From NCBI RefSeq assembly GCF_013401515.1, contig NZ_CP058529.1, positions 1,922,001 to 1,986,000 of the forward strand: DNA of 64,000 nucleotides. The letters are read 5' to 3'. The translations under genes were made by a program, and so were the position numbers. This document shows, one piece after another, positions 1-64,000 of the stretch. Position 1 is the first letter of the stretch. Every line of letters begins with the position of its first letter. Origin of the DNA: Halorarum halophilum (GTDB lineage Archaea > Halobacteriota > Halobacteria > Halobacteriales > Haloferacaceae). Below the pieces are notes generated by a model. The model did not search any database. It was not told the DNA's origin and was given only the letters and a program-made list of their open reading frames with translations.

Positions 1-308
1 CCCTCGGCGCCGGCCTCGACGCTCCGGAGCCGCCTGAGCACCGAGTCGAGCCGGGCGCCGCGGAGCTCCTCGGTGCCGCGGAACTCGGGGACGTCGTCGT
101 CCGTCTCGGCGCGTTCGACCCTGTCCTCCAGCTCCTCGATCCGGTGTTCGAGCTCGTTGACGCGCTCCTCGGCGTCCTGACGTCGGTGAACGGCCTCGCG
201 GCGTCGCTCCTCCTCCCCCTCCAGCCGTCCGCGGAGACTGTCGCGTTCGTCCTCCAGTTCCTCGACGCGCGCTTTCAGCCCGGCGCGCCCGAGGAGTCGG
301 TCGAGCAT
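1..308 (-). CDS. Vms1/ANKZF1-like peptidyl-tRNA hydrolase family protein, N-terminal part
   Basis: The gene runs off the left edge, so only about the first 102 residues are visible. It starts at the ATG at 306-308 with M-L-D-R-L-L-G-R. A long charged, heptad-rich coiled coil (about residues 10-75) follows, then a segment reading P-E-F-R-G-T-E-E-L-R-G that resembles the start of the haloarchaeal Vms1-like domain. Family members hydrolyse peptidyl-tRNA on stalled large subunits. That function is inferred, because the catalytic domain lies outside the window. An unrelated coiled-coil protein cannot be excluded. Confidence 0.6.
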   Translation of the reverse strand, partial: MLDRLLGRAGLKARVEELEDERDSLRGRLEGEEERRREAVHRRQDAEERVNELEHRIEELEDRVERAETDDDVPEFRGTEELRGARLDSVLRRLRSVEAGAE

Positions 309-344
309 ACACGGGTGCGCGGCGCCGGCCGGGAAAAAGGTGCC

Positions 345-701
345 TTACGCGCTCGACTCCCCGTCCCAGCCGGTGTACTGGAGCAGGTCGCTCGCGCGCT
401 CCGCGTTCGCGAGGAACACTTCGCGACGGCCGGGGAGCTTCCCCTCGAGGTCGTCCGGCACCGCGTCCGCCGGAAGCGCGAGCGTTCCGGTGGGGACGTC
501 GTCGTCGCCGACGACCGGATAGTGGCGCGTTCCGACCTTCATCACGAGCGGGTTGTCGAGGCGCTCCACGCCGTCCCCGGTGGCGTAGAGCTGTTCGTTG
601 ACCCGCTCGTGGTCGTCGCGCCTGATAGCCGCCTCGTCCTCGCCCCGGGGCTGGACGTACAGGCTCCCGAGGTAGTATCCGCTTGAGAATCGTTCGAACA
701 T
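345..701 (-). CDS. Conserved haloarchaeal protein, DUF5802-like
   Basis: 118 residues from the ATG at 699-701. It begins M-F-E-R-F-S-S-G-Y-Y-L-G, then V-N-E-Q-L-Y-A-T-G, L-D-N-P-L-V-M-K and a D-D-D-V-P motif, a pattern I recognise from the small haloarchaeal family DUF5802. It is soluble, with no signal peptide or membrane segment. The function is unknown. It ends 36 bases before the Vms1-like gene on the same strand, so the two may be co-transcribed. The DUF number is from memory. Confidence 0.8.
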   Translation of the reverse strand: MFERFSSGYYLGSLYVQPRGEDEAAIRRDDHERVNEQLYATGDGVERLDNPLVMKVGTRHYPVVGDDDVPTGTLALPADAVPDDLEGKLPGRREVFLANAERASDLLQYTGWDGESSA

Positions 702-732
702 GCTGTCCGGTTGAGGGTAGTTGCCGAAGGTG

Positions 733-740
733 TGTTAAGT
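733..740 (-). promoter_or_regulatory. TATA-like box for the DUF5802-like gene
   Basis: On the minus strand this reads ACTTAACA, about 35 bases before the ATG at 701. A second AT-rich inverted repeat, ACCATTATATGGT at 751-763, lies just upstream and may be the true box or an operator. Confidence 0.35.
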
Positions 741-926
741 GTTACCGCAAACCATTATATGGTCGTACAATCAGCGGGTCGCGTCCGGTGCCGCCGTCCG
801 TCGATCTGCCGCGGTTTCCCGGGAACGAGTGGAACGCGTCGAAGCGACGGGAGTGCTCGTGTACGCGATCGCCTCATGCCCTGGTTACACACTGGCGTGG
901 GGATTCAGAAATCCCGGTCGTGGTCC

Positions 927-951
927 GTCTGACGTGCGTCAGACGCACGTC
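927..951. promoter_or_regulatory. Two overlapping perfect dyads, candidate operator
   Basis: GTCTGACG-TG-CGTCAGAC occupies 927-944. Sharing its right half, GACGTGCGT-CAG-ACGCACGTC occupies 931-951. Both have perfect arms. They sit just upstream of the probable TATA region of the winged-helix gene that starts at 1056, a position suited to an operator, perhaps autoregulatory. The regulator is unknown. Confidence 0.5.
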
Positions 952-1055
952 TCACGAAAAACTATGCTGTATGATACCTTGGCACAATTCGGTGTGTTTC
1001 CGAGACCGAACACGGGGCCCGAATCGCGGTCCCGGTTCCAAGGAGGGGCAAGACC

Positions 1056-1586
1056 ATGGCATCATCATCGACGGTCGAGACGGTGGGGGAGGAATCGGGG
1101 GCGGTCGACGCCGACGACGACCGGCGCACGGACGGTAACGCGTCACCGGTAGGGTCATCGGGCGACACGGAGGAGCCGAGCGACTTGCCGAGCGACGTCG
1201 TCTTCGGGTTGCTGTCGGCCGAACGGAGGCGCAACGTGCTCAGGTATCTGCACGAGACCGACGGGGAGGCCACCATCGGCGAGGTCGCCGAGTACGTCGG
1301 CGCGGAGGAGAACGGGATCGAGGAGCGTCGTCTCTCCTCGACGCAGCGTAAGCGCGCGTACGTCGGGCTGTACCAGAACCACCTCCCGAAACTGGACGAC
1401 GCGAACGTGATCGACTACGAACGAGCGCGGGGGACCATCGAACTCGGGGAGGGGGCGGAGCAACTGTTCCCCCACCTGTACCTCGATTCGACGGACCCGG
1501 AGGGGGGCGACTCGGGGGACGAGGTCGCGACGTCGAACTGGCTCGACGTGCTCCGGGCCAGAATACGGGATCTGATCCCGTTCTGA
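1056..1586 (+). CDS. Haloarchaeal winged-helix protein (DUF7344-like)
   Basis: 176 residues. An acidic disordered arm (about residues 1-45) precedes a helical domain with L-L-S-A-E-R-R-R-N-V-L-R-Y-L, a pattern typical of ArsR-like haloarchaeal DUF7344 regulators. R-K-R-A-Y-V-G-L-Y-Q-N-H-L-P-K-L then leads to the wing segment V-I-D-Y-E-R. A DNA-binding role is inferred. The start is supported by AGGAGG at 1041-1046. The overlapping dyads upstream suggest control of its own promoter. No operon partner follows within 200 bases. Confidence 0.8.
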   Translation: MASSSTVETVGEESGAVDADDDRRTDGNASPVGSSGDTEEPSDLPSDVVFGLLSAERRRNVLRYLHETDGEATIGEVAEYVGAEENGIEERRLSSTQRKRAYVGLYQNHLPKLDDANVIDYERARGTIELGEGAEQLFPHLYLDSTDPEGGDSGDEVATSNWLDVLRARIRDLIPF

Positions 1587-1814
1587 GTCGACGCGGCCGT
1601 CCAGCCGTGACGGCCCCGGGACACCGGCGGAATCACCCGCCATCGGGGTACCGATTCGTCCGAGAGACGCGCTTCAATCCGGTCGCGTCCCACGAGGGAC
1701 ACGTCTGGCACACGGATACGACGGATAGTTCCTGTAGGTTCGCGCAGTTCGCAGTCGGCGGCGACCGTCACCGCGACCGACGGATTCACCCGAGCGGCGG
1801 GTGAACGTCGGGCC

Positions 1815-2612
1815 ATGCCGTCGTTCCACCGGTTCGGTCAGGGGACCTACAAGCTCGAAGGTGAGCAGTGCGCCGAGAGCGTCGAGACCGCGCTCGACCT
1901 CGGCTACCGCCACGTTGACACGGCCCAGAGCTACGACAACGAGGAGTACGTCGGCGAGGCGCTGGCCGCGTCCGACGTGGACCGCGAGGACGTGTTCGTC
2001 GCGACGAAGCTCGCGACGGGCAACCTCGCCTACGACGACGCGGTCGAGACCGCCCGCGAGAGCGCCGAGAAGCTCGGCGTCGACACCATCGACCTCCTCT
2101 ACGTCCACTGGCCGATCGACACCTACGACGCCGAGGAGACCTGCCGCGCCCTCGACGACCTCGTCGACGAGGGGCTCGTCCGCCACGTCGGCCTGTCGAA
2201 CTTCATGCCCGACCAGCTGGAGGAGGCACGCGGCAACCTGGACGCACCCATCTTCGCCCACCAGGTCGAGTGCCACCCGCTGCTCCAGCAGGACGAGCTC
2301 CGCGAGTTCGCCCGCGAGGACGACCACTGGCTCGTCGCGTACTCCCCCATCGCGCGCAACCAGGTCGCCGACGTACCCGAACTCCGGGAGATCGCCGAGA
2401 AGCACGACGTCACGCCGGCGCAGGTCAGCCTCGCGTGGCTGCTCGCGAAGGAGAACGTCGCCGCCATCCCGAAGGCGACGGGCGAGGACCACATCCGCGA
2501 GAACCTGGCGGCGACCGACCTCGACCTGGACGACGAGGACATCGCCGCCATCGACGACCTCTCGGAGTCCAACCGGATCGTGGACTTCGAGGAAGCGCCG
2601 TGGAACGCGTGA
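1815..2612 (+). CDS. Aldo/keto reductase
   Basis: 265 residues, a compact AKR-type TIM barrel that would reduce carbonyls with NADPH in the cytoplasm. The catalytic tetrad is visible: Asp35 and Tyr40 in D-T-A-Q-S-Y, Lys65 in V-A-T-K-L, and His98 in Y-V-H-W-P. The C-terminal cofactor segment I-P-K-A-T is present at about residue 219. Similarity is to 2,5-diketo-D-gluconate reductase-type AKRs. The physiological substrate cannot be read from sequence. It is flanked by non-related genes, so it is probably monocistronic. Confidence 0.9.
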   Translation: MPSFHRFGQGTYKLEGEQCAESVETALDLGYRHVDTAQSYDNEEYVGEALAASDVDREDVFVATKLATGNLAYDDAVETARESAEKLGVDTIDLLYVHWPIDTYDAEETCRALDDLVDEGLVRHVGLSNFMPDQLEEARGNLDAPIFAHQVECHPLLQQDELREFAREDDHWLVAYSPIARNQVADVPELREIAEKHDVTPAQVSLAWLLAKENVAAIPKATGEDHIRENLAATDLDLDDEDIAAIDDLSESNRIVDFEEAPWNA

Positions 2613-2663
2613 CCTATGGTCACGAATGAAGACAGCGAGCGATAGCGAACCGCCGGAGCAACG

Positions 2664-2680
2664 CGAGGTCGTAGACCTCG
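2664..2680. repeat. Perfect short hairpin CGAGGTC-GTA-GACCTCG
   Basis: A seven-base stem with a three-base loop lies 52 bases after the aldo/keto reductase stop. It could act as a transcript end structure or be a dispersed palindromic repeat. No T-tract follows directly. Confidence 0.5.
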
Positions 2681-2778
2681 AACGAGGGCGACGTAACCGT
2701 CGGACCGAACGTCCGATTTACTTTCACTGCACCTCCGGCTGAGACTTATCCCCCTGCCGCCCGTTCTCCCGGAACGCC

Positions 2779-3021
2779 ATGTCAGACCCGTCCCACTCGA
2801 CCGACGACGACAGCAGGAGCACGCCCCGGACGGACGTCCGCCTGGTGCTCGGTGTCGCCGTACTGTTCGCGCTCCTCGGCGCGCTGTTGACCCGCGTCGC
2901 CGACGGCGGCAGCATCGACGGCGCCCTCGCCATGTCGCTCGCGGTGCTCGTCGTCTCGGCCGCGGTCGTCGTCTTCGGCGGGGAGGCCGTCCGGACCGCG
3001 GCGGACCTGTTCCGCCCCTAG
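2779..3021 (+). CDS. Small two-helix membrane protein
   Basis: 80 residues. A hydrophilic Ser/Asp-rich N-terminus of about 22 residues precedes two hydrophobic helices (about 24-42 and 50-70). A CTTATC box about 30 bases before the ATG fits a leaderless promoter. The stop overlaps the stop of the convergent PEP carboxylase gene by four bases. Function unknown. Confidence 0.7.
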   Translation: MSDPSHSTDDDSRSTPRTDVRLVLGVAVLFALLGALLTRVADGGSIDGALAMSLAVLVVSAAVVVFGGEAVRTAADLFRP

Positions 3022-5699
3022 CCCGTGTTCTTCATGCCGGCCGCGATGCCCTTCACGGTGAGCCGTAGCGCCCGCTCCTCGGCCTCCGTCCGGTGGGTTC
3101 GTGCGAGCAACTGCACCTGGAGCAGGTTCAGCGGGTCGACGTACGGGTTCCGGTGCTCGAGGCTCTCGGCGAGCCACTCCCGGCGGAGGAGCGATTCGCG
3201 CCCCGTGATCTTGCGGATCAGCTCCACTGCCCGCTCGTACTCCGCCTCGATCTCGGGGAAGAAGCGCTCGCGGAGTTCCGGGGGCGTGAGGTCGGCGTAC
3301 TCGGCGGCGATCTCCGGTTCGGTCCGGGCGAGCGAGAGGCCGATGTGGTCGACGGTCGTCCGGAAGAACGGCCACTCTTCGTACATCTCCCTGAGGACGT
3401 CGAGGTCGCCGCCGTCGTCGAGATACGCGTCCAGCCCCGACGCGACCGAGTACCAGCCTGGGAGGATGGCGCGCGACTGGGTCCACGAGAACACCCAGGG
3501 GATGGCCCGGAGGTCCTCGACGGTCCGCTCGCCGCTCCGGGAAGCCGGCCGTGAGCCCATGTTCAGGTCCTCGATCACCGTAATGGGCGTCGCGGTCTCG
3601 AAGTAGCGCACGAACCCGTCGGTCTCCAGCAGGTCCCGGTAGGCGTCGCGAGCGCCCTCGCCGGCCACGTCCATCGCGGCCTCCCACTCCTCCTTCGGCC
3701 GGGGCGCCTCGTCGGTGAGCGTCCGGAGGCGGGCGCGCACCTGCGCGTCGAGCATCTGTTCGAGTTCGCGCTCGGCGACGCGGGGGTTCGCGTACTTCTC
3801 CGCGATGGCCTCGCCCTGCTCGGTGAACTTCACCTCGCCCGTCGCCGTCTCGGGCGGGAGCGCGAGCAGCGCCTCGTTCATTGGGCCGCCGCCGCGCGAG
3901 ATGGAGCCGCCGCGCCCGTGGAACAGCCTGAGTTCCACGCCCACGTCGTCGGCGACCTCCGCGAGCCGTCGCGCGTTCCGGTGGAGGTCCCAGGCCGCCG
4001 CGAGCGGGCCGTTCTCCTTGTTCGAGTCGGAGTACCCGAGCATCACCTCCTGGACGTTGCCGCGCGCGTCGAGTGCGGCGCCGTACGCGTCGTTCTCGAC
4101 GAGCGTCCCGAGGATCTCCCGCGCGTTGCCGAGCGCGGAGGCCGTCTCCAGCAGCGGCACGACGTCGAGTTCGCAGTGTTCGGGCAGCGAGACGACGTCG
4201 GCGAGGTCGGCGAGGTAGAGCACCTCGAGGACGTGGGACGGCTCCTCGGTCATCGAGATGCAGTACGCGTCGATCGCCTCGGCGCCGTACTCGGCGTGCC
4301 AGTCGGCGAGCGCGTCGAACCGCTCGCAGACGCGGGCCGCGGTGTCCGAGAGGCCGTCCGCGTCGAGTTCCCCCACCGACTCCTCCAGTATCGACTCGGT
4401 GAGGACCTCGACGCGGTCCGCCTCGTCAAGGTCGGCGTAGTCGATCCCCTCACGTTCGAGGACGGCCTCGACGGTCTCGGTGTGGTTCTCCTGGTGGTCC
4501 CGGAGGTCGAGCGCCGCCAGCGTGAAGCCGAACGTCTCCACCCGGCGGGAGAGGGGGTCGACGTGCTCGGCGGCGACCGTCTCCTGCCTGTTCGCCCGGA
4601 GGTCGGCCGCGAGCGCGGCGAGCGCGTCCTCCAGTTCGTCGGGGTCGTCGAACCCCCCGGGACGGAGGTCGTCGACCCGGTCGAGTCGCGCGCGGAAGAG
4701 GTGGACGAGCCGCCGGTACGGCTCCTCGGGATATCGCTCGTCCGCGTCCGCGGCGGGTCGCGGAACGGCGTCGCGCTGGGCCGCGACCGCGTCCTCGAAC
4801 GCGTCCGTGTGCGTCAGTCGGCTCCCCTCGTGGCTCACCGCACCCGAGAGCGCCGCGAGTTCCTCGTCGTACCGCGCGAGCACCGCGTCGCGCTGGACGG
4901 CGAGCGTCTCGCTCGTCACCTCCGGGGTGACGTGGGGGTTGCCGTCGCGGTCGCTGCCTGCCCACGAGCGGAACGAGAGCACCTCCGGCACGTCCACGTC
5001 GGGGTGGGCGTCGTCGACGGCGTCCTCGAGCGCGTCGTAGGCGTCGCTCACCACGTCGAACAGCGTCTCCTCCAGGTACCAGCGCACGTCGCGCGCCTCG
5101 TCGGACGGGGTCGGTCGACGCGGGCGAACCTGCCGGGTCGCCCACAGCGACTCGACCTCGGCCGCCAGGTCGTCGTCGAGCGCGGCGACCTCGCGGTCGG
5201 TCAGCCGGCGCTCGTCGAGGTCGGCGAGCACCTCCGAGACGTGGCGGAGCTTCGCCTTCACCGTCTTCCTGCGGGCCTCGGTCGGGTGGGCCGTGAACGT
5301 CGGGATCACACGGATGTCCTCGAGCGCCCGCGCCGCGACGTCGTTGTCCACGTCGGCCAGCGCGTCCACGGTTGCGCTCAGCCCGTCCGGGAGCGTTCCG
5401 GCGTCCTCCCCCCGACGCACCGCCCGGATGCGTTCCCGCTCCTCGGCGACGTTCACCAGTTCGAAGTACGTCGCGAACGCCCGTGCGACCGTGCGCGTCG
5501 TCTCCGGGTCCAGCCCGGCCAGGCGCTCCCGGACGGTCGCCCTGCTCGGCGCGGAGCCGCGCCGGTAGTCGATCGAGCCCAGTCGAACGTCCTCGACGGC
5601 GTCGAACGCCGTCCGCGACGTCTGTCGTTCCACCACTCGGCCGAGGAGGTCGCCCAGTTCACGCACGTCCTGTCGGACGTCGCGCTCTTCGCTAGTCAT
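3018..5699 (-). CDS. ppc: Phosphoenolpyruvate carboxylase
   Basis: 893 residues from the ATG at 5697-5699, close to the normal length. It carboxylates PEP with bicarbonate to oxaloacetate, feeding the TCA cycle. Catalytic landmarks are T-A-H-P-T-E (residues 136-141), S-W-A-G-S-D-R-D-G-N-P-H-V-T (about 245-258), L-G-Y-S-D-S-N-K-E (about 555) and the glycine loop F-H-G-R-G-G-S-I-S-R-G-G-G (about 590). The C-terminus M-K-N-T-G matches the conserved N-T-G end of the family. The reading frame stays open upstream, but the extra codons look non-coding and AT-rich promoter-like sequence lies at 5740-5775. This is the bacterial-type enzyme. Confidence 0.96.
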   Translation of the reverse strand: MTSEERDVRQDVRELGDLLGRVVERQTSRTAFDAVEDVRLGSIDYRRGSAPSRATVRERLAGLDPETTRTVARAFATYFELVNVAEERERIRAVRRGEDAGTLPDGLSATVDALADVDNDVAARALEDIRVIPTFTAHPTEARRKTVKAKLRHVSEVLADLDERRLTDREVAALDDDLAAEVESLWATRQVRPRRPTPSDEARDVRWYLEETLFDVVSDAYDALEDAVDDAHPDVDVPEVLSFRSWAGSDRDGNPHVTPEVTSETLAVQRDAVLARYDEELAALSGAVSHEGSRLTHTDAFEDAVAAQRDAVPRPAADADERYPEEPYRRLVHLFRARLDRVDDLRPGGFDDPDELEDALAALAADLRANRQETVAAEHVDPLSRRVETFGFTLAALDLRDHQENHTETVEAVLEREGIDYADLDEADRVEVLTESILEESVGELDADGLSDTAARVCERFDALADWHAEYGAEAIDAYCISMTEEPSHVLEVLYLADLADVVSLPEHCELDVVPLLETASALGNAREILGTLVENDAYGAALDARGNVQEVMLGYSDSNKENGPLAAAWDLHRNARRLAEVADDVGVELRLFHGRGGSISRGGGPMNEALLALPPETATGEVKFTEQGEAIAEKYANPRVAERELEQMLDAQVRARLRTLTDEAPRPKEEWEAAMDVAGEGARDAYRDLLETDGFVRYFETATPITVIEDLNMGSRPASRSGERTVEDLRAIPWVFSWTQSRAILPGWYSVASGLDAYLDDGGDLDVLREMYEEWPFFRTTVDHIGLSLARTEPEIAAEYADLTPPELRERFFPEIEAEYERAVELIRKITGRESLLRREWLAESLEHRNPYVDPLNLLQVQLLARTHRTEAEERALRLTVKGIAAGMKNTG

Positions 5700-6037
5700 A
5701 CAGTGACATGGTAGCCCCGTATGTAGAGCCTTTCCCGTTTCGTCGAAAAATTGCCTCCGAAACGAATTAATTTCGAGTGCCTGTAAGGAACGGACGATCG
5801 GCGGGGGCGAGGCGGAGACCGTGCGGTGGACTTCACGGACACGCTGGAGGACGCAGTTCGAGCGGGTTCCGGGTAGCACGCCGACGAACCGTCGGACGGG
5901 TCGCGGCGGGAACGTCGCCACGAGCGGCCCGGAGCCCTCCCAGGTGCTCCCCGCATCACGCGGGACGAAAATCCCGTCACTGCGGGCGTGTCCCGGCTTT
6001 CGTCAGGCTTTTGCGTAGCCGCATCCGACTCCCGCCT
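5700..6037. other. Divergent promoter region between ppc and the Rieske gene
   Basis: No gene is seen. An inverted repeat CGTTTCG (5736-5742) / CGAAACG (5758-5764) flanks an A-tract, and the second arm overlaps a further dyad CGAAA-CGAATTAA-TTTCG (5758-5775). The AATTAATT stretch is a likely promoter element for ppc, read leftward, so the dyads could be operators. The remainder up to the Rieske start is GC-rich and unremarkable. Confidence 0.5.
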
Positions 6038-6949
6038 ATGAGCGCAGACGACAAGTACCCGGGCGACTCCGGACGCCGGCGGTTCGTCAAGGGGGTCGTG
6101 GGGGGCGCGTCGCTGGCCGGTCTCGGCGCCGTAGGGTCGGCGACCGTCAACAGCCTCACGGCCTCCTCGGGGTCGGGCGGCGGGGCCACCGAGGCGATGG
6201 CCATCGAGAACGTCGCGGGGCCGGCGCCGCGCGGCATGCCCCAGATCCCGATCGAGATCGACGACCAGGGGGCGATCCTGGGCGTCTGGCCCGAGGTCGA
6301 GACGGTCACGGAGCAGGGGATCGAGGTCAAGATCGCCGAGACCCAGATCGGCGGTCGGACGTACTCGACGGAGTGGTTCCAGTACTGCGGCGTCGAGACG
6401 TACCAGGGCGTCCAGCCGGCGTACGAACCCGAGGGCGGGAACTACTTCCACGCGGGGGATCAGCCGGGTTACGAGTGGCAGACCGAGGCGATGAGCGGCG
6501 GCGACCAGTTCACGGTCGACATGTTCTCCGACTACCAGGAGTGGGGCAACGGCATCGGCGCCGCGGGGATGGGCAAGCCCGCGACCGGCACGTGGCGCTC
6601 CCAGGACACGGAGGACGTCATCCCCATCCAGTTGATGCGGAGCCCGGTCATCGAACAACTCGCCAACAGCGGCTCGGCCGACGCCCCGAACGGGGAGACG
6701 TACGAGGTCGACTCCAGCACCCAGGAGTGGCTGAGCGGCTCCACCTCGCAGGGGTTCATCGCGTGGCTCAACAAGTGCACGCACTTCTGCTGTGTCCCCG
6801 GGTTCAAGTCGAACCCGGGTTCCGCCCGATACGGGGCCGCGGACGGCGTCTACTGTCCGTGCCACCAGTCCGTGTACGTCCCGTACAGCATCACCCCCAC
6901 GCTGTTCACGGCCCGGCCGCGCCCGGACGACTCGGGCTCGGGCGAGTAA
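6038..6949 (+). CDS. Tat-exported Rieske [2Fe-2S] protein
   Basis: 303 residues. A twin-arginine signal-anchor with R-R-R-F-V-K-G and a short hydrophobic stretch occupies about residues 12-35. The cluster-binding boxes are C-T-H-F-C-C (about 247-252) and C-P-C-H (about 274-277), so His and Cys ligands for the [2Fe-2S] centre are intact. The C-terminal end is a short acidic tail. Such proteins carry electrons in the membrane respiratory chain outside the cell membrane. No cytochrome b gene is adjacent, so it is an orphan subunit here; pairing with a bc-type or other quinol-oxidising complex encoded elsewhere is inference. Confidence 0.88.
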   Translation: MSADDKYPGDSGRRRFVKGVVGGASLAGLGAVGSATVNSLTASSGSGGGATEAMAIENVAGPAPRGMPQIPIEIDDQGAILGVWPEVETVTEQGIEVKIAETQIGGRTYSTEWFQYCGVETYQGVQPAYEPEGGNYFHAGDQPGYEWQTEAMSGGDQFTVDMFSDYQEWGNGIGAAGMGKPATGTWRSQDTEDVIPIQLMRSPVIEQLANSGSADAPNGETYEVDSSTQEWLSGSTSQGFIAWLNKCTHFCCVPGFKSNPGSARYGAADGVYCPCHQSVYVPYSITPTLFTARPRPDDSGSGE

Positions 6950-7019
6950 GGGGCCCGGCGACGACCTCCGCGACCGACACGACGACGCGCTTTTCCTCCC
7001 GCTCCGCCCACGCGAACCC

Positions 7020-7349
7020 ATGAGCGACGAGCACACGACGGACGACGCGTTCGAGCGCGAACTGGCGAACGCCCGGTCACTCCTCGACGCCGAGGACGTC
7101 ACCGCGATCCACGTCGGCGTCGTCCACGGCGAGGAGGTCGACACGGCGTTCGCGCAGACGGCCGACGACCCGGAGGGGGAGGGGCTCCGAGCGCTCACGC
7201 TGCTCGCGACCCACCTCCGACTGGTCGCCGAGGAGGCGGGCGTCGACTACGAGACCGTCGCCGCCGACGCGGCACGGCTCGCCGATTCGGTCGAGGAACT
7301 GCCCGACATGGGGGACGATTCCGGGTCACAGTCGGAACGCGAGGACTGA
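7020..7349 (+). CDS. Small conserved haloarchaeal protein
   Basis: 109 residues starting at the ATG at 7020-7022, 70 bases after the Rieske stop and on the same strand. It is acidic, soluble and mostly helical: an N-terminal acidic helix, then A-I-H-V-G-V-V-H-G and L-R-A-L-T-L-L-A-T-H-L. I recognise the pattern from haloarchaeal genomes but cannot assign a function. The last 15 residues are a charged tail. Confidence 0.75.
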   Translation: MSDEHTTDDAFERELANARSLLDAEDVTAIHVGVVHGEEVDTAFAQTADDPEGEGLRALTLLATHLRLVAEEAGVDYETVAADAARLADSVEELPDMGDDSGSQSERED

Positions 7350-7457
7350 CGCGGCAGCGTCGCCCGGCGGACCCCGCCTCGACCGACCACGTCATCGACT
7401 ATCCACGTCATCGACCGGCCACGGCACCGTTTCGCACGCCCGCGACAGGCTTATCCC

Positions 7458-7477
7458 GATGCACATATTTGTACATC
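7458..7477. promoter_or_regulatory. Dyad over the trp operon promoter with a TGTACA box
   Basis: GATGCACATATTTGTACATC is an imperfect palindrome: arms GATGCACA and TGTACATC match in 7 of 8 positions. It lies 22-41 bases before the trpD ATG (7499) and covers the AT-rich ACATATTT that would be the TATA box of a leaderless transcript. TGTACA is the core of the TRP box bound by the TrpY repressor in Methanothermobacter; a similar tryptophan-dependent repressor here is inferred. Confidence 0.55.
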
Positions 7478-7498
7478 GTAACACCAATCTGCCCACCC

Positions 7499-8500
7499 AT
7501 GTCCACAATACAGGAGTACATCGAGCGCGTGACCGAGGGGGAGGACCTGACCGTCGCGGAGGCGCGGGAGGCCTCAACGGTCGTGTTCGAGGAGGCGACC
7601 GAGGCACAGATCGGCGCCCTGCTCGCCGCGCTGCGGGCCAAGGGCGAGACGGAGGGCGAGATCGCCGGCTTCGCGCAGGGGATGCGCGACGCAGCGCGGA
7701 CGATCGACCCCGACGGCGACCCGCTCGTCGACACCTGCGGCACCGGCGGCGACGACTACGACACCATCAACGTCTCGACGACCTCGGCCATCGTCGCCGC
7801 GGGCGCGGGCGTGACGGTAGCCAAGCACGGTAACTACTCGGTCTCCTCCTCCTCCGGGAGCGCGGACGTGCTGGAGGTCGCGGGCGTGAAGGTCGACAGC
7901 GAGCCCCCCGCCGTCGAGGCGGCCATCGAGCGCGACGGCATCGGCTTCATGCTCGCGCCGGTGTTCCACCCGGCGATGAAGGCCGTCATCGGCCCGCGAA
8001 AGGAACTCGGGATGCGGACGCTGTTCAACATCCTCGGCCCGCTCACCAACCCCGCCGGCGCCGAGGCACAGGTGCTCGGGGTGTACGACCCGGACCTCGT
8101 CCCGCTGCTCGCGGAGGCGCTCACGCACATGCCGACCGAACGGGCGCTCGTCGTCCACGGCGACGGCGCCGACGAGATCGCGCTCCACGGGCCGAGCATC
8201 GTGGCCGAGGTCGACGGCGACGACGTGACCGAGTACACGCTCACGCCCGAGGACGTCGGGCTCGAACGCGCGCCGGTCTCGGACATCGCCGGCGGGTCGC
8301 CCGAGGAGAACGCCCGCGACCTCGAGGGCATCGTCACCGGCGAGGTGACGGGGCCGAAGCGGAACGTCATCCTCGTGAACGCCGGGGCGGCGATCTACGT
8401 CGCCGGCGAGGCGGCCAGCGTCGAGGAGGGGGTCGAGCGCGCCGCGAACGCCATCGACGAGGGGGACGCCGGGGACACCCTGGCGGCGATGCGCGAATGA
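7499..8500 (+). CDS. trpD: Anthranilate phosphoribosyltransferase
   Basis: 333 residues. It transfers phosphoribosyl from PRPP to anthranilate, the second step of the tryptophan branch. The PRPP/Mg loop D-T-C-G-T-G-G-D-D is at about residue 78-86, K-H-G-N-Y-S-V-S-S at about 107, and N-I-L-G-P-L-T-N-P-A at about 180, all family hallmarks. The ATG at 7499 is preferred to an upstream in-frame GTG because it stands 29 bases after the TATA-like box. The gene leads a four-gene operon; its stop overlaps the trpF start (ATGA). Confidence 0.97.
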   Translation: MSTIQEYIERVTEGEDLTVAEAREASTVVFEEATEAQIGALLAALRAKGETEGEIAGFAQGMRDAARTIDPDGDPLVDTCGTGGDDYDTINVSTTSAIVAAGAGVTVAKHGNYSVSSSSGSADVLEVAGVKVDSEPPAVEAAIERDGIGFMLAPVFHPAMKAVIGPRKELGMRTLFNILGPLTNPAGAEAQVLGVYDPDLVPLLAEALTHMPTERALVVHGDGADEIALHGPSIVAEVDGDDVTEYTLTPEDVGLERAPVSDIAGGSPEENARDLEGIVTGEVTGPKRNVILVNAGAAIYVAGEAASVEEGVERAANAIDEGDAGDTLAAMRE

Positions 8501-9159
8501 CGCGGGTGAAGATCTGCGGCGTCACGAACGCGACGGACCTCCAGGCGGTCTCGGAGGCCGGCGCCGACGCCGTCGGCGTCATCGCGGACGTGCCGGTCGA
8601 CACCCCGCGCGAGGTGAACCTCGCGACCGCCGCGGACCTCACGGCCGCGGCGCCGCCGTTCCTCACGACGACGCTCGTCACGATGCCCGTCGAGACCGAG
8701 GACGCCGTCGACGCCGCGCGGCTCGTCGACCCCGACGTGCTCCAGCTCCACGGCGACGACCTCGACGCGACCGACATTGGCTACGTCCGCGCCGAGGCCG
8801 GCGTGAAGGTCGTCCCCGTCGTGGACCACGACGACCCCGACCGCGCCCACGACCTCGACGAGGCGGCCGACGCCATCCTCGTCGACTCGACGACCGAGGG
8901 GGGCGCCGGCGGGACGGGGGAGACGCACGACTGGGAGGCGACCGCCGAACTGGCCCGCGAACTGGTCTCGCCGGTCGTCCTCGCCGGCGGGCTGACGCCC
9001 GAGAACGTCGCGGCCGCGATCTCGACGGTCGAGCCGTTCGCCGTCGACGTCGCCTCCGGCGTCGAGCAGCGCGGCGGCGCGAAGGACCACACCGCTGTCG
9101 CCCGGTTCGTCCGGAACGCGGGCCGGTCGCTTGGCGAGGCGGAGGAGGTCCACGGCTGA
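8497..9159 (+). CDS. trpF: Phosphoribosylanthranilate isomerase
   Basis: 220 residues, a small TIM barrel catalysing the Amadori rearrangement of phosphoribosylanthranilate to CdRP. It opens with M-T-R-V-K-I-C-G-V-T (general base Cys7), has V-L-Q-L-H-G-D at about residue 80, D-S-T-T-E-G-G-A-G-G-T-G phosphate loop at about 130, L-A-G-G-L-T-P-E-N-V at about 165 and V-D-V-A-S-G-V-E at about 187. Start and stop of trpD overlap as ATGA, implying translational coupling. Confidence 0.97.
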   Translation: MTRVKICGVTNATDLQAVSEAGADAVGVIADVPVDTPREVNLATAADLTAAAPPFLTTTLVTMPVETEDAVDAARLVDPDVLQLHGDDLDATDIGYVRAEAGVKVVPVVDHDDPDRAHDLDEAADAILVDSTTEGGAGGTGETHDWEATAELARELVSPVVLAGGLTPENVAAAISTVEPFAVDVASGVEQRGGAKDHTAVARFVRNAGRSLGEAEEVHG

Positions 9160-9193
9160 TGGAGGGAGCCGGTTCGAGCGAGGTGAACTCCTG

Positions 9194-10858
9194 ATGGACC
9201 GCACGCGCGCCGAGTTCGTCGACCTCGTGGAACCCGTCGAGGGGCCGGCGGTCGCCTACGTCACCGCCGCGGTCGACGCCGACGTGGAACCGCTGACCGC
9301 GTACGCCGCGCTCGCGGACCGCGCCTCCCACTCGTTCCTGCTGGAGAGCGCCGGTAAGGTCGCCTCCAGCGACCCGGACGGCGCGTTCTCGCCGAGTTCG
9401 GGCGGCGCAGGTGGAGGGAACGGCTACAACGGCGCCGGCAACCGCGGCGGCGACCCGGACGCCGAGGCGGAACGACACGCCCGCTTCTCGTTCGTCGGCT
9501 ATGACCCCGAGGCGGTCGTCTCCGTCTACCCCGACCGGACCGAGGTGGACCGGCTGGGTCCCGCCGCCGAGTACGTCGAGGTCGGCGGCGACGACGTCGT
9601 CGACCGCGTTCGCGCGGCCCTGCCGGACGCCGAACGGGTCGGCTTCCCCGAGTCGGACCGGCAGACGCTCGACGGCGGGCTGGTGGGCTTTCTGGCCTAC
9701 GACGCGGTGTACGACCTCTGGCTCGAGGAGGTCGGCGTCGACCGGCCCGACCCGGTCGTCCCGGACGCCGAGTTCGTGCTCACGACCCGGACGCTCGCGT
9801 TCGACGACCTTGAGGGGACCGTCCGGCTGGTGTTCACGCCGATCGTCGGCCCCGACGAGGACCCCGGCGCCGTCTACGACGCCCTCGCGGCGGAGGCGGC
9901 GGACGTGGAGGTGACGCTCCGCGCGGCGGAGCCGCCGGAGACGGACGGCATCCGGAAGAGCGGCGAGACCGCCGGACCGCGCGACGCCTACGAGGACGCC
10001 GTCCGCGAGGCGAAGGAGCGCGTCCTCGACGGCGACATCTACCAGGGCGTCGTCTCCCGAACCAGGACGGTCGAGGGCGCGGTGGACGACCTCGCGCTGT
10101 ACGAGTCGCTCAGGGCGGTGAACCCCTCACCGTACATGTACCTCCTGCAACACGGCGACCGGTCGGTCGTCGGCGCCTCCCCCGAGACGCTCGTCTCGGT
10201 CCAGGGCGACCGGATCGTCTCGAACCCCATCGCGGGCACCTGCCCGCGCGGCGCCTCGCCCGTCGAGGACCGGCGGCTCGCCGGCGAGATGCTCGCCGAC
10301 GGCAAGGAGCGCGCCGAGCACACGATGCTCGTCGACCTCGCGCGCAACGACGTCAGGCGCGTCTCCGAGCCAGGGTCGGTCCGGGTCGAGGAGTTCATGA
10401 ACGTCCTGAAGTACAGCCACGTCCAGCACATCGAGTCGACGGTCACGGGGACGCTCGCGGCCGACGCCGACGCGTTCGACGCGACCCGGGCGACGTTCCC
10501 AGCGGGCACCCTGACCGGCGCGCCGAAGGTGCGCGCGATGGAGATCGTCGACGAGCTGGAGCTCGAACCGCGGGGCGTGTACGGCGGCGGCGTCGGCTAC
10601 TACTCGTGGAGCGACGACGCCGACTTCGCCATCGTCATCCGGACCGCGACGGTGGACCACCCGCCGGACGGCCCCGACGAACTCACCGTCCGCGCGGGCG
10701 CCGGTATCGTGGCCGACTCGGACCCGGCGAGCGAGTACGAGGAGACCGAGCAGAAGATGGGCGGCGTACTCGACGCCGTCGAGCGCGCGCTCGTGACGGA
10801 GGACGCGGACTCGGAGGGGCCGGCCACGGCCGTCGCCGAGTCGGAGGCCGAGCGATGA
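9194..10858 (+). CDS. trpE: Anthranilate synthase component I
   Basis: 554 residues. With TrpG it makes anthranilate from chorismate and glutamine. The L-L-E-S motif of the tryptophan feedback site is at about residues 49-52. Chorismate-binding features include I-Y-Q-G-V-V-S-R, N-P-I-A-G-T-C-P-R-G, L-V-D-L-A-R-N-D and G-T-L-T-G-A-P-K. A Gly/Asn/Ser-rich insert at about residues 65-85 separates L-L-E-S from the A-R-F-S-F-V-G-Y strand. The ATG at 9194 is chosen because upstream codons look unconserved. The stop overlaps the trpG start (ATGA). Confidence 0.96.
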   Translation: MDRTRAEFVDLVEPVEGPAVAYVTAAVDADVEPLTAYAALADRASHSFLLESAGKVASSDPDGAFSPSSGGAGGGNGYNGAGNRGGDPDAEAERHARFSFVGYDPEAVVSVYPDRTEVDRLGPAAEYVEVGGDDVVDRVRAALPDAERVGFPESDRQTLDGGLVGFLAYDAVYDLWLEEVGVDRPDPVVPDAEFVLTTRTLAFDDLEGTVRLVFTPIVGPDEDPGAVYDALAAEAADVEVTLRAAEPPETDGIRKSGETAGPRDAYEDAVREAKERVLDGDIYQGVVSRTRTVEGAVDDLALYESLRAVNPSPYMYLLQHGDRSVVGASPETLVSVQGDRIVSNPIAGTCPRGASPVEDRRLAGEMLADGKERAEHTMLVDLARNDVRRVSEPGSVRVEEFMNVLKYSHVQHIESTVTGTLAADADAFDATRATFPAGTLTGAPKVRAMEIVDELELEPRGVYGGGVGYYSWSDDADFAIVIRTATVDHPPDGPDELTVRAGAGIVADSDPASEYEETEQKMGGVLDAVERALVTEDADSEGPATAVAESEAER

Positions 10859-11517
10859 GGGTCACCGTCGTCGACAACTACGACTCGTTCACGTACAACC
10901 TCGTGGAGTACGTGAGCGACCTCGAGATCGACGGCGAGCGTCCGACGATCGAGGTCCTGAAGAACGCCGCCTCGCTCGCCGAGGTCCGCGACACCGACCC
11001 CGACGCGCTGCTCATCAGCCCCGGACCGGGCCACCCGAAGAACGACCGCGACGTCGGCGTGACGATGCCGGTCCTCCGGGAGCTCTCGCCCGAGGTCCCC
11101 ACGCTCGGCGTCTGTCTCGGGCTCGAGGCGGCCGTGTACGAGTACGGCGGGAGCGTCGGGCACGCGCCGGAACCGATCCACGGGAAGGCGTTCCCAGTCG
11201 ACCACGACGGCGCGGGCGTGTTCACGGGGCTGGAGCAGGGGTTCCGTGCCGGGCGCTACCACTCGCTCGTCGCGACGTCGGTCCCCGACTGCTTCGAGGT
11301 GTCGGCGACGACCGACCACCGCGTTCCCGCGGCGGACGCGGACGAACCGGCCGCCTCGCGCTCCGGGGAGCGGGGAGCGTCCGGCGACGCCGAGTCGCTG
11401 GTGATGGGCGTTCGCCACCGCGAGCACCCCATCGAGGCGGTGCAGTTCCACCCGGAGTCGGTGCTCACGGCGGTCGGGCACGACGTGATCCGGAACTTCC
11501 TGATCGAGTGCGTCTGA
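10855..11517 (+). CDS. trpG: Anthranilate synthase component II, glutamine amidotransferase
   Basis: 220 residues, class I amidotransferase that supplies ammonia to TrpE. It starts V-V-D-N-Y-D-S-F-T-Y-N-L, has the oxyanion P-G-P-G-H-P at about residue 57, the nucleophile in G-V-C-L-G-L-E (Cys about 86) and the catalytic His-Glu in Q-F-H-P-E-S-V near the C-terminus. The family usually has G-V-C-L-G-H-Q; the two residues after the glycine differ, but the Cys-His-Glu triad is intact. A low-complexity stretch (A-S-R-S-G-E-R-G-A-S) precedes the last strands. Last gene of the trp operon. Confidence 0.95.
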   Translation: MRVTVVDNYDSFTYNLVEYVSDLEIDGERPTIEVLKNAASLAEVRDTDPDALLISPGPGHPKNDRDVGVTMPVLRELSPEVPTLGVCLGLEAAVYEYGGSVGHAPEPIHGKAFPVDHDGAGVFTGLEQGFRAGRYHSLVATSVPDCFEVSATTDHRVPAADADEPAASRSGERGASGDAESLVMGVRHREHPIEAVQFHPESVLTAVGHDVIRNFLIECV

Positions 11518-11548
11518 GCCCGGTTCGGGGAGGGTTCGCGGTGCTCGC

Positions 11549-11594
11549 GGGGACTGGTAGCTGCGGGGACGTGTAGCTAGGGGACTGCTGGAGC
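11549..11594. repeat. Short degenerate tandem repeat after trpG
   Basis: Three imperfect 15-16 base units beginning GGGGAC and containing TAGCT or TGGAGC stand 32 bases after the trpG stop (11549, 11565, 11580). Further degraded units seem to continue to about 11650. No coding potential is seen. Confidence 0.5.
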
Positions 11595-11694
11595 GAGGAG
11601 CTGGGCGGCTGCGGCGACGATAGCTGGACGACTGCGGGGACGGAGGGCTCCTGGCCGTGATTGGCGCGTTCGGTTCCCGGCGCGTCGACCCGGC

Positions 11695-11904
11695 TCAGAT
11701 GAGGAGCCGCGACACGAGGAGGAACGCGCCGACGCCGATGCCGGCGATGAGCGCGATCTTCCAGGCGATCCGCAGCGCGATTCGACTCACGAGCAGGACC
11801 GCGAGGAACGCCACGATGGCGAGGAACAGCTGCCCGAGCGTCGTGTCGAACAGCGCCGGGTACTGGAGTACCGCGCCGAAGACCTGTACGATTTCTGTGA
11901 CCAT
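11695..11904 (-). CDS. Small two-helix membrane protein
   Basis: 69 residues from the ATG at 11902-11904. A short amphipathic N-terminus leads to a hydrophobic helix at about residues 23-42, a basic turn (R-I-A-L-R-I-A-W-K) and a second helix at about 50-68. The protein ends within the membrane segment. No family is recognised. It is convergent with the trp operon. Confidence 0.65.
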   Translation of the reverse strand: MVTEIVQVFGAVLQYPALFDTTLGQLFLAIVAFLAVLLVSRIALRIAWKIALIAGIGVGAFLLVSRLLI

Positions 11905-12055
11905 GCCGACCTCGTACGCAGTCCACACACATACCGCTTGCCCCTCCAGTACCGACGGATGATAACCAGACGTGTGCGACACTGCACCCCGTTCACGTCG
12001 ACGGGTTTCCAGTCGAACCGCAAGACGGCGTAACTTTCGCTGCGCTCTGCACACT

Positions 12056-12061
12056 CTTATA
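12056..12061 (+). promoter_or_regulatory. TATA-like box for the nrdJ transcript
   Basis: CTTATA stands 228 bases before the nrdJ ATG, in a stretch otherwise GC-rich. Transcription from it would begin near 12085 and give a leader of about 200 bases before nrdJ, long for a haloarchaeon. Confidence 0.45.
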
Positions 12062-12102
12062 CCCCGCCGCGTTGTATCCCCACACAGACTCGGAGTCGAA
12101 CG

Positions 12103-12209
12103 CCCCACAGGGGTGCCGCCGGGAAGTGGCCACCCCAACTGCGGTTGAATTAGCACAACTGAACCGGAACCCACACGGTTATGAACGTGGGTCCGGAAGC
12201 GAACTTCCG
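12103..12209 (+). promoter_or_regulatory. Structured leader of nrdJ, possible attenuator or riboswitch
   Basis: Several stems can form. GGGGTG (12110-12115) pairs with CACCCC (12131-12136), or CCCC (12103-12106) with GGGG. CCGGAACCCAC (12164-12174) pairs with GTGGGTCCGG (12187-12196). CGGAAG-CGAA-CTTCCG (12194-12209) is a perfect six-base hairpin sharing bases with the preceding stem, so the two are mutually exclusive. Since nrdJ needs adenosylcobalamin, a B12-responsive device is a tempting inference, but I cannot match the cobalamin consensus by eye. Confidence 0.4.
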
Positions 12210-12220
12210 TCCCAACACCC

Positions 12221-12292
12221 ATGGAAACAACGCACGCCATCATCGAATTCGCCCGGAATCGAGGCCACGCCGGGGAGGAGCGCGACGAATGA
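12221..12292 (+). CDS. Tiny leader reading frame coupled to nrdJ
   Basis: 23 codons from the ATG at 12221, beginning M-E-T-T-H-A-I-I-E-F-A-R and ending E-E-R-D-E. Its TGA overlaps the nrdJ ATG (ATGA), the same coupling used in the trp operon. It starts 12 bases after the CGGAAG/CTTCCG hairpin. Third-position GC is moderately high. It could be a regulatory leader peptide or a small protein; alternatively it is chance. An in-frame nrdJ start further upstream at 12181 is less likely. Confidence 0.4.
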   Translation: METTHAIIEFARNRGHAGEERDE

Positions 12293-15200
12293 GTCGCGCG
12301 GACCTCGGCGCCGACGAACTCGACCTGCCGATCAAGCGCACCGAGGGGGAGACCCTCCGGGAGCGACTCACCGGCAACGCCTACGACAACATTCTACCCG
12401 CCCGCTACCTCCGCAAGGACGCCGACGGTACCCTCACCGAGACCCAGGAGGAGCTGTTCGTCCGCGTCGCGCGCAACATCGCGCTCGCCGAGGCCGTCTA
12501 CGAGGCCGAGAAGCGCGACGTCGAGGTGACGGTCACGCCCGACCAGCTGAAGCCCGGCCACCCGCGCCGCGACGAACTCGCCGAGGAGGTCTTCGGAAAG
12601 GGCGTCTCGCCGGAGGACGACGCCGAGACGACCCTCTCCGTCTACAACGTCAACAAGTTCGCCTACGACACCGTCGTCCCCGAACTCCCCGAGGAGATCG
12701 CGGCCCACGTCCGCGAGGTCGCCGACGAGTTCCAGGAGCTGATGGAGCGGCTCTCGTTCATGCCGAACTCGCCCACGCTGATGAACGCCGGCGACGAGCT
12801 CCAGCAGCTCTCGGCCTGCTTCGTCGACTCGCCCGGCGACGACATCGACGACATCCACCAGACGGCCAAGGAGGCCGCCCAGGTGTTCCAGTCCGGCGGC
12901 GGCATGGGCTACGCGTTCTGGAAGCTCCGCCCGTACGGCGACGCGGTCGGCTCCACCGGCGGCATCGCCTCCGGGCCGATCACGTTCATGCGGACGTTCG
13001 ACCAGATGTGCGAGACCATCGCGCAGGGCGGCGCCCGCCGCGGCGCCCAGATGGGCGTCATGCGCGTCTCGCACCCGGACGTCATCCAGTTCATCCACGC
13101 GAAGAACAAGGACGTCTCGCTGGCGAACTCGCTGCGGCTCAACGACCCGGACGACTACACGCACACGAGCTTCGCCGACGCGCTGGACGAGGCACGCGAG
13201 CTGATCGACGAGGACGGCAAGGTCCCGAAGCACCTCCGGAACGCCGTCGAGGGCCACCTCTCGAACTTCAACATCTCCGTCGGGGTCACCGACGACTTCA
13301 TGGAGGCGCTCCAGGCCGGCGAGGAGTTCACGTTCACGAACCCGCGCACGGAGGAACCCCACGTCGCGACGCCCGAGACGAAGGAGCTGTACGACATGTT
13401 CGGCCTCGGCGAGCACGTCGAGGTCGGCGAGGTCCTCTCGGTCCCCGCCGAGGAGATCTGGGAGCACATCGTCGCCGGCGCCCACGAGAATGGCGAGCCG
13501 GGGATCGTCTACCTCGAGCGCATCAACAAGCTCCACAGCTTCGACGTGGAGGAGCATCCGGAGCACCGCATCCTCGCGACGAACCCCTGCGGCGAGCAGC
13601 CCCTCGAGGAGTACGAGGCGTGCAACCTCGGCCACATCAACCTCTCGACGCTCGCGGCGATGGACGCGCCCGACTGGCGCGTCTGGAGCGAGGAGCACGA
13701 GGACGAGTTCGACTCCCGCGAGGAGGCCATCGAGGCGTTCCTCGAGGACGCGATGGACTGGGAGGCGTTCGACCACCGCATCGCCTACGGCACCCGGTTC
13801 CTCGAGAACGTCGTGACGATGTCGGACTTCCCGGTGCCCGAGATCGAGCGGAAGGTCCGCGAGATGCGGAAGATCGGCCTCGGCGTCATGGGCCTCGCAC
13901 AGCTGTACATCCAGCTCGGCGTCCGCTACGGGAGCGACGTGGGCAATGAGATCGCCCGCCAGCTCATGACCCACATCAACCACGGCTCGAAGTGGACCTC
14001 CCACACCCTCGCCGAGCAGCGCGGTTCGTTCGACGACTGGGAGGACTCGAAGTACGCGAACCCGACCGAGTACCCCGAGTGGTTCGAACAGTACGTCGGC
14101 GAGGACCCCGAGAAGTGGGCCGACGGCTTCCCCATCCGCAACCACAACACGACGACCATCGCCCCGACGGGGACGACCTCGATGGTCGGCAACACCACGG
14201 GCGGCTGCGAGCCCATTTACAACGTCGCCTACTACAAGAACGTCTCCGACGACGTGCAGGGCGACGAGATGCTCGTGGAGTTCGACGACTACTTCCTCCG
14301 GACGCTGGAGGCCAACGACATCGACGTCGAGGCCGTGAAGAAGGAGGCCCAGGACCAGATGGCGAACAACGAGTTCGACGGCGTCGACGGGCTGGAGACG
14401 GTCCCGGACGCCATCGGCGAGCTGTTCGTCGTCACCGGCGACCTCACGGCGCGGGACCACGCGGGCGTGCAGGTCGCCTGCCAGGCCGGCGTCGACTCGG
14501 CCATCTCGAAGACGGTGAACGCGCCGAACGACTCGACGGTCGAGGACGCCGCCGAGGTGTTCGAGTACATCTACGAGCACGGCGGCAAGGGCGTCACCTA
14601 CTACCGCGACGGCACCCGCTCGAAGCAGGTGCTCACGACCCGCGCGGACAACGCGGAGTTCGCCGACGAGAGCGAGGCCGCCGAGGCGCTCGTCGCGCAG
14701 ATCTCCGAGGTGTTCGGCGGCATCGAGGGCTTCCTCGAGAACGAGGAGGTTCGCGCCGCGGTCGACGCGGAGGTCGAGGGCCTGCTGGAGGCCGCCGACT
14801 CCGACACGCCGACGATCGACTACACCGAGAAGCGCCCGCGGCCGGACTCGCTGCGCGGCATCACCCAGCTCATCCAGACGGGCTACGGGAAGGTGTACGT
14901 CACCATCAACGAGGACCCGGCGACGGGCGAGCCGTTCGAGCTGTTCGCCAACATCGGCCACTCGGGCGGGTTCACCAACTCCTTCACGGAGTCGCTGGCG
15001 AAGGTCATCTCGACCGCCCTGCGCTCGGGCGTCGACCCGAGCGAGATCGTGGACGAGCTCCAGGGCACCCGTAGCCCGAAGGTCGCCTGGGACAAGGGCG
15101 AGCAGATCCAGTCGATCCCGGACGCCATCGGCACCGCGCTCCGCCGGTACCTCGACGACGAGGTGGACAAGGGCTACCCGGACCAGCAGCGCCTCGACGA

Positions 15201-15426
15201 CATCGACGAGAGCGCTTCGAGCGCGGACGCGCCGGAGCCGGACGGCGGTGCCGAGACGGCCGACTCGGCCCGCGAACCCGGCCCAGGTGCGGCGGGCTCG
15301 GACGACGCGGTGGACGAGCTCATCGCGAACGGCGAGTCGCCTGAGTGCCCGGACTGCGGCAGCATGACGCTGTACTACTCCGAGGGCTGCAAGACGTGCG
15401 AGTCCTGCGGCTGGTCGGAGTGCTAG
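12289..15426 (+). CDS. nrdJ: Adenosylcobalamin-dependent ribonucleoside-diphosphate reductase (class II)
   Basis: 1045 residues. It reduces ribonucleotides to deoxyribonucleotides using a cobalamin-derived thiyl radical, without oxygen dependence. The substrate cysteine is in L-S-A-C-F-V-D-S (Cys177). The active loop N-P-C-G-E-Q (Cys434, Glu436) is followed by E-A-C-N-L-G-H-I-N-L. The phosphate site is at A-P-T-G-T-T-S (about residue 625). The C-terminus has an acidic linker and a four-cysteine zinc ribbon (C-P-D-C, C-E-S-C) with a terminal Cys that can serve in re-reduction. No intein is present. GGGGAGGAG at 12272-12280 is a good ribosome-binding site for the ATG at 12289. Confidence 0.96.
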   Translation: MSRADLGADELDLPIKRTEGETLRERLTGNAYDNILPARYLRKDADGTLTETQEELFVRVARNIALAEAVYEAEKRDVEVTVTPDQLKPGHPRRDELAEEVFGKGVSPEDDAETTLSVYNVNKFAYDTVVPELPEEIAAHVREVADEFQELMERLSFMPNSPTLMNAGDELQQLSACFVDSPGDDIDDIHQTAKEAAQVFQSGGGMGYAFWKLRPYGDAVGSTGGIASGPITFMRTFDQMCETIAQGGARRGAQMGVMRVSHPDVIQFIHAKNKDVSLANSLRLNDPDDYTHTSFADALDEARELIDEDGKVPKHLRNAVEGHLSNFNISVGVTDDFMEALQAGEEFTFTNPRTEEPHVATPETKELYDMFGLGEHVEVGEVLSVPAEEIWEHIVAGAHENGEPGIVYLERINKLHSFDVEEHPEHRILATNPCGEQPLEEYEACNLGHINLSTLAAMDAPDWRVWSEEHEDEFDSREEAIEAFLEDAMDWEAFDHRIAYGTRFLENVVTMSDFPVPEIERKVREMRKIGLGVMGLAQLYIQLGVRYGSDVGNEIARQLMTHINHGSKWTSHTLAEQRGSFDDWEDSKYANPTEYPEWFEQYVGEDPEKWADGFPIRNHNTTTIAPTGTTSMVGNTTGGCEPIYNVAYYKNVSDDVQGDEMLVEFDDYFLRTLEANDIDVEAVKKEAQDQMANNEFDGVDGLETVPDAIGELFVVTGDLTARDHAGVQVACQAGVDSAISKTVNAPNDSTVEDAAEVFEYIYEHGGKGVTYYRDGTRSKQVLTTRADNAEFADESEAAEALVAQISEVFGGIEGFLENEEVRAAVDAEVEGLLEAADSDTPTIDYTEKRPRPDSLRGITQLIQTGYGKVYVTINEDPATGEPFELFANIGHSGGFTNSFTESLAKVISTALRSGVDPSEIVDELQGTRSPKVAWDKGEQIQSIPDAIGTALRRYLDDEVDKGYPDQQRLDDIDESASSADAPEPDGGAETADSAREPGPGAAGSDDAVDELIANGESPECPDCGSMTLYYSEGCKTCESCGWSEC

Positions 15427-15740
15427 TCTAGGTTCGAGTGTTCGCGGGTTCCTCTTCGTCTTCTCGTTTCATCCACGGTTTGGCCGGGAGCCTTCACTCC
15501 GCGGTTCGGAGCGGCTCGAAAGCCCCCAGTTTCTGCGCGAAGGCGGACGACGCAAGCACCGCAGGAGCGAGACGGAGTTCTCGTGAGCGCAGCGAGGTCC
15601 CCGAGCCGACAGCTGCGGGGGCTTCCAAGTCGTTCCCGGTTCACGCGGTCACAGTAGCAGAATCGACCCAGAATACCGACTCAGCGCAGTAACCGAAGAG
15701 GACCGAAGCCATCATGGTGCCAGTCGAACACCCAAAGCAC
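15427..15740. other. Intergenic region with a repeat-related element
   Basis: These 314 bases between nrdJ and idi hold no credible gene. The centre is the inverted-repeat element at 15517-15626; the remainder is mixed sequence with a possible weak promoter near 15670-15700 for idi. Confidence 0.6.
15517..15626. repeat. Variant copy A of the GGGGGCTTTCC element
   Basis: The left end reads CGAAAGCCCCCAG and the right end CTGCGGGGGCTTCC, so both borders carry the same (3'-type) end in opposite orientation. The interior shares AGCACCGCAG (15555-15564) and a GAGCGCAGCGAG purine-rich stretch with copies D and E. The GTGGGACTGAAAGGGG start is absent. Confidence 0.6.
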
Positions 15741-16337
15741 ATGAGCACGGACGACGCCGGCGCGCCAGCCGACGCCGGGGGCGACGCGGCCGGGGAGACG
15801 GAGCATCGGAACGCGCTCCAGGACGTCATCGCGGTCGACGCCGACGACGAGAAGGAGGGCGTAGTGAACCGCCTCGAGGCCCACACAGGGGACGGCATCC
15901 GACACCGGGCGTTCACCTGCCTCGTCTTCGACCAGGACGGACGCATCCTGCTGGGCCAGCGCGCGCCCGGCAAGCGGCTCTGGGGGACCTACTGGGACGG
16001 CACCGTCGCCTCCCACCCCGTCGAGGGGCAGACGCAGAAGGATGCCACTCGCCAGCGGCTCGAGGAGGAACTCGGCATCACCCCCGACCAGTACGGCGAG
16101 GTGCGCGTCACGGACAAGTTCGAGTACAAGCGCTACTTCGAGAACGCCGGGCTGGAGTGGGAGGTGTGCTCCGTGCTGAAGGTGACCCTCGAGGACGACG
16201 GACTCGACCCCGATGAGGAGGAGATCGCCGGCCTGCTGTGGGCCGACTACGAGCACCTCCACGAGCACCCCGAGTGGTACCGCCAACTGCGGCTCTGCCC
16301 GTGGTTCGAGATCGCGATGCGCCGTGACTTCGAGTAA
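15741..16337 (+). CDS. idi: Isopentenyl-diphosphate delta-isomerase, type I
   Basis: 198 residues, Nudix fold. It interconverts IPP and DMAPP for archaeal lipids and carotenoids. The active cysteine is in F-T-C-L-V-F-D, the second motif W-D-G-T-V-A-S-H-P-V-E-G follows, and the metal-binding Nudix helix is R-L-E-E-E-L-G-I. The core aromatic W-E-V-C-S-V and the C-terminal C-P-W-F-E-I-A are family features. The ATG at 15741 is chosen to give the usual short acidic arm; an in-frame ATG at 15714 is possible. Its last 14 bases overlap the next gene. Confidence 0.93.
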   Translation: MSTDDAGAPADAGGDAAGETEHRNALQDVIAVDADDEKEGVVNRLEAHTGDGIRHRAFTCLVFDQDGRILLGQRAPGKRLWGTYWDGTVASHPVEGQTQKDATRQRLEEELGITPDQYGEVRVTDKFEYKRYFENAGLEWEVCSVLKVTLEDDGLDPDEEEIAGLLWADYEHLHEHPEWYRQLRLCPWFEIAMRRDFE

Positions 16338-16767
16338 CGACCGCGACCCCGAAGCGACGCTCGTTCTCCCGACCCCCGTCCGCGAGACGCTCCACGAACG
16401 CGCGACCGACGGCGCACCCGAGGAGGTGTGCGGCGTGCTCGTCGGCCGGCGGGGCGCTCACGAACCCTTCAGGCCCGACCGCGTTCAGGAGGCGATCCCC
16501 GTCCCGAACGTCGCCGCCTCGCCCCGAACGCGGTACGAACTCGACCCGGCCGAGACCCTGTCGGTCGTCGAAGGCGCGGAGGCCGCCGGGGACGACGTGG
16601 TCGGCTTCTACCACAGCCACCCTCGCGGCCCGATCGAACCGTCCCCGACCGACCGCGAGCGTGCGACGTGGACCGGATACGTCTACACCATCGTCTCGCC
16701 CGACGACCTAGCGGCGTACCGCTGGACCGGCGACGAGTTCCGACGGCTCCGGGTCGAAACGCCGTAG
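16324..16767 (+). CDS. JAMM/MPN+ metalloprotease-like protein
   Basis: 147 residues from the GTG at 16324, inside the end of idi. It shows E-E-V-C-G-V-L-V-G (metal-polarising Glu) and the complete JAMM signature H-S-H-P-R-G followed by S-P-T-D (H-x-H, seven residues, S-x-x-D). Archaeal JAMM proteins remove ubiquitin-like SAMP modifiers or process sulfur carriers, so a desampylase role is a reasonable inference. The overlap with idi implies co-transcription. The stop codon lies within a short DNA duplication. Confidence 0.88.
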   Translation: MTSSNDRDPEATLVLPTPVRETLHERATDGAPEEVCGVLVGRRGAHEPFRPDRVQEAIPVPNVAASPRTRYELDPAETLSVVEGAEAAGDDVVGFYHSHPRGPIEPSPTDRERATWTGYVYTIVSPDDLAAYRWTGDEFRRLRVETP

Positions 16768-16793
16768 TCGCCTCGGGTCGAAACGCCGTAGTC
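16751..16793. repeat. 24-base tandem duplication over the JAMM gene stop codon
   Basis: GGGTCGAAACGCCGTAGTC occurs at 16751-16769 and again at 16775-16793, separated by GCCTC. The first copy encodes the last residues and stop of the JAMM gene; the second is non-coding. This looks like a recent replication-slippage duplication. Confidence 0.85.
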
Positions 16794-16815
16794 CCCCCGG
16801 CACCGAGTCGGAGGT

Positions 16816-17577
16816 ATGAGCGACGATCCGGTCGACGCCGACGGCAGGGGAAGGGACGGGAACGGCGACCAGACCGTCACCCCGGAGCCGGACCTGTACG
16901 ACGACCTCTCTGGCCAGGTGGCGTTCGTGACCGGCGCGAACCGCGGCATCGGGCTGGAGATCGCCCGGAACCTCGACGACCTGGGCGCCACCGTGTACGC
17001 CGGGGTCAGGAGCGTCACCTACGACCTCCCGGACGGCCTCCGGAAGGTGACGCTCGACGTGACACAGGAGGGCGACGTCCAGTCGGCGCTGAACCGCATC
17101 GGCGACGACGCCGGTCGCCTCGATATCCTCGTGAACAACGCAGCCGTGTCCGGGTCGGGTAAGCAGCTCCACGAGACCCGGACGGCCGACTTCGACCACT
17201 CGCTCTCGGTGAACCTCCGGGGGCCGACGCTGCTCTGCAAGTACGCGCTCCCGCCCCTGCTCAGGCAGGAGTCGCCCCGCATCGTGAACCTCTCGTCCGG
17301 AATGGGCGCGCTCGGCGAGGAGCAGTCCGGGGGGTCGCCGGACTACCGGATCACCAAGACCGGACTGAACGGCCTGACGCGCTACCTGGACGGTGAGTAC
17401 GGCGACGAGGGCCTCGTCGCCAACTCGGTGTGTCCGGGCTGGGTCAGCACCGAGATGGGCGGCGAGGAGGCGCCCAGGAGCCCGGAGGAGGGAGCGGAGA
17501 CGCCGACCTGGCTCGCTCGGTTCGAGTCCGGTCCGAGCGGGCTGTTCTGGCGCGACAGGTCGGTCATCGACTGGTAG
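16816..17577 (+). CDS. Short-chain dehydrogenase/reductase
   Basis: 253 residues. An acidic arm (about 1-30) precedes a Rossmann fold: T-G-A-N-R-G-I-G cofactor loop at about residue 38, N-N-A-A at about 108, and catalytic Ser...Tyr-x-x-x-Lys in L-S-S-G-M-G and Y-R-I-T-K. The spacing resembles carbonyl-reductase-like classical SDRs. It would oxidise or reduce an alcohol/ketone with NAD(P)H; the substrate is not predictable. Confidence 0.9.
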   Translation: MSDDPVDADGRGRDGNGDQTVTPEPDLYDDLSGQVAFVTGANRGIGLEIARNLDDLGATVYAGVRSVTYDLPDGLRKVTLDVTQEGDVQSALNRIGDDAGRLDILVNNAAVSGSGKQLHETRTADFDHSLSVNLRGPTLLCKYALPPLLRQESPRIVNLSSGMGALGEEQSGGSPDYRITKTGLNGLTRYLDGEYGDEGLVANSVCPGWVSTEMGGEEAPRSPEEGAETPTWLARFESGPSGLFWRDRSVIDW

Positions 17578-17955
17578 TCCGTCGACTTAGTGTCCGGTCT
17601 GTCGCCGTTTTCCGATCGATCGTCGTTTCCGCGAACACGGTGACCGTGACCTCGGAAGCCCCCGCGCTCTCGACTCCCGGGGCTCGCTGCGCGCGTTCGC
17701 TCGGCCTCCGGCCTCGCTCACGTACTTACGTCGCCCGGGTTCGCCGAGAGCGCGGCCCCTTCCATTCCCACCCTGCCAGGTCACCGGACAGGTGTCGTTC
17801 ACCGGACACCCGTCGGTAAAGCGTTCGGGTGTCGGTCATCGCATCTCACCTGAAAGCCGGCGTACGTCGAACCGGCCCCCTGGCTGACGTCGCTCGGCCC
17901 GATTCTAACTCTCCGGAATCCCAGCGTTTAGCCCTCGAGAAACCGACGAACACCC
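17578..17955. other. Intergenic region with element copy B
   Basis: No gene is seen in these 378 bases. Copy B of the repeat occupies 17654-17772, followed by GGTGTC...GACACC (about 17790-17808). A TTTA-containing box at about 17929-17933 lies 25 bases before the aminotransferase ATG and fits a leaderless promoter. Confidence 0.6.
17654..17772 (-). repeat. Copy B of the GGGACTGAAAGGGG element
   Basis: Read on the minus strand it begins GGTGGGAATGGAAGGGGCC and ends CGCGGGGGCTTCC. GGAAG (17759-17763) pairs with CTTCC (17654-17658), GGG faces GGG, and CCGCGCTCTCG pairs perfectly with CGAGAGCGCGG over 11 bases (17745-17755 with 17662-17672). Both the outer and inner stems differ from copy D but keep complementarity. 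Confidence 0.75.
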
Positions 17956-19026
17956 ATGCAGATCGCGCCCTTCGAACTCGAACGCTGGTTCGCCGAGTAC
18001 GAGCACGAGGCGGACATCATGCTCGCCGAGTCCGGCATCAGATCCCTGGAGGCGAGTCGCTTCGACCTCGACGTCGGCGACCTCGGCTACGTCATTCCGA
18101 CCAACGGCGACCCCGAGTTCCGCGCCGAGGTCGGCGAGCGCTACGACCGGGGCACCGACGAGGTGCTGTTCACGTGCGGCACCCAGGAGGCGAACTTCCT
18201 CGCCTTCCTGGCCCTGCTCGACTCCGAGCACGGCGGCGAGGCCGTCGTCGTCACGCCGACCTACCAGGCGCTCGAGGGCGTCCCGGAAGCGTTCGGTGAG
18301 GTGACCCGCGTCGGCCTCGAACCCCCCGAGTGGGAACTCCACGTGGACGCCGTCGCGGACGCGGTCACCGACGACACCGCCGTCGTGGTGCTCGCCAACC
18401 CGAACAACCCCACCGGACGCTACCACTCGGAGGAGACCGTCCGGGAGCTGTACGACGTCGCCGCCGAGCACGACGCCTACCTCCTCTGTGACGAGGTGTA
18501 CCGCCTGCTCGTCGAGGAGCCCATCCCGCCGGTCGCCTCCTTCGGAGAGTACGGCCTCTCGACGGCGAGCCTCACGAAAGCGTACGGGCTCGCCGGCACC
18601 CGGTTCGGCTGGCTCGTCGGCGACGAGGCGGTGGTCGAGGCGGCCTGGGAGTGGAAGGACTACACGACCATCTCGCCGTCGCCCTTCGGCCAACACGTCG
18701 CCCGCCAGGCGCTCGGCGAGAGGGAGGACGACATCCTGCGGGAGAACCGGGCGCTCGCCCGGAAACACCACGACATCGTCGCCGACTGGCTCGACGAGCA
18801 CGGCCTCGACTGGTACGACCCAGTCGGCGTCAACGGGTTCGTGACGGTACCCGACGGGTACGACGGGTCCCGGGAGTTCTGCCGGACGGTGGTGGAGGAG
18901 GCGTCCGTCGTACTCGCGCCTGGGGACGTGTTCGGCCACGACGACTACTTCCGCATCGGCTTCGGCCTCCCGACCGACGAGCTGGAGGACGGACTCGAGC
19001 GCGTCGGGCACGTTATCGCAGACTGA
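17956..19026 (+). CDS. PLP-dependent aminotransferase, class I/II
   Basis: 356 residues, fold type I. The cofactor lysine is in [12 protein letters not shown] (about residue 210). N-P-N-N-P-T-G (about 155) and C-D-E-V-Y (about 178) contact PLP, and F-R-I-G-F near the C-terminus binds the substrate carboxylate. It would transfer amino groups between an amino acid and a 2-oxo acid; the substrate cannot be read. It is shorter than aspartate aminotransferase and resembles the small archaeal aminotransferases used for diverse substrates. Confidence 0.9.
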
Positions 19027-19076
19027 GGCCCCCGGAGTGCCAGATTCGGTGGATTCGCCGGCGCGCTATCAAACCG

Positions 19077-19082
19077 TTTATA
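19077..19082 (+). promoter_or_regulatory. TATA box of the eIF-5A gene
   Basis: TTTATA, centred 27 bases before the ATG at 19107, preceded by AAACCG as a possible BRE. The spacing predicts a leaderless transcript. Confidence 0.7.
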
Positions 19083-19106
19083 CCGCCCGACCGGGAAGTC
19101 CGGTGC

Positions 19107-19484
19107 ATGCCGAGAGAGCAGAAGCAGGTCCGGGAACTCCAGGAGGGGAGCTACGTCATGATGGACGATGCCCCCTGCAAGATCAACCACTACAGCACGG
19201 CGAAGCCGGGCAAACACGGCAGCGCCAAGGCCCGCGTGGAGGGCAAGGGCGTCTTCGACGACCGGAAGCGCAGCCTGAGCCAGCCGGTCGACGCGAAGGT
19301 CTGGGTCCCCATCATCGAGCGGAAGGGCGGTCAGGTCGTCTCCGTCTCGGGCAACGACGCCCAGATCATGGACCTCGACACCTACGAGACGTTCACGATG
19401 CGCGTCCCGGAGGACGAGGACTTCCAGCCGGACCAGAACATCGAGTACCTCGAGTACGAGGGCCAGCGGAAGGTCGTCGGGTAG
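19107..19484 (+). CDS. eif5A: Translation initiation factor 5A
   Basis: 125 residues, the archaeal EF-P homologue that helps ribosomes through difficult peptide bonds. The hypusine site is the Lys in [10 protein letters not shown] (Lys36). An N-terminal SH3-like domain (to about 70) and C-terminal OB fold are of standard length. It lies five bases before a ureohydrolase gene and about 2 kb before deoxyhypusine synthase, so the substrate and modifying enzyme are encoded together. Confidence 0.97.
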
Positions 19485-19488
19485 TGCC

Positions 19489-20391
19489 ATGACGGCCCCG
19501 TTCCCGGGCGCGCGGGCGGCCGGCGACGGGACCCACTCGGCGACCGCCGACGCCGACCGCACCGACGCCGAGCACGCCGACGCGAACTACCACCTCGTCG
19601 GCGCGCCGCTCGACGCGACGACCACCTTCCAGCCGGGGACGCGGTTCGGTCCGGATCGCGTCCGCCGGTTCGCGGGGACGTTCGACGACTACGACCGCCG
19701 CACCGACTCGTCCTTCTCCGAGGCGGCGGTCCTCGACGGCGGGAACGTCCGCGCCTGGAACGACGTCCCGGCGTACCTCGACCACCTGACCGCCGAACTC
19801 CGCGCAGCCGTCATCGACGAGGCCGTCCCGCTCACCATCGGCGGCGAGCACACCGTCACCCGGGCCGGCGTCCGCGCGACCGAACCGGACGTCCTCGTCG
19901 TCCTTGACGCACACCTCGACCTCCGCGACGAGTACGACGGCAACCCGCTGAGCCACGCCTGCGTCGTTCGCCGCTGTCTCGACGGCCTCGGTGGTTCCGA
20001 CCACCCGACCGTCGACGAGGTCGTGGTCGTCGGCGCCCGAACCGGCTCACGCGAGGAGTGGGAACGATCCGAATCCGAGGACGTGACGGTCGTCCCGCCC
20101 GAGAACGCCGGCGAGTGGTCGGACCACGTGCCGGATCTCGACGGCCGCGACGTCTACCTCTCGGTCGATATCGACGGCGCGGACCCCGGGTTCGCGCCCG
20201 GCACCGGGACGATGGAGCCGTTCGGGCTCCACCCGCGCGAGATGCGGGACGTCGTTCGCGGCGTCGCGCCCCACTGCGTCGGCTTCGACGTCGTGGAGGT
20301 GAACGACCGGGACGACGGGCAGGCCGCGTCGCTGGCGGGGAAGCTACTCCTGGAGTTCGTCTTCGAACACGCCGCGTCGGGCCGGGACTGA
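19489..20391 (+). CDS. Agmatinase-family ureohydrolase
   Basis: 300 residues. A Mn-dependent arginase fold with G-G-E-H-T (about 118-122), D-A-H-L-D-L-R (about 139-145) and S-V-D-I-D-G-A-D-P (about 225-233). The usual first motif G-G-D-H is G-G-E-H here. It would release urea from agmatine to make putrescine. Its position five bases after eIF-5A suggests a role in hypusine synthesis: work on Haloferax proposes that an agmatine-derived group is placed on eIF-5A and a ureohydrolase of this type removes urea. That exact role here is inference from context. Confidence 0.9.
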   Translation: MTAPFPGARAAGDGTHSATADADRTDAEHADANYHLVGAPLDATTTFQPGTRFGPDRVRRFAGTFDDYDRRTDSSFSEAAVLDGGNVRAWNDVPAYLDHLTAELRAAVIDEAVPLTIGGEHTVTRAGVRATEPDVLVVLDAHLDLRDEYDGNPLSHACVVRRCLDGLGGSDHPTVDEVVVVGARTGSREEWERSESEDVTVVPPENAGEWSDHVPDLDGRDVYLSVDIDGADPGFAPGTGTMEPFGLHPREMRDVVRGVAPHCVGFDVVEVNDRDDGQAASLAGKLLLEFVFEHAASGRD

Positions 20392-20409
20392 AGAACTCGC
20401 GGCGCGGCG

Positions 20410-20517
20410 TTACGACCGCACCCGACTGACGAGGCGTCGCGCCTTCCGCTTGATGCGCCGTTTCGTCCGTCGCGGGAGTCGACGCCACACGCGCGTGGCA
20501 CTGCGAAGTTTACCCAT
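20410..20517 (-). CDS. Very small basic protein
   Basis: 35 residues from the ATG at 20515-20517, running M-G-K-L-R-S-A-T-R-V-W-R-R and ending V-R-S. Nearly half of the residues are Arg or Lys, most unusual in a haloarchaeal proteome. A GAGGTGA ribosome-binding site stands seven bases before the ATG, the best evidence that it is translated. It is convergent with the ureohydrolase gene. A nucleic-acid- or ribosome-binding role is possible but unproven. Confidence 0.5.
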   Translation of the reverse strand: MGKLRSATRVWRRLPRRTKRRIKRKARRLVSRVRS

Positions 20518-20693
20518 GTAGAGTCACCTCGCGGCCGGAACTACTGGACCCAGGAGGAAAACGGCCACGGCCGCCCTCCCACTTCCGTGACGGAGGAGAG
20601 AGGAGGGGGAATCGCTGGGTCGGCTCGGGTCATCGTTCGGCGCGTCGACCCCCGGTCGTCGCCTACAAGCCCCCAGCGGACGCAGGGTCGAAC

Positions 20694-21461
20694 ATGGACC
20701 GTTCGGAGTTCGTCTCTCGACTCGACGAGGAACTTGACACCGACGCGTACGCCGACCTCGACGCCAGCCCGAACGGGCTCCAGGTCGGCAGCGCGGGCGG
20801 GGAGGTCGAACACGTCGCCTTCGCCGTCGACGCCGCGGTCGCGACCGCCGAAGCCGCGGTCAGGGCCGGCGCCGACGCGCTCGTGGTCCACCACGGGATC
20901 GTCTGGGGCGGGCTCGACCGCGTGACCGGACGAGCACACGACCGCGTCGCACCGTTGATCCGCGAGGACGTCGCGCTGTACGTCTCGCACCTCCCGCTGG
21001 ACGGCCACCAGGAGCTCGGGAACGCCGCGGGGGTCGCGGACCTGCTCGGGCTGGACGACCGCGAGCCGTTCGGCGAACTCGGGCCGGAGTACATCGGCCA
21101 GCGCGGGATGCTCGCCGAACCAGCCACGACCGGGGAGCTCGCGGCGACGCTCGATTCGGATCTGCACCACGACGGCGAGGGGGTACAGGTGCTTGACTTC
21201 GGCCCGGACGAGATCGAGGACGTGGCGGTCGTCACGGGCAGCGGGAGCGACTGGCTGGACGAGGCGGTCGAGGTCGGCGCCGACGCCCTCGTCACCGGCG
21301 AGGGGAAGGGGAAGGCGTACCACGAGGCGCGCGAGGCGGGGATCACGGTGCTGCTCGCGGGCCACTACGCCACCGAAACGTTCGGCGTCCGGGCCCTCCA
21401 GGAGCTCGTCGAGGGGTGGGGGCTGGAGACGGCGTACCTGGACCACCCGACGGGGTTGTAG
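20694..21461 (+). CDS. Nif3-like dinuclear metal centre protein
   Basis: 255 residues of the Nif3/YbgI family. V-V-H-H-G-I-V-W-G (about residue 62-70) and the C-terminal L-L-A-G-H-Y-A-T-E (about 220-228) supply the histidines and glutamate that bind two metals; Y-V-S-H-L-P-L-D lies between. Homologues form toroidal hexamers with uncertain hydrolase activity. Related proteins are annotated as GTP cyclohydrolase I type 2 homologues, but that activity is not established here. Confidence 0.9.
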   Translation: MDRSEFVSRLDEELDTDAYADLDASPNGLQVGSAGGEVEHVAFAVDAAVATAEAAVRAGADALVVHHGIVWGGLDRVTGRAHDRVAPLIREDVALYVSHLPLDGHQELGNAAGVADLLGLDDREPFGELGPEYIGQRGMLAEPATTGELAATLDSDLHHDGEGVQVLDFGPDEIEDVAVVTGSGSDWLDEAVEVGADALVTGEGKGKAYHEAREAGITVLLAGHYATETFGVRALQELVEGWGLETAYLDHPTGL

Positions 21462-21543
21462 CGGGCGGGCGGAGTGCCGAACCGGGAACACTCCCCGCCG
21501 GCGAACCACGCCCTTCTAAGCGCCACGCGCCGCACGTCCGGGT

Positions 21544-22608
21544 ATGACCGACCACGACGGCGGGGACGGCGACGGTCACGGCGACAGCGGCGACCACGCC
21601 GAACGGCATTCCGGCCGCGAGGCGTTCTCGCACGACCCGCTCGGACACGCGCGGGTCCGCGGCGGCATGACCGTCGCGGAACTCGTCGAGCAGTACGGCC
21701 ACGCCGGCATCGGCGCCCAGTCCGTCCACGAGGCCGCCGACGTGCTCGCGGAGATGATGGGCAGCGAGGACTGCACGCTGTTCCTCTCGCTCGCGGGCGC
21801 GATGGTGCCGACCGGGATGCGCCGGGTCGTCGCCGACCTGATCCGCGACGGCTACGTCGACGCGCTGGTGACGACGGGGGCGAACCTGACCCACGACGCC
21901 ATCGAGGCCATCGGCGGCAAGCACCACCACGGCGAGACCCACCAAGAGGGGAAGTCGCTCCGCGAGCACGACGAGCAGCTGCGCGACGAGGAGGTCGACC
22001 GCATCTACAACGTCTACCTCCCGCAGGAGCACTTCGCCCACTTCGAGTCGCACCTCCGCGCGGAGGTGTTCCAGCCGCTCGCGGAGCGCGACGGTGCCGT
22101 GAGCATCGCGGACCTCTGTGCCGAACTGGGGCGGGCGAACGCCGCGGTGAACGAACGCGACGACGTCGAGGAGGACCCCGGCGTCGCGGCCGCGGCCTAC
22201 GAGCACGACGTGCCGATCTACTGCCCGGCCGTCCAGGACTCCGTGCTCGGGCTGCAGGCCTGGATGTACTCGCAGACGTCGGGCCTGACGCTCGACGCGC
22301 TCGCGGACATGACGCCGCTCACCGACCTCGCGTTCGAGGCGGAGGAGGCGGGCTGCCTGCTCGTCGGCGGCGGCGTCCCGAAGAACTTCACGCTCCAGAC
22401 GATGCTCGTCACGCCGCGCGCGTACGACTACGCCGTCCAGATCACGATGGACTCCGAGGCGACCGGCGGGCTCTCGGGCGCGACGCTCGAGGAGGCGCGA
22501 TCGTGGGGCAAGCTCGAGAAGGACGCCAGGAACGCCTCCGTCTACGGCGACGCGACGGTGTTCCTCCCGCTGTTGCTCGCGGCCGCCCGCGAACGCGTCG
22601 AGGTGTAG
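21544..22608 (+). CDS. dys: Deoxyhypusine synthase
   Basis: 354 residues. It modifies the eIF-5A lysine with a polyamine-derived aminobutyl (or, in haloarchaea, probably agmatine-derived) group using NAD. The catalytic lysine motif is S-W-G-K-L-E-K-D (Lys323). Other conserved parts are T-G-A-N-L-T-H-D (NAD site), P-I-Y-C-P-A-V-Q-D-S, and L-V-G-G-G-V-P-K-N. The N-terminal 30 residues are His/Asp/Gly-rich. A CTAAGC box 28 bases upstream fits a leaderless promoter. It belongs functionally with eIF-5A and the ureohydrolase. Confidence 0.95.
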   Translation: MTDHDGGDGDGHGDSGDHAERHSGREAFSHDPLGHARVRGGMTVAELVEQYGHAGIGAQSVHEAADVLAEMMGSEDCTLFLSLAGAMVPTGMRRVVADLIRDGYVDALVTTGANLTHDAIEAIGGKHHHGETHQEGKSLREHDEQLRDEEVDRIYNVYLPQEHFAHFESHLRAEVFQPLAERDGAVSIADLCAELGRANAAVNERDDVEEDPGVAAAAYEHDVPIYCPAVQDSVLGLQAWMYSQTSGLTLDALADMTPLTDLAFEAEEAGCLLVGGGVPKNFTLQTMLVTPRAYDYAVQITMDSEATGGLSGATLEEARSWGKLEKDARNASVYGDATVFLPLLLAAARERVEV

Positions 22609-22924
22609 CGGAGCGGTCGAGGTAGGGCCGGCTTTCGCCCGGCGACCGGCGGGTACGGCTACCGTTCGCGGACAGTTCGATGGCTCACCTGACACCGCGG
22701 CAGCGCCGCCGCTCGGCGGGATCGCACCTCCGAATCGCGCTGGAAAAACGGAACGGAGCCGTGGCTTACCCGGCGACGCAGTCCGCTTTGTGACGGCGGT
22801 GGTCGGGGTACGATCCGTCCGTTGACCTGAACACTCGTGAACCGTCGCCGCCGTTTATGCTCCTCTCGCCACCTCACACTACCGCCTGGGTCGCCCCGCA
22901 CGCGGCGGCCAGGCGAGGCGAAGT
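22609..22924. other. Intergenic region before the Q-rich gene
   Basis: These 316 bases hold no reading frame I believe. GTTTATG at about 22852-22858, some 70 bases before the Q-rich ATG, is the best promoter candidate and implies a leader of about 40 bases. A GGCCGG...CCGGCG stem follows the dys gene and may end its transcript. Confidence 0.45.
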
Positions 22925-23758
22925 ATGACCCAACAGTCACGACAACCCGGCCAGTCCGTCGAGGGAGCACAGCTACAACAGCCACAGCAGGGACGGCAGT
23001 CGGCAGGCCAGCAGTTCCAGCAGAGCCCGCAATCCCAGCAACAGCCCATCCAGCAGCCACAGCAACAGCCGATGCAACAGCAGCCGATGCAACAGCAGCC
23101 ACAGCAGTTCCAGTCGCCCCAACAGGTCCAGCAACCGCCCCTCGGTCAGCAGGGGCAGGTGCCACAGCAGGGTGGACAGATTCAGCAGCCACAGCAGCAA
23201 CCGCAGGGAGCCCAGCAGCCCCAGCAAATCGGACAACCCGGACAGCCCCAGCAAGCCCAGCAGCCGCAACAGCAGCGACAGGGACCACAGCAGCCCCCTC
23301 AGCAACTCCAGGGAGGACAGTTCGGTCAGCAGGCCCAGCAACCCCAGCAGCCGACGCAACAGCAGGCCCCACAGCAACCCCCTCACCAGTTCGGCCACCA
23401 GATCCCACAGCAGGGGATGGGACAGCAGCCCCCTCGAGCGTCCCAGCAGGGGATCGGTCAGCAGGTGCCCCAGTACGGGATGGGACAGCAAGGACAGCAG
23501 TCCGGCGGGGAGATGGCGTCCCAGCAGCTCGGCCGACAGCCCGGCCAGGGCGTGACGATTCCGGTCCAGCCCGCGAGCCAGCAGGGGCAGTCGTCCCAGC
23601 AGGCCCAGCCGCTCCAGAAGGAACAGCAGGCCCAGCAGCCGCTCGGCCAACGGGCCCAGCAGTCGAGTCTCGACCCAGTCGAGCAGTCGGCGGGCGCACT
23701 CGGCGAAGGGCAGACCCAGCAGCCCCCGATGCACACCCCAAAGCAGGGATACCAGTGA
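22925..23758 (+). CDS. Glutamine/proline-rich low-complexity protein
   Basis: 277 residues, of which 119 (43%) are glutamine; most of the rest are Pro, Gly, Ser, Ala and Met. Repeats are of the form Q-Q-P-Q-Q, G-Q-Q and G-M-G-Q-Q. Only about six acidic residues are present, the reverse of normal haloarchaeal composition. There is no signal peptide or membrane helix. It resembles prion-like disordered proteins, so self-assembly is inferred. It stands 10 bases before a small heat-shock protein gene whose N-terminal arm shares the Q/P-rich style, so the two very likely act together. No family recognised. Confidence 0.85.
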   Translation: MTQQSRQPGQSVEGAQLQQPQQGRQSAGQQFQQSPQSQQQPIQQPQQQPMQQQPMQQQPQQFQSPQQVQQPPLGQQGQVPQQGGQIQQPQQQPQGAQQPQQIGQPGQPQQAQQPQQQRQGPQQPPQQLQGGQFGQQAQQPQQPTQQQAPQQPPHQFGHQIPQQGMGQQPPRASQQGIGQQVPQYGMGQQGQQSGGEMASQQLGRQPGQGVTIPVQPASQQGQSSQQAQPLQKEQQAQQPLGQRAQQSSLDPVEQSAGALGEGQTQQPPMHTPKQGYQ

Positions 23759-23768
23759 CGACGGGCGA

Positions 23769-24482
23769 ATGAGCCAGCACGTCCAGTACGGGTACTACGA
23801 CCCGTACTCGCCCGGCGGGAGGACGGTCCAGGGGTCTCCACAGCTCGCACAGCAGCCGGGGATGGGTGGCGTACCGGTGGATCCGGGAGCCCGGGGCCAG
23901 GGCGACCAGGTCCAGCGGGCCCAGCACCAGCACCCGGCTCAGCAGGCCCAGCAGGTCCAGCCGCCGTACCAGTCGCAGGGACCCACGTCGCCCGGACCAC
24001 CAGAGCCCACGCCTCGGCCACCGGGACCGTCCCGGATGGACACGGCCGAGACGAGCGGCCCCGCGGCGTCCGGTGGGGTCGGACCACAGGGCGGCCCGAC
24101 CGCACCCCCGTCCGCGATGGGCGGACCGCAGCCCGCCCCGGTGGGCGGAGGGGGATCACCCGCGCCCGTCGCACAGCCGCTCGTCGACATCCTGGAGACG
24201 CCCGACGAGGTGGTCATCCTCGCGGACGTCCCGGGGTTCGAGGAGGAGGAGATCACCATCCAGGCCGACGAGAGCTCGCTCTCCCTCGTCGCCCATCGGT
24301 CCAACGACGCGGACGAGGAGTATCGCGTCGTCCATTCCGAGCGCCCGACGCGGCTCGAGCGCGTCGTCCAGCTGCCGCCGAACGGCGACATCGACGGCGC
24401 GAGCGCCACCCACGACAACGGCGTCTGTACCGTCACCATCCCGAAGGACGGCACGGACCGGCGTGAGATCGGCTTCCACTGA
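23769..24482 (+). CDS. Small heat-shock protein (Hsp20) with a long Q/P/G-rich arm
   Basis: 237 residues. The first 140 are Gln/Pro/Gly-rich and disordered (for example Q-A-Q-Q-V-Q-P-P-Y-Q). A compact alpha-crystallin domain follows at about 143-235: L-V-D-I-L-E-T-P-D-E-V-V-I-L-A-D-V-P-G-F, L-S-L-V-A-H-R, and the terminal A-T-H-D-N-G-V-C-T-V-T-I-P motif. It would hold unfolding proteins in an ATP-independent way. Typical archaeal Hsp20s have an arm of 30-50 residues, so the arm here is exceptional. Probably co-transcribed with the Q-rich gene. Confidence 0.93.
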   Translation: MSQHVQYGYYDPYSPGGRTVQGSPQLAQQPGMGGVPVDPGARGQGDQVQRAQHQHPAQQAQQVQPPYQSQGPTSPGPPEPTPRPPGPSRMDTAETSGPAASGGVGPQGGPTAPPSAMGGPQPAPVGGGGSPAPVAQPLVDILETPDEVVILADVPGFEEEEITIQADESSLSLVAHRSNDADEEYRVVHSERPTRLERVVQLPPNGDIDGASATHDNGVCTVTIPKDGTDRREIGFH

Positions 24483-24699
24483 ACAGGGATCGAGCAAGAC
24501 TCGAATCTCGATCGGACCGACCTCGCCGTCGAACCGGAAGCCGGGCGGGAATCCCACCGGTCGGGACCGCCGTCCGGGTATTTTTCCCGACGCTTCGCTG
24601 CGACCGACCAGAACGTTCTTGACCGAGAACCCGGTAGGACGCTCGTAATTCGGAGTAACGCCGACGTACCGCGGGGGAGGCGTCGGCGACACAGAACGC

Positions 24700-24918
24700 A
24701 TGAACGAACGAAACTACCGAGTCGTCTCCGAGGTCCGTTCGAACGGTGACCTCCTGGACGTCCCGTCGGACGCACACGACGTCACGATCGAACCGCTGGG
24801 CCAGCCGGGACTGGTCCGGGTCACCTACCTGTCTCCGGTCCGCGAGATCGAGTTCACCGACGGGGGCGAGGACGGGGGGACGGACGCGGACGACGACCGC
24901 CCGACGTACCTCGCCTGA
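24700..24918 (+). CDS. Small acidic protein of unknown function
   Basis: 72 residues. A beta-rich core (Y-R-V-V-S-E-V-R, V-T-I-E-P, V-R-V-T-Y-L) is followed by an acidic Gly/Asp tail. It is 217 bases after the Hsp20 gene on the same strand and may belong to the same group. Composition and codon use match real haloarchaeal genes. Function unknown. Confidence 0.6.
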   Translation: MNERNYRVVSEVRSNGDLLDVPSDAHDVTIEPLGQPGLVRVTYLSPVREIEFTDGGEDGGTDADDDRPTYLA

Positions 24919-24948
24919 CGCCCGGGTCCGCGTCCGAGCGTCGTCGAA

Positions 24949-25392
24949 TCAATTGCTCCTGCTGACGTTCCGCTCCGGCAGTGCCCCCGCGTCGTGGAAC
25001 GCGCCCGGGGTGGGGAACGCCACGGTGAGGTAGTCGTACCCGGTCTCCACCTCGACGGTCTCCTGGTGGCAGTTGCCGAAGACGAACGTGAGCGTCGCGG
25101 CCTCGTCGACGACCTCGTAGGCGTCGTAGCTGCCGTCGTCGGCGGCGAACTCGCTGAAGTAGGAGTCCGGGACGGCGTCGGCGACGGACGCGAGCGACCC
25201 GGCGACCCAGACGGTCACGTCGGTGTGGGCGGCGGGGTCGAACAGGCCGTCGTACAGCGCCGCGACGGTCTCCTCGGCGAGTTCGACCCGGAGGGTCGTC
25301 CCCGTCGCCCGGAGGTCGCGGTCCACGTCGGCGAAGATGGGCGCCGCTGGCCCCTCCTCGACGACCCGACGGGCGGCGACTGCGTGGTCCAC
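24949..25392 (-). CDS. Conserved haloarchaeal protein, unknown function
   Basis: 147 residues from the ATG at 25390-25392. A soluble alpha/beta protein with strands T-L-R-V-E-L-A, D-V-T-V-W-V-A-G, and a C-terminal V-E-V-E-T-G-Y-D-Y-L-T-V-A-F-P. It has the acidic composition of a haloarchaeal cytosolic protein. I know the pattern from haloarchaeal genomes but no function. It is convergent with the small acidic protein gene. Confidence 0.75.
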   Translation of the reverse strand: MDHAVAARRVVEEGPAAPIFADVDRDLRATGTTLRVELAEETVAALYDGLFDPAAHTDVTVWVAGSLASVADAVPDSYFSEFAADDGSYDAYEVVDEAATLTFVFGNCHQETVEVETGYDYLTVAFPTPGAFHDAGALPERNVSRSN

Positions 25393-25629
25393 GTTCGGTA
25401 GGGTTCGCCTGTCGACCTAACGGTTTCCGTTGAGACCGGCGACGAGGAACCGTTTTTGGCGGGGTCCCCGTAGGGGGAGGTGGCCGATGACGAGGCGACC
25501 GCTCAGAGCCGGGGTGGCTCCCGCGCCGTGACGAGCCCTATGAGTGCCGAGGCCGACTTTCTACCTCTATCCGTGGTCCGTCCCCAGTCGGGAGCCTACG
25601 TGAATTCCGTCCGTACTCGACGCGGCCAG

Positions 25630-26246
25630 ATGGGGAGCGACGACCCGAACGGGACGCGACGCGACTCATCGCACCGAGCGATGGCGTCTTCGCCATCGCC
25701 ATCACGCTGCTCGTCTCGAACGTCGATCTCCCGACCGACACGGCGGCCACGGTCACGTGGGCGATGGTCGGCCGGGAGTGGCGAGACGTGTTCAGCTACG
25801 TGGTGAGCTTCCTCGTCATCGGGAACTTCTGGACCGACCACCGGCGCGTCTTCGAGCACATCTCCCGGCCCACCCGCGACGTGACGCGGATCAACCTCCT
25901 GTCTCTCATGACCGTCGCGTTTCTCCCGGTCCCGACGTCGCTTTTGGGCGACAACGGCGGGGCGGTGCCGACCGCACTCTACGCGGCGTAGATGGCGACG
26001 ACCGGGCTGACACTCTGACGGCTCCGGTGGTACGTCTCCCGCGACGAGGCGCTGCTCGTCTCAGAACTGGACCCGCGTCTGGTCCGGTTCGACCGACTGC
26101 AGTTCCTCCTGACGCCGCTCGTGTTCGGCCTCTCGATTTCGGTGGCCCTGTACGTCGACGTCGGCCTCGCGCTCGCCTGCTGGGCCTCGCTGTTCGTGAT
26201 GCTCCCGCTCCTGAAGTGGTATCTGGACGTCGAGGACACGCTGTGA
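25630..26246 (+). pseudogene. Decayed TMEM175-like (DUF1211) potassium channel gene
   Basis: The frame at 25653-26246 reads R-L-I-A-P-S-D-G-V-F-A-I-A-I-T-L-L, the first-helix signature of TMEM175 channels (normally F-S-D), then V-V-S-F-L-V-I-G-N-F-W and further helices. It is broken by TAG at 25989-25991 and TGA at 26016-26018, after which the same frame continues to a C-terminal membrane pair ending at 26246. The natural start (ATG 25630, M-G-S-D-D-P-N-G-T) lies in another frame, pointing to a frameshift as well. Family members form leak K+ channels; this copy is very probably dead. Confidence 0.8.
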
Positions 26247-26307
26247 GCGGCGTGCAGGTTGACGTTCGAAACCAGAACACGATCTCTGAGGGTCCTGTCG
26301 ACGCGGC

Positions 26308-27750
26308 TCAGGGCATGCTCCGGCCGGGGGCCGTCGGGCCGTAGAACTGCCCGTGGAACCCGTAGGGAAGCCGGTGTGGGAGCGGTGCACGGCCGTGTTC
26401 AGATAGCGTCGCCGCGTCGAAACAGACGAGCACCGACCGATCCTCCGACGGTTCGAGCAGAACCGACAGTAGCACGCCGTCGTCCTCGTCGTCGGCGTCC
26501 GGCGCGGGAACGAACACCGGTTCCCCGGGATACGTTCCGGACTCGCGCCACCGACGGGCCTGCTCGGTCTCGACGTCGACTTTCACGATGCCCGTCGGGA
26601 GACTCGACCCGCAACCCGTCTCCGCGAGATACGTGTAGCGGTACGGTCGGCCGCCGTAGCGGCGGTAATCGATCATCGGGAACTCGACCGGCCCCTCGTG
26701 GAGACGTCGCCGCTCGGCCTCGCCGCCGTCCAGCGGGAGGCGGTACCGGACCAGGTCGCCCGTCGGGAGTTCCGGCGTCGCGCTCCGGAGGTTCTCGAGC
26801 GTCAGCCCGGTGACCGCCCAGTCGTCGGGGAACACCACCAGATCGACGACGACCTCTCCGCCGCGCTCGTAGGCGTTCGCGTGGTGGTAGACGAAGGCGG
26901 GTGGGGCCTCGACGGTCGTTTCGTGAGCGCCGGTCTCGCGGTCCAGCACGACGAACCGGGTCGGCGCGTCGAGCGGGCCGAACGTGTCCAGGAACGTTCC
27001 GCCGGTGAGCACACCCTTCAAAAGTGCCGTCGTGTCGAGACCAAAGGGGTTCACCGTGATCACGGCGTACTCGTCGGTGAGCCCGAACGAGTGGACGTAC
27101 GGCGCCTCGTCGAACCGGAGCCGCGTCAGGGGCGTCGGCGCTCCGCCGTCGGCGGGTCGCCGAAACAGGGTGTAGGTCGTCTCGCGGCCGTAGGACACGC
27201 CAAGGTTGAGAAACGCGTCCGCGTCGTGGTCGTAGTGGACGTGGGCGAGCGTGAGGTCACAGTCGAGCCCGGCGGTCAGGTCAACCGTGCCGGTCGTCTC
27301 CAGCGTGTCGGGGTCGAACGCGATACCCCACGGGGACTCCGTGACGGCCAGATACTCGTCGCCGAGTCGTTGCACGCCGATCACGGGGTTGTCGGGGAAC
27401 GTCCCCGTGAGGGCCTGTTTGATGCGCGTCCAGATCGGCCGGTCCGCCGGCGTCCCGGGGAATGGCGTCCGGACGCCGCCCCTCTCGCGGGCGTACTCGT
27501 AGTCGCGACTCCGGACGAACCGGTTCGAGTAGCGCACCCCCTCGTCGTCGAACCTGAACCGGCGGAGCATCGCCAGCGGGTCGAACCAGTGGACGAGCGA
27601 CCTCCCGCCCACCTCGAACTGACCGGGACCGTTGCCGACGAACGTCCCCCGGAGCCAGTCCGGGAACGGGCTCTCGACCGGCAGCCGCGCGTCGACCACC
27701 TCCTCCGTCTGCGTCCTGAGCCCTTCGCGGTATCCGGTATCGTTTGGCAT
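26308..27750 (-). CDS. Carotenoid oxygenase family protein
   Basis: 480 residues from the ATG at 27748-27750. An iron(II) seven-bladed beta-propeller enzyme that cleaves carotenoid double bonds. The four iron-binding histidines are visible in A-H-V-H-Y-D (about 170), Y-V-H-S-F (about 219), V-Y-H-H-A-N-A (about 290) and G-F-H-G-Q-F (about 466). It starts with the family's F-V-G-N-G-P-G-Q-F. Haloarchaea need retinal for rhodopsins, which such enzymes can supply, but substrate and cleavage site are not predictable. It lies next to the dead channel gene and is transcribed alone. Confidence 0.9.
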   Translation of the reverse strand: MPNDTGYREGLRTQTEEVVDARLPVESPFPDWLRGTFVGNGPGQFEVGGRSLVHWFDPLAMLRRFRFDDEGVRYSNRFVRSRDYEYARERGGVRTPFPGTPADRPIWTRIKQALTGTFPDNPVIGVQRLGDEYLAVTESPWGIAFDPDTLETTGTVDLTAGLDCDLTLAHVHYDHDADAFLNLGVSYGRETTYTLFRRPADGGAPTPLTRLRFDEAPYVHSFGLTDEYAVITVNPFGLDTTALLKGVLTGGTFLDTFGPLDAPTRFVVLDRETGAHETTVEAPPAFVYHHANAYERGGEVVVDLVVFPDDWAVTGLTLENLRSATPELPTGDLVRYRLPLDGGEAERRRLHEGPVEFPMIDYRRYGGRPYRYTYLAETGCGSSLPTGIVKVDVETEQARRWRESGTYPGEPVFVPAPDADDEDDGVLLSVLLEPSEDRSVLVCFDAATLSEHGRAPLPHRLPYGFHGQFYGPTAPGRSMP

Positions 27751-27772
27751 ACCCGACGTTTGGTTCCCAGCC

Positions 27773-27778
27773 GTATAG
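27773..27778 (-). promoter_or_regulatory. TATA-like box of the carotenoid oxygenase gene
   Basis: CTATAC on the minus strand, centred about 25 bases before the ATG at 27750, consistent with a leaderless transcript. Confidence 0.55.
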
Positions 27779-27896
27779 ACGCCATCAGTGACCGGCCCGT
27801 CGGTCACCGGACCCCGCAGTCCGGGTCGATCGGCTTGCACTCACAACCTCGGCGCACATCCGATCGGCGTACGAAGCGGGACGCGGGAGAGATAGT

Positions 27897-28385
27897 ATGA
27901 CCACAGAATCGATCGAGGAGCTCTTCGTCGAGGGACTGCAGGAACTGTACTACACCGAACAGCAGCTGGTCGACGCGCTGGAGACGCTCGCCGACCAGAC
28001 GAGCGACGAGACCACCAGCCAGGCGTTCTCGGAGCACCGCGACGAGACCGAGGAACACGTCGACCGGCTGGAGCAGGTGTTCGAGCAGATCGGCGAGGAG
28101 CCCCAGACGAGGGAGGAACAGGTCGTGGACGCGCTGATCTCGGAACACGAGCAGTTCGCGGGGGAGAACGAGGGCGAGGTGCTCGACCGGTACAACATCG
28201 CCGTCGGACAGAAGACGGAACACTACGAGATCGCCGCCTACGGCAACGTCACCTCGCTCGCCGGGAAGCTCGGCCACGACGAGGCCGCGGATCTCCTGGA
28301 GCAGACGCTCCGTGAAGAGGAGGAGGCGCTGGAGGAACTCTCGCAGGCCGGCGAGCAGTTCGACCAGCAGATCGCCAGCGACTGA
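27897..28385 (+). CDS. DUF892 (YciE/YciF-like) ferritin-fold protein, copy 1
   Basis: 162 residues, a four-helix bundle. E-L-F-V-E-G-L-Q-E-L-Y-Y-T-E, E-H-R-D-E-T-E-E-H and K-T-E-H-Y-E-I-A-A-Y-G give the Glu/His positions of a di-metal site. The family is linked to stress responses in bacteria, with ferroxidase activity proposed. GGGAGA stands just before the ATG at 27897. A hairpin and T-run follow the stop. A paralogue of similar length lies 2.6 kb downstream. Confidence 0.9.
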   Translation: MTTESIEELFVEGLQELYYTEQQLVDALETLADQTSDETTSQAFSEHRDETEEHVDRLEQVFEQIGEEPQTREEQVVDALISEHEQFAGENEGEVLDRYNIAVGQKTEHYEIAAYGNVTSLAGKLGHDEAADLLEQTLREEEEALEELSQAGEQFDQQIASD

Positions 28386-28390
28386 CGCCG

Positions 28391-28428
28391 CGGCCGCTTC
28401 GGTCGGCCGCGCCGCCGCTTCCGTTTTG
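28391..28428 (+). terminator. Probable terminator after DUF892 copy 1
   Basis: GCGGCCG (28391-28397) and CGGCCGC (28405-28411) form a perfect seven-base stem with loop CTTCGGT, followed by a GTTTTGG run at 28424-28430. Confidence 0.6.
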
Positions 28429-28625
28429 GTTCACCCATTCTATCCCGGCAGCCACAATCCACAAGTTCGCTGGACGACGGACTGCTGGGAGGACGAGCCG
28501 CGAGCGCCGACGGCGACGTTCCGTCCATCGGAAGAGAGACGACGAACGTGAGGGGATAGTGAGCGCCTCACCGCACTGGGTAATCGGTTTCCCGGCCGTC
28601 AGAGCATCGTTCACTTCGTTGTCGA

Positions 28626-29876
28626 CTAGGGCCGGTCGGGGAACAGCGTCAGGTGGCTGACGATGATCCGGTTCTCCAGTCCGCCCGCCAGCGCTCCCGA
28701 GAGGACGCCGATGGTGCTGATGAACGCACCCGTTCGGACGAGATCGACGAGGCCCACCGCGGGGTCCTCCAGGCTCGGCCAGTTGGACATCAGGTTCGGC
28801 GGGAAGACGACCAGTTCGATGACCAGGATGATCGCCCCCACGAGCACGAAGAGGCCGACCATCGCCAGGAGGAGGATGAGCAGGACCGTCACGTTGACCA
28901 GGGCGGTGTGCTCGGTGACGACCCGGTGACGCTTTCGGGGGAAGGAGAGGTTCTGGACGAACAGGAGGTAGAGCGCGGCGACGAGGACGCTCACGGCCGC
29001 GAACAGCGCCGCCGTCACGTTGCCCATGTGGAACCCGACGTCCCAGGACTCGGCGCTGAAGACGATGACGAGCGTCGGCGTCAGCGCGGCCGTCGACAGC
29101 TTCGGCAACGAGAGCGGCAGCAGGGGTGCCCGGCTGTGCACGAGCGCCCGGAGGATCCGTCCGGGGTTCCGAACTGCACTCCGTGCGTGGAAGGCGAGCC
29201 GCGCCAGTCGCCCCCGCGGGCGGGCGTCGGTCGCGGGGATTTCCTCGGCGATCCGATGGAGGTACCGCTCGACGTCCGCGTCGATCGGCGGGACCCCCCG
29301 TCGCTCCGGGTCGAACTGGAACGGTTCCATGACGCCCCCGTCGGCGCCGCGGTGACGAGCACCCAGCACGTGCCCGACGAGGTGGACGAGGAGCGTCGCC
29401 GCGTTCCAGCGGACGGCGTCCTGTTCGAGCGATCGGCGCGGCTCGCCGCGGGGCGCGCTCCGGAGGTTCCGCGTCGAGACGACGGCGACGCGGGAGAGCG
29501 GGGACGCCAGCCCGGGGACGAACCGGTCCCTGCTCGAGACGAGCGGGACATCCGTCACGACGACGACCAGATCGTACGGACCCTCGACCATGCGGTGGGT
29601 GGCGCGGTCGAGGAACTCCGAGGGTCGGCGCCTGTCGTTGTCGGTGAGCCGCGCCGGGTCCTCGAGGTAGAACCGCCAGGAGACGTCCGTGGCCGACGCG
29701 AGTTCCTCGACCACGTCCTCGGCCGCCCGCGCCGCGAACGATCGAAGCCGGTCCGGGTCGGTTTCCGGCGCGTGTGCGACGAGTACCCCGACGTCGACGC
29801 GCAGGTCGAGCGAGCCCTCGCGCTCGGCCGCCACGAGCGCGGGCGCATCGCGCCGGCCCGACCGGGAGCCGTCCAT
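28626..29876 (-). CDS. Membrane protein with a metzincin-like motif lacking the catalytic Glu
   Basis: 416 residues from the ATG at 29874-29876. The N-terminal half is an alpha/beta domain containing H-L-V-G-H-V-L-G-A-R-H at about residues 160-172 and G-G-V-M-E-P about ten residues later. This matches the metzincin zinc motif H-E-x-x-H-x-x-G-x-x-H plus a Met-turn, except that Glu is Leu. The second half has several hydrophobic helices (about 250-270, 282-305, 325-358, 380-400). It could be an inactive protease-fold zinc protein tied to the membrane. No family name is known to me. An upstream in-frame start exists but codes for an unlikely arm. Confidence 0.75.
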   Translation of the reverse strand: MDGSRSGRRDAPALVAAEREGSLDLRVDVGVLVAHAPETDPDRLRSFAARAAEDVVEELASATDVSWRFYLEDPARLTDNDRRRPSEFLDRATHRMVEGPYDLVVVVTDVPLVSSRDRFVPGLASPLSRVAVVSTRNLRSAPRGEPRRSLEQDAVRWNAATLLVHLVGHVLGARHRGADGGVMEPFQFDPERRGVPPIDADVERYLHRIAEEIPATDARPRGRLARLAFHARSAVRNPGRILRALVHSRAPLLPLSLPKLSTAALTPTLVIVFSAESWDVGFHMGNVTAALFAAVSVLVAALYLLFVQNLSFPRKRHRVVTEHTALVNVTVLLILLLAMVGLFVLVGAIILVIELVVFPPNLMSNWPSLEDPAVGLVDLVRTGAFISTIGVLSGALAGGLENRIIVSHLTLFPDRP

Positions 29877-30027
29877 CACTATCGGCAGTTCGTCGCGAGC
29901 ACACTTAACGGCCACCGACTGGGCGGCTCGCGGACAGTAGCCGACGGGACCGGACGACACGGCCGAACCACGACCCGCGGATCGATCACCACCATAGCGT
30001 CCGGGTTAGGCGTCGAGGTCCGTCTGC

Positions 30028-30663
30028 TCAGTGCTCTGACTGGCCCTGCGTAGCCCGGAACGTCCGTACCGTATCCCGCTCTCCCGCCTCGACGTCGACC
30101 TCGACGAACCCGAGGTCGGTGAAGACGCGGTTCCAGTCGCGGTAGTACAGCGGGAATTCGTCGTTGACGTAGCTCACGTCGGGGTCTGTCCCGCGCGAGT
30201 GGTCGCCGTCGCCCTCGTTCTCCACGGTGATGAGGAGGTCGCTCGTGATCCGGGACAGTTCCTCGAAGACCCACTCGACGTCCGGATGGAGGTGCTGGAG
30301 CGTCTCCACGGAGAAGACCGCGTCGAACTGCCCGTCCTCGAAGTCGCCGACGACGTTCTCGATCGCGTCGAGGTAGAACGTCCCGTGGTCGGTGAGGTCC
30401 GGGTAGGTCTCCGCCATCACGTCGAACGCCTCGTCGTTGACCTCGATCCCAGACAGGTCCTCGAAGCCGTGCTCGTGGAGGTGCGAGAGGTGCCGGCCCG
30501 AACTGCATCCGAGTTCCAGGACGGACGCGTCGCGGTCGAGGTACCGCACGAGACTCCCGCGAACCGACTCGCTCGATTCGTCCGGGCCGTAGTAGGCGTA
30601 GTACTCCGGCGAGTACTCCCCGGATCGTTCCGCCCACTCGCGGCGAGTCTCGTGAGAATCCAC
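30028..30663 (-). CDS. Class I SAM-dependent methyltransferase
   Basis: 211 residues. Rossmann-type motif I V-L-E-L-G-C-S-S-G-R-H-L, then L-S-G-I-E-V-N-D for the SAM ribose, and F-D-A-V-F-S-V-E-T-L-Q-H-L-H as the post-motif strand. The acceptor is unknown. The GTG at 30663 is preferred because a CTTATAC box is centred 27 bases upstream; a GTG at 30675 would add four residues. Confidence 0.88.
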   Translation of the reverse strand: MDSHETRREWAERSGEYSPEYYAYYGPDESSESVRGSLVRYLDRDASVLELGCSSGRHLSHLHEHGFEDLSGIEVNDEAFDVMAETYPDLTDHGTFYLDAIENVVGDFEDGQFDAVFSVETLQHLHPDVEWVFEELSRITSDLLITVENEGDGDHSRGTDPDVSYVNDEFPLYYRDWNRVFTDLGFVEVDVEAGERDTVRTFRATQGQSEH

Positions 30664-30686
30664 GTGTAGTGACACCCGCGGACACG

Positions 30687-30693
30687 TATAAGA
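30687..30693 (-). promoter_or_regulatory. TATA-like box of the methyltransferase gene
   Basis: CTTATAC on the minus strand, 27 bases before the GTG at 30663. It helps to decide between two in-frame GTG starts. Confidence 0.5.
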
Positions 30694-30993
30694 CGGTCGG
30701 ACGCCATCCGGTCTACCCGTATCGACGTGCTCCCGGTTCGTGGGGAGACGGCCGGAGTTCCGGTCGTGGTGACGCCGACTTCGGCGTCCCGCTCCCCGAC
30801 GAGTACCAGGCCTACGCGCTCCGTCGGGTTGCTGGACCCCGTCAGTTCGCTGGACGTAGTCGAACCCGAGGAGAGCGAACGAACGTCGAGGTACACTTGG
30901 AAAACCCGGAGACTGCGGAGGGATGATCGACCCCTGCGTTGGCAGGCAGACTCCCTATTGAAATCTCGGCCCTCCCCAGAGGTGGAGCCCACC
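30694..30993. other. Intergenic region before DUF892 copy 2
   Basis: About 300 bases without a believable gene. An AT-rich patch (CTATTGAAATC, about 30954-30964) is the probable promoter and GAGGTGGAG (about 30979-30987) the ribosome-binding site of the next gene. Confidence 0.5.
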
Positions 30994-31500
30994 ATGACAG
31001 CATCCAACCTCCGCGAACTGTTCGTGCACGACCTGGAAGACATCTACTTCGCCGAGAACGAACTCCTCGACGCGCTCGAGGAACTCGCCGACCAGACCGA
31101 GAACGAGCAGATCGCCGACGCGTTCCGGGAGCACCGTGAGGAGACCCAGGGCCACATCGACCGCGTCGAGCAGGTGTTCGAGATGCTCGACAAGGAGCCC
31201 GAGCGCGAGGAGTGCGAGGGCATCGAGGGCCTCATCAGCGAGCACGAGGACTTCGTCGAGGGCGACCCCGACCAGGAGATCCTCGACCTCCACAACGTCG
31301 TCGCGGGCCAGAAGACCGAGCACTACGAGATCGCCGCCTACGGCAACCTGGCCCTCATCGCGGACCGGCTGGGGATGGACGAGGCCGGCGACCTCCTCCA
31401 CGAGAACCTCGAGGAGGAGGAGGAGGCGCTCGACGAACTGTCGTCGCTCGTCGAGGACTACGACTTCGAGCAGTTCAACGAGGCGGCTTCGGCCGACTGA
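30994..31500 (+). CDS. DUF892 (YciE/YciF-like) ferritin-fold protein, copy 2
   Basis: 168 residues, clearly paralogous to copy 1: L-R-E-L-F-V-H-D-L-E-D-I-Y-F-A-E, E-H-R-E-E-T-Q-G-H, and the identical block K-T-E-H-Y-E-I-A-A-Y-G. The C-terminal helix is longer and ends F-N-E-A-A-S-A-D. The same di-metal role is expected. A GAGGTGG ribosome-binding site precedes the ATG. A T-run follows. Confidence 0.9.
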   Translation: MTASNLRELFVHDLEDIYFAENELLDALEELADQTENEQIADAFREHREETQGHIDRVEQVFEMLDKEPEREECEGIEGLISEHEDFVEGDPDQEILDLHNVVAGQKTEHYEIAAYGNLALIADRLGMDEAGDLLHENLEEEEEALDELSSLVEDYDFEQFNEAASAD

Positions 31501-31551
31501 GACAGGCACGCTCCCGCCTGGACGGGACGGCCTCGAGCAGGAACCCCCCTC

Positions 31552-31559
31552 TTTTGTTT
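31552..31559 (+). terminator. T-rich terminator after DUF892 copy 2
   Basis: TTTTGTTT about 50 bases after the stop, in otherwise GC-rich sequence and between convergent genes. Archaeal transcription commonly ends at such T-runs. Confidence 0.5.
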
Positions 31560-31639
31560 CGGACGTGCAGGCCGAGCGAGTGCCATCGTCGACCGCGTCG
31601 GGGACTCTGTCGTCGACCGCCCCGAGGAGCCGACGACCG

Positions 31640-32539
31640 TCATCGGTCCAGTGCCCGCCGCTCCAGCAGCCGCAGAACCGGGTCGCTCGCGGCCACCCGG
31701 ATTCCCAGCCGCGTGAGCCGGTCCCGCGCCGCCCCCGGGACCAGCGTCCCGTAGAGCGACCCGAGGAGCGGGATCGGGCCGATACGGTAGTGAGAGGACG
31801 GGTTCGGGGCGGTCGCGGCTTCCACGATCGTCTCCGCGACCGTCCCCGGGTCGGTGACGAGGGGCCCGCCCGCCTCGACGGCCCCGAGTCGTCGCAGCAC
31901 GCGGTGGAGGTCGTCGTAGCTGGACGGGCGGTCGGTCGGCCCCCGTTCGCGGGTCACGCGCTCGACCTCCTCCTTCGCCCGGTCGTAGAACTCCGTGGCC
32001 ACGATCCCCGGCTGGACGACCGCGACCTCGACGCCCGTCCCCGACACCTCCTGGCGGAGCGCGTCGCTCAGCCCCGCGAGGGCCATCTTCGAGCCGTTGT
32101 AGACGCCGATTCCGGCGAGCGCGAGGCGGTCGGCGGCGCTCGTGACGTTGACGATCCGACCCTCTCCCGCCTCGCGCATCCCGGGGAGGACCGCGCGCAT
32201 CAGCCGGTGCGGCCCGAAGCAGTGGACGGCGAACTGGCGCTCGACCAGCCGCGTCGGAACGTCCTCGACGGGACCGAACTGTCCGTACCCCGCGTTGTTG
32301 ACGAGGCAGTCGACGCGGCCCTCCTCGTCCAGGATACGGCCGACGACGCGGTCGACGTCCCCCGGCTCGGTCAGGTCCAGCTGCTCGACCTCGACCCCGC
32401 GGTCCGCGAGCGCGTCGAGGTCGGCACGATCCGGGTCGCGAGCGGTCCCGTACACCCGCCACCCGCCCTCGAGGAACGACAGCGCGGTCTCACGGCCGAT
32501 CCCCGACGAGCACCCGGTGACAAGCGCGGTCCCCGTCAT
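31640..32539 (-). CDS. Short-chain dehydrogenase/reductase
   Basis: 299 residues. Cofactor loop T-G-C-S-S-G-I-G at residues 8-15, N-N-A-G at about 83, and the catalytic S...Y-N-G-S-K at about 150. The C-terminal 110 residues, with P-G-I-V-A-T-E-F and R-I-G-P-I-P-L-L-G, resemble the longer retinol-dehydrogenase-like SDR group. Its start overlaps the stop of the upstream flavoprotein gene (ATGA at 32536-32539), so the two form an operon. Substrate unknown. Confidence 0.9.
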   Translation of the reverse strand: MTGTALVTGCSSGIGRETALSFLEGGWRVYGTARDPDRADLDALADRGVEVEQLDLTEPGDVDRVVGRILDEEGRVDCLVNNAGYGQFGPVEDVPTRLVERQFAVHCFGPHRLMRAVLPGMREAGEGRIVNVTSAADRLALAGIGVYNGSKMALAGLSDALRQEVSGTGVEVAVVQPGIVATEFYDRAKEEVERVTRERGPTDRPSSYDDLHRVLRRLGAVEAGGPLVTDPGTVAETIVEAATAPNPSSHYRIGPIPLLGSLYGTLVPGAARDRLTRLGIRVAASDPVLRLLERRALDR

Positions 32540-33597
32540 CGGTCCGGCTCCGGTTTCCGAAGTCCGGCGTGCGTCTCGCGCTCCCGGACGGCGCGCATCC
32601 GGCTACAGAGGTCGTCCGAGGAGCCCGGAACGTCCAGCTCCTCGATGTCGTCCAGTTCGTCCGGCGGACAGGGATAGGGTCGCAGGGACCTGTGGAGCGC
32701 GATCCCCGCCCTGGCTCCGTCGCCCAGCGCGACCACCGTCTGGTTCAGCCCGTGCGTGACGTCGCCGACGGCGTAGGCCCCCTCCACGCTCGTCTCCCGG
32801 CTCCCGTCGACGGCGACGGCCCCCTCGTCGGTGAGTTCACAGCCCAGCGACTCGGCCAGCGCGGTGTTGTACTCCCTCCCGTACATCGCGAACCCGCCCA
32901 GATACTCGCGGTCCGACCCGTCCGCGAACGTCATCCCCCCGATCCACGGCTCGTCCGCGCTCTCGTCGCGAGCGAACACGTCGACGACGGGGGTCTCGAC
33001 GCGGTCGATCGGGTGAGCCCGGACCTGGCGCTCGGTCCCGGCACTCCACTCCGGCTCGTTCCCGTTCAGGAGCAGGTCGACGTCCGCGGTGAAGTTGAGC
33101 ATGAGCATCGCGGCGTGGGCGGCGCCCTCCCCGTGTCCGAGGACGTACACCGGGCCGTCTCCCAGCGTGTAGGCGTCGCAGTGCAGGCAGTAGTGGAGCC
33201 CGCGACCGGTGAACCGCTTCAGGTCCGGCACCGGCGGCTCGACGTCGGTGAAGCCGGTCGCGAGGACGACGCGCTCGGCCTCGACGGTCGTGCGGGCCGC
33301 GTCGACGACGAACGAGCTGTCGGCGTCGCCACGCCGCTCGACAGCGTTCACTGTGTCCAGGTAGTACTCCCCGCCGTACTCCCAGAGCTGCTCGACGGCG
33401 TGGTCGGCCAGTTGCCGGCCGGAGACGTCCTCGGAGACGCCCAGCATGTTGTGGACGTGACTGACTGCCGTGTGTCGGCCCCCCTCCCTCTCGAAGACGG
33501 CCGTCCGGTGCCCGAGTCGGGTCGTGTAGAGGGCGGTCGTCAGGCCGGCGGGCCCGCCCCCCACGACGGCCACCTCGTATGACAGTCGGTCGCTCAT
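32536..33597 (-). CDS. Thioredoxin-reductase-like FAD/NAD(P) oxidoreductase
   Basis: 353 residues from the ATG at 33595-33597. FAD site G-G-G-P-A-G-L (about 13-19), V-L-A-T-G near 112, redox pair C-L-H-C-D (about 137-141) in place of the usual C-A-T-C-D, and C-terminal V-G-D-V-T-H-G. The NAD(P) loop is G-H-G-E-G-A-A-H, a variant of G-x-G-x-x-A. A C-terminal extension of about 50 residues follows. It would reduce a thioredoxin-like partner or act on a small molecule. It is co-transcribed with the SDR. Confidence 0.88.
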   Translation of the reverse strand: MSDRLSYEVAVVGGGPAGLTTALYTTRLGHRTAVFEREGGRHTAVSHVHNMLGVSEDVSGRQLADHAVEQLWEYGGEYYLDTVNAVERRGDADSSFVVDAARTTVEAERVVLATGFTDVEPPVPDLKRFTGRGLHYCLHCDAYTLGDGPVYVLGHGEGAAHAAMLMLNFTADVDLLLNGNEPEWSAGTERQVRAHPIDRVETPVVDVFARDESADEPWIGGMTFADGSDREYLGGFAMYGREYNTALAESLGCELTDEGAVAVDGSRETSVEGAYAVGDVTHGLNQTVVALGDGARAGIALHRSLRPYPCPPDELDDIEELDVPGSSDDLCSRMRAVRERETHAGLRKPEPDR

Positions 33598-33748
33598 CGG
33601 TACGAACGAGTTCGGGCCTGCGTGTGTTATGGGTTGGCACTGCACCTCCCTGCCCGCCGTCGTCCCCGGTTCGGACGGCGGAGCGGGCGGGTTCCGCGAC
33701 CACGTCGTGACTGTCAGACCGCCGGACCCCGCTGCCCGTTCGACCCAG

Positions 33749-34759
33749 TTACCTCCACCCGTCCGGCGAACCGTACTGCTCCCTGAACACGTCGAGCGTC
33801 GCCCGGAGCGCGCCGATGACGATGGGGCCGAAGAAGATGCCCATGAACCCGATGACGTAGATGCCGCCGAGGACGCCGATGATGATGACGCTGGGGTTGA
33901 GCTGGGCGTACCGGTCCACGACGACGGGGCGGAGGTAGTCGTCGGAGATGCCGACGACGACCGTCCCGTACACGAAGAGGAGCACGGCCGGGATCGGTTG
34001 GCCGATGGCGACGAGGTAGACCACCGCCGGACCCCACACCAGGAACGAGCCGACGATCGGCAGCAGCGACAGGACGATCATCACCGCGGTCCAGAACGCC
34101 GCGTTCGGGATCGCCGTGGCGAACAGCCCCAGCCCGGCGAGCACGCCCTGGATGATGGCCACGAGGACGTGACCGGCGAGCACCGCCCCCGTGATGCCGT
34201 CGATCTCCTCGTACAGTTGGTCCTGGACGTCCTCGGGGAGCGGCGTCGTCCGGCGGAGCCAGTCGACGAACCGGTCGCCGTCCTTCAGGAAGTAGAAGAG
34301 GAGGAACACGGTCAGCCCGAGTCCGATGGCCGCGTGCGTGAGGACGCCGAAGATTCCGACCACGCTGCCGACGCCCTCCGTCCCGACCTCGCTGAGCGCC
34401 GACCGGAGGGCGGCCGTCAGGTCGATCTCGACGCCGGTGAACCGCTGGATGACCGCCTCGAACCCGTCGAGGGTGAGTTCGCCCTCCCTGAGCCGATCGA
34501 GGAGGGTCATCGCCTCCGCCGCGGTCGCGCGAACGACAAAGACGAGCGGTATGATCACGGCGACGGTCGCCCCGAGGACGAGCAGGGCGGCCGCGATTCG
34601 CGGCTCCGTTCGATCGGTGAGTCGGTGCTGGAGGGGCGCGAGAACGTACGCGAGCAGCACCGCGAGGAGGAAGTACTGCATGAAGGGGAGCACCAGCGCG
34701 GCCGAGAGCACCAACAATGCGGCGATGAGCACCAGCAAGAAACCCTTGGAGACGTTCAC
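33749..34759 (-). CDS. AI-2E family transporter-like membrane protein
   Basis: 336 residues from the GTG at 34757-34759, which starts just before the first hydrophobic segment (L-L-V-L-I-A-A-L-L-V-L). About eight membrane helices, with the family's central cytoplasmic segment and the conserved L-L-P-I-V-G-S-F-L-V-W-G-P-A (about 235-248) and L-R-P-x-V-V-D (about 283). Members act as AI-2 exporters in a few bacteria or as Na+/H+ antiporters; function here is open. Confidence 0.88.
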   Translation of the reverse strand: MNVSKGFLLVLIAALLVLSAALVLPFMQYFLLAVLLAYVLAPLQHRLTDRTEPRIAAALLVLGATVAVIIPLVFVVRATAAEAMTLLDRLREGELTLDGFEAVIQRFTGVEIDLTAALRSALSEVGTEGVGSVVGIFGVLTHAAIGLGLTVFLLFYFLKDGDRFVDWLRRTTPLPEDVQDQLYEEIDGITGAVLAGHVLVAIIQGVLAGLGLFATAIPNAAFWTAVMIVLSLLPIVGSFLVWGPAVVYLVAIGQPIPAVLLFVYGTVVVGISDDYLRPVVVDRYAQLNPSVIIIGVLGGIYVIGFMGIFFGPIVIGALRATLDVFREQYGSPDGWR

Positions 34760-34975
34760 GTACCTTCTTGGGGCCGTAGCGGGAAAAACGTGGGAGTGAG
34801 GGTTCCGCGTCACCGCGCCGGTTCGCGGTACCGGCTCGCGAAGCCGTGCTCTCGGGGTCACCGGCGCTACCGAAGCTGTTCGCCCGGGCTACGGCGGGAA
34901 CTCCCCCTTCCTCCCGCGCTCGGCACCTGCCGTGCGCACGCTTTTCGGTGAGCGAACCGAACGTGAGGCGACGAG

Positions 34976-35905
34976 ATGAGCGACATCGACGCCGTCTGGA
35001 ACGACCTCCGGCAGCGAATCGAGCGCCTCGAACCGGGGGCCGGGTTCGTGACCCCGGTATCCGACCGGCCGTTCAGGGTCGAGGCGACATTCGAGGACCG
35101 CGTCTCCGTCCGGTTCCGCGACAGCGGGGAGGAGCGACAGCTCTGGCGGGAGCAGTTCGGGGTGTTCGTCCGCCGGCTGGACGACGGGGGGATCGCCGTC
35201 GCCGACCTCCCGCCGGGCGTGGAGCCGTACGCCAGCGTCGTGACGCTCCTCGACGACTACGCGGCGGCCGACGGGAGGATATCACACGCGCCGGGCGGCC
35301 CTTCGGACGAGGAGAGCCCGTACCTCGTGTCGCCGGCGGAGGCGCGGACGCGGCCCGAACGACTCCACGACGACGCCCTGTTGCTGGCCGACCTGCTCGA
35401 CCGGCTGGACGCCACCGACCCGCCGTCGCTGGACACGGACTCGCTGGCCGACCTGTACGTCCTGCTGTCGGACGTCCAGCACGAATCCGACCGGCTCCGG
35501 CAGTCGACCCGGGAGCCGCTGCTGGACCGGCTCGGCCCGAACCAGGCGCTCAGCGGACGGTTCGGGACGGTCCGCCGGACGACCCGCGAACGCCGCCGGC
35601 CGAAGGACGACGAGACGGTCCTGGACGCCCTCGACGAGCACGGCATCCCCCACGAGTGGGTGCTCGGCGTCGACGCCGACAAACTGGACGTCGTGTTGGC
35701 CGTGACCGACCTGACGGAGGAGGAGGTGTACGACGCCGACGAGCAGGTGTACGTCCAGAAGACCGACGTCGACGAGACCGAGAAGTTCTCGCGACTGCGG
35801 GGGCTGGCCGACCGGATCGACCAGCTCGAGGGCGCCGAGGGCGAGAAGCTGCGCGAGGAACTCACCGAGCTCGAAGCCCACCTCGACGAGGCGCTCTCCG
35901 CGTGA
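34976..35905 (+). CDS. Uncharacterised haloarchaeal protein
   Basis: 309 residues, soluble. An N-terminal beta-rich part (V-E-A-T-F-E-D-R-V-S-V-R-F) is followed by a helical middle (about 125-180, leucine/aspartate-rich), and a C-terminal alpha/beta part ending in a charged coiled coil (about 275-307). I recognise no family or motif. Codon usage and acidity are typical for the genome. Confidence 0.7.
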   Translation: MSDIDAVWNDLRQRIERLEPGAGFVTPVSDRPFRVEATFEDRVSVRFRDSGEERQLWREQFGVFVRRLDDGGIAVADLPPGVEPYASVVTLLDDYAAADGRISHAPGGPSDEESPYLVSPAEARTRPERLHDDALLLADLLDRLDATDPPSLDTDSLADLYVLLSDVQHESDRLRQSTREPLLDRLGPNQALSGRFGTVRRTTRERRRPKDDETVLDALDEHGIPHEWVLGVDADKLDVVLAVTDLTEEEVYDADEQVYVQKTDVDETEKFSRLRGLADRIDQLEGAEGEKLREELTELEAHLDEALSA

Positions 35906-36022
35906 GCGGCCGCGTTCGAGGCGGGTAGCGGAAGCGTCCCGATCTGGAACCGCCAGACGAGGTCAGGGGGATCGATTCCGAGATGCCACCAACCGTTTGA
36001 GTGTGTATGACTAACGCACCCC

Positions 36023-36307
36023 GTGGAACAGTACGAGACGGCGTACCTCGAAGCGATCGTCGACAACTTGGCCGCGAGCGTGGCGAGCGGGATGCGCGAG
36101 GGCGCGACCGACGTCGACCTGGTCGAGAGCGAGGACCGGCTGACCGCGTCGGGACGGCTGTGGGTCCGGGGCTACCTGACGAGTCGCCTGTCGACGTTCA
36201 GGGCGGGGACCCGCGGCAACCCGAACCTCTCCCAGGAGGACCACGAGTACATCGCGGAGTTCGTCGACGAGCACCAGGCCGGGTTCGCCGCCCAACTCTA
36301 CTCGTGA
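36023..36307 (+). CDS. Small helical protein of unknown function
   Basis: 94 residues from a GTG (M-E-Q-Y-E-T-A-Y-L-E-A-I). A TTTGAG box 25 bases upstream suits a leaderless transcript. Predicted helices at 5-25, 45-60 and 70-90. It stands 16 bases before the phosphatase-family gene, so the two may be co-transcribed. Confidence 0.65.
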   Translation: MEQYETAYLEAIVDNLAASVASGMREGATDVDLVESEDRLTASGRLWVRGYLTSRLSTFRAGTRGNPNLSQEDHEYIAEFVDEHQAGFAAQLYS

Positions 36308-36323
36308 CAGGGCTGGTGCACCT

Positions 36324-37262
36324 ATGACCGACCCGCAGTCCGGCGGACCAGGAGGGAGAGATAGTGAGGAGAGTGAAGCCAGCGACGAGGCCGGAGACGA
36401 TAGCGAAGCCGGAGACGACGATCACGGGGACCGGACGGGGTGCGACTACCCGGAGAACCTGATCCGCGTGATGACGTACAACGTCCGCTACGCCAACCCG
36501 AACGACGGGGAGAACGTCTGGGAGAACCGCCGCGACCACGTCGCCACCGCGATCAGGTTCCATCGGCCGGACGTCGTCGGCCTGCAGGAGGCGTTCCACG
36601 ACCAGATCGAGGACCTCCGGGAGCGGTTACCCGACTTCGAATGGCTGGCCGCGGGGCGGTCCGGGGAGGGAACCGCCGGCGAGAACGTGGCGGTCGGCTA
36701 CCGACGTTATCGGTTCGACCGCGAGCGCGACGGCGCCTTCTGGCTGTCGGAGACCCCGGACACGCCCAGCGTCGGCTGGGACGCCGCGCTCTCGCGGATC
36801 GTCCGCCACGTGCGGTTCCGCGACCGGGTGACGGGCGTCGAGTTCGAACACTTCAACACCCACTTCGACCATCGCGGCGAGACGGCCCGGGAGTGGAGCG
36901 CGGCGCTGCTCCGCGATCGCATCGACGAACTGGCCCCCGACGCGCCGCTGGTGGTCACCGGCGACTTCAACTGTCGGGAGGCGACTGAGCCGTACCGGAT
37001 CATGACAGAGGACGGCGGGGCCGGCCACCGGCGGTCGCTGACAGATTCCCACCGGGTCTCGAGACACCCGCACCACGGACCCTCGACGAGCATGACGGAC
37101 TTCACCGACCTCGTCCCCCGGAAGAAGATCGACCACGTGTTCGTCTCGAGCGGCATGGAGGTCGTCAACCACGGCACCTGCTCGGACACCTACGACGACG
37201 GCCGGTACCCGTCCGACCACCTCCCGGTCGTCGTCGACCTCTCCCTGCCGGAGGGCGGGTGA
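36324..37262 (+). CDS. Endonuclease/exonuclease/phosphatase family protein
   Basis: 312 residues. After an acidic arm of 40 residues, the metal-dependent phosphodiesterase fold is marked by M-T-Y-N-V-R-Y, G-L-Q-E-A, N-T-H-F-D-H, T-G-D-F-N-C, K-I-D-H-V-F-V and S-D-H-L-P-V. All catalytic residues of the family (Asn, Glu, His, Asp, Asn, His) are present. The substrate could be a nucleic acid, sphingolipid or phosphoester; not predictable. No signal peptide. Confidence 0.9.
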   Translation: MTDPQSGGPGGRDSEESEASDEAGDDSEAGDDDHGDRTGCDYPENLIRVMTYNVRYANPNDGENVWENRRDHVATAIRFHRPDVVGLQEAFHDQIEDLRERLPDFEWLAAGRSGEGTAGENVAVGYRRYRFDRERDGAFWLSETPDTPSVGWDAALSRIVRHVRFRDRVTGVEFEHFNTHFDHRGETAREWSAALLRDRIDELAPDAPLVVTGDFNCREATEPYRIMTEDGGAGHRRSLTDSHRVSRHPHHGPSTSMTDFTDLVPRKKIDHVFVSSGMEVVNHGTCSDTYDDGRYPSDHLPVVVDLSLPEGG

Positions 37263-37369
37263 GCGGCGGACACGTCCCCGTCGTTCCCCCGTCCGGTCGA
37301 CCCCCGTACCCGCCGACGGCGACGACGGCCACCGTCGGTACCGCTACCGCCGATTCGAGTACCGACGGA

Positions 37370-37513
37370 TCACTTCCCCCCGCTCTCGCGGAGCAGGCTC
37401 GGCGGGTCGTCGTCCTCCCGGGGGTCGCCCTCGGGGTAGGTGAACACGAGGTCCTTCCCGTCGAACTCCTCGAAGAACTCCTCCCAGGAGACCTCCTTCA
37501 GCGACTCACGCAG
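37370..37513 (-). CDS. Small acidic protein, apparent CTG start
   Basis: 47 codons that look strongly coding: (L)-R-E-S-L-K-E-V-S-W-E-E-F-F-E-E-F-D-G-K, D-L-V-F-T-Y-P-E-G-D, ending L-R-E-S-G-G-K. No ATG, GTG or TTG precedes it in frame; the first codon available is the CTG at 37513, inside the end of the metallophosphoesterase gene. Translation coupled to the upstream stop is possible. Alternatively a start was lost and it is a remnant. Confidence 0.5.
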   Translation of the reverse strand: MRESLKEVSWEEFFEEFDGKDLVFTYPEGDPREDDDPPSLLRESGGK

Positions 37514-38138
37514 GGTTCTCTCGTGACGTGAGCGTCAGGTTCGCCGGGTCGAGGAGGTAGTACCGTTCCCAGGCCGGGGCGAGACCGACGACGCGCGTTC
37601 CGTCGATCTCGTCCGCGCGATGTGTGTGGTGGTGACCGACGAGACAGAGGTCCGGATCGGTCGCCGCCAGCAGGTCGTTCACGTGTTCACAGCCCGGGTC
37701 GTAGCCGTACGTCAGCAGTCCGGTCGGCGCCTCGTGGGTCAGGAGGACGTCCACGTCATCGAGCGCGGCGACCGCCTCGACGTCCTCGTGCGTGAAGTGG
37801 CGCCGTCGGTCGCCGACGAGTTCGCTCCGCGGCAGGTCGTACATCGTCGGGGCGTGGTTCCCCGAGAGGCCGGCAACCCGCAGGCCGGCGACCTCGGCTA
37901 CCGTGCCCGCGAGCAAATGCGCGTTGTGCACGTCCGGGGGCGACTCGCCCGCGCGGAGGCGCTCGATCACGTCCAGGTCCTCATCGTTCCCGGCGACGAA
38001 CCACGTCGGCGCGGGGAGGTCGTACAGTTCGAGGTCGCCCACCTGGAGCGCCACTTCGGGGTCGACGGCGTCGTACGCGGCGAGCAGCGCCGCTCGGTTG
38101 TCTGGGTCGGCGGCGTGCGCGTCTCCGAGCACGAGCAT
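37506..38138 (-). CDS. Calcineurin-like metallophosphoesterase
   Basis: 210 residues from the ATG at 38136-38138. The di-metal motifs are in order: G-D-A-H-A-A-D-P-D-N (variant of G-D-x-H), L-Q-V-G-D-L-E, A-G-N-D-E-D, G-L-S-G-N-H, L-T-H-E-A-P and V-G-H-H-H-T-H. Likely a YfcE/MJ0936-like phosphodiesterase; the physiological substrate is unknown. Its stop overlaps the small acidic gene that follows. Confidence 0.88.
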   Translation of the reverse strand: MLVLGDAHAADPDNRAALLAAYDAVDPEVALQVGDLELYDLPAPTWFVAGNDEDLDVIERLRAGESPPDVHNAHLLAGTVAEVAGLRVAGLSGNHAPTMYDLPRSELVGDRRRHFTHEDVEAVAALDDVDVLLTHEAPTGLLTYGYDPGCEHVNDLLAATDPDLCLVGHHHTHRADEIDGTRVVGLAPAWERYYLLDPANLTLTSRENPA

Positions 38139-38233
38139 CGGTCGCCGTACGGCGGCGACGGGCGTAAGCGCACGGCCTTCACGGCGCCGACCCGACGGCC
38201 CCCGAATCGGGGAGGCCCCGTAACTCGTGGCGA

Positions 38234-38485
38234 CTACTCGATCTCGACCGTCGTCCCTTCCCGCTCGATGCGCGCGGTCCGTTCCCGCCGCCGACCGCGG
38301 GCAAGCCCGACGAGCCCCCAGAGGACGAGGAGCGCGCCTTCGAGGCGGGCGGCGGTGTACACCCACGGCCGAACCTCGACGGAACCGAAGTCCTCGACCG
38401 CCAGGTCCATCCAGTAGTCGACGAACGATCCCGGTCGGGCGAACTCGACGGCGCCGAAGACGACCGCGAGGAGTCGGGAGAGCAC
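38234..38485 (-). CDS. Small membrane protein
   Basis: 83 residues from the GTG at 38483-38485. Two hydrophobic stretches (about 3-15 and 42-58, the latter L-E-G-A-L-L-V-L-W-G-L-V-G-L) flank W-M-D-L-A-V. A T-run 25-30 bases upstream on the minus strand fits a leaderless promoter and decides this start against longer ones. Function unknown. Confidence 0.55.
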   Translation of the reverse strand: MLSRLLAVVFGAVEFARPGSFVDYWMDLAVEDFGSVEVRPWVYTAARLEGALLVLWGLVGLARGRRRERTARIEREGTTVEIE

Positions 38486-38653
38486 GGTCGGGGTGACGCG
38501 ACCGACGAGAAAAAACGTACCGACGGGTTCGTGTGCGAATCGTTCAGGGTGCTCGCGTTTCGCTCGCCGAAGCCCGCGAGCCGTCATCCAGGGCGGGCGA
38601 GCGGCGGGCGACGGCGACCCGGGAAGCGGACGCCCGACCCGTTCGAGCACGCC

Positions 38654-39814
38654 TCAGCTCGGCTCCGTCCCCCGGGCCTCCCGCTGGCCGGACGGGGGTC
38701 GCTCGATACCGTGGACGAGGGCCTCGCCGGTCTGCGCGTCGAACAGGTGGACTCGGGACCGGTCGAGCTGGATCCGGTGGCTCGTCCCCTCGATCTCGCC
38801 GGTGAGGTCCGGGTCCGGGGGCGCGCTCATCAGGAGCTGGTCCTCGCGGTCGTCGTCCCCCTCAAGCAGGAAGTAGATGAATACCTCGTCGCCGACGGGT
38901 TCCACCACGTCGACGGCCGCCTCGAACGGTTCGGTCGGGTCGGCGAGGTCCTCCTCGTCAGCGAAGCCGAGGTCCTCCGGGCGGATACCGAGCGTCACCG
39001 ACTGGTCCCGCTCGAGGTCGTACCGCGTCGGGTCGAACGCGACGTCGAAGGCGGGCGTCCGGACGCCGTCCGCGGTCACCTCGGCGTCGAAGAAGTTCAT
39101 GCTCGGCGAGCCGATGAAGCTCGCGACGAACTTGTTGGCTGGCTGGTTGTAGCACTCGAGCGGACGGGCGAACTGCTGGACCTCGCCCTCGTCCATCACG
39201 GCGAGCCGGTTCGACATCGTCATCGCCTCCTCCTGGTCGTGGGTGACGTACACGATGGTCGTGTCGAGCTCCTGGTGGAGCCGCTGGAGCTCGGTCCGCA
39301 TGTGGACCCGGAGCGCGGCGTCCAGGTTCGCCAGCGGCTCGTCCATGAGGAACACCTCGGGTTCGCGGACGATCGCCCGCGCGATGGCGATGCGCTGGCG
39401 CTGCCCGCCCGAGAGCTCGTCGGGCATCCGGTCGAGCGTCCCCTCCATCTGGACGATCTCGATCGCCCGTTCGACCCGACGGTCGATCTCATCGTCGTCG
39501 AAGTCGCGCAGACGGAGCCCGAAGCTGATGTTGTCGTGGACGTCCATGTGCGGGAACAGCGCGATGTTCTGGAACACCATCGCGATGCCCCGGTCCTTCG
39601 GCGGGAGGTTCGTCACGTCGTGCCCGGCGATGGAGACGGTCCCCTCCGTCGGCTTGGTGAGTCCCGCGATCATCTCCAGCGTCGTCGACTTCCCGCAGCC
39701 CGAGGGGCCGACGAGGGTTACGAACTCGCCGTCCTCGATGTCGAGCGAGACGTCGTTGACAGCCGTTACGTCGTCGTACCGTTTGATCAGGTGTTCGAGT
39801 GTAACGTTTCCCAT
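38654..39814 (-). CDS. Sugar ABC transporter ATP-binding protein (CUT1, MalK/UgpC-like)
   Basis: 386 residues. Walker A G-P-S-G-C-G-K-S-T (38-46), Q-loop, signature L-S-G-G-Q-R-Q-R (about 137), Walker B V-F-L-M-D-E-P-L-A-N-L-D (about 155) and T-H-D-Q switch, then the C-terminal OB-like regulatory domain with G-I-R-P-E-D typical of CUT1 ATPases. It energises the two permeases upstream in the operon, six bases away. An acidic disordered tail ends the protein. Confidence 0.94.
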   Translation of the reverse strand: MGNVTLEHLIKRYDDVTAVNDVSLDIEDGEFVTLVGPSGCGKSTTLEMIAGLTKPTEGTVSIAGHDVTNLPPKDRGIAMVFQNIALFPHMDVHDNISFGLRLRDFDDDEIDRRVERAIEIVQMEGTLDRMPDELSGGQRQRIAIARAIVREPEVFLMDEPLANLDAALRVHMRTELQRLHQELDTTIVYVTHDQEEAMTMSNRLAVMDEGEVQQFARPLECYNQPANKFVASFIGSPSMNFFDAEVTADGVRTPAFDVAFDPTRYDLERDQSVTLGIRPEDLGFADEEDLADPTEPFEAAVDVVEPVGDEVFIYFLLEGDDDREDQLLMSAPPDPDLTGEIEGTSHRIQLDRSRVHLFDAQTGEALVHGIERPPSGQREARGTEPS

Positions 39815-39820
39815 GAGTGA

Positions 39821-40747
39821 TCACTCCTTGAGCGCGCCGGCGGTGAGCCCGCTGACGATCTTCTCCTGTGCGACGACCACGAGGATGGCGATGGGGACGA
39901 CGCCGATGATGCTCGCGGCAGCCATCAGGTTGTACAGGTCGGCGTACTGGCCCTGGAACTGTAAGATCCCCCAGACGACGGGCGCCCAGTTCTGGGCCTG
40001 CCCGTCGGTCATCAGGTAGCCGAAGAAGAACTCGTTGTAGACGGAGATGAAGGTGAGCACGCCCGCCGTCGCGACGCCGGGCGCCGACAGCGGCATGATG
40101 ACGCGGAACAGCGCGCCCAGCCGCGTCGTCCCCTCGACTCGGGCGGCCTTCTCCAGGCCGTCGGGGATCTGGCTGTAGAACGTCGTCAGGACGAAGATCG
40201 AGAGGGGGAGGAACAGCGCGCTGTACGGGAACACGAGCGCCCCCGGCGTGTTGAACAGCACCGGGCTCTGCACCGCCTCGCCGCCCGGCAGCGTCAGGAA
40301 CGTGACGTTCCCAGTGAACAGCCGGAACAGCGGCAGCAGGAACGCGGCAGGCGGGAAGTACGACACGGCGAGCAGGAGCAGCATCAGCGGCACCCGCCCC
40401 GGGAACTCCAGCCGACCGAACACGTAGCCCGCGACGCTGGCGAGCACCAGCACGATGACCGTCGTGATGAGGCCGAGCACGATGCTGTTGAACATGTACC
40501 AGTGGAACGGGACCTGCTCGAACACCGTCAGGAACACCTCGGGGTTGAACCCGTTGGGCAGCAGGCCAACGTCGCTCATGTTCTCCTCGGGCGTGAGCGC
40601 GAGGACGAGCAGCCAGTACAGCGGGAACAGCGTCGTGAACAGGAAGAACCCCGCGACGACGACGAACATCGCGCGGTACACCTTCTTGGGGTTTTGGATA
40701 GAGTCCTGGACCCAGCGCTCGTACGGGCCCGCGGTGTCACTCGACAT
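39821..40747 (-). CDS. Carbohydrate ABC transporter permease (MalG-like)
   Basis: 308 residues, six membrane helices. The cytoplasmic EAA loop, G-L-E-K-A-A-R-V-E-G-T-T-R-L-G, contacts the ATPase. N-terminal W-V-Q-D-S-I-Q and an extended periplasmic loop between helices 1 and 2 agree with the MalG family. It lies six bases before the ATPase gene and two bases from the other permease. Confidence 0.93.
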   Translation of the reverse strand: MSSDTAGPYERWVQDSIQNPKKVYRAMFVVVAGFFLFTTLFPLYWLLVLALTPEENMSDVGLLPNGFNPEVFLTVFEQVPFHWYMFNSIVLGLITTVIVLVLASVAGYVFGRLEFPGRVPLMLLLLAVSYFPPAAFLLPLFRLFTGNVTFLTLPGGEAVQSPVLFNTPGALVFPYSALFLPLSIFVLTTFYSQIPDGLEKAARVEGTTRLGALFRVIMPLSAPGVATAGVLTFISVYNEFFFGYLMTDGQAQNWAPVVWGILQFQGQYADLYNLMAAASIIGVVPIAILVVVAQEKIVSGLTAGALKE

Positions 40748-40748
40748 C

Positions 40749-41732
40749 TCAGACCACCTCGCTCTCGGCGTCGGCGTAGCCGATGATGTACACGGACACG
40801 ATCAGGGCGATGAGGGCCGCCGTGACGAACGCGATGGCGGCGGCGGTTCCGTACTGACGGGCGCTGAACGTCGTGACGACGAGGCACGACAGCGACGGCA
40901 CCGTACTACAGCTCGACACCGTCTCGATGAGCCCGTACACGCGCATCGACTGGATGGTCCGGAACAGCATCGCGACGAGCACCGTCGGCGCCACGATGGG
41001 GAACGTGACCATCCGGAACCGCTGGAGTGTCGAGGCGCCCTCGACCCGCGCGACGTCGTACAGGCTCCGGTCGACGCTCTGGAGCCCCGCGAGGATGAGC
41101 AGCGCCATGAACGCCGACGTCTTCCACACGTCGGCGATGATGATGATGATCGTCGAGTCGACGCTGTTGACGGTCGGCGTGGCCGAGAAGATCCCCAGGT
41201 TCTGGAGCGGTTCGACCAGGAAGCTGATGCCGGGCTGGAACAGCAGGAAGAAGATCATCCCCTGGATGACGATGGGGATCGCCCACGGGAGGATGATCGC
41301 GACCCGCACCCAGCGCCGGCCGCGAAACTCCTGGTCGAGGACGAGCGCCTGACCGAAGCCGATGAGCGTCTCGAGCACGACGCTCACGATGGTGAAGATG
41401 AGCGTCACCGTGAGCGCGCTCCGGAACGGCTGACTGAGGTCGAAGAAGGGCCGGGTCAACTGGGCGTTGATGTCGCCCGTCAGCAGGGCGACGTAGTTGT
41501 CGAGCCCGATGAACGGGCCGAACTGTGCTCCGCCGTAGAGCGCGTCGGCGTGCAGCGACATGGTGAACGTTCTGAGCAGCGGCCAGAACGCGAACGCGCC
41601 GAGCAACAGCAGCATCGGCGACAGGAGCAGGTACGCGAAGGCCGCGTCGCTCAGGTTCTCGACCCATCGCGTAGCGCTCGCCAACGGGCCGGATCGTCGT
41701 TGCGTGCCGGGGGAACTGGTCTCTGTAGCCAT
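40749..41732 (-). CDS. Sugar ABC transporter permease (MalF-like)
   Basis: 327 residues, six membrane helices after a basic N-terminus. The EAA loop is seen as L-Y-D-V-A-R-V-E-G-A-S-T-L-Q-R-F near residue 225. It abuts the binding-protein stop directly. Together with the MalG-like subunit it forms the pore. Confidence 0.92.
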   Translation of the reverse strand: MATETSSPGTQRRSGPLASATRWVENLSDAAFAYLLLSPMLLLLGAFAFWPLLRTFTMSLHADALYGGAQFGPFIGLDNYVALLTGDINAQLTRPFFDLSQPFRSALTVTLIFTIVSVVLETLIGFGQALVLDQEFRGRRWVRVAIILPWAIPIVIQGMIFFLLFQPGISFLVEPLQNLGIFSATPTVNSVDSTIIIIIADVWKTSAFMALLILAGLQSVDRSLYDVARVEGASTLQRFRMVTFPIVAPTVLVAMLFRTIQSMRVYGLIETVSSCSTVPSLSCLVVTTFSARQYGTAAAIAFVTAALIALIVSVYIIGYADAESEVV

Positions 41733-43175
41733 CTAACTCTGGTTCTCAGTCGCGCTGTTTTCTATCTGGACGAGCAGTTCCTTCAGGTCGGACATCGCAC
41801 CCTGCGGCGTCTTGTCCCGGCTGAGCGTCGCGCTCACCTGCTGGGTGATTCGGGGCGACTCAATCGGCCAGACGACCGTCGCCGGCCGGGGAACCGCGTG
41901 CTGGCCGGCGAACTTCAGCGTGTCGACGTACCGGCCCATCACGTCGATGTTCCGCGCCTCCTGGGAGTCGAGCAGGTCGGGTTTCGGCGGGACGTAGCCG
42001 ATCACTTCCATCAGTTTCAGGTAGAAACTGTCCCGGCTCATCGCCCGCAGCACCTCCTTCGCCGCCTCCGGGTTTCTCGCGTTCGGGTTCAGCGTGACGT
42101 GCCAGCCGCCGAGCGCGGAGACGGAGCCGCCCATCCCCTCGAACTGCGCGTTGTCGGGTCTGACCCCGAACGGCATCGGCATCACGCCGAGGTTCTCGCC
42201 GAACGCCTCCTCCGCGCCGGCCGAGAGCACCGAGTACGGCCAGTTCCGGTGGGCGACCGAGTCGCCGTTCATGAACGACGACAGCGACGAGTCCTCCTCC
42301 CACTGGAGCACGGCCTGGGGCGCCAGCGGACCCGGGATGGAGTCGAGCGCGTGCTCGTCGTCCGGCCCGTGGATGAACGACCGGGCCATCCGGGCCGCCT
42401 TCACGGTCGGGTCCGATTCGACCGTGACCGGGCGCTCGCCCACGTTCTGGAGCAGGTTCTTCCGCGCGCCGAAGTAGGAACCGCCCCAGCTCGCCATCCA
42501 CTCGTTGAACGTACAGCAGGAGAGTCCCTCGTATACCGCCGCCTGGAAGGTGTAGCCGTAGTCCGTGTCGGACTGGTCCATCGTCTGCTTGGCGATCTCC
42601 GCGAACCGCGGCCACGAGAGCGGGTTGGTCGCCCACCCGCTCGGGTCGAAGCCGGCCTGTTCGACGAGGTCCTTCCGATAGAGCGTCAGCCCGAAGTCCG
42701 TGAACAGCGGGACCCCGTAGAGGCCGCCGTCCGGCCCGGACGCGGTCGCGACGCTCGCCTGGAAGTAGTTCTCCTTGACGCGTTTCGCGAGGTCCGGCAT
42801 CTCCTCGTCCAGGTTCGCGACCTGATCGCGCAGGATGAATGGGATGGTCCAGCCACTGTCCATCCGAAGCAGCGACGGCTGTTCGAGTCCCGCAGACAGC
42901 CACTGGGAGTACTGCTGCTGGGCCGTGCTGGACGTGACCGGGAGTATCTCCACCGTGATGTCCGAGGACAGCCCCGCCTCGTGCAGGGCGTCGTTGATGT
43001 CACCGGACGCCTCCTTCGCGCCAGAGTCGGCGACGAACTGGACGACGGTTCCCTCGGTCCGGCCGCTACCGCCGAACGTCCGCCCGGCGAAGGTACAGCC
43101 CGCGAGCCCCGCAGCGGCGCCGGTCGCTGCCGCGCCCCGCAGGAACCGCCGTCGCGAGGAGCCGGACGTACTCAC
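41733..43175 (-). CDS. Extracellular solute-binding lipoprotein of the sugar ABC transporter
   Basis: 480 residues from the GTG at 43173-43175, chosen because it gives a complete Tat signal: S-S-R-R-R-F-L-R-G followed by an Ala-rich stretch and the lipobox L-A-G-C. The mature part is a family-1 type periplasmic-binding fold, with W-x-x-P-F-x-x-x, Y-G-V-P-L-F-T-D and A-L-G-G-W-H-V. Such proteins capture oligosaccharides, glycerol-3-phosphate or glucosides; the ligand is undetermined. First gene of the four-gene transporter operon. Confidence 0.93.
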   Translation of the reverse strand: MSTSGSSRRRFLRGAAATGAAAGLAGCTFAGRTFGGSGRTEGTVVQFVADSGAKEASGDINDALHEAGLSSDITVEILPVTSSTAQQQYSQWLSAGLEQPSLLRMDSGWTIPFILRDQVANLDEEMPDLAKRVKENYFQASVATASGPDGGLYGVPLFTDFGLTLYRKDLVEQAGFDPSGWATNPLSWPRFAEIAKQTMDQSDTDYGYTFQAAVYEGLSCCTFNEWMASWGGSYFGARKNLLQNVGERPVTVESDPTVKAARMARSFIHGPDDEHALDSIPGPLAPQAVLQWEEDSSLSSFMNGDSVAHRNWPYSVLSAGAEEAFGENLGVMPMPFGVRPDNAQFEGMGGSVSALGGWHVTLNPNARNPEAAKEVLRAMSRDSFYLKLMEVIGYVPPKPDLLDSQEARNIDVMGRYVDTLKFAGQHAVPRPATVVWPIESPRITQQVSATLSRDKTPQGAMSDLKELLVQIENSATENQS

Positions 43176-43653
43176 GGGTCCCCCCGGGATCGGAGACTTG
43201 GACGTCCCCGGTAGTACCTGTCCTGTTCGTGTCGGCCGACACCAGTCCCGTCCCGAGGAACGCGACCCGAACCGGCCGCTCCGGCTGGTTCCCCTACCAT
43301 CGGGAACGAGCCGGCGTTCGATTCCTGTATCGACGTCGCGGTTCGCCCCGTGAGAGGGTGGGTACCATCTCTTCTCCCCGTTTTGCACCTCGTCCGGTAA
43401 CGGTGCGGCTTGCAAATGACGGATTTGAAGTTCAAATTAACTGAACCTCTCGCGGTCCCCTCCGATCACTCGAGTTCTGCCGGTTCGGGTGCACTCAACG
43501 GCTGCTCGTCATCGAGTTCGGGGGGCGGCATCCGAGCAGCGGTAGACGGGGGCGGTCGGAGCAGGGGGAACTGCAGGCAGTCGATGCGGGCGCAACGTCA
43601 CGCGTCGATCGTCTCGACGCCGGCGGATGGGGGCTGCTGGATTGCCGTGACGC
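43176..43653. other. Intergenic region upstream of the sugar ABC operon
   Basis: 478 bases with no credible gene. Only 43405-43440 is AT-rich and contains the 15-base palindrome; this is the likely promoter/operator, implying a leader of about 200 bases. The rest is GC-rich with no clear structure. Confidence 0.5.
43423..43437. promoter_or_regulatory. Palindrome ATTTGAA-G-TTCAAAT
   Basis: A perfect 7+1+7 palindrome in the only AT-rich stretch upstream of the sugar ABC operon; followed by TTAA. It is a candidate operator for a sugar-responsive regulator such as a TrmB-like or IclR-type protein (inference). Confidence 0.5.
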
Positions 43654-44163
43654 TCACTCGTCGACGGTGTACGCCGGAATCCACGGCGGCATCGAGCGAT
43701 CCTTCGACCACTCGAACAGGTGGCGCTTCTCGTTCGCGTAGTAGGAGCGGTACGCGTCGACGTAGTCGTCGGCCGTCCACTCGCCGGTGAGCTGGGGCGG
43801 GTCGGTCTCCCCCTCCCCCGGCCAGTCGAGTCCACGGACGGCGTCGGAGTCCAGGGATTCGACGACGGCCCAGCAGCCGTGGCGCTCGTCCGGCCCGTGG
43901 TCCCAGCGGTACCGCCACTCCCCGTGGGCGGCGTCGGTGTAGGCCCGGAGCCGTCGCCAGTTGGCGAGACTCCCCGCCGCCCAGCGGGTCAACGGGTTGT
44001 TCGCGTGCGTAAAGTACAGGTCGTCGGACTCCGGGTAGCCGTTCAGCTGTACGGCGGTGGTGAGCACCATCGAGCACTCGAACACGCTGCTCGTCACGTG
44101 CCTGTCGACGAGCCAGGTGACCAGAGTGTCGAGGTCCCTGTCGAGCCAGAACGCGTTGACCAT
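43654..44163 (-). CDS. Protein resembling phage-type DUF/pyrimidine-dimer-glycosylase-like family
   Basis: 169 residues. The pattern D-R-H-V-T-S-S-V-F-E-C-S-M-V-L-T-T-A, L-N-G, F-T-H-A-N-N-P-L-T-R-W, A-Y-R-S-Y-Y-A-N-E-K and W-I-P recalls a family of small phage and bacterial proteins with D-x-H-V, T-H-x-N-H-P-x-x-x-W and E-A-Y-R-x-Y-Y blocks, sometimes annotated as DNA glycosylase-like. The resemblance is from memory and modest. It may be a gene of viral origin kept on the chromosome. Confidence 0.65.
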   Translation of the reverse strand: MVNAFWLDRDLDTLVTWLVDRHVTSSVFECSMVLTTAVQLNGYPESDDLYFTHANNPLTRWAAGSLANWRRLRAYTDAAHGEWRYRWDHGPDERHGCWAVVESLDSDAVRGLDWPGEGETDPPQLTGEWTADDYVDAYRSYYANEKRHLFEWSKDRSMPPWIPAYTVDE

Positions 44164-44263
44164 CCGCCCGTTCGTACGCCGCGCACACGGTTAGCGGCTC
44201 TGACGTCCCCGGCGCTTCGAACGGGAGGAATCAGCTCTGCTACTGGGGTCGACACCTTGATGT

Positions 44264-44275
44264 ACGGGTACCCGT
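44264..44275. promoter_or_regulatory. Perfect palindrome ACGGGTACCCGT before gdpD
   Basis: A 12-base perfect palindrome ending 12 bases before the ATG at 44288, with a second GGGTAC immediately downstream. It would lie at or near the transcription start, where a repressor could act. Confidence 0.35.
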
Positions 44276-44287
44276 GGGTACGCGTAG

Positions 44288-44950
44288 ATGGAGATCATCG
44301 GTCACCGCGGATGCGCCGACCAGTACCCCGAGAACACGGTTCACGCCGTGCAGCGCTCCTCCCGGTACCTCGACACCATCGAAGTGGACGTCCGACGCTG
44401 CGGCTCCGGCGAGCTCGTCGTCTTCCACGACGAGACCGTCGACCGGTTGACCGACGCGACCGGCCGGGTCACCGACCTCGACTGGACCGAACTCCGCGAA
44501 CTCGAGGTGATGGACTCCGGCGAGACGATCCCACGTCTCTCGACCGTCCTCGAGGCGTTCCCCCGCGGCGTCCGCGCCCAGGTAGAACTGAAGGGGCGAG
44601 GGCTCGCCGAGGACGTGCGCGACGTCGTCGCCGGGTCCGACGTCGAGGTGGCCGTCTCCTCGTTCGACATCGACGCGCTCGCGGAGGTCCACGACCTCGG
44701 CTGGGACGTGCGGACGGGCTACCTGTTCGAGTCGAACCCCGCGGGGAACCTCGCGGCCGCCGTCGAACTCGGCTGTGCGGTCGTCCACCCCTACTACGAC
44801 CTCTGCCTGAAGACCGACGTCGTCGACGACGCCCACGAGGCGGGGCTCGAGGTCGTCGCGTGGAAGGCCGCGCGTACGGCCGAGGAGGTCGCGGCGCTCA
44901 GGACCGTCGGCGTCGACGGCGTCACAGCGGATCGGTGGGACATCGGCTAG
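44288..44950 (+). CDS. Glycerophosphodiester phosphodiesterase
   Basis: 220 residues, TIM-barrel GDPD. Catalytic His pair and metal ligands: G-H-R-G-C-A-D-Q-Y-P-E-N-T (residues 5-17), I-E-V-D-V-R (about 31-36), V-F-H-D-E-T-V-D-R-L (about 45-54) and V-E-L-K-G. It would hydrolyse glycerophosphodiesters from phospholipid turnover to glycerol phosphate. Possibly relevant that a CUT1 transporter (a class that includes glycerophosphodiester importers) lies 1 kb away. No signal peptide is seen, so cytoplasmic. Confidence 0.92.
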   Translation: MEIIGHRGCADQYPENTVHAVQRSSRYLDTIEVDVRRCGSGELVVFHDETVDRLTDATGRVTDLDWTELRELEVMDSGETIPRLSTVLEAFPRGVRAQVELKGRGLAEDVRDVVAGSDVEVAVSSFDIDALAEVHDLGWDVRTGYLFESNPAGNLAAAVELGCAVVHPYYDLCLKTDVVDDAHEAGLEVVAWKAARTAEEVAALRTVGVDGVTADRWDIG

Positions 44951-45070
44951 TCCGATCTGGCTGCGGATTTCGGGGTAGAGGAGTCGTGGTCTCGAGTGCT
45001 TCGCGGTTTTGCTCGAAGTTTCCCGTGGCATCCGGCTTTTGGGACGGTTCAGTCGCAGTCGAGTAGGTCC

Positions 45071-45105
45071 GGAAAGCCCCCGCGGCCCCTTTCAGTCCCG
45101 CCCAC
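45071..45105 (-). repeat. Minimal copy C of the GGGACTGAAAGGGG element
   Basis: On the minus strand it begins GTGGGCGGGACTGAAAGGGG and passes directly into CCGCGGGGGCTTTCC. The variable interior of the other copies is missing, so the two conserved ends meet at CCGCGG. Confidence 0.75.
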
Positions 45106-45383
45106 AGCAACCGCACCTCACCCTCCCTTACCTCGGAGCGAAGCCCCTCGGAAGTCACCCTCGCTTCGCTCGCGTGACCAGCCGATTCGCTCGCCCGCGC
45201 TCGCATCCCTCGCGCGCGCGTCTGCTCGCCCCTGAGGGGCTCGCAGTCACGCGCGTCACTGCCACAGCCAGATAATCTACGTGGCGCGCGGCGGCCAAGC
45301 GAAGCGCGGCCGCTCGTGCGAGGGACGAGCATCGCTGGCCGCAGGCCGAGAAGCGCAGGAGGCTGGGGAGGGTGAGGATGTGG

Positions 45384-45510
45384 GTGGGACTGAAAGGGGC
45401 CGGAGCGCTGGGCGATGGCGCGGACCGTCAAGCACCGCAGGCGAACGAGCGAAGCGAGTGAGGCGAGGAGCGCAGCGGCCGCACCGAGTCCAGCGCTCCG
45501 GGGGCTTTCC
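45384..45510 (+). repeat. Copy D of the GGGACTGAAAGGGG element
   Basis: It begins GTGGGACTGAAAGGGGCCGG and ends CCGGGGGCTTTCC. GAAAG (45392-45396) pairs with CTTTC (45505-45509); GGG faces GGG; CCGGAGCGCTGG (45400-45411) pairs perfectly with CCAGCGCTCCGG (45490-45501). The interior contains AGCACCGCAG (45431-45440) and CGAACGAGCGAAGCGAGTGA. Confidence 0.8.
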
Positions 45511-45605
45511 AGGTGTACTCGTCTCCGTCATCGATACTCGCCTCCCGATTCAGACGATACCGTCCAAATTCACAGAACAAGCTAACAGCCTCTTCGACAC
45601 CAACC

Positions 45606-46805
45606 TCACCCAGTCGTCACGACTTCCAGCACCGCCCGGTGTTCGAGTTCCGTGTCCGCGCCGACCTGCCGGCGGCTCCGGCAGTCGATGCCGTGGAGGA
45701 AGCCGTCGCCGATGTCCGAATGGAGGTGGTACGCGAAGTCCTCGGCGGTGGCGTCGCCGGGGAGGACGAAGCAGTCGCGGAACGGGCCCTTGCTCCAGTC
45801 GCCGCTCGCGCTCCCCGGGAAGACGACCTTGGCGTCGAGCTCCTCGAACAGCGCCGTCTCGATGGCCTGCTGGACGCCCGTGCCGTCGAACTCGGCCACG
45901 AACTCGCGGATGGCCTCGAGGCCGGCCGCCTGCTCGTCGGAGACGTCGCCGACGACGTCGAAGTCGGCCTCGCCCTGCCGGTAGTCGACGACGCCCGACT
46001 CGGCGGCCTTCTTCAGCGACTTCTCGGCGTGGGCGCTCGTCGGGACGATCGTGAGGTGGTCGTACTCCGGGTCCGACGTGATCTCCTCGTAGTTCTCCTT
46101 CGCCGCCGGCGTGTCCATCTTGTTCGCGGCGATCACCATCGGCTTCGTCCGCTTGCGCATCTCCCGCGCGAGCGCGAACCGGTCGTCGGCGTCCCACGTC
46201 TCCGGGTCGAGTTCGAGGTCGAGCGAGAGGACGACCCGCTTGATCTCGTCCTTGTTCGTCCTGAACGCGCTCAACTGTTCCGCGAGGACGTGCTCGACCC
46301 CGATCTCGTCGCCGGGGTTCGGCCCCTGGTACATCGACTCGAACTTCTCGATCCCCTTCTCCAGGACGCCCAGGTACCACTGGTCGAGTTCGTCCTCCAG
46401 GAAGTCGACGTCCTCGCGGGGGTCGTGTCCCTCCGTCGGCTCGCCCTCGATGTCGGTCTCGCCGGAGAAGTCGACGACGTGGACGAGCACGTCCGCCTCG
46501 TTCAGGTCGGTGAGGAACTGGTTGCCGAGCCCCTTCCCCTCGTGGGCACCGGGGATGAGCCCCGCCACGTCGACGAGCTGGACCGGGACGAACCGGGTAT
46601 CGTCGTCGCAGAAGCCGTGGTTCGGTTCGCACTCCTCGTCGAACTCGGGCGCCGCGCAGTCGACGCCGACGTACGCCTCACCGACGCTCGGATCGATGGT
46701 CGTGAACGGGTAGGCCCCCTCGGGCACGTCGTTCATAGTGGCCGCGTTGAAGAAGCTCGATTTCCCCACCGAGGGCTTCCCCACGAGGCCGATCTTGTAG
46801 CTCAT
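45606..46805 (-). CDS. ychF: Redox-regulated ATPase YchF (Obg-family P-loop protein)
   Basis: 399 residues from the ATG at 46803-46805. It opens M-S-Y-K-I-G-L-V-G-K-P-S-V-G-K-S-S, the P-loop, with D-P-S-V-G as switch and V-D-V-A-G-L-I-P-G-A-H-E-G-K-G-L-G-N as G3. N-K-M-D serves as G4 (the universal family prefers ATP). The C-terminal TGS domain (about 315-395) has D-C-F-V-L-P-G-D-A-T-A-E-D-F-A. It binds ribosomes and participates in stress response. It is divergent from aIF-2 beta. Confidence 0.94.
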   Translation of the reverse strand: MSYKIGLVGKPSVGKSSFFNAATMNDVPEGAYPFTTIDPSVGEAYVGVDCAAPEFDEECEPNHGFCDDDTRFVPVQLVDVAGLIPGAHEGKGLGNQFLTDLNEADVLVHVVDFSGETDIEGEPTEGHDPREDVDFLEDELDQWYLGVLEKGIEKFESMYQGPNPGDEIGVEHVLAEQLSAFRTNKDEIKRVVLSLDLELDPETWDADDRFALAREMRKRTKPMVIAANKMDTPAAKENYEEITSDPEYDHLTIVPTSAHAEKSLKKAAESGVVDYRQGEADFDVVGDVSDEQAAGLEAIREFVAEFDGTGVQQAIETALFEELDAKVVFPGSASGDWSKGPFRDCFVLPGDATAEDFAYHLHSDIGDGFLHGIDCRSRRQVGADTELEHRAVLEVVTTG

Positions 46806-46977
46806 TGACCGGAATCGGCGGCCGTCGGGGGAAAGGATTTCTACCCGACGGCGGCGTGGCCAGCGGTGACACACCGCGCAGAACTCGTCGTAGCATCCGG
46901 CCGACCCCCGACCGGTCGCGGACCGTGACGACGTGTGTCTCGGAACCCCTTTAGGCGGGACCCACCTTATCCCGGCC

Positions 46978-47592
46978 ATGAACTACGATTCTGCGCTCGA
47001 CCGCGCCTACGAGTCGCTTCCGGAGTCACCCGCCGAGGCGGGCGACCGACTCAACGTTCCGGACCCCGAGGGACAGACCGACGGGGCGTTCACGCGACTG
47101 ACCAACCTCGACGCCATCGCCGACTCGCTCTCCAGGGACGCCGAGCACCTCCACCGTTCCATCCAGCGTGACCTGGGGACGAACGGCCAGTTCGAGAACG
47201 GCGTCGCCCGCTACAACGGCTCGTTCTCGGTCGCCGACTTCGAGGCCGCCATCGACGAGTACGTCGCCGAGTTCGTCACCTGCTCGGAGTGCGGCCTCCC
47301 GGACACCGTGCTCAAGACCGAGGACGGGATCAACATGCTCCGCTGTCAGGCGTGCGGGGCGTTCCGGCCGGTCGAGAAGCGCTCCGGGTCCGCGACGCGC
47401 CAGCGCGCCGGCCCCGACATCGAGGAGGGGAAGACGTACGAACTGAAGATCACCGGCACCGGCCGGAAGGGCGACGGCGTCGCCGAGAAGGGGAAGTTCA
47501 CCATCTTCGTCTCGGGCGCGAGGGAGGGCGACGTGGTGAACGCCTACGTCCACAACGTCTCCGGGACGCTGGCGTTCGCCCGGCCGGCCTGA
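46978..47592 (+). CDS. Translation initiation factor aIF-2 beta with C-terminal TRAM domain
   Basis: 204 residues. An N-terminal helix and alpha/beta core (to about 95) carries the IF2B fold, R-D-L-G-T-N-G-Q, then a four-cysteine zinc ribbon C-S-E-C-G...C-Q-A-C-G (about 101-123), and a TRAM RNA-binding domain (about 145-204) with F-V-S-G-A-R-E-G-D. The fused TRAM is a known haloarchaeal variant. It forms part of the heterotrimer that brings initiator tRNA to the ribosome. A CTTTAG box 27 bases before the ATG predicts a leaderless transcript. Confidence 0.95.
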   Translation: MNYDSALDRAYESLPESPAEAGDRLNVPDPEGQTDGAFTRLTNLDAIADSLSRDAEHLHRSIQRDLGTNGQFENGVARYNGSFSVADFEAAIDEYVAEFVTCSECGLPDTVLKTEDGINMLRCQACGAFRPVEKRSGSATRQRAGPDIEEGKTYELKITGTGRKGDGVAEKGKFTIFVSGAREGDVVNAYVHNVSGTLAFARPA

Positions 47593-47640
47593 GGCGGAAC
47601 CGAAAACGTGAGGATTCCCCGGCGTGGATAGGCGAGGGAC

Positions 47641-48996
47641 GTGTCCTATCGGGTCGATAGACGGCGGCTCCTGCGCGCGGCGATGGCCACGCTCGTGCTG
47701 CTCTCGGGGGGATCGATAGCGACGGCCGCCTACCACGGCGTCGACACCGATCCCGACGGGGAGGCGTTCGTCGAGGGGGAGCGCGCGGTCGAACCGCGCG
47801 ACGGCCTCACCGTCGTGACGACGAGCCAGTACGGGGACAACTTCATGGTCGCGTTCGCGCCGAACGGCTCGGTTCTCTACTACGACGACCGCTACGCCAT
47901 CTACGACGAGATCAAGCACGTGCCCGGCACGAGCGCGACCGTCGTCGTGGTCGCCACCCGGAACCTCGACCGCCAGCGGTGCCACGCGACCACGCGGTGC
48001 AACCGGAACGTCATCGAGCGCGTGAACCTCTCGACCGGCGAACGCGAGCGCCTCCACGAGCGGGTGAACCCCCGGAACCGGAACCAGTGGCACGCGGTCG
48101 ACCTGATCGACGACACGCACCTGCTCGTCGGCGACATCGCCTACGACCGCGTGTTCGTCGTCGACACCGAGACGGGACTCATCGAGTGGGAGTGGGAGGC
48201 CCAGCGGGACTTCCCGCTCTCGGGCGGCGGGATCTACCCCGGCGACTGGACCCACCTCAACGACGTGGAGTACCTCGGCGACGGCCGGGTGATGGTCAGC
48301 CTCCGCAACCAGGATCAGGTCGTGTTCATCGACATGGAGGAGGGGCTCCAGGAGGAGTGGACGCTGGGGAGCGAGGACGACCACGGGACCCTCTACGAGC
48401 AGCACAACCCCGACTACATCCCCGAGTCCGGCGGCGGGCCGGCCGTGCTCGTCGCGGACTCGGAGCGAAACCGCATCGTCGAGTACCAGCGCGAGGACGG
48501 GACGTGGCGCCAGACGTGGGAGTGGTCGGACGTGCGGATGCAGTGGCCCCGCGACGCCGACCGCCTGCCGAACGGCAACACGCTCGTCGTCGACTCCAAC
48601 GGCGCCAGGGTGTTCGAACTCGACCCGTCGGGCGAGATCGTCTGGCAGGTCGACATCAAGGGCGCATACGACGTGGAACACATCCCCGTCGGAGACGAGG
48701 GCGGCGAACCCCAGACCGCCGAGCGCCTCGGCCTGGCGAGCCGGACGGACGGCGACTCCTCCCCCCGGGAGGTCGTCGGCGAGCCGCGGAAGACGCCCAA
48801 GCGGTCCCTGTCCGTGCTGTCGGCCGTGGTACCGGGACCGGTGCTGAACGGGATACTGTACGTGCTCCCGCAGTGGTTCGGCCTCGCCCAGCTCGGGGCG
48901 ACGCTGCTCGGGACGACGACGGCGGTCGGGTGGGCCGCGCTCGAACTGCACTGGCTCGGCTACCGGCTCCGGTCGCCGTTCACGCGCGACCGGTAA
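47641..48996 (+). CDS. Arylsulfotransferase (ASST)-like membrane protein
   Basis: 451 residues from a GTG. A membrane segment at about 10-32 precedes a six-bladed beta-propeller with repeated W-H-A-V-D-L-I-D-D, T-H-L-N-D-V-E-Y-L-G-D-G-R-V-M, W-P-R-D-A-D-R-L-P-N-G-N-T-L-V-V-D-S-N-G, and D-P-S-G-E-I-V-W, patterns of the arylsulfotransferase/PQQ-like repeat family. A second hydrophobic region near 400-440 anchors the C-terminus. Sulfotransferase activity is not assured; the propeller is probably extracellular. Confidence 0.8.
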   Translation: MSYRVDRRRLLRAAMATLVLLSGGSIATAAYHGVDTDPDGEAFVEGERAVEPRDGLTVVTTSQYGDNFMVAFAPNGSVLYYDDRYAIYDEIKHVPGTSATVVVVATRNLDRQRCHATTRCNRNVIERVNLSTGERERLHERVNPRNRNQWHAVDLIDDTHLLVGDIAYDRVFVVDTETGLIEWEWEAQRDFPLSGGGIYPGDWTHLNDVEYLGDGRVMVSLRNQDQVVFIDMEEGLQEEWTLGSEDDHGTLYEQHNPDYIPESGGGPAVLVADSERNRIVEYQREDGTWRQTWEWSDVRMQWPRDADRLPNGNTLVVDSNGARVFELDPSGEIVWQVDIKGAYDVEHIPVGDEGGEPQTAERLGLASRTDGDSSPREVVGEPRKTPKRSLSVLSAVVPGPVLNGILYVLPQWFGLAQLGATLLGTTTAVGWAALELHWLGYRLRSPFTRDR

Positions 48997-49124
48997 CGCG
49001 ATCCGGGGCGTCCTTCGTCCCCGAACATCGACCGACCCGAATCCGCCCCGACACGGGCCGTTCGCTTCTCGCGGGTGAGAACCGGCGCGGTGGGTTCTTC
49101 CCGCCGCGACTGACTTCCTCCGGC

Positions 49125-49370
49125 GTGACCACCATCGACCTCTCCGACGGCTTCGACGTCCACGACTACCGGTCGAAGTTGAAACTGCTCCGGCAGGACG
49201 CCGGGTCGATGACGCTCGCCAACCGCGAAGGACTGGAGTGTCCGGCGTGCGACCGCCCGTTCGAGCGGTTGTTCGTCACCGACGACGACCGGGTCAGCTT
49301 CGGGGACGCGCCCGACGGACCGATCTGTCTCGCCCGGACGGACGCGCGGCTGCTTGTGTTGACGCACTGA
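49125..49370 (+). CDS. Small zinc-binding haloarchaeal protein (flagella-cluster-type, DUF7385-like)
   Basis: 81 residues from the GTG at 49125. It has F-D-V-H-D-Y-R-S-K-L-K-L-L, a C-P-A-C pair, F-E-R-L-F-V-T, and a C-terminal C-L-A-R-T-D-A-R-L-L-V-L-T-H. The pattern is like proteins labelled 'flagella cluster protein' in haloarchaeal annotation, though no archaellum genes are near. The third and fourth zinc ligands are probably Cys and the terminal His. Confidence 0.75.
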   Translation: MTTIDLSDGFDVHDYRSKLKLLRQDAGSMTLANREGLECPACDRPFERLFVTDDDRVSFGDAPDGPICLARTDARLLVLTH

Positions 49371-49508
49371 GTCAGGACGACGCGCACCGTCCGCGGTGAA
49401 CGCGTGCGAGAGCCGTGTTCCACATTCGCTATCCCGTACATCGATCGTAGTCATTTCCCGCATCTCTAGGGTGACGAATACGAACGACCATCCTACTGCT
49501 TGAGAACA

Positions 49509-49952
49509 TTACCCGTTCAACACGAGACCGATCATAGCAGAGACGAGTCCTAGAGTCACGATTCCAACAATGAACATCCCTCCTGCACTGTTACTGATTG
49601 TGACGAGAGCTGCTACTGGAATCGGTACGGTAATCGCGATCCAGGGCAATGATTTCTCCCTCAGAGCACCACCGGCAGCGAACATCAGTGAAAAATAGGC
49701 ACCAATAGCCAGTTCGATAGTTCGTAACGCAGTAATACCTAAAACAATCTTTGTGAGGAAGAGCGAGATCGGAATCGCAACGACGGATACTGCCGCGAGC
49801 TTCTGTTGATTAGATAGATCGAAATCGCCAAAATTATCTATAATTTTATATAATATCAAAATCGTGATTAATGCGCTCAAGTACAAGGTTGGAGTGGTAA
49901 AGAACCCGCCAAAATCGAGGCCACCTTGTGCGCTGGTAAGAATATATGTCAT
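49509..49952 (-). CDS. AT-rich multi-helix membrane protein, probably foreign
   Basis: 147 residues from the ATG at 49950-49952, which follows GAGGAG by 11 bases; a GTG at 49964 overlaps that site and is less likely. Five hydrophobic helices (about 23-42, 55-76, 82-100, 105-123, 127-146) alternate with short loops. Codon use is unlike its neighbours: A/T-ending codons dominate. No family is recognised; small size, helix count and composition are compatible with a plasmid, virus or integrated-element origin. Confidence 0.75.
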   Translation of the reverse strand: MTYILTSAQGGLDFGGFFTTPTLYLSALITILILYKIIDNFGDFDLSNQQKLAAVSVVAIPISLFLTKIVLGITALRTIELAIGAYFSLMFAAGGALREKSLPWIAITVPIPVAALVTISNSAGGMFIVGIVTLGLVSAMIGLVLNG

Positions 49953-50384
49953 GCTCGTATCCACTCCTCTTGAATTATTGTTTCAGTGAGCGTGATTAGC
50001 GCCTATTCGACGTAATTGCGTCCAGAGGATCTATTTGCGGACGATAAAATCTTTATTATATTCCTTCCAGAGTCGGGCAGAGGACGAGAGGTTGTAAAAC
50101 GGAATCGACGTCTTCGATGGCTTTCACGCATCGTACGTTCCCTCCGTGACGTCACCTGTGCCGGCGATTCTGATACGGTGGCGCTCGAAATTCAGCCACG
50201 AGGGTTCTCCCGGCGGGGAGTCCGGCGTCCACGGGCCTGTCGTTGATCCAGCAGGCGTACTGCGGGTCGAAGGAGTTCGTCAGGATTAGGGTTTGGTAAC
50301 TCGGTCACGGTCGCTGGTCACGTCGATTGAACGAACTCGCAGTCGACGCTGACAGCGAAGCGCGGATAACCTCCCGGCTGTCGG
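49953..50384. other. AT-rich non-coding tail of the foreign-looking patch
   Basis: 430 bases with no convincing gene. The first 120 bases (to about 50075) are AT-rich, including ATAAAATCTTTATTATATTCC. GC content then rises. The stretch 50235-50300 resembles a short remnant of a coding sequence on either strand but has no support. The patch 49440-50080 differs sharply in base composition from the flanks. Confidence 0.6.
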
Positions 50385-50795
50385 TCACTCCGCCGGTTCG
50401 AAGTCGAGCGCGACGGAGTTGATGCAGAACCGCTCGCCGGTCGGTTCCGGACCGTCCTTGAAGACGTGCCCGAGGTGGCCGTCGCAGGTGGCGCACTTCA
50501 CCTCGACGCGGGTCATCCCGTGTCGGGTGTCCTCCTCGTAGGTCACCGCCGAGTCCTCGGCGGCGTAGAAGCTCGGCCACCCGCAGGCGGCGTCGAACTT
50601 CGTCCCCGAGTCGAACAGCACCGTCCCGCAGGCCGCGCAGGTGTAGACCCCCTGCTCGTCGCGGTCGACGTGCTCGCCGGAGAAGCGGGCCTCGGTGCCC
50701 TTCTCCCGGAGGATGCGGTACTCCTCGTCGGTCAGCCGCTCGCGCCACTCCTCGTCGGACTCGGGCAGGTCGCTCGCGGGTTCTTGCTCGCTCAT
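50385..50795 (-). CDS. msrB: Peptide-methionine (R)-S-oxide reductase
   Basis: 136 residues from the ATG at 50793-50795. It repairs oxidised methionine. The catalytic cysteine is in E-R-F-C-I-N-S (about 125). Two C-x-x-C pairs (C-A-A-C-G at about 57 and C-A-T-C-D-G at about 106) hold the structural zinc. G-W-P-S-F and G-H-V-F are family signatures. Upstream in-frame codons do not look conserved. Confidence 0.94.
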   Translation of the reverse strand: MSEQEPASDLPESDEEWRERLTDEEYRILREKGTEARFSGEHVDRDEQGVYTCAACGTVLFDSGTKFDAACGWPSFYAAEDSAVTYEEDTRHGMTRVEVKCATCDGHLGHVFKDGPEPTGERFCINSVALDFEPAE

Positions 50796-50919
50796 ACCCG
50801 GTGGTACGACGTACAGAGGGATACCCTTGTTCCCGGGAAGCCGGTCGCGGTCCGGCATCGTCGTCGGCCGGATGTCGGACAGCCACCGCCCGTCTACCGT
50901 TGACGATCCTCGCCGCGAC

Positions 50920-51576
50920 TCACCGACAGAGCGCGGCGACGTCGTGGAGGTCCCGCACCTCGTAGGTGGGGTCGACCGTGAGCTCGTGGTCCCGGCGGTG
51001 CGGGCGGCGGATGAACGCCGAGTCGACCCCGGCGTTGTGGGCAGCCTCGACGTCCGTCTCGTTGTCGCCGACGTACAGCGCCGTCTCGGCGTCGAGGTCC
51101 GCCAGCGCCCGTTCGAGGTAGTGGCTGTTCGGCTTCTTGTGCGTCAGGCTCTCGACGGTCGGCGCCCGGCCGTATGCCGTCCCGAAGAGGTCGGCGACCC
51201 CGAAGTGGTCGAGCACGAAGTCGACCGTCTCCTGCTGGTTCGAGGAGACGATGCCGAGCGGCGAGTCGATGTCGTGGAGCACCTCGAAGTCGTCGTACAG
51301 CGACTTCCGGCCGGCCCGCACCTCCCGGCGCTGGGCCTCGAAGGCCGTCCGGTCGCGGATCGTCCAGAACTCGGAGGGGGAGAGATCGTACGTCGTACAC
51401 ACCGACTCGACCTCCTCGGGGGAGACCCCGACGACCATCGATCTGACGTGGTCGGGATCGGGGTCGGCGACGGAGAGGGCGTCGAACGCGTCCCACGCCG
51501 CCTCGTGGAGCACGCCGTAGCTCGTCCGGCCGACGAGCACGCCGTCGTTGTCGAACACAACCGCATCGTACACCAT
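50920..51576 (-). CDS. HAD-superfamily hydrolase
   Basis: 218 residues from the ATG at 51574-51576. Motif I F-D-N-D-G-V-L (nucleophile Asp9), motif II I-V-S-S-N-Q, lysine in H-K-K-P, and motif IV Y-V-G-D-N-E-T-D. The helical cap places it with phosphoglycolate-phosphatase-like enzymes. The substrate is unspecified. It is divergent from the beta-RFAP synthase homologue. Confidence 0.9.
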   Translation of the reverse strand: MVYDAVVFDNDGVLVGRTSYGVLHEAAWDAFDALSVADPDPDHVRSMVVGVSPEEVESVCTTYDLSPSEFWTIRDRTAFEAQRREVRAGRKSLYDDFEVLHDIDSPLGIVSSNQQETVDFVLDHFGVADLFGTAYGRAPTVESLTHKKPNSHYLERALADLDAETALYVGDNETDVEAAHNAGVDSAFIRRPHRRDHELTVDPTYEVRDLHDVAALCR

Positions 51577-51686
51577 CTTGTCCCCACTTGGCGACCCTCG
51601 GTGAAATGACTTTGCTGTCGGGGGCGGAAGCGTCCGAATCCGCCGGTGCCGAAACCGACTCACCCCGGAGGAACGACTACTCCCCG

Positions 51687-52727
51687 ATGACCGCGGACGA
51701 CGCCAGTCCTGTCGGCCACACTCCAGGTGAGGCCCCTCCCGGCGGCGCTCCCGTCGAGGTCGAAACCGGCGCCCGCCTCCACGTCGGCTTCGGCAACCTC
51801 AGCCTCGCCCACGAGCGCCTGTACGGGGCGGCCGGCGTCGGCGTCGACCGGCCGGGCGTCAGGTTGACCGCGGCCCCGGCGGACGAAGTCGTCTGCGACC
51901 ACGACACGGCGCGACGGTACGCGGAGCGGGTCTGCGGCCTCCTGGACCTCCCCGGTGCCCGCATCGACGTGGACCGGACGCTCCCGCGACACATGGGGCT
52001 CGGGAGCGGCACGCAGCTCTCGCTCGCGGTGCTCGCCGGCGTCGCCCGGGCCTACGGCAGCGAACCGCGAGTCCGCGAACGCGCGCCGGCGCTCGGACGG
52101 GGCGGTCGCTCGGGCGTCGGGGTGGCGGCCTTCGAGACCGGGGGGTTCGTCCTCGACGCCGGCCACCCGACCGAGCGGTTCACCACCGACCGGCCCGCGG
52201 ATGGCGACTGGACGGTTCCGGCGGTCGCCGCGCGCCACGCCGTCCCCGACGACTGGCGCTTCCTGCTCGTGATTCCGGACGCCGAACCGGGCCGGGCGGA
52301 CGGCCGGGAGGACGATTCGATGCGCGCGGTGGTCGAGGACGCCGACCCCGACGTGGCCGACCGCGTGGCGGGCGTCGTCCAGCGCCGATTGCTCCCCGCC
52401 CTCGCGGAGGGGTCGGTCGAGCGGTTCGGCGCAGCAGTCGGCGAGATCGGCCGGCTCAACGGCGCCTGGTTCGCCGACGAACAGGGCGGCGTCTACCGGC
52501 CGCCGGTGGGCGACGTGGTCGCCGCCCTCCGAGACGCCACCGCCGTCTTCGGCTCCGGGCAGTCGTCCTGGGGGCCGACCGTCTACGGCGTCACCGACGC
52601 CGACCACGCCGACGCGGCCCGCGACGCCGGCCGACGCGCCCTCGACGACGCCGGCGTCGGGGGCGACGTGCTGGTCGTCCGCGCGAGGAACGACGGGGCG
52701 ACCGTCCGCCACGGCGACGAGTTCTGA
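51687..52727 (+). CDS. Beta-ribofuranosylaminobenzene 5'-phosphate synthase homologue
   Basis: 346 residues of the GHMP-kinase fold. A-R-L-H-V-G-F-G-N-L-S-L (about 34) starts the domain and the glycine-rich loop is P-R-H-M-G-L-G-S-G-T-Q-L-S-L. In methanogens the enzyme condenses p-aminobenzoate with PRPP in methanopterin synthesis. Haloarchaea are not known to use methanopterin, so a role in another pterin or a different reaction is inferred. The ATG at 51687 follows GGAGG; an upstream ATG at 51606 is possible. Confidence 0.85.
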   Translation: MTADDASPVGHTPGEAPPGGAPVEVETGARLHVGFGNLSLAHERLYGAAGVGVDRPGVRLTAAPADEVVCDHDTARRYAERVCGLLDLPGARIDVDRTLPRHMGLGSGTQLSLAVLAGVARAYGSEPRVRERAPALGRGGRSGVGVAAFETGGFVLDAGHPTERFTTDRPADGDWTVPAVAARHAVPDDWRFLLVIPDAEPGRADGREDDSMRAVVEDADPDVADRVAGVVQRRLLPALAEGSVERFGAAVGEIGRLNGAWFADEQGGVYRPPVGDVVAALRDATAVFGSGQSSWGPTVYGVTDADHADAARDAGRRALDDAGVGGDVLVVRARNDGATVRHGDEF

Positions 52728-52764
52728 GCCCCACGGACGACGGGCGCTGGTCGACTTACGGACG

Positions 52765-52880
52765 ACGACTGCTCGATCACCACCAGCGACGATGTCCGAC
52801 CGACTGCCGGCAACGATACCTGACTGACTGCCAGCGACGACTCCCGACCGACCGCAGGCGACGACCCCGAACTGACCACG
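52765..52880. repeat. Five degenerate 24-base tandem units
   Basis: Units begin at 52765, 52789, 52813, 52837 and 52861 and all start ACGA. Most contain CGACC or TGACTGACTGC and end CAGCG or GGCG. The last runs into the conserved start of copy E. Confidence 0.65.
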
Positions 52881-52881
52881 G

Positions 52882-53008
52882 GTGGGACTGAAAGGGGCCG
52901 CGGGTGTCGGCGAAGGACGACGACGCTAGCACCGCAGCGCGAGCGAACTGAGTGAGCGAGCGCGAGAAGCACAGCGAGGCGCCCGAGTCGAGAGGCGAGG
53001 GGGCTTTC
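52882..53008 (+). repeat. Copy E of the GGGACTGAAAGGGG element
   Basis: It begins GTGGGACTGAAAGGGGCCG, identical to D in its first 19 bases, and ends GAGGGGGCTTTC. GAAAG (52890-52894) and CTTTC (53004-53008) are complementary. The interior has AGCACCGCAG and GAGCGAACTGAGTGAGCGAG. The inner stem is imperfect compared with B and D. Confidence 0.75.
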
Positions 53009-53125
53009 GCGGTCAGCACGCTAGTTCCCGAGTCGGACGAGCCGAAACGGGAGATGACGGATAAGGAGTATCGAACCCTCGAATCCCAGCACAACGACTA
53101 AGCACACACCCTCGACACGCACGGT

Positions 53126-53962
53126 ATGGCCCGTATGCCGTTCGGCGTGGCGCAACTCGACTCCGTGCTCGGCGGCGGCGCCCCCGAGGGAAACGCCGTG
53201 CTCGTCGCCGGCGAGTCCGGCGCCGGCGCCCGGGAGTTCGCCTACACGAGCGCCGCGATGAACACGCTCGCGAACGCCGATTCGGAGCTGTTCGACCTGT
53301 ACTACGGCGAGCTCGACGGGGACGCCACCGTCCCCGAGGAGGTCCACTACATCTCCTTCACGGCCGGCGAGGACTACGTCGAACGGGAGCTCCGCTACAC
53401 GATGGCCGACGAGATCGTCGACGCCGTCGTGGAGCCGATGCGGTTCGCCGACTTCACCCCCGAGTACTTCCAGCTCTCGGCCATCCCCCGCGAGTGGTAC
53501 ATGGGCGAGACGACCTCCCTCCGGGACCTCGGCCGGGGCGCCAACCGCGACGGCGTGCTCACCGCGCTCGGGGAGTACCTCACCGACCACGCGGCCGGGA
53601 ACCTCGTCGTCGTCGACTCCATCACGGACCTCATCGGCGCCGCCGGCGGCGAGGTGGCGTGGGACGACGTGGCGACGCTCGTGCGCGGGCTCGGCAAGGC
53701 GGCCCACTCGTGGGGCGGCCTGCTGCTCGTGCTCGCGAACACCGACGCCATCGACGACCGGCAGCTCGGCCAGCTCGTCGACGGGAGCGGTGGGAGCTTC
53801 CAGTTCAGCTGGGAGACCGGCGGCTCGAAGCGCGCCCGGACGATGGTCGTGCGGGAGTTCCGCGGCGTGCTCTCCCAGCTGGAATCAGAGAACATCGTCC
53901 GCTTCGAGACGGAGATCCACGACGGCGGGCTGGACATCAGCGACGTGCGGAAGATACGATAA
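53126..53962 (+). CDS. RadA/KaiC-like protein with degenerate P-loop
   Basis: 278 residues of the RecA-like haloarchaeal 'HTR-like' group. It begins M-P-F-G-V-A-Q-L-D-S-V-L-G-G-G, as KaiC/RadA proteins do, but Walker A is G-E-S-G-A-G-A-R-E, lacking the essential Lys-Thr/Ser. Walker B-like N-L-V-V-V-D-S-I-T-D-L is present at about 160. Thus nucleotide hydrolysis is doubtful. Such proteins may act as signalling adaptors. The two downstream genes are on the same strand and close. Confidence 0.85.
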   Translation: MARMPFGVAQLDSVLGGGAPEGNAVLVAGESGAGAREFAYTSAAMNTLANADSELFDLYYGELDGDATVPEEVHYISFTAGEDYVERELRYTMADEIVDAVVEPMRFADFTPEYFQLSAIPREWYMGETTSLRDLGRGANRDGVLTALGEYLTDHAAGNLVVVDSITDLIGAAGGEVAWDDVATLVRGLGKAAHSWGGLLLVLANTDAIDDRQLGQLVDGSGGSFQFSWETGGSKRARTMVVREFRGVLSQLESENIVRFETEIHDGGLDISDVRKIR

Positions 53963-54014
53963 CTGGTAGCCACGACCATATTCTTAAGTAGGGTACCCGA
54001 AAGACGTTGGATAG

Positions 54015-54854
54015 ATGGCCGGTGAGCAGGTGGACGCGCTGCCGGATGGCTTACGCGAGTGGGTACACGCCAGGGCCGAGGAGACCGATCGGTCCCCAGC
54101 GGACGTGCTGGCCCGTGCGACCGCCGCGTACCGGCTGCTGAACGACTACGAGGGCGACCTCGACGGGCTCGGAGGGTTCCCGGAGAACGCCGACCGCGTC
54201 GACGGGAACACGCTGCTCGGCCTCTCGGAGACGGTCGCGGAGCTCGACGAACGCGTCGCGACCGTGGAGGACGACCTCGACGAGAAGATCGACGACGTGC
54301 GGAGCCGCGTCGTCCAGGTGAAACGCGAGACCGATGGGAAGGCCGACGCGGACCACGACCACCCCGACCTCCGGCGCACCGCCGAGACAGCCGAGGTGCT
54401 CGCCGACGACGTGGAGGACCTCCGGGCGGACCTCGACGACCTCGAGTCGACGTTCGAGGAGGGGTTCGCCAACTACGAGGAGGTGCTGGAGTACCTCACC
54501 GACGCGACCGAGGAGCTGGAGGGGAAGGCGAACACGCTCGCCTCGGTCGCCGCCGAGGTCCGCACCCGCCTCGGGAACCTGGAGGCCCGCGAGGCCCGCA
54601 CCCGCGCCGCGGCGGAGCTGAAGGACGAGGCGAACCGGCTCGGGGTCGAGACGGCGACCTGCGGCGCGTGCAGTTCGAAGGTCAGCCTCGGCCTGCTGTC
54701 GGCCCCGGAGTGCCCGAACTGCGGCGGCACCTTCGAGGCGGTCGAGGGGTCGCGCGGCTTCTTCGGCTCGGCCACGCTGACCGTCGGAACGCGACCCGCG
54801 CTGGAGGGGGAGACGGCGGAGGAACTCGGCCCGGAGGACATCTTCGATGACTGA
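54015..54854 (+). CDS. Coiled-coil protein with C-terminal zinc ribbon
   Basis: 279 residues. An N-terminal ribbon-helix-helix-like segment (L-P-D-G-L-R-E-W-V-H-A-R-A-E-E) is followed by a long coiled coil (about 75-210) and a zinc ribbon C-G-A-C...C-P-N-C-G (about 219-245). A TTAAG box 29 bases before the ATG suits a leaderless promoter. It overlaps the next gene by eight bases, so the two are co-translated. Function unknown. Confidence 0.8.
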   Translation: MAGEQVDALPDGLREWVHARAEETDRSPADVLARATAAYRLLNDYEGDLDGLGGFPENADRVDGNTLLGLSETVAELDERVATVEDDLDEKIDDVRSRVVQVKRETDGKADADHDHPDLRRTAETAEVLADDVEDLRADLDDLESTFEEGFANYEEVLEYLTDATEELEGKANTLASVAAEVRTRLGNLEAREARTRAAAELKDEANRLGVETATCGACSSKVSLGLLSAPECPNCGGTFEAVEGSRGFFGSATLTVGTRPALEGETAEELGPEDIFDD

Positions 54855-55383
54855 GGACGACGACGCGGACGACCTTGACGGGACGACGCGACCGGAGATC
54901 CGGAACCCCTTCGCCGACTCGTCCGACGCGGGTCGGGACGACGACTTCCCGGTCGACCCCGGCGACGCCGACGACGCCACCGACGCCGAACCGGCCGAGG
55001 AGCGCGACGTCCCGTTCGCCGGGCTGGCGGCCGAGACGCGCGAACGCCGACGCCGGCGCGAGGGGGCCGACAACGACCCGTTCGAGCAGATGGAGGTCTC
55101 GGCGATCGACGCCGACGACCTGTGGGAGTCGCTGGACGACGTGGACCCGGAGGACGCCCCGGGCGGCACAGCGGAGCGCGTCGGCGAGACGGACTCCCGG
55201 CCGGAGCACGTCGTGAACAAGCGGGAGTACTGCCAGCGGTGCCGGTTCCTCTCCGCCCCGCCGGACCTCTCGTGCGGCCACGAGGGGACGGACATCGTGG
55301 AGGCGGTCGACGCCGACCGCTTCCGGGTCCGCGGCTGTCCGATGGTGACCGACGAGGGCGGGCCGACGTTCGAGAACCCCTGA
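54847..55383 (+). CDS. Acidic protein with a C-terminal Cys-rich domain
   Basis: 178 residues. The first 110 residues are acidic and disordered. The C-terminal 60 have K-R-E-Y-C-Q-R-C-R-F and C-G-H-E-G then V-R-G-C-P-M-V, four to five Cys plus a His suggestive of zinc. I recall this domain as a haloarchaeal DUF (about DUF8135), function unknown. Overlap with the coiled-coil zinc protein suggests they work in one complex. Confidence 0.8.
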   Translation: MTEDDDADDLDGTTRPEIRNPFADSSDAGRDDDFPVDPGDADDATDAEPAEERDVPFAGLAAETRERRRRREGADNDPFEQMEVSAIDADDLWESLDDVDPEDAPGGTAERVGETDSRPEHVVNKREYCQRCRFLSAPPDLSCGHEGTDIVEAVDADRFRVRGCPMVTDEGGPTFENP

Positions 55384-55414
55384 TTTATCCGACCACATCG
55401 CCTAGGCCCGGGTG

Positions 55415-55738
55415 ATGCAGTTCTGCGACGAGTGCGGCTCGATGATGGTCTCCGAGGACGGCGTCATGGTGTGCACCTCCTGTGGCCACGCAGAGGAGCG
55501 GGACGAGGAGCTCGCCGCGCAGTTCGTCTCGACGGAGGAGCAGAGCGACGACGACGTCATCGAGACGGAGGAGGGCGCGAACTTCGAGGGGAAACCCACC
55601 TCGAACGACGTCCACTGCGACAAGTGCGGCCACGGCGTCGCCTGGTACACGATCAAGCAGACCGGCGCGGCGGACGAGCCGCCGACGCGCTTCTTCAAAT
55701 GTAAGGAGTGCGGCTATCGATGGCGGGAGTACAACTGA
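55415..55738 (+). CDS. tfs: Transcription factor S (TFIIS/RPB9-like)
   Basis: 107 residues. It stimulates RNA cleavage by arrested RNA polymerase. Two zinc ribbons: C-D-E-C-G...C-T-S-C-G (about 4-27) and C-D-K-C-G...C-K-E-C-G (about 68-102). The acidic Asp-Glu of the catalytic hairpin is in A-A-D-E-P-P-T-R-F. It ends Y-R-W-R-E-Y-N, as expected. GATTTATC 28 bases before the ATG, at the end of the preceding gene, is a likely promoter. A GTG one codon upstream is possible. Confidence 0.95.
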   Translation: MQFCDECGSMMVSEDGVMVCTSCGHAEERDEELAAQFVSTEEQSDDDVIETEEGANFEGKPTSNDVHCDKCGHGVAWYTIKQTGAADEPPTRFFKCKECGYRWREYN

Positions 55739-55804
55739 GCTAGACGCGCAGACAACCGATCCCACGACGATACGACTTTACATCAGCACCCATTCGCCTC
55801 GTCC

Positions 55805-56209
55805 GTGTCCCTCCAGGATCGACTCGGACCGTGGCACGGTCTCCTGATCCTCGTCTTCCTCGTCGCCACAGGCCTGTCGCTCGCGCGCGCCGAGGAGCTG
55901 ACCGCCGTGGCGGGCCTTTCGGCCGTCCTCTACGGACTGCTCGCCGTCGTCCTGTTGCAGTTCACCGTCGGCAACGTCTGGGCGTACGCCGTCGAGTACC
56001 GCGACGCCGGCGGGGCGTGGAGCGACCTGCCGTTCCTCGCGCCGCTCGTCTTCGGCGTCTGCTGGGGCGTGTTCGCCTTCTCCACGACGCGATCGGTCGG
56101 CGTGGCCGCCTGGGCAGCGTTCTGGGGGTTCGCCATCGTCGCCGCGATCACGGCGGTCGCCGTCTGGCTGCTCCTCGGCTACCGCGAGGGCTCAGAGCCG
56201 GCCGGCTAA
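55805..56209 (+). CDS. Four-helix membrane protein
   Basis: 134 residues from a GTG. Hydrophobic helices at about 10-27, 32-53, 75-95 and 102-126. CTTTAC centred 26 bases upstream fits a leaderless transcript. It overlaps the convergent hydrolase gene by 18 bases. Function unknown. Confidence 0.75.
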   Translation: MSLQDRLGPWHGLLILVFLVATGLSLARAEELTAVAGLSAVLYGLLAVVLLQFTVGNVWAYAVEYRDAGGAWSDLPFLAPLVFGVCWGVFAFSTTRSVGVAAWAAFWGFAIVAAITAVAVWLLLGYREGSEPAG

Positions 56210-56881
56210 CCACGAGCCGACCGCCTCGCCCACCTTCCCCGCCCGCCCGATGTAGAAGTGGTCCGCCGCGAACTCGACGACCTCGTGGTCCAGTTCGCGG
56301 GCGCGCTCGACCGTCGGCTTCCAGTCCACCGTGTCGTCCCTGGTGCCGTACACCACCTGCACCGGGCAGGCGACCCGGTCGAGCGCCTCGACCGAGTCGA
56401 GCCCGGCCGCGACCCGTCGGGCCGGCGAGAGCACGCTCACCGCCGCGGGGTCCGTCTCGGCCGCGGCGTTCAGCGCGATGCAGCCGCCGAAGCTGAAGCC
56501 GAACAACCCGACCGCGTCGTATCGGTCGCGGGCCCAGCCCACCGCGTTGCAGGCGTCGGCGAGTTCGCCCCGGCCCTCGTTCCAGTCGCCGTAGTCGAAC
56601 CGGAGGCAGTCGACGCCGCGCTCGCCGAGCACGTCGCTGACCGCCCGTAACCGCTCGTCGCCGCGGTGTCCCCGGTGCTGGGGGTGGGGCGGGCAGGCGA
56701 CAACGCACGAGTCGGCGCCGGTACCGGCATCACCCTCGACAGCAGCGTCCGCGTCGGTATCGCCGTCCGCGCCGCCGGCGACGTCGAGCGTCGCCCGGAC
56801 GTCTCGCCCGCCCGGCACCAGCACTGCCGTTCCGTCGTTCGCGCCCCTCCCGCCGTCCGTCGCGGCGTCACCGTCGGTCAT
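56192..56881 (-). CDS. Alpha/beta hydrolase (dienelactone-hydrolase-like)
   Basis: 229 residues. A cytoplasmic alpha/beta hydrolase with nucleophile elbow G-F-S-F-G-G (Ser about 125), C-P-P-H-P-Q-H-R-G early, and an acid/His pair in Y-G-T-R-D-D-T-V-D and A-D-H-F-Y-I. An acidic insert of about 20 residues occupies residues 38-58. Probably an esterase of unknown substrate. Confidence 0.85.
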   Translation of the reverse strand: MTDGDAATDGGRGANDGTAVLVPGGRDVRATLDVAGGADGDTDADAAVEGDAGTGADSCVVACPPHPQHRGHRGDERLRAVSDVLGERGVDCLRFDYGDWNEGRGELADACNAVGWARDRYDAVGLFGFSFGGCIALNAAAETDPAAVSVLSPARRVAAGLDSVEALDRVACPVQVVYGTRDDTVDWKPTVERARELDHEVVEFAADHFYIGRAGKVGEAVGSWLAGRL

Positions 56882-56941
56882 GCGCTCGACTCCGTCTCGC
56901 CGCGCGAAAACACTGGCGGGGGACTCCTAACGCGGGTGAGA

Positions 56942-56947
56942 TTTATA
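56942..56947 (+). promoter_or_regulatory. TATA box of the pspA gene
   Basis: TTTATA centred 26 bases before the ATG at 56971, with upstream GTGAGA purine-rich sequence as BRE. Predicts a leaderless transcript. Confidence 0.7.
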
Positions 56948-56970
56948 CGGCGGACTCGCCAAAGCGGATT

Positions 56971-57804
56971 ATGGGAATCCTCTCTCGTGCGTCCTACGTC
57001 ATCCGCTCGAAGTTCAACGCGATCCTCAACAGGGCGGAGGACCCCACCGAGACGCTCGATTACAGCTACGAGCAGATGCGCGACGAGCTCCAGCAGGTGA
57101 AACAGGGCATCGCGGACCTGACCACCCAGAAGAAGCGCCTGGAGATCCAGAAGCGCCGGCTCGAGGAGAACGTCGAGAAGCACAACGAGCAGGCCCGCGA
57201 GGCGGTCCAGCAGGACCGCGAGGACCTCGCCCGCCGCGCCCTCGACAAGAAGAAGTCCAAGATGAACCAGATCGAGGACCTCGAGGGCCAGATCGCGGAG
57301 CTCCAGAACACCCAGGACCGGCTCGTCGACAAGAAGGACGAGCTCCAGAACCGCATCGACGAGTTCCGGACGAAGAAGGAGACGATGAAGGCGCGCTACG
57401 AGGCCGCCGAGGCGTCGACGCGCGTGTCCGAGGCGATGACGGGCGTCGGCGACGAGATGGAGGACGTCGGTCGCTCCATCGAGCGCGCCGAGGAACGCAC
57501 CGAGGAGATGGAGGCCCGCTCGCAGGCGATGGACGAACTCGAGACCACGGGCGCGTTCGACGACGCCCTCTCGGACGAGGACGCCATCGACCGGGAGCTC
57601 GAGGGCGGCCGCACCGACCGCGAGATCGACGCGGAGCTGGAGACGCTGAAGGCCGAGTTCGGCAAGGCGGACGCCGACGGTGCGGACGAGGAGAGCTCCG
57701 CGGAGGCCGACGAAGCCGCCGCCGAGGCGGACCTGGAGCCGTCCGATGAGGAGGTCGAGGCGGAGCTCGAGGAGATCAAGCAGGAGGAGAACGAGGGGAA
57801 CTGA
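56971..57804 (+). CDS. pspA: PspA/IM30 (ESCRT-III-like) membrane-remodelling protein
   Basis: 277 residues. An N-terminal amphipathic start M-G-I-L-S-R-A-S-Y-V-I-R-S-K-F-N-A-I-L and D-P-T-E-T-L are diagnostic. A long coiled coil (about 30-190) follows, then an acidic tail. It forms ring or rod polymers that protect the cell membrane under stress. It stands alone with its own promoter. Confidence 0.94.
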   Translation: MGILSRASYVIRSKFNAILNRAEDPTETLDYSYEQMRDELQQVKQGIADLTTQKKRLEIQKRRLEENVEKHNEQAREAVQQDREDLARRALDKKKSKMNQIEDLEGQIAELQNTQDRLVDKKDELQNRIDEFRTKKETMKARYEAAEASTRVSEAMTGVGDEMEDVGRSIERAEERTEEMEARSQAMDELETTGAFDDALSDEDAIDRELEGGRTDREIDAELETLKAEFGKADADGADEESSAEADEAAAEADLEPSDEEVEAELEEIKQEENEGN

Positions 57805-58038
57805 ACCGGGCGGGGAACCGACCTCCGAGCCGGTGACCGACCCGCCAGCCGGCGAGCCGACCGGCGGACAGGACCCTTCTCCGGTGGCCCGCGACGGGCG
57901 AGCCGCAGCCGACGAAATCGAGGCGCCGGCGACAGCCTCCGCGGGCGCACCCCCAGGCCGCGGTGGAAGCTTCGATTCCTACTCGACGCGGACCGCCGAT
58001 TCCTCTCCAGGGCGTTCGTGCTGCTCGTGTTCGCCGAC

Positions 58039-59124
58039 TCAGCGCTCGACGGCGCCCGTCCCGTTCCGGGTCAGCCCCGCGAGGTCGATCCGCCCCTCCG
58101 GGACGGGGACGCCCTCGAAGGGGTCCTCGGCGAGCAGCAGGCTCCCGTCGAGGTCGGCGTAGTCGAGCAGCGGCGCGAGCTGACAGCCCGCGGCGATGGC
58201 AGCGTTCGTCTCGACCATGCAGCCGAGCATCACCTCCAGTCCGTGCGCGCGGGCCGCGTGGATCATCCGTTTCGCTTCGAGCAGGCCCCCGCACTTCATC
58301 AGCTTCAGGTTCGCGACGTCACAGCGGTCGGCGATCCGGGGGACGTCCGCGAGCGTGACGCACGACTCGTCGGCGGCGATGGGGAGTTCCGAGCGCTCGT
58401 AGGCGAACTTCAGCCCCTCGGGCTCGTCGGCTGGAACCGGCTGTTCGACGAACTCGACGCCCAGATCCGCCAGCCAGCGGCTCTTCTCGACCGTCTCGCG
58501 TGGGGTCCACGCCTCGTTCGCGTCCACGCGGATCGTCGCGTCGGGCGCCTCCTCCCGGACGGCCTCCACGAGCTCCCGGTCCCGGTCGGTGCCGAGTTTC
58601 AGTTTCAGGATCCCGTAGTCGGCGTCGACCGCCTCCTGGGTCTTCTCGCGCATCGCGTCGAGGTCGTCCAGCCCGATGGTGAACGACGTGTCCGGCGCGT
58701 CCGCGGCGTTCAGCCCCCAGAGTCGGTGCAGCGGTACGCCGAGCCGTTTCGCCGCGAGGTCGTGCAGCGCGATGCTCACGGCGCAGCGCGCGGCCGGGTT
58801 GTCCTCGACGACCGTCCGCATCCGCCCCTCGACCTCGGCGAGCGCGTGCGGGTCGTCGACCTCCTCGACGACCGCGAGCAGGTCCGGGAGCACGGCCTCG
58901 ACGGTGGCCGCCGTCTCGCCGTAGTGGGCGGCGGGCGCCGCGGCGCCGACCCCGGTCATCGCCCCTTCGTCGCCGGACTGCGTCCGGCTGCAAGAGGCGC
59001 TTTGCGCCTCACTGTCGCTGATCCGGACGACGACGTTCTCGGCCTCGGTCTGGGTCCCCCGGGAGATGGTGAAGTCGTGTTCGAGCGGGAGCGACACGCG
59101 CTCGAACGAGGTCGAGAGGCTCAC
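58039..59124 (-). CDS. dgcA: N-acetyl-D-glutamate racemase (DgcA), dipeptide-epimerase-like enolase
   Basis: 361 residues from the GTG at 59122-59124. Enolase-superfamily muconate/dipeptide epimerase type: catalytic K-x-K in L-K-L-K-L, metal ligands in R-V-D-A-N-E, V-E-Q-P-V and A-A-D-E-S-C, and K-L-M-K-C-G-G as second lysine. Its start overlaps the upstream DUF1611 gene by four bases. Such neighbours were characterised as the DgcN-DgcA D-glutamate catabolic pair, including in haloarchaea; dipeptide epimerase activity is the alternative. Residues 39-51 are an insertion encoded by two palindromes. Confidence 0.85.
   Translation of the reverse strand: MSLSTSFERVSLPLEHDFTISRGTQTEAENVVVRISDSEAQSASCSRTQSGDEGAMTGVGAAAPAAHYGETAATVEAVLPDLLAVVEEVDDPHALAEVEGRMRTVVEDNPAARCAVSIALHDLAAKRLGVPLHRLWGLNAADAPDTSFTIGLDDLDAMREKTQEAVDADYGILKLKLGTDRDRELVEAVREEAPDATIRVDANEAWTPRETVEKSRWLADLGVEFVEQPVPADEPEGLKFAYERSELPIAADESCVTLADVPRIADRCDVANLKLMKCGGLLEAKRMIHAARAHGLEVMLGCMVETNAAIAAGCQLAPLLDYADLDGSLLLAEDPFEGVPVPEGRIDLAGLTRNGTGAVER
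58972..59010. repeat. In-frame double-palindrome insertion within dgcA
   Basis: Two perfect seven-base stems, GCCGGAC-TGC-GTCCGGC (58972-58988) and GAGGCGC-TTT-GCGCCTC (58994-59010), separated by five bases. Together 39 bases, exactly 13 codons, adding E-A-Q-S-A-S-C-S-R-T-Q-S-G to a loop. GCGAC flanks it on both sides (gene strand). This looks like a small palindromic mobile element. Confidence 0.65.
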
Positions 59125-60146
59125 CGGATGGCCTCCACGACGTCGTCGGCGCCGAAGCGAACGAGGTCGGCCGCCGGGGCGTCGATTGTCTCGCCGAACG
59201 CCGCGACCGCGGCCTCGGCGTCCGCGTCGTTCTCGATGCCGGACGTGTTCAGCGCGCCCGCGACGACCTCGGCGTCGCTCACGGGGGCCGCGAGCGACTC
59301 GTACTGGTCGACGTACTCGGCGGGGGGCAGCAGGTCGAACTCCTCGTACCCGTGGATGACGTCGCGCCCGGCCTCGTGACACAGCACGAGTCGGTCGGGC
59401 ATCGCGCCGTGGAGGATGCCGCAGGTGACCGCCGAGTAGGCGGGGTGGAGGATGCTCGCCTGCCCCTCGACGATGAGCAGGTCGTGCTCCTCGCCCTTCT
59501 CCAGGATCATCTCCTCGACGGCGCCGGCGGTGAAGTCCGAGACGACGCGGTCGACGGGGTTCCCCCACCCCTCGATCACGATGCCGGTCTGGCCCGTGGG
59601 GATCACGCAGGCGTCGATGCCGGCCGCCTCGGCCGCCGCCGCGAGTTCCATCGTCGCGGTCATCTTCCCGACCGAGCAGTCGGTGCCGACCGTCAGCACC
59701 ACGTCGGCGCTCACGTCCCCGGCGCGCGCGTCGCTGACGCCCAGCCCCTCGTGGGGCCTCCGGACGTCGCGGAGGGTGACGCCGTGCTCGGCCGCGAGCG
59801 CCGAGAACTCCTCGTCGTCGTTCAGGAAGTAGTGGAGCCCCGAGACGACGTCGCAGCCGGCCTCGATGGCGGCGCGGACGTCGGGGCGCCACGACTCGTC
59901 GAAGGCGCCCCCGATGGGCGAGATGCCGACGATCAGCTGGTCGACCTGTTCGGCGTCTACCCGCCCGAACGACTCCACGATGGGCGCGTCCTGCACGTCC
60001 GGGAGGTGGTCGGAGACGCGGTCGCCGGCGGTGTCGCGGTCGAGCACCGCGACGACCTCGTGATCGCCGTACCGGAGGATGCCGTTGGCGGTCTTCGACC
60101 GACCGGGGAACTTCTCGTGGGCGAGGATGACGACCCGTTGGCTCAT
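59121..60146 (-). CDS. dgcN: D-glutamate N-acetyltransferase (DgcN), DUF1611 family
   Basis: 341 residues. An N-terminal Rossmann-like part (V-V-A-V-L-D-R-D-T-A-G) precedes a P-loop-like domain with V-G-T-D-C-S-V-G-K-M-T-A-T (about 157-168) and L-L-I-V-E-G-Q-A-S-I-L-H-P. DUF1611 proteins paired with an enolase-type racemase form the DgcN-DgcA pathway: acetylation of D-glutamate then racemisation to N-acetyl-L-glutamate. Applied here from synteny and family; not measured. A CTTAAATCG element 28 bases upstream marks its promoter. First gene of the pair. Confidence 0.88.
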   Translation of the reverse strand: MSQRVVILAHEKFPGRSKTANGILRYGDHEVVAVLDRDTAGDRVSDHLPDVQDAPIVESFGRVDAEQVDQLIVGISPIGGAFDESWRPDVRAAIEAGCDVVSGLHYFLNDDEEFSALAAEHGVTLRDVRRPHEGLGVSDARAGDVSADVVLTVGTDCSVGKMTATMELAAAAEAAGIDACVIPTGQTGIVIEGWGNPVDRVVSDFTAGAVEEMILEKGEEHDLLIVEGQASILHPAYSAVTCGILHGAMPDRLVLCHEAGRDVIHGYEEFDLLPPAEYVDQYESLAAPVSDAEVVAGALNTSGIENDADAEAAVAAFGETIDAPAADLVRFGADDVVEAIR

Positions 60147-60170
60147 ATCGAGGGGTGGCGACGGCGCGGC

Positions 60171-60177
60171 TTAAATC
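60171..60177 (-). promoter_or_regulatory. TATA-like box of the dgcN-dgcA operon
   Basis: ATTTAAG on the minus strand, centred 28 bases before the dgcN ATG at 60146. Confidence 0.55.
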
Positions 60178-60462
60178 GGTTCCATTCGGTCGTTCCGGCC
60201 GACTCGTCGGGCGGTTCTCTCGATGGTCGACCGGCGGGTAGTTCGGCCACCGCGACGGACTCCGGAGCGGTCGGCCGGGGTCGCTGACGAACACCCCCGT
60301 CCTTTCCCGTTAGCGGACGGGTACTCCAACCGTACCGCGCTCACGTGGCGCTAAACGTCCCCTTTACCCGCCGTTTCGCTCGTCTCGTCGTCAGTCAGGA
60401 TCGAATCCCCATCGGTCGGTTACGTCGCTCGTAACGAATACGTCGTCCAGTAACGTCAGCCT

Positions 60463-62178
60463 GTGCCTCACTCACGGAGAGCGGTGGTCGCGAGCGCGCT
60501 CGGACTGCTCGGTGGCTGTGCCGGCTCGGCGGGGTTCGGGGAGCCGTCCTCGACCCGGACCCGAACGCCCACGCGGGAGACCGAGACGACCCCGTCTCCC
60601 ACCCCCGAACCGGTCGACTCGGGACGGACCATCCCGCCGGTCACCCACCCGGAGACCCGCGGCCCGCCGCTCGCGCCCGGTCCCCTCCCCGGCGTGGAGA
60701 ACCCCGTCCTGACCCCCGACGACGTCACGGACTTCGGCGACGTCTCCCTCGTCGCCGACCCCTTCCTGTTCGTCGAGGACGGGGAGTGGCACCTCCTCTT
60801 CGAGGTGTACAACGAGGACCGCGACCCCGACGCGGTCATCGGACACGCGCGCAGTTCCGACGGACGCGACTGGGAGTACACGGGCGTGGTACTCGAGAAG
60901 GACGTCCACACGTCCTTCCCGCTCGTCTGGAAGTGGCGAGGGGAGTACTACATGTGCCCGCCCTCGGGCCGGGACGTCGAACTCTGGCGGGCGCGGTCGT
61001 TCCCCGACGACTGGGAGTTCCTGGGGAACGTCGTCGAGACGGACTACTACCCCCACGACCCGGTCATCTTCCGGTACCACGACCGCTGGTGGCTGTTCAC
61101 CGACCGCGACTACCGCGACGTGATGGCCTTCCACAGCGAGGACCTGGAGTCCACGGGCTGGGAACCACACGAGGGAAACCCCCTTGTGACCGACCGGTTG
61201 GAGGGCGCGCGACACGCCGGACGGCCCGTCGTCGTCGGGGACCGACCCTACCTGTTCCGCATGGACCTGCGGGACGAGTACGGCGACAAGGTCCGGGGGT
61301 ACGAGGTCACCGACCTCACCACGACGACGTACGCGGACCGCGAACTCCCCGAGTCGCCCGTCCTCTCCGAGCGTGGCGTCGGCTGGAACGCGGAGGCCAT
61401 GCACCACTTCGACCCCTGGTGGGACGGTGACGGCTGGGTCTGCGCGGTCGACGGCGAGCGCGGCGGGTCGCCGGAGGGGAGGTACTCCATCGGCCTCTAC
61501 TACGTGCCGGCGGACACGTCACCGCGCCGGTCCCGCCTCCCCGCCGACCGCTCGCGGACGGCCGCTTACTACACGTTCGACGGACACGAGGGGGTCGCCG
61601 TCGACCAGCGGGGGAACCGGCGCCCGGGCGTCGTCTTCGACGCGGAGGCGCGGTCGGTCGACGGTGTTCCCGGGCGGGCGTTCACCGACGCCGCGAGCCG
61701 GGTCGTGTTCCCGTACACGTACGAGTCGGCGCTGGACGCCGACGCCTTCTCGCTCGTGGCGTACGCGCGACCCGCGACCCCCGGTCGGAACCGGACGCTC
61801 CTCGAGTACGGGAAGTACGACGGCGAGACCAACCTCCGGGTCGAACGGAACGGGGACGCGTCGTGGACAGTCACGGCAGCTGGCTGGGACGACGACGTCT
61901 CGTTCACCGCCGACGGGGACGCGGGCGACGGAACGGCGACGCAGGTGGCGCTGACGTACGTGCGGGGGAGTGGGTTCAGATTCTACGCGGACGGGGTCGA
62001 ACGCGGCCGGGGAGGCGACCCCGGGTCGGTGGTCGAGTACAACGACTACCTCGTCCTCGGTGGCGACCGGCTCGGCGAGACGCCGTGGTTCGGGTGGATC
62101 GGTTCGTTCGGCGTCTACACCGCCGCGCTGACCGGGGCGGAACTCGACGCGATGGACGCGGAGCTCCGGACCGGGTAG
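60463..62178 (+). CDS. Secreted lipoprotein: GH43-like beta-propeller plus LamG-type domain
   Basis: 571 residues from a GTG. A Tat-like signal S-R-R-A-V-V-A-S-A-L-G ends at lipobox L-G-G-C. A Thr/Pro-rich linker (about 25-70) leads to a five-bladed propeller (about 85-330) with V-A-D-P-F-L-F-V, W-H-L-L-F-E-V-Y, P-H-D-P-V-I-F-R and A-M-H-H-F-D-P-W, as in glycosyl hydrolase family 43/inositol-transferase-like proteins. The C-terminal part (about 365-570) is a concanavalin-like LamG domain. Probably binds or cleaves surface polysaccharide. Confidence 0.8.
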   Translation: MPHSRRAVVASALGLLGGCAGSAGFGEPSSTRTRTPTRETETTPSPTPEPVDSGRTIPPVTHPETRGPPLAPGPLPGVENPVLTPDDVTDFGDVSLVADPFLFVEDGEWHLLFEVYNEDRDPDAVIGHARSSDGRDWEYTGVVLEKDVHTSFPLVWKWRGEYYMCPPSGRDVELWRARSFPDDWEFLGNVVETDYYPHDPVIFRYHDRWWLFTDRDYRDVMAFHSEDLESTGWEPHEGNPLVTDRLEGARHAGRPVVVGDRPYLFRMDLRDEYGDKVRGYEVTDLTTTTYADRELPESPVLSERGVGWNAEAMHHFDPWWDGDGWVCAVDGERGGSPEGRYSIGLYYVPADTSPRRSRLPADRSRTAAYYTFDGHEGVAVDQRGNRRPGVVFDAEARSVDGVPGRAFTDAASRVVFPYTYESALDADAFSLVAYARPATPGRNRTLLEYGKYDGETNLRVERNGDASWTVTAAGWDDDVSFTADGDAGDGTATQVALTYVRGSGFRFYADGVERGRGGDPGSVVEYNDYLVLGGDRLGETPWFGWIGSFGVYTAALTGAELDAMDAELRTG

Positions 62179-62282
62179 CCGACCGACCGTCGAGTCGGGG
62201 CCCGGGGTCCGGACGGTTCGAGACCCGTCCTCCCGCTCGGTGGCGGTCGGGGTCCTCGGCGGCGGTCGACGGACCCCGTGGC

Positions 62283-63515
62283 CTACCCGAATCTGCTCCG
62301 GAGCTTCTGGCGGATGCCGCGGAGGAACACTCCCGGGTCGTCGAGGTGGGTGTAGTCGAAGTAGGGGTGGCGGTAGAACGACGAGAGCATCTCCCTGGCG
62401 GTCTCGACGAGGCCCGGCGGGTCGACGTACGGGGACTCGTCGCGGAGGACGCTGACGAGGTAGCCGAGTTCGCCGCGGAGCGAGTGGCTCCCCCGGTCGA
62501 GTTCGTAGCTCGGATCGATCTCGTCGGCCCGCCCGGTCGCCTGGAGCCAGTAGTAGTACGGGAAGTCCGCGCCGGCGTGGACCGTCGAGGGGAGCGACTG
62601 CCACATGCGGGGGTTGATCTCGGTGAGCACGAACTCGCCCGTCTCCTCGTGTTGCATGTACTCGATGCAGGCGAGGCCGTGCCAGTCGAGTTCGGCGAGC
62701 AGGTCCCGGGCGACTCGTTCGAGTTCCGGGATGTACACCGACCGGCGGTAGACGCCGCCGCCGCCGACGTAGGAGTCGCCGCGGATCTGTCGGTGCTGGA
62801 ACGTCGCCAGCGGCTCGCCGTGGTCGTACAACCCGGCGAACATGTACTCGTCCGCCTTCGGCACGAACTCCTGGACGATGGGGACGTGGCGCATCGTCTC
62901 GCGGAGGGCGTCGACGTCCGGCGTCTCGCCGGGGCGGAGGTGGGTCACGTCCTTCGCCGTGTCGGCCTCCCCGGGCGGGAACGAGTCGACGTACGCGTCG
63001 GTGAGGAGGTTGTACCGCGACTTGACGATGAGGTCGTCGCTCCAGTCGTCGACCTCGTCGAGCGTGCGGGTCTCGGGCGCGGGGACGCCGGCGGCCTCGG
63101 CGGCCTCGGCGAGCAGCATCCGGTCCGCGACGCGCTCCAGCGAGTCGAGCGACGGCACCACGAGATCGAGGTGCTCGTCGAACTCGTCCTCGTACCGGGA
63201 GAACACGTACGCGTCCTCCTCGCGGAGGGGGATGGCCGTTCGGACGTCGTCGCGGGCGGCGACCTCCAGGAGGGCGTCCTTGTAGGCTAGCAGGTCCTCG
63301 CGCGGCGGCGGGAGTTCCACCCGTTCGTGGCAGAACCGGGACGCGAACACGGGCGGGTACGCGTGCTCCGACGCGACGACGGTGTTGATCCCGCGGGTAC
63401 CGAGCGAGCGCACGCATGGGTAACTGCTCTCCGGCCCGAGTTCGGTCGAAAGGAGCACCGACTCGGACCCGTCCGGAGTATCGGTCGTGTCGTCCGGCGA
63501 ATTACCAGGTGACAT
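62283..63515 (-). CDS. ATP-grasp carboxylate-amine ligase-like protein
   Basis: 410 residues. After a Rossmann-like N-domain, ATP-grasp motifs appear: I-V-K-S-R-Y (ATP lysine, about 165), a P-I-V-Q-E-F-V-P block (about 215), and the metal site E-F-V-L-T-E-I-N-P-R-M-W (about 287-298). This group joins a carboxylate to an amine or thiol, often in cell-surface polymer synthesis. It converges on the lipoprotein gene; a common role in the envelope is conceivable. Substrates unknown. Confidence 0.88.
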   Translation of the reverse strand: MSPGNSPDDTTDTPDGSESVLLSTELGPESSYPCVRSLGTRGINTVVASEHAYPPVFASRFCHERVELPPPREDLLAYKDALLEVAARDDVRTAIPLREEDAYVFSRYEDEFDEHLDLVVPSLDSLERVADRMLLAEAAEAAGVPAPETRTLDEVDDWSDDLIVKSRYNLLTDAYVDSFPPGEADTAKDVTHLRPGETPDVDALRETMRHVPIVQEFVPKADEYMFAGLYDHGEPLATFQHRQIRGDSYVGGGGVYRRSVYIPELERVARDLLAELDWHGLACIEYMQHEETGEFVLTEINPRMWQSLPSTVHAGADFPYYYWLQATGRADEIDPSYELDRGSHSLRGELGYLVSVLRDESPYVDPPGLVETAREMLSSFYRHPYFDYTHLDDPGVFLRGIRQKLRSRFG

Positions 63516-64000
63516 GTTCTAGACGTTTTGGCTCGGTGTTCGGAGCGGACGAACCTCTCAATCGCACTCTATGTCCATGATTCTACGACTGTCATGAGGG
63601 TGTCGATGGTTCAGATCGATGAACGAAAGTTGAAAGGTCCCTATCCTCCGGTAGGGTAGTCGTACTCGAAGCGGGAGGGACGTGGGACGGAATAGCGGAA
63701 CGTTACGAGCCGTCAGCGCGCACGAATACGGCGAACGCTCCCCCACAGGTGGCGCGGTCGACCGGGGCGGCCGTGAGTGAGCGTCTCCCCGACCCAGCGA
63801 GGGCGGTGCATCGTCGTGCGCCGCAGTTGGACGGGCGTATACGGGGATACGGACAGCATAACCAAGAGGGGGTGGGCGATGGGCGTCGCGCGACACCCGT
63901 CGACCGACCGGTGGTCACCTCGCGCGCACGATCGTTCAGCGGCGCCAGCGGTGACGCGGGTGGACCCACGCCCACCCGTCTACCGCCTCGCTCCGGAGGT
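63516..64000. other. Right-end region, mostly without clear genes
   Basis: The stretch from 63516 to 63878 holds no believable reading frame. It is less GC-rich near 63540-63670, with CCCTATCC-TC-CGGTAGGG as an imperfect inverted repeat (63640-63657). A possible gene start is at 63879 (see next entry). Confidence 0.5.
63879..64000 (+). CDS. Possible 5' end of a gene leaving the window
   Basis: An ATG at 63879 follows GAGGGGGTGGG and opens a frame without stop to the window edge, about 40 codons, ending P-P-V-Y-R-L-A-P-E. The composition is Arg/Pro-rich and only partly gene-like. It could be chance. Confidence 0.2.
   Translation, partial: MGVARHPSTDRWSPRAHDRSAAPAVTRVDPRPPVYRLAPE

Follow-up and report, generated by a model that had tools for sequence, protein, structure and literature searches.

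Small heat-shock proteins (sHsps) are usually regarded as promiscuous. Yeast Hsp42 is an sHsp whose prion-like N-terminal arm drives the condensation of misfolded proteins (PMC12875662). Archaeal sHsps are classified as Hsp20/Hsp14 (PF00011, NF041799), with the structures of Hsp16.5 and StHsp14.0 as examples, and the DUF326/Csp family (PF03860; BsCsp3) comprises cytosolic copper-storage four-helix bundles (PMC9484137). Here, a gene set encoding a glutamine-rich (Q-rich) protein and a small chaperone was found to be conserved in many haloarchaea and previously undescribed; a literature search, with subscription papers mostly outside its reach, returned no paper on glutamine-rich haloarchaeal proteins, with or without Hsp20. 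The window, that is the whole 64-kb stretch of DNA analysed, contains one copy of this module with the following features:

22828-22858, plus strand: conserved candidate promoter element, TGAANNCNNNTGAACNNTC-N7-TTTAT (in the window, TGAACACTCGTGAACCGTCGCCGCCGTTTAT)
22925-23758, plus strand: Q-rich partner gene, 277 aa, of the domainless type, charge-poor and presumably disordered
23769-24482, plus strand: dedicated Hsp20 of the Q-partner clade, 237 aa, PF00011 with E 1.2e-13
23769-24185, plus strand: N-terminal arm of the Hsp20, aa 1-139, Q/P/G-rich, beginning MSQHVQYGYYDPYS
24186-24458, plus strand: alpha-crystallin domain, aa 140-230 (Pfam HSP20), with the clade-typical DGVC/NGVC motif
24462-24479, plus strand: C-terminal tail of the Hsp20, REIGFH, a putative I-x-F/I type (IXI-like) motif read by eye
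24700-24918, plus strand: third gene, a small protein of 72 aa, found downstream of the clade Hsp20 in relatives too

The initial annotation gave the Q-rich protein 277 residues, 43% Gln (119 residues) and about six acidic residues, and these figures are exact: Gln accounts for 119 of the 277 residues (43.0%) and 6 residues are acidic, together with 39 Pro (14%), 34 Gly, 8 basic residues, no Asn and no Cys. Its description there as prion-like is doubtful in the yeast sense. Judged by composition rather than by a predictor, the protein has the few charges and the high Gln content (43%) of a yeast-type Q/N prion-like domain, but with 0 Asn and 14% Pro it falls outside that class; amyloid is disfavoured because Asn is absent and Pro reaches 14%. 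No Pfam or NCBIfam family matched the protein, and a DUF326/Csp four-helix domain with a Cys-rich core was not detected in it by Pfam scan and Cys count. Searching the window genome with the protein's own sequence yielded no second such Q-rich protein, although this search is blunted by the composition correction of HMMER, which discards even the orthologue from the genus when the Q-rich protein is the query. A pattern search for QQxQQxQQ in 194 genomes was swamped by other Q-containing genes and was unusable for prevalence. Elsewhere in the window, positions 49001-50000 have a GC content of 0.55 against ~0.69 around them, with a 151-aa open reading frame (49509-49964, minus strand) that contains long hydrophobic stretches; no tRNA was found in the 64 kb.

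The Hsp20 starts 10 nt past the Q-rich stop codon, as the initial annotation had noted, and its clean alpha-crystallin domain is borne out by the PF00011 match to residues 140-230 (51.5 bits against a cut-off of 20.8). The arm, put at 140 Gln/Pro/Gly-rich residues in that annotation, comprises 139 aa with 15% Gln, 21% Pro and 18% Gly and is near-uncharged, and the alpha-crystallin domain has 23 D/E and 8 K/R, the usual haloarchaeal acidic excess. The protein scores under the NCBIfam archaeal equivalog cut-offs, with 66.5 bits against 100 for Hsp14 and 50.2 bits against 140 for Hsp20. Inspected by eye, the tails read I-x-F in the window genus and IGF/IAF or IDI/IRI across orthologues. A single-sequence structure model of the Hsp20 reached a pLDDT of 47.7, too weak for fold comparison.

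Both genes recur together well beyond the window. In the window genus, G016 carries the pair with a Q-rich protein of 309 aa (40% Gln) and 72% identity in the Hsp20 domain, and in another genus (G008) the pair lies in a different neighbourhood with a Q-rich protein of 281 aa (47% Gln). When 67 Hsp20 domains from haloarchaea were placed in a tree, based on an alignment of 111 columns, every Q-partnered or Q-armed case fell into one clade of 32 (support 98/95). Within it, 24 members have a Q-rich open reading frame directly upstream, 3 are fused to Q-rich sequence, 3 have a long Q-rich arm of 106-152 aa, and 2 (G040 and G172) have neither a Q-rich partner nor a Q-rich arm. Partner or arm is therefore present in 30 of 32 inside the clade against 0 of 35 outside (Fisher p 5e-17, a statistic that ignores relatedness), and the clustering of these labels on the tree exceeds all 500 shuffles. 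Selection bias is limited, since a profile (A3) built from 10 domains recovered 17 further clade members, 16 of which carry a Q-rich partner or arm. The upstream Q-rich frames were called by composition thresholds, except for two recognised by reading alone (L109 and L115).

In all pairs the order is Q-rich gene, then Hsp20. The gaps range from +83 to -7 nt, with two larger overlaps that hinge on the choice of start codon, and short gaps or ATGA-type overlaps are frequent, indicating translational coupling. Single open reading frames joining Q-rich sequence to Hsp20 encode 406 aa (L108), 347 aa (L122) and 363 aa (L125). The last (L125:4218-5309, plus strand), on the Salinirubellus sp. SYNS196 plasmid NZ_CP147842.1, is absent from the distributed annotation, in which an opposite-strand hypothetical protein overlaps it. 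Halobaculum plasmids are also among the pair carriers, the partner being annotated there as a hypothetical protein. A DGVC-type motif is typical of the clade, the exceptions being GVL in G172 and GVV in the three members with a long Q-rich arm, and elsewhere NGVL mostly takes its place. It is apparent that the unit proposed from the window is real and widely conserved, with fixed order, short gaps, fusions and one specialised clade, and neither of the observations that were to count against it, a Q-rich frame missing in all relatives or a lack of co-occurrence with the Hsp20 gene, was made. A single scan of genome contigs gave a Chloroflexi Hsp20 as its sole match, and the viral contigs searched contained no relative of the partner domain described below and one weak Hsp20.

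The arm had also been said to match the partner. This stands as far as the arms of paired Hsp20s are richer in Gln (6-24%) than those of other Hsp20s (0-9%), but arm and partner Gln are not correlated (Spearman 0.25, p 0.25). In G172 the arm is of a charged R/E type and no Q-rich partner accompanies it, and the partner in G300 contains Gln at 12% only. In L109:2007-3020 and L115:2004-3101 (both minus strand) the partner is Q/H/G-rich and, at 1%, nearly free of Pro, unlike the Q/P-rich partners elsewhere; the low-complexity composition of the partner itself therefore drifts. The f2 partners (e.g. L111, L112 and L114) have in common a C-terminal segment, ADTKLLAETLxRRLGLTxQQLAQxxPxLxxALG, that is probably helical and unlike the Csp-like domain of other partners.

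Two further parts of the module were overlooked by the initial annotation. The third gene is one: of 391 genomes, 18 yielded a homologue, and every one of the 17 strong cases adjoins a clade Hsp20. Besides the window genus and G008, genomes with four further family codes have a homologue following the clade Hsp20; in one case it lies on the opposite strand and adjoins a fused Q-rich-Hsp20 gene. Exceptions are one extra orphan copy (G407) and one weak match (G004) that is probably due to chance; beside Halobaculum-type pairs the gene was not found. Its product has no Pfam, NCBIfam or solid PHROG match, and a single-sequence model shows three strands at low confidence (pLDDT 66.5), too weak for fold comparison. 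The candidate promoter element, judged by its conservation and position, is the other. It consists of a direct TGAA/TGAAC repeat with a 10-bp period adjoining a TATA-like box and can be aligned 5' of the module across three species from the window genus. When up to 2 mismatches are allowed, 9 of the 12 genomes searched contain a single copy each, invariably at the module, and the reversed pattern used as control gave 0 occurrences; the core was matched within 2 mismatches in 0 of 39 control Hsp20 upstream regions. Three genomes that carry the module (G157, G217 and G233) show no match at this stringency and have weaker versions, and the core is absent upstream of Halobaculum-type pairs.

Taken together, these data suggest a stress-condensate or protein-holding system dedicated to the Q-rich protein and its chaperone. 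In light of the linkage, the fusions and the specialisation of the clade, it is most likely that the Hsp20 and the Q-rich polymer work together physically; the Gln contents of arm and partner do not co-vary, which weakens the case for co-assembly driven by composition. By analogy with yeast Hsp42, we propose, at about an even chance, a self-associating Q-rich scaffold that co-assembles with a dedicated sHsp as a two-polypeptide analogue. More tentatively, and somewhat short of an even chance, the module could be a dedicated archaeal condensate system in which a Q-rich scaffold, a co-evolved Hsp20, a private cis-element and a small regulator form reversible deposits in molar salt. The haloarchaeal cytoplasm is high in salt, and acidic surfaces normally keep proteins apart there. 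A Q-rich, near-uncharged protein would self-associate under such conditions into a condensate or gel, and the co-translated Hsp20 would join this scaffold through its own Q/P/G-rich arm, which contains Tyr in the window genus. The alpha-crystallin dimer may then bind unfolding proteins or keep the scaffold reversible, so that clients would be held under stress in a reversible deposit, as with yeast Hsp42. In some lineages the scaffold would carry a Csp-derived four-helix domain as an oligomerisation or targeting head; elsewhere scaffold and Hsp20 form one fused protein, and in yet other lineages, the window included, the scaffold would act bare. The ~70-aa third protein is possibly a modulator or autoregulator and, with the private promoter element, would complete the window version.

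The same gene pair could instead serve as a stress protectant that forms no condensate, the Q-rich protein being a soluble hydrophilin-like shield or an osmotic or desiccation protectant co-expressed with an ordinary holdase. A low-complexity sequence that is uncharged and hydrophilic and varies in length, an Hsp20 in the same transcription unit and a broad but patchy distribution would all be consistent with such a role. The Q-rich/Hsp20 fusions and the specialised clade of Q-armed Hsp20s, however, favour physical co-assembly over mere co-expression, and we consider a protectant pair fairly unlikely.

Further insight into the partners comes from Halobaculum and many other genera, where the partner combines its Q-rich arm with a predicted helical domain of ~105 aa at the C-terminus. 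A search of 391 genomes located this domain in 65 of them, spread over 24 genera, the weakest matches including ordinary DUF326 proteins such as the window genome's own. Among 30 loci fetched, the proteins contain ~16-35% Gln where the open reading frame was recovered, and an Hsp20 neighbour is present in some only. Although the domain is below Pfam detection, profile comparison with haloarchaeal DUF326 proteins (probability 97.6, E 3e-12, the E value being for a single comparison; a weaker 84.7 with profile A2 alone) suggests that it is related to the DUF326/Csp copper-storage four-helix bundles. PDB profile matches of the domain were all weak, several of them to designed helical proteins, and were taken as chance. 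The Cys residues are mostly lost in the Hsp20-paired versions, and in G016 a Q-armed protein (L138:3548-4318, minus strand; no Pfam match) has a four-helix domain that still contains Csp/DUF326-like cysteines and is likely an intermediate between copper-storage proteins and the Cys-poor Q-rich family. The window Q-rich protein is linked to the Csp-type partners by position, composition and the common Hsp20 clade; since it does not contain the domain, its descent from a Csp-like family is possible. Q-rich arms in haloarchaea are attached to several domain types (Hsp20, Csp-like and CBS), and G040, a third species of the window genus, encodes on contig C2 (L198:4041-5036, minus strand) a 331-aa protein with a Q-rich N-terminal arm of ~190 aa followed by two CBS domains.

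Arms of this kind on Csp-like four-helix domains in 24 genera and on the CBS pair in G040 are what would be expected of a shared sticky assembly tag, and the Q-rich protein and Hsp20 might thus coat or organise a cellular body, such as a storage granule, gas vesicle or the nucleoid, anchored there by the Csp-like head or by the Hsp20. Such a coat is unlikely in view of the neighbourhoods, which vary among genera and, mostly read by eye, revealed no granule, gas-vesicle or polymer-synthesis gene beside the modules. The relationship to DUF326 also raises a metal-linked store, in which a partner family derived from Cys-rich Csp/DUF326 bundles would buffer or sense metal or redox stress with a contribution from the DGVC Cys of the Hsp20. 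The profile match, the Cys-bearing protein of G016 and a Hsp20 Cys typical of the clade point this way; with cysteines mostly gone from the Hsp20-paired versions, and a window partner that has neither the Csp-like domain nor a single Cys, such a store appears quite improbable.

The Q-rich gene itself is under constraint. Its dN/dS is 0.28 between the window and G016 and 0.27, 0.21 and 0.26 in three other independent pairs; third-position changes are in excess in all four, and the indels are whole codons. Because orthologous frames with these properties exist, the Q-rich frame is a conserved coding gene under purifying selection and no open-frame artefact. An opposite-strand Leu-rich frame (22973-23734, minus strand) was dropped in favour of the plus-strand frame on the basis of codon-level conservation and the paired layout in relatives. 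Length and repeat content vary strongly even among close relatives; the alignment of G217 with G187, for example, contains 40 indel columns. At the G040 locus, beside the deoxyhypusine synthase gene, the promoter element, Hsp20 and third gene are kept and the Q-rich gene is missing; the Hsp20 arm there is Arg/Pro-rich, having lost its Q-richness and the conserved Tyr-rich start MSQHVQYGYYDPYS that is kept in G016. Total loss of Q-rich proteins from G040 was rejected, as a free-standing Q-rich Csp-like protein is encoded elsewhere in its genome; the gene at the locus may therefore have been replaced and not simply lost. A reading of the Q-rich gene as a selfish or neutral expansion of low-complexity sequence, tolerated upstream of the Hsp20 as a functionless leader, would agree with this variability and with G040 but is highly improbable given the dN/dS values in four pairs, its retention across several families, the fusions and the conserved promoter directly in front.

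With the scaffold and its dedicated Hsp20 as the preferred reading, an sHsp clade coupled to a single low-complexity polymer, both by fusion and by operon-like linkage, would offer a natural scaffold-chaperone pair of which both partners are known. The fused, paired and lost states all exist, G040 being a natural deletion of the Q-rich gene within the window genus. The module makes testable the behaviour of a near-uncharged Q-rich protein at molar KCl, where the solubility rules of acidic surfaces reverse the normal ones, as well as the possible control of archaeal condensates by sHsps and the co-evolution of low-complexity arms and chaperones.

In comparison with known systems, the window Hsp20 resembles the archaeal Hsp20/Hsp14 proteins in its alpha-crystallin domain and possibly in an IXI-like tail, with relatives in Pfam, NCBIfam and the PDB, but differs in scoring below the equivalog cut-offs, in forming a clade of its own, in DGVC in place of NGVL and in the Q-rich partner or arm. 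In Halobaculum and many other genera, the Q-rich partner has a C-terminal domain that, as far as the profiles indicate, is homologous to DUF326/Csp proteins, but most Cys are replaced, long Q-rich arms are added and, in some cases, an Hsp20 gene is adjacent. Like Hsp42, the module has an sHsp with a long low-complexity N-terminal arm, 139 aa in the window and longer in L108, L122 and L125, where a long Q-rich arm and the alpha-crystallin domain are fused. Unlike in Hsp42, the low-complexity polymer is usually encoded by a gene of its own, which is adjacent and presumably co-transcribed, the haloarchaeal arm is Q/P/G-rich with no Asn, and the module adds a third gene and what appears to be a dedicated promoter element.
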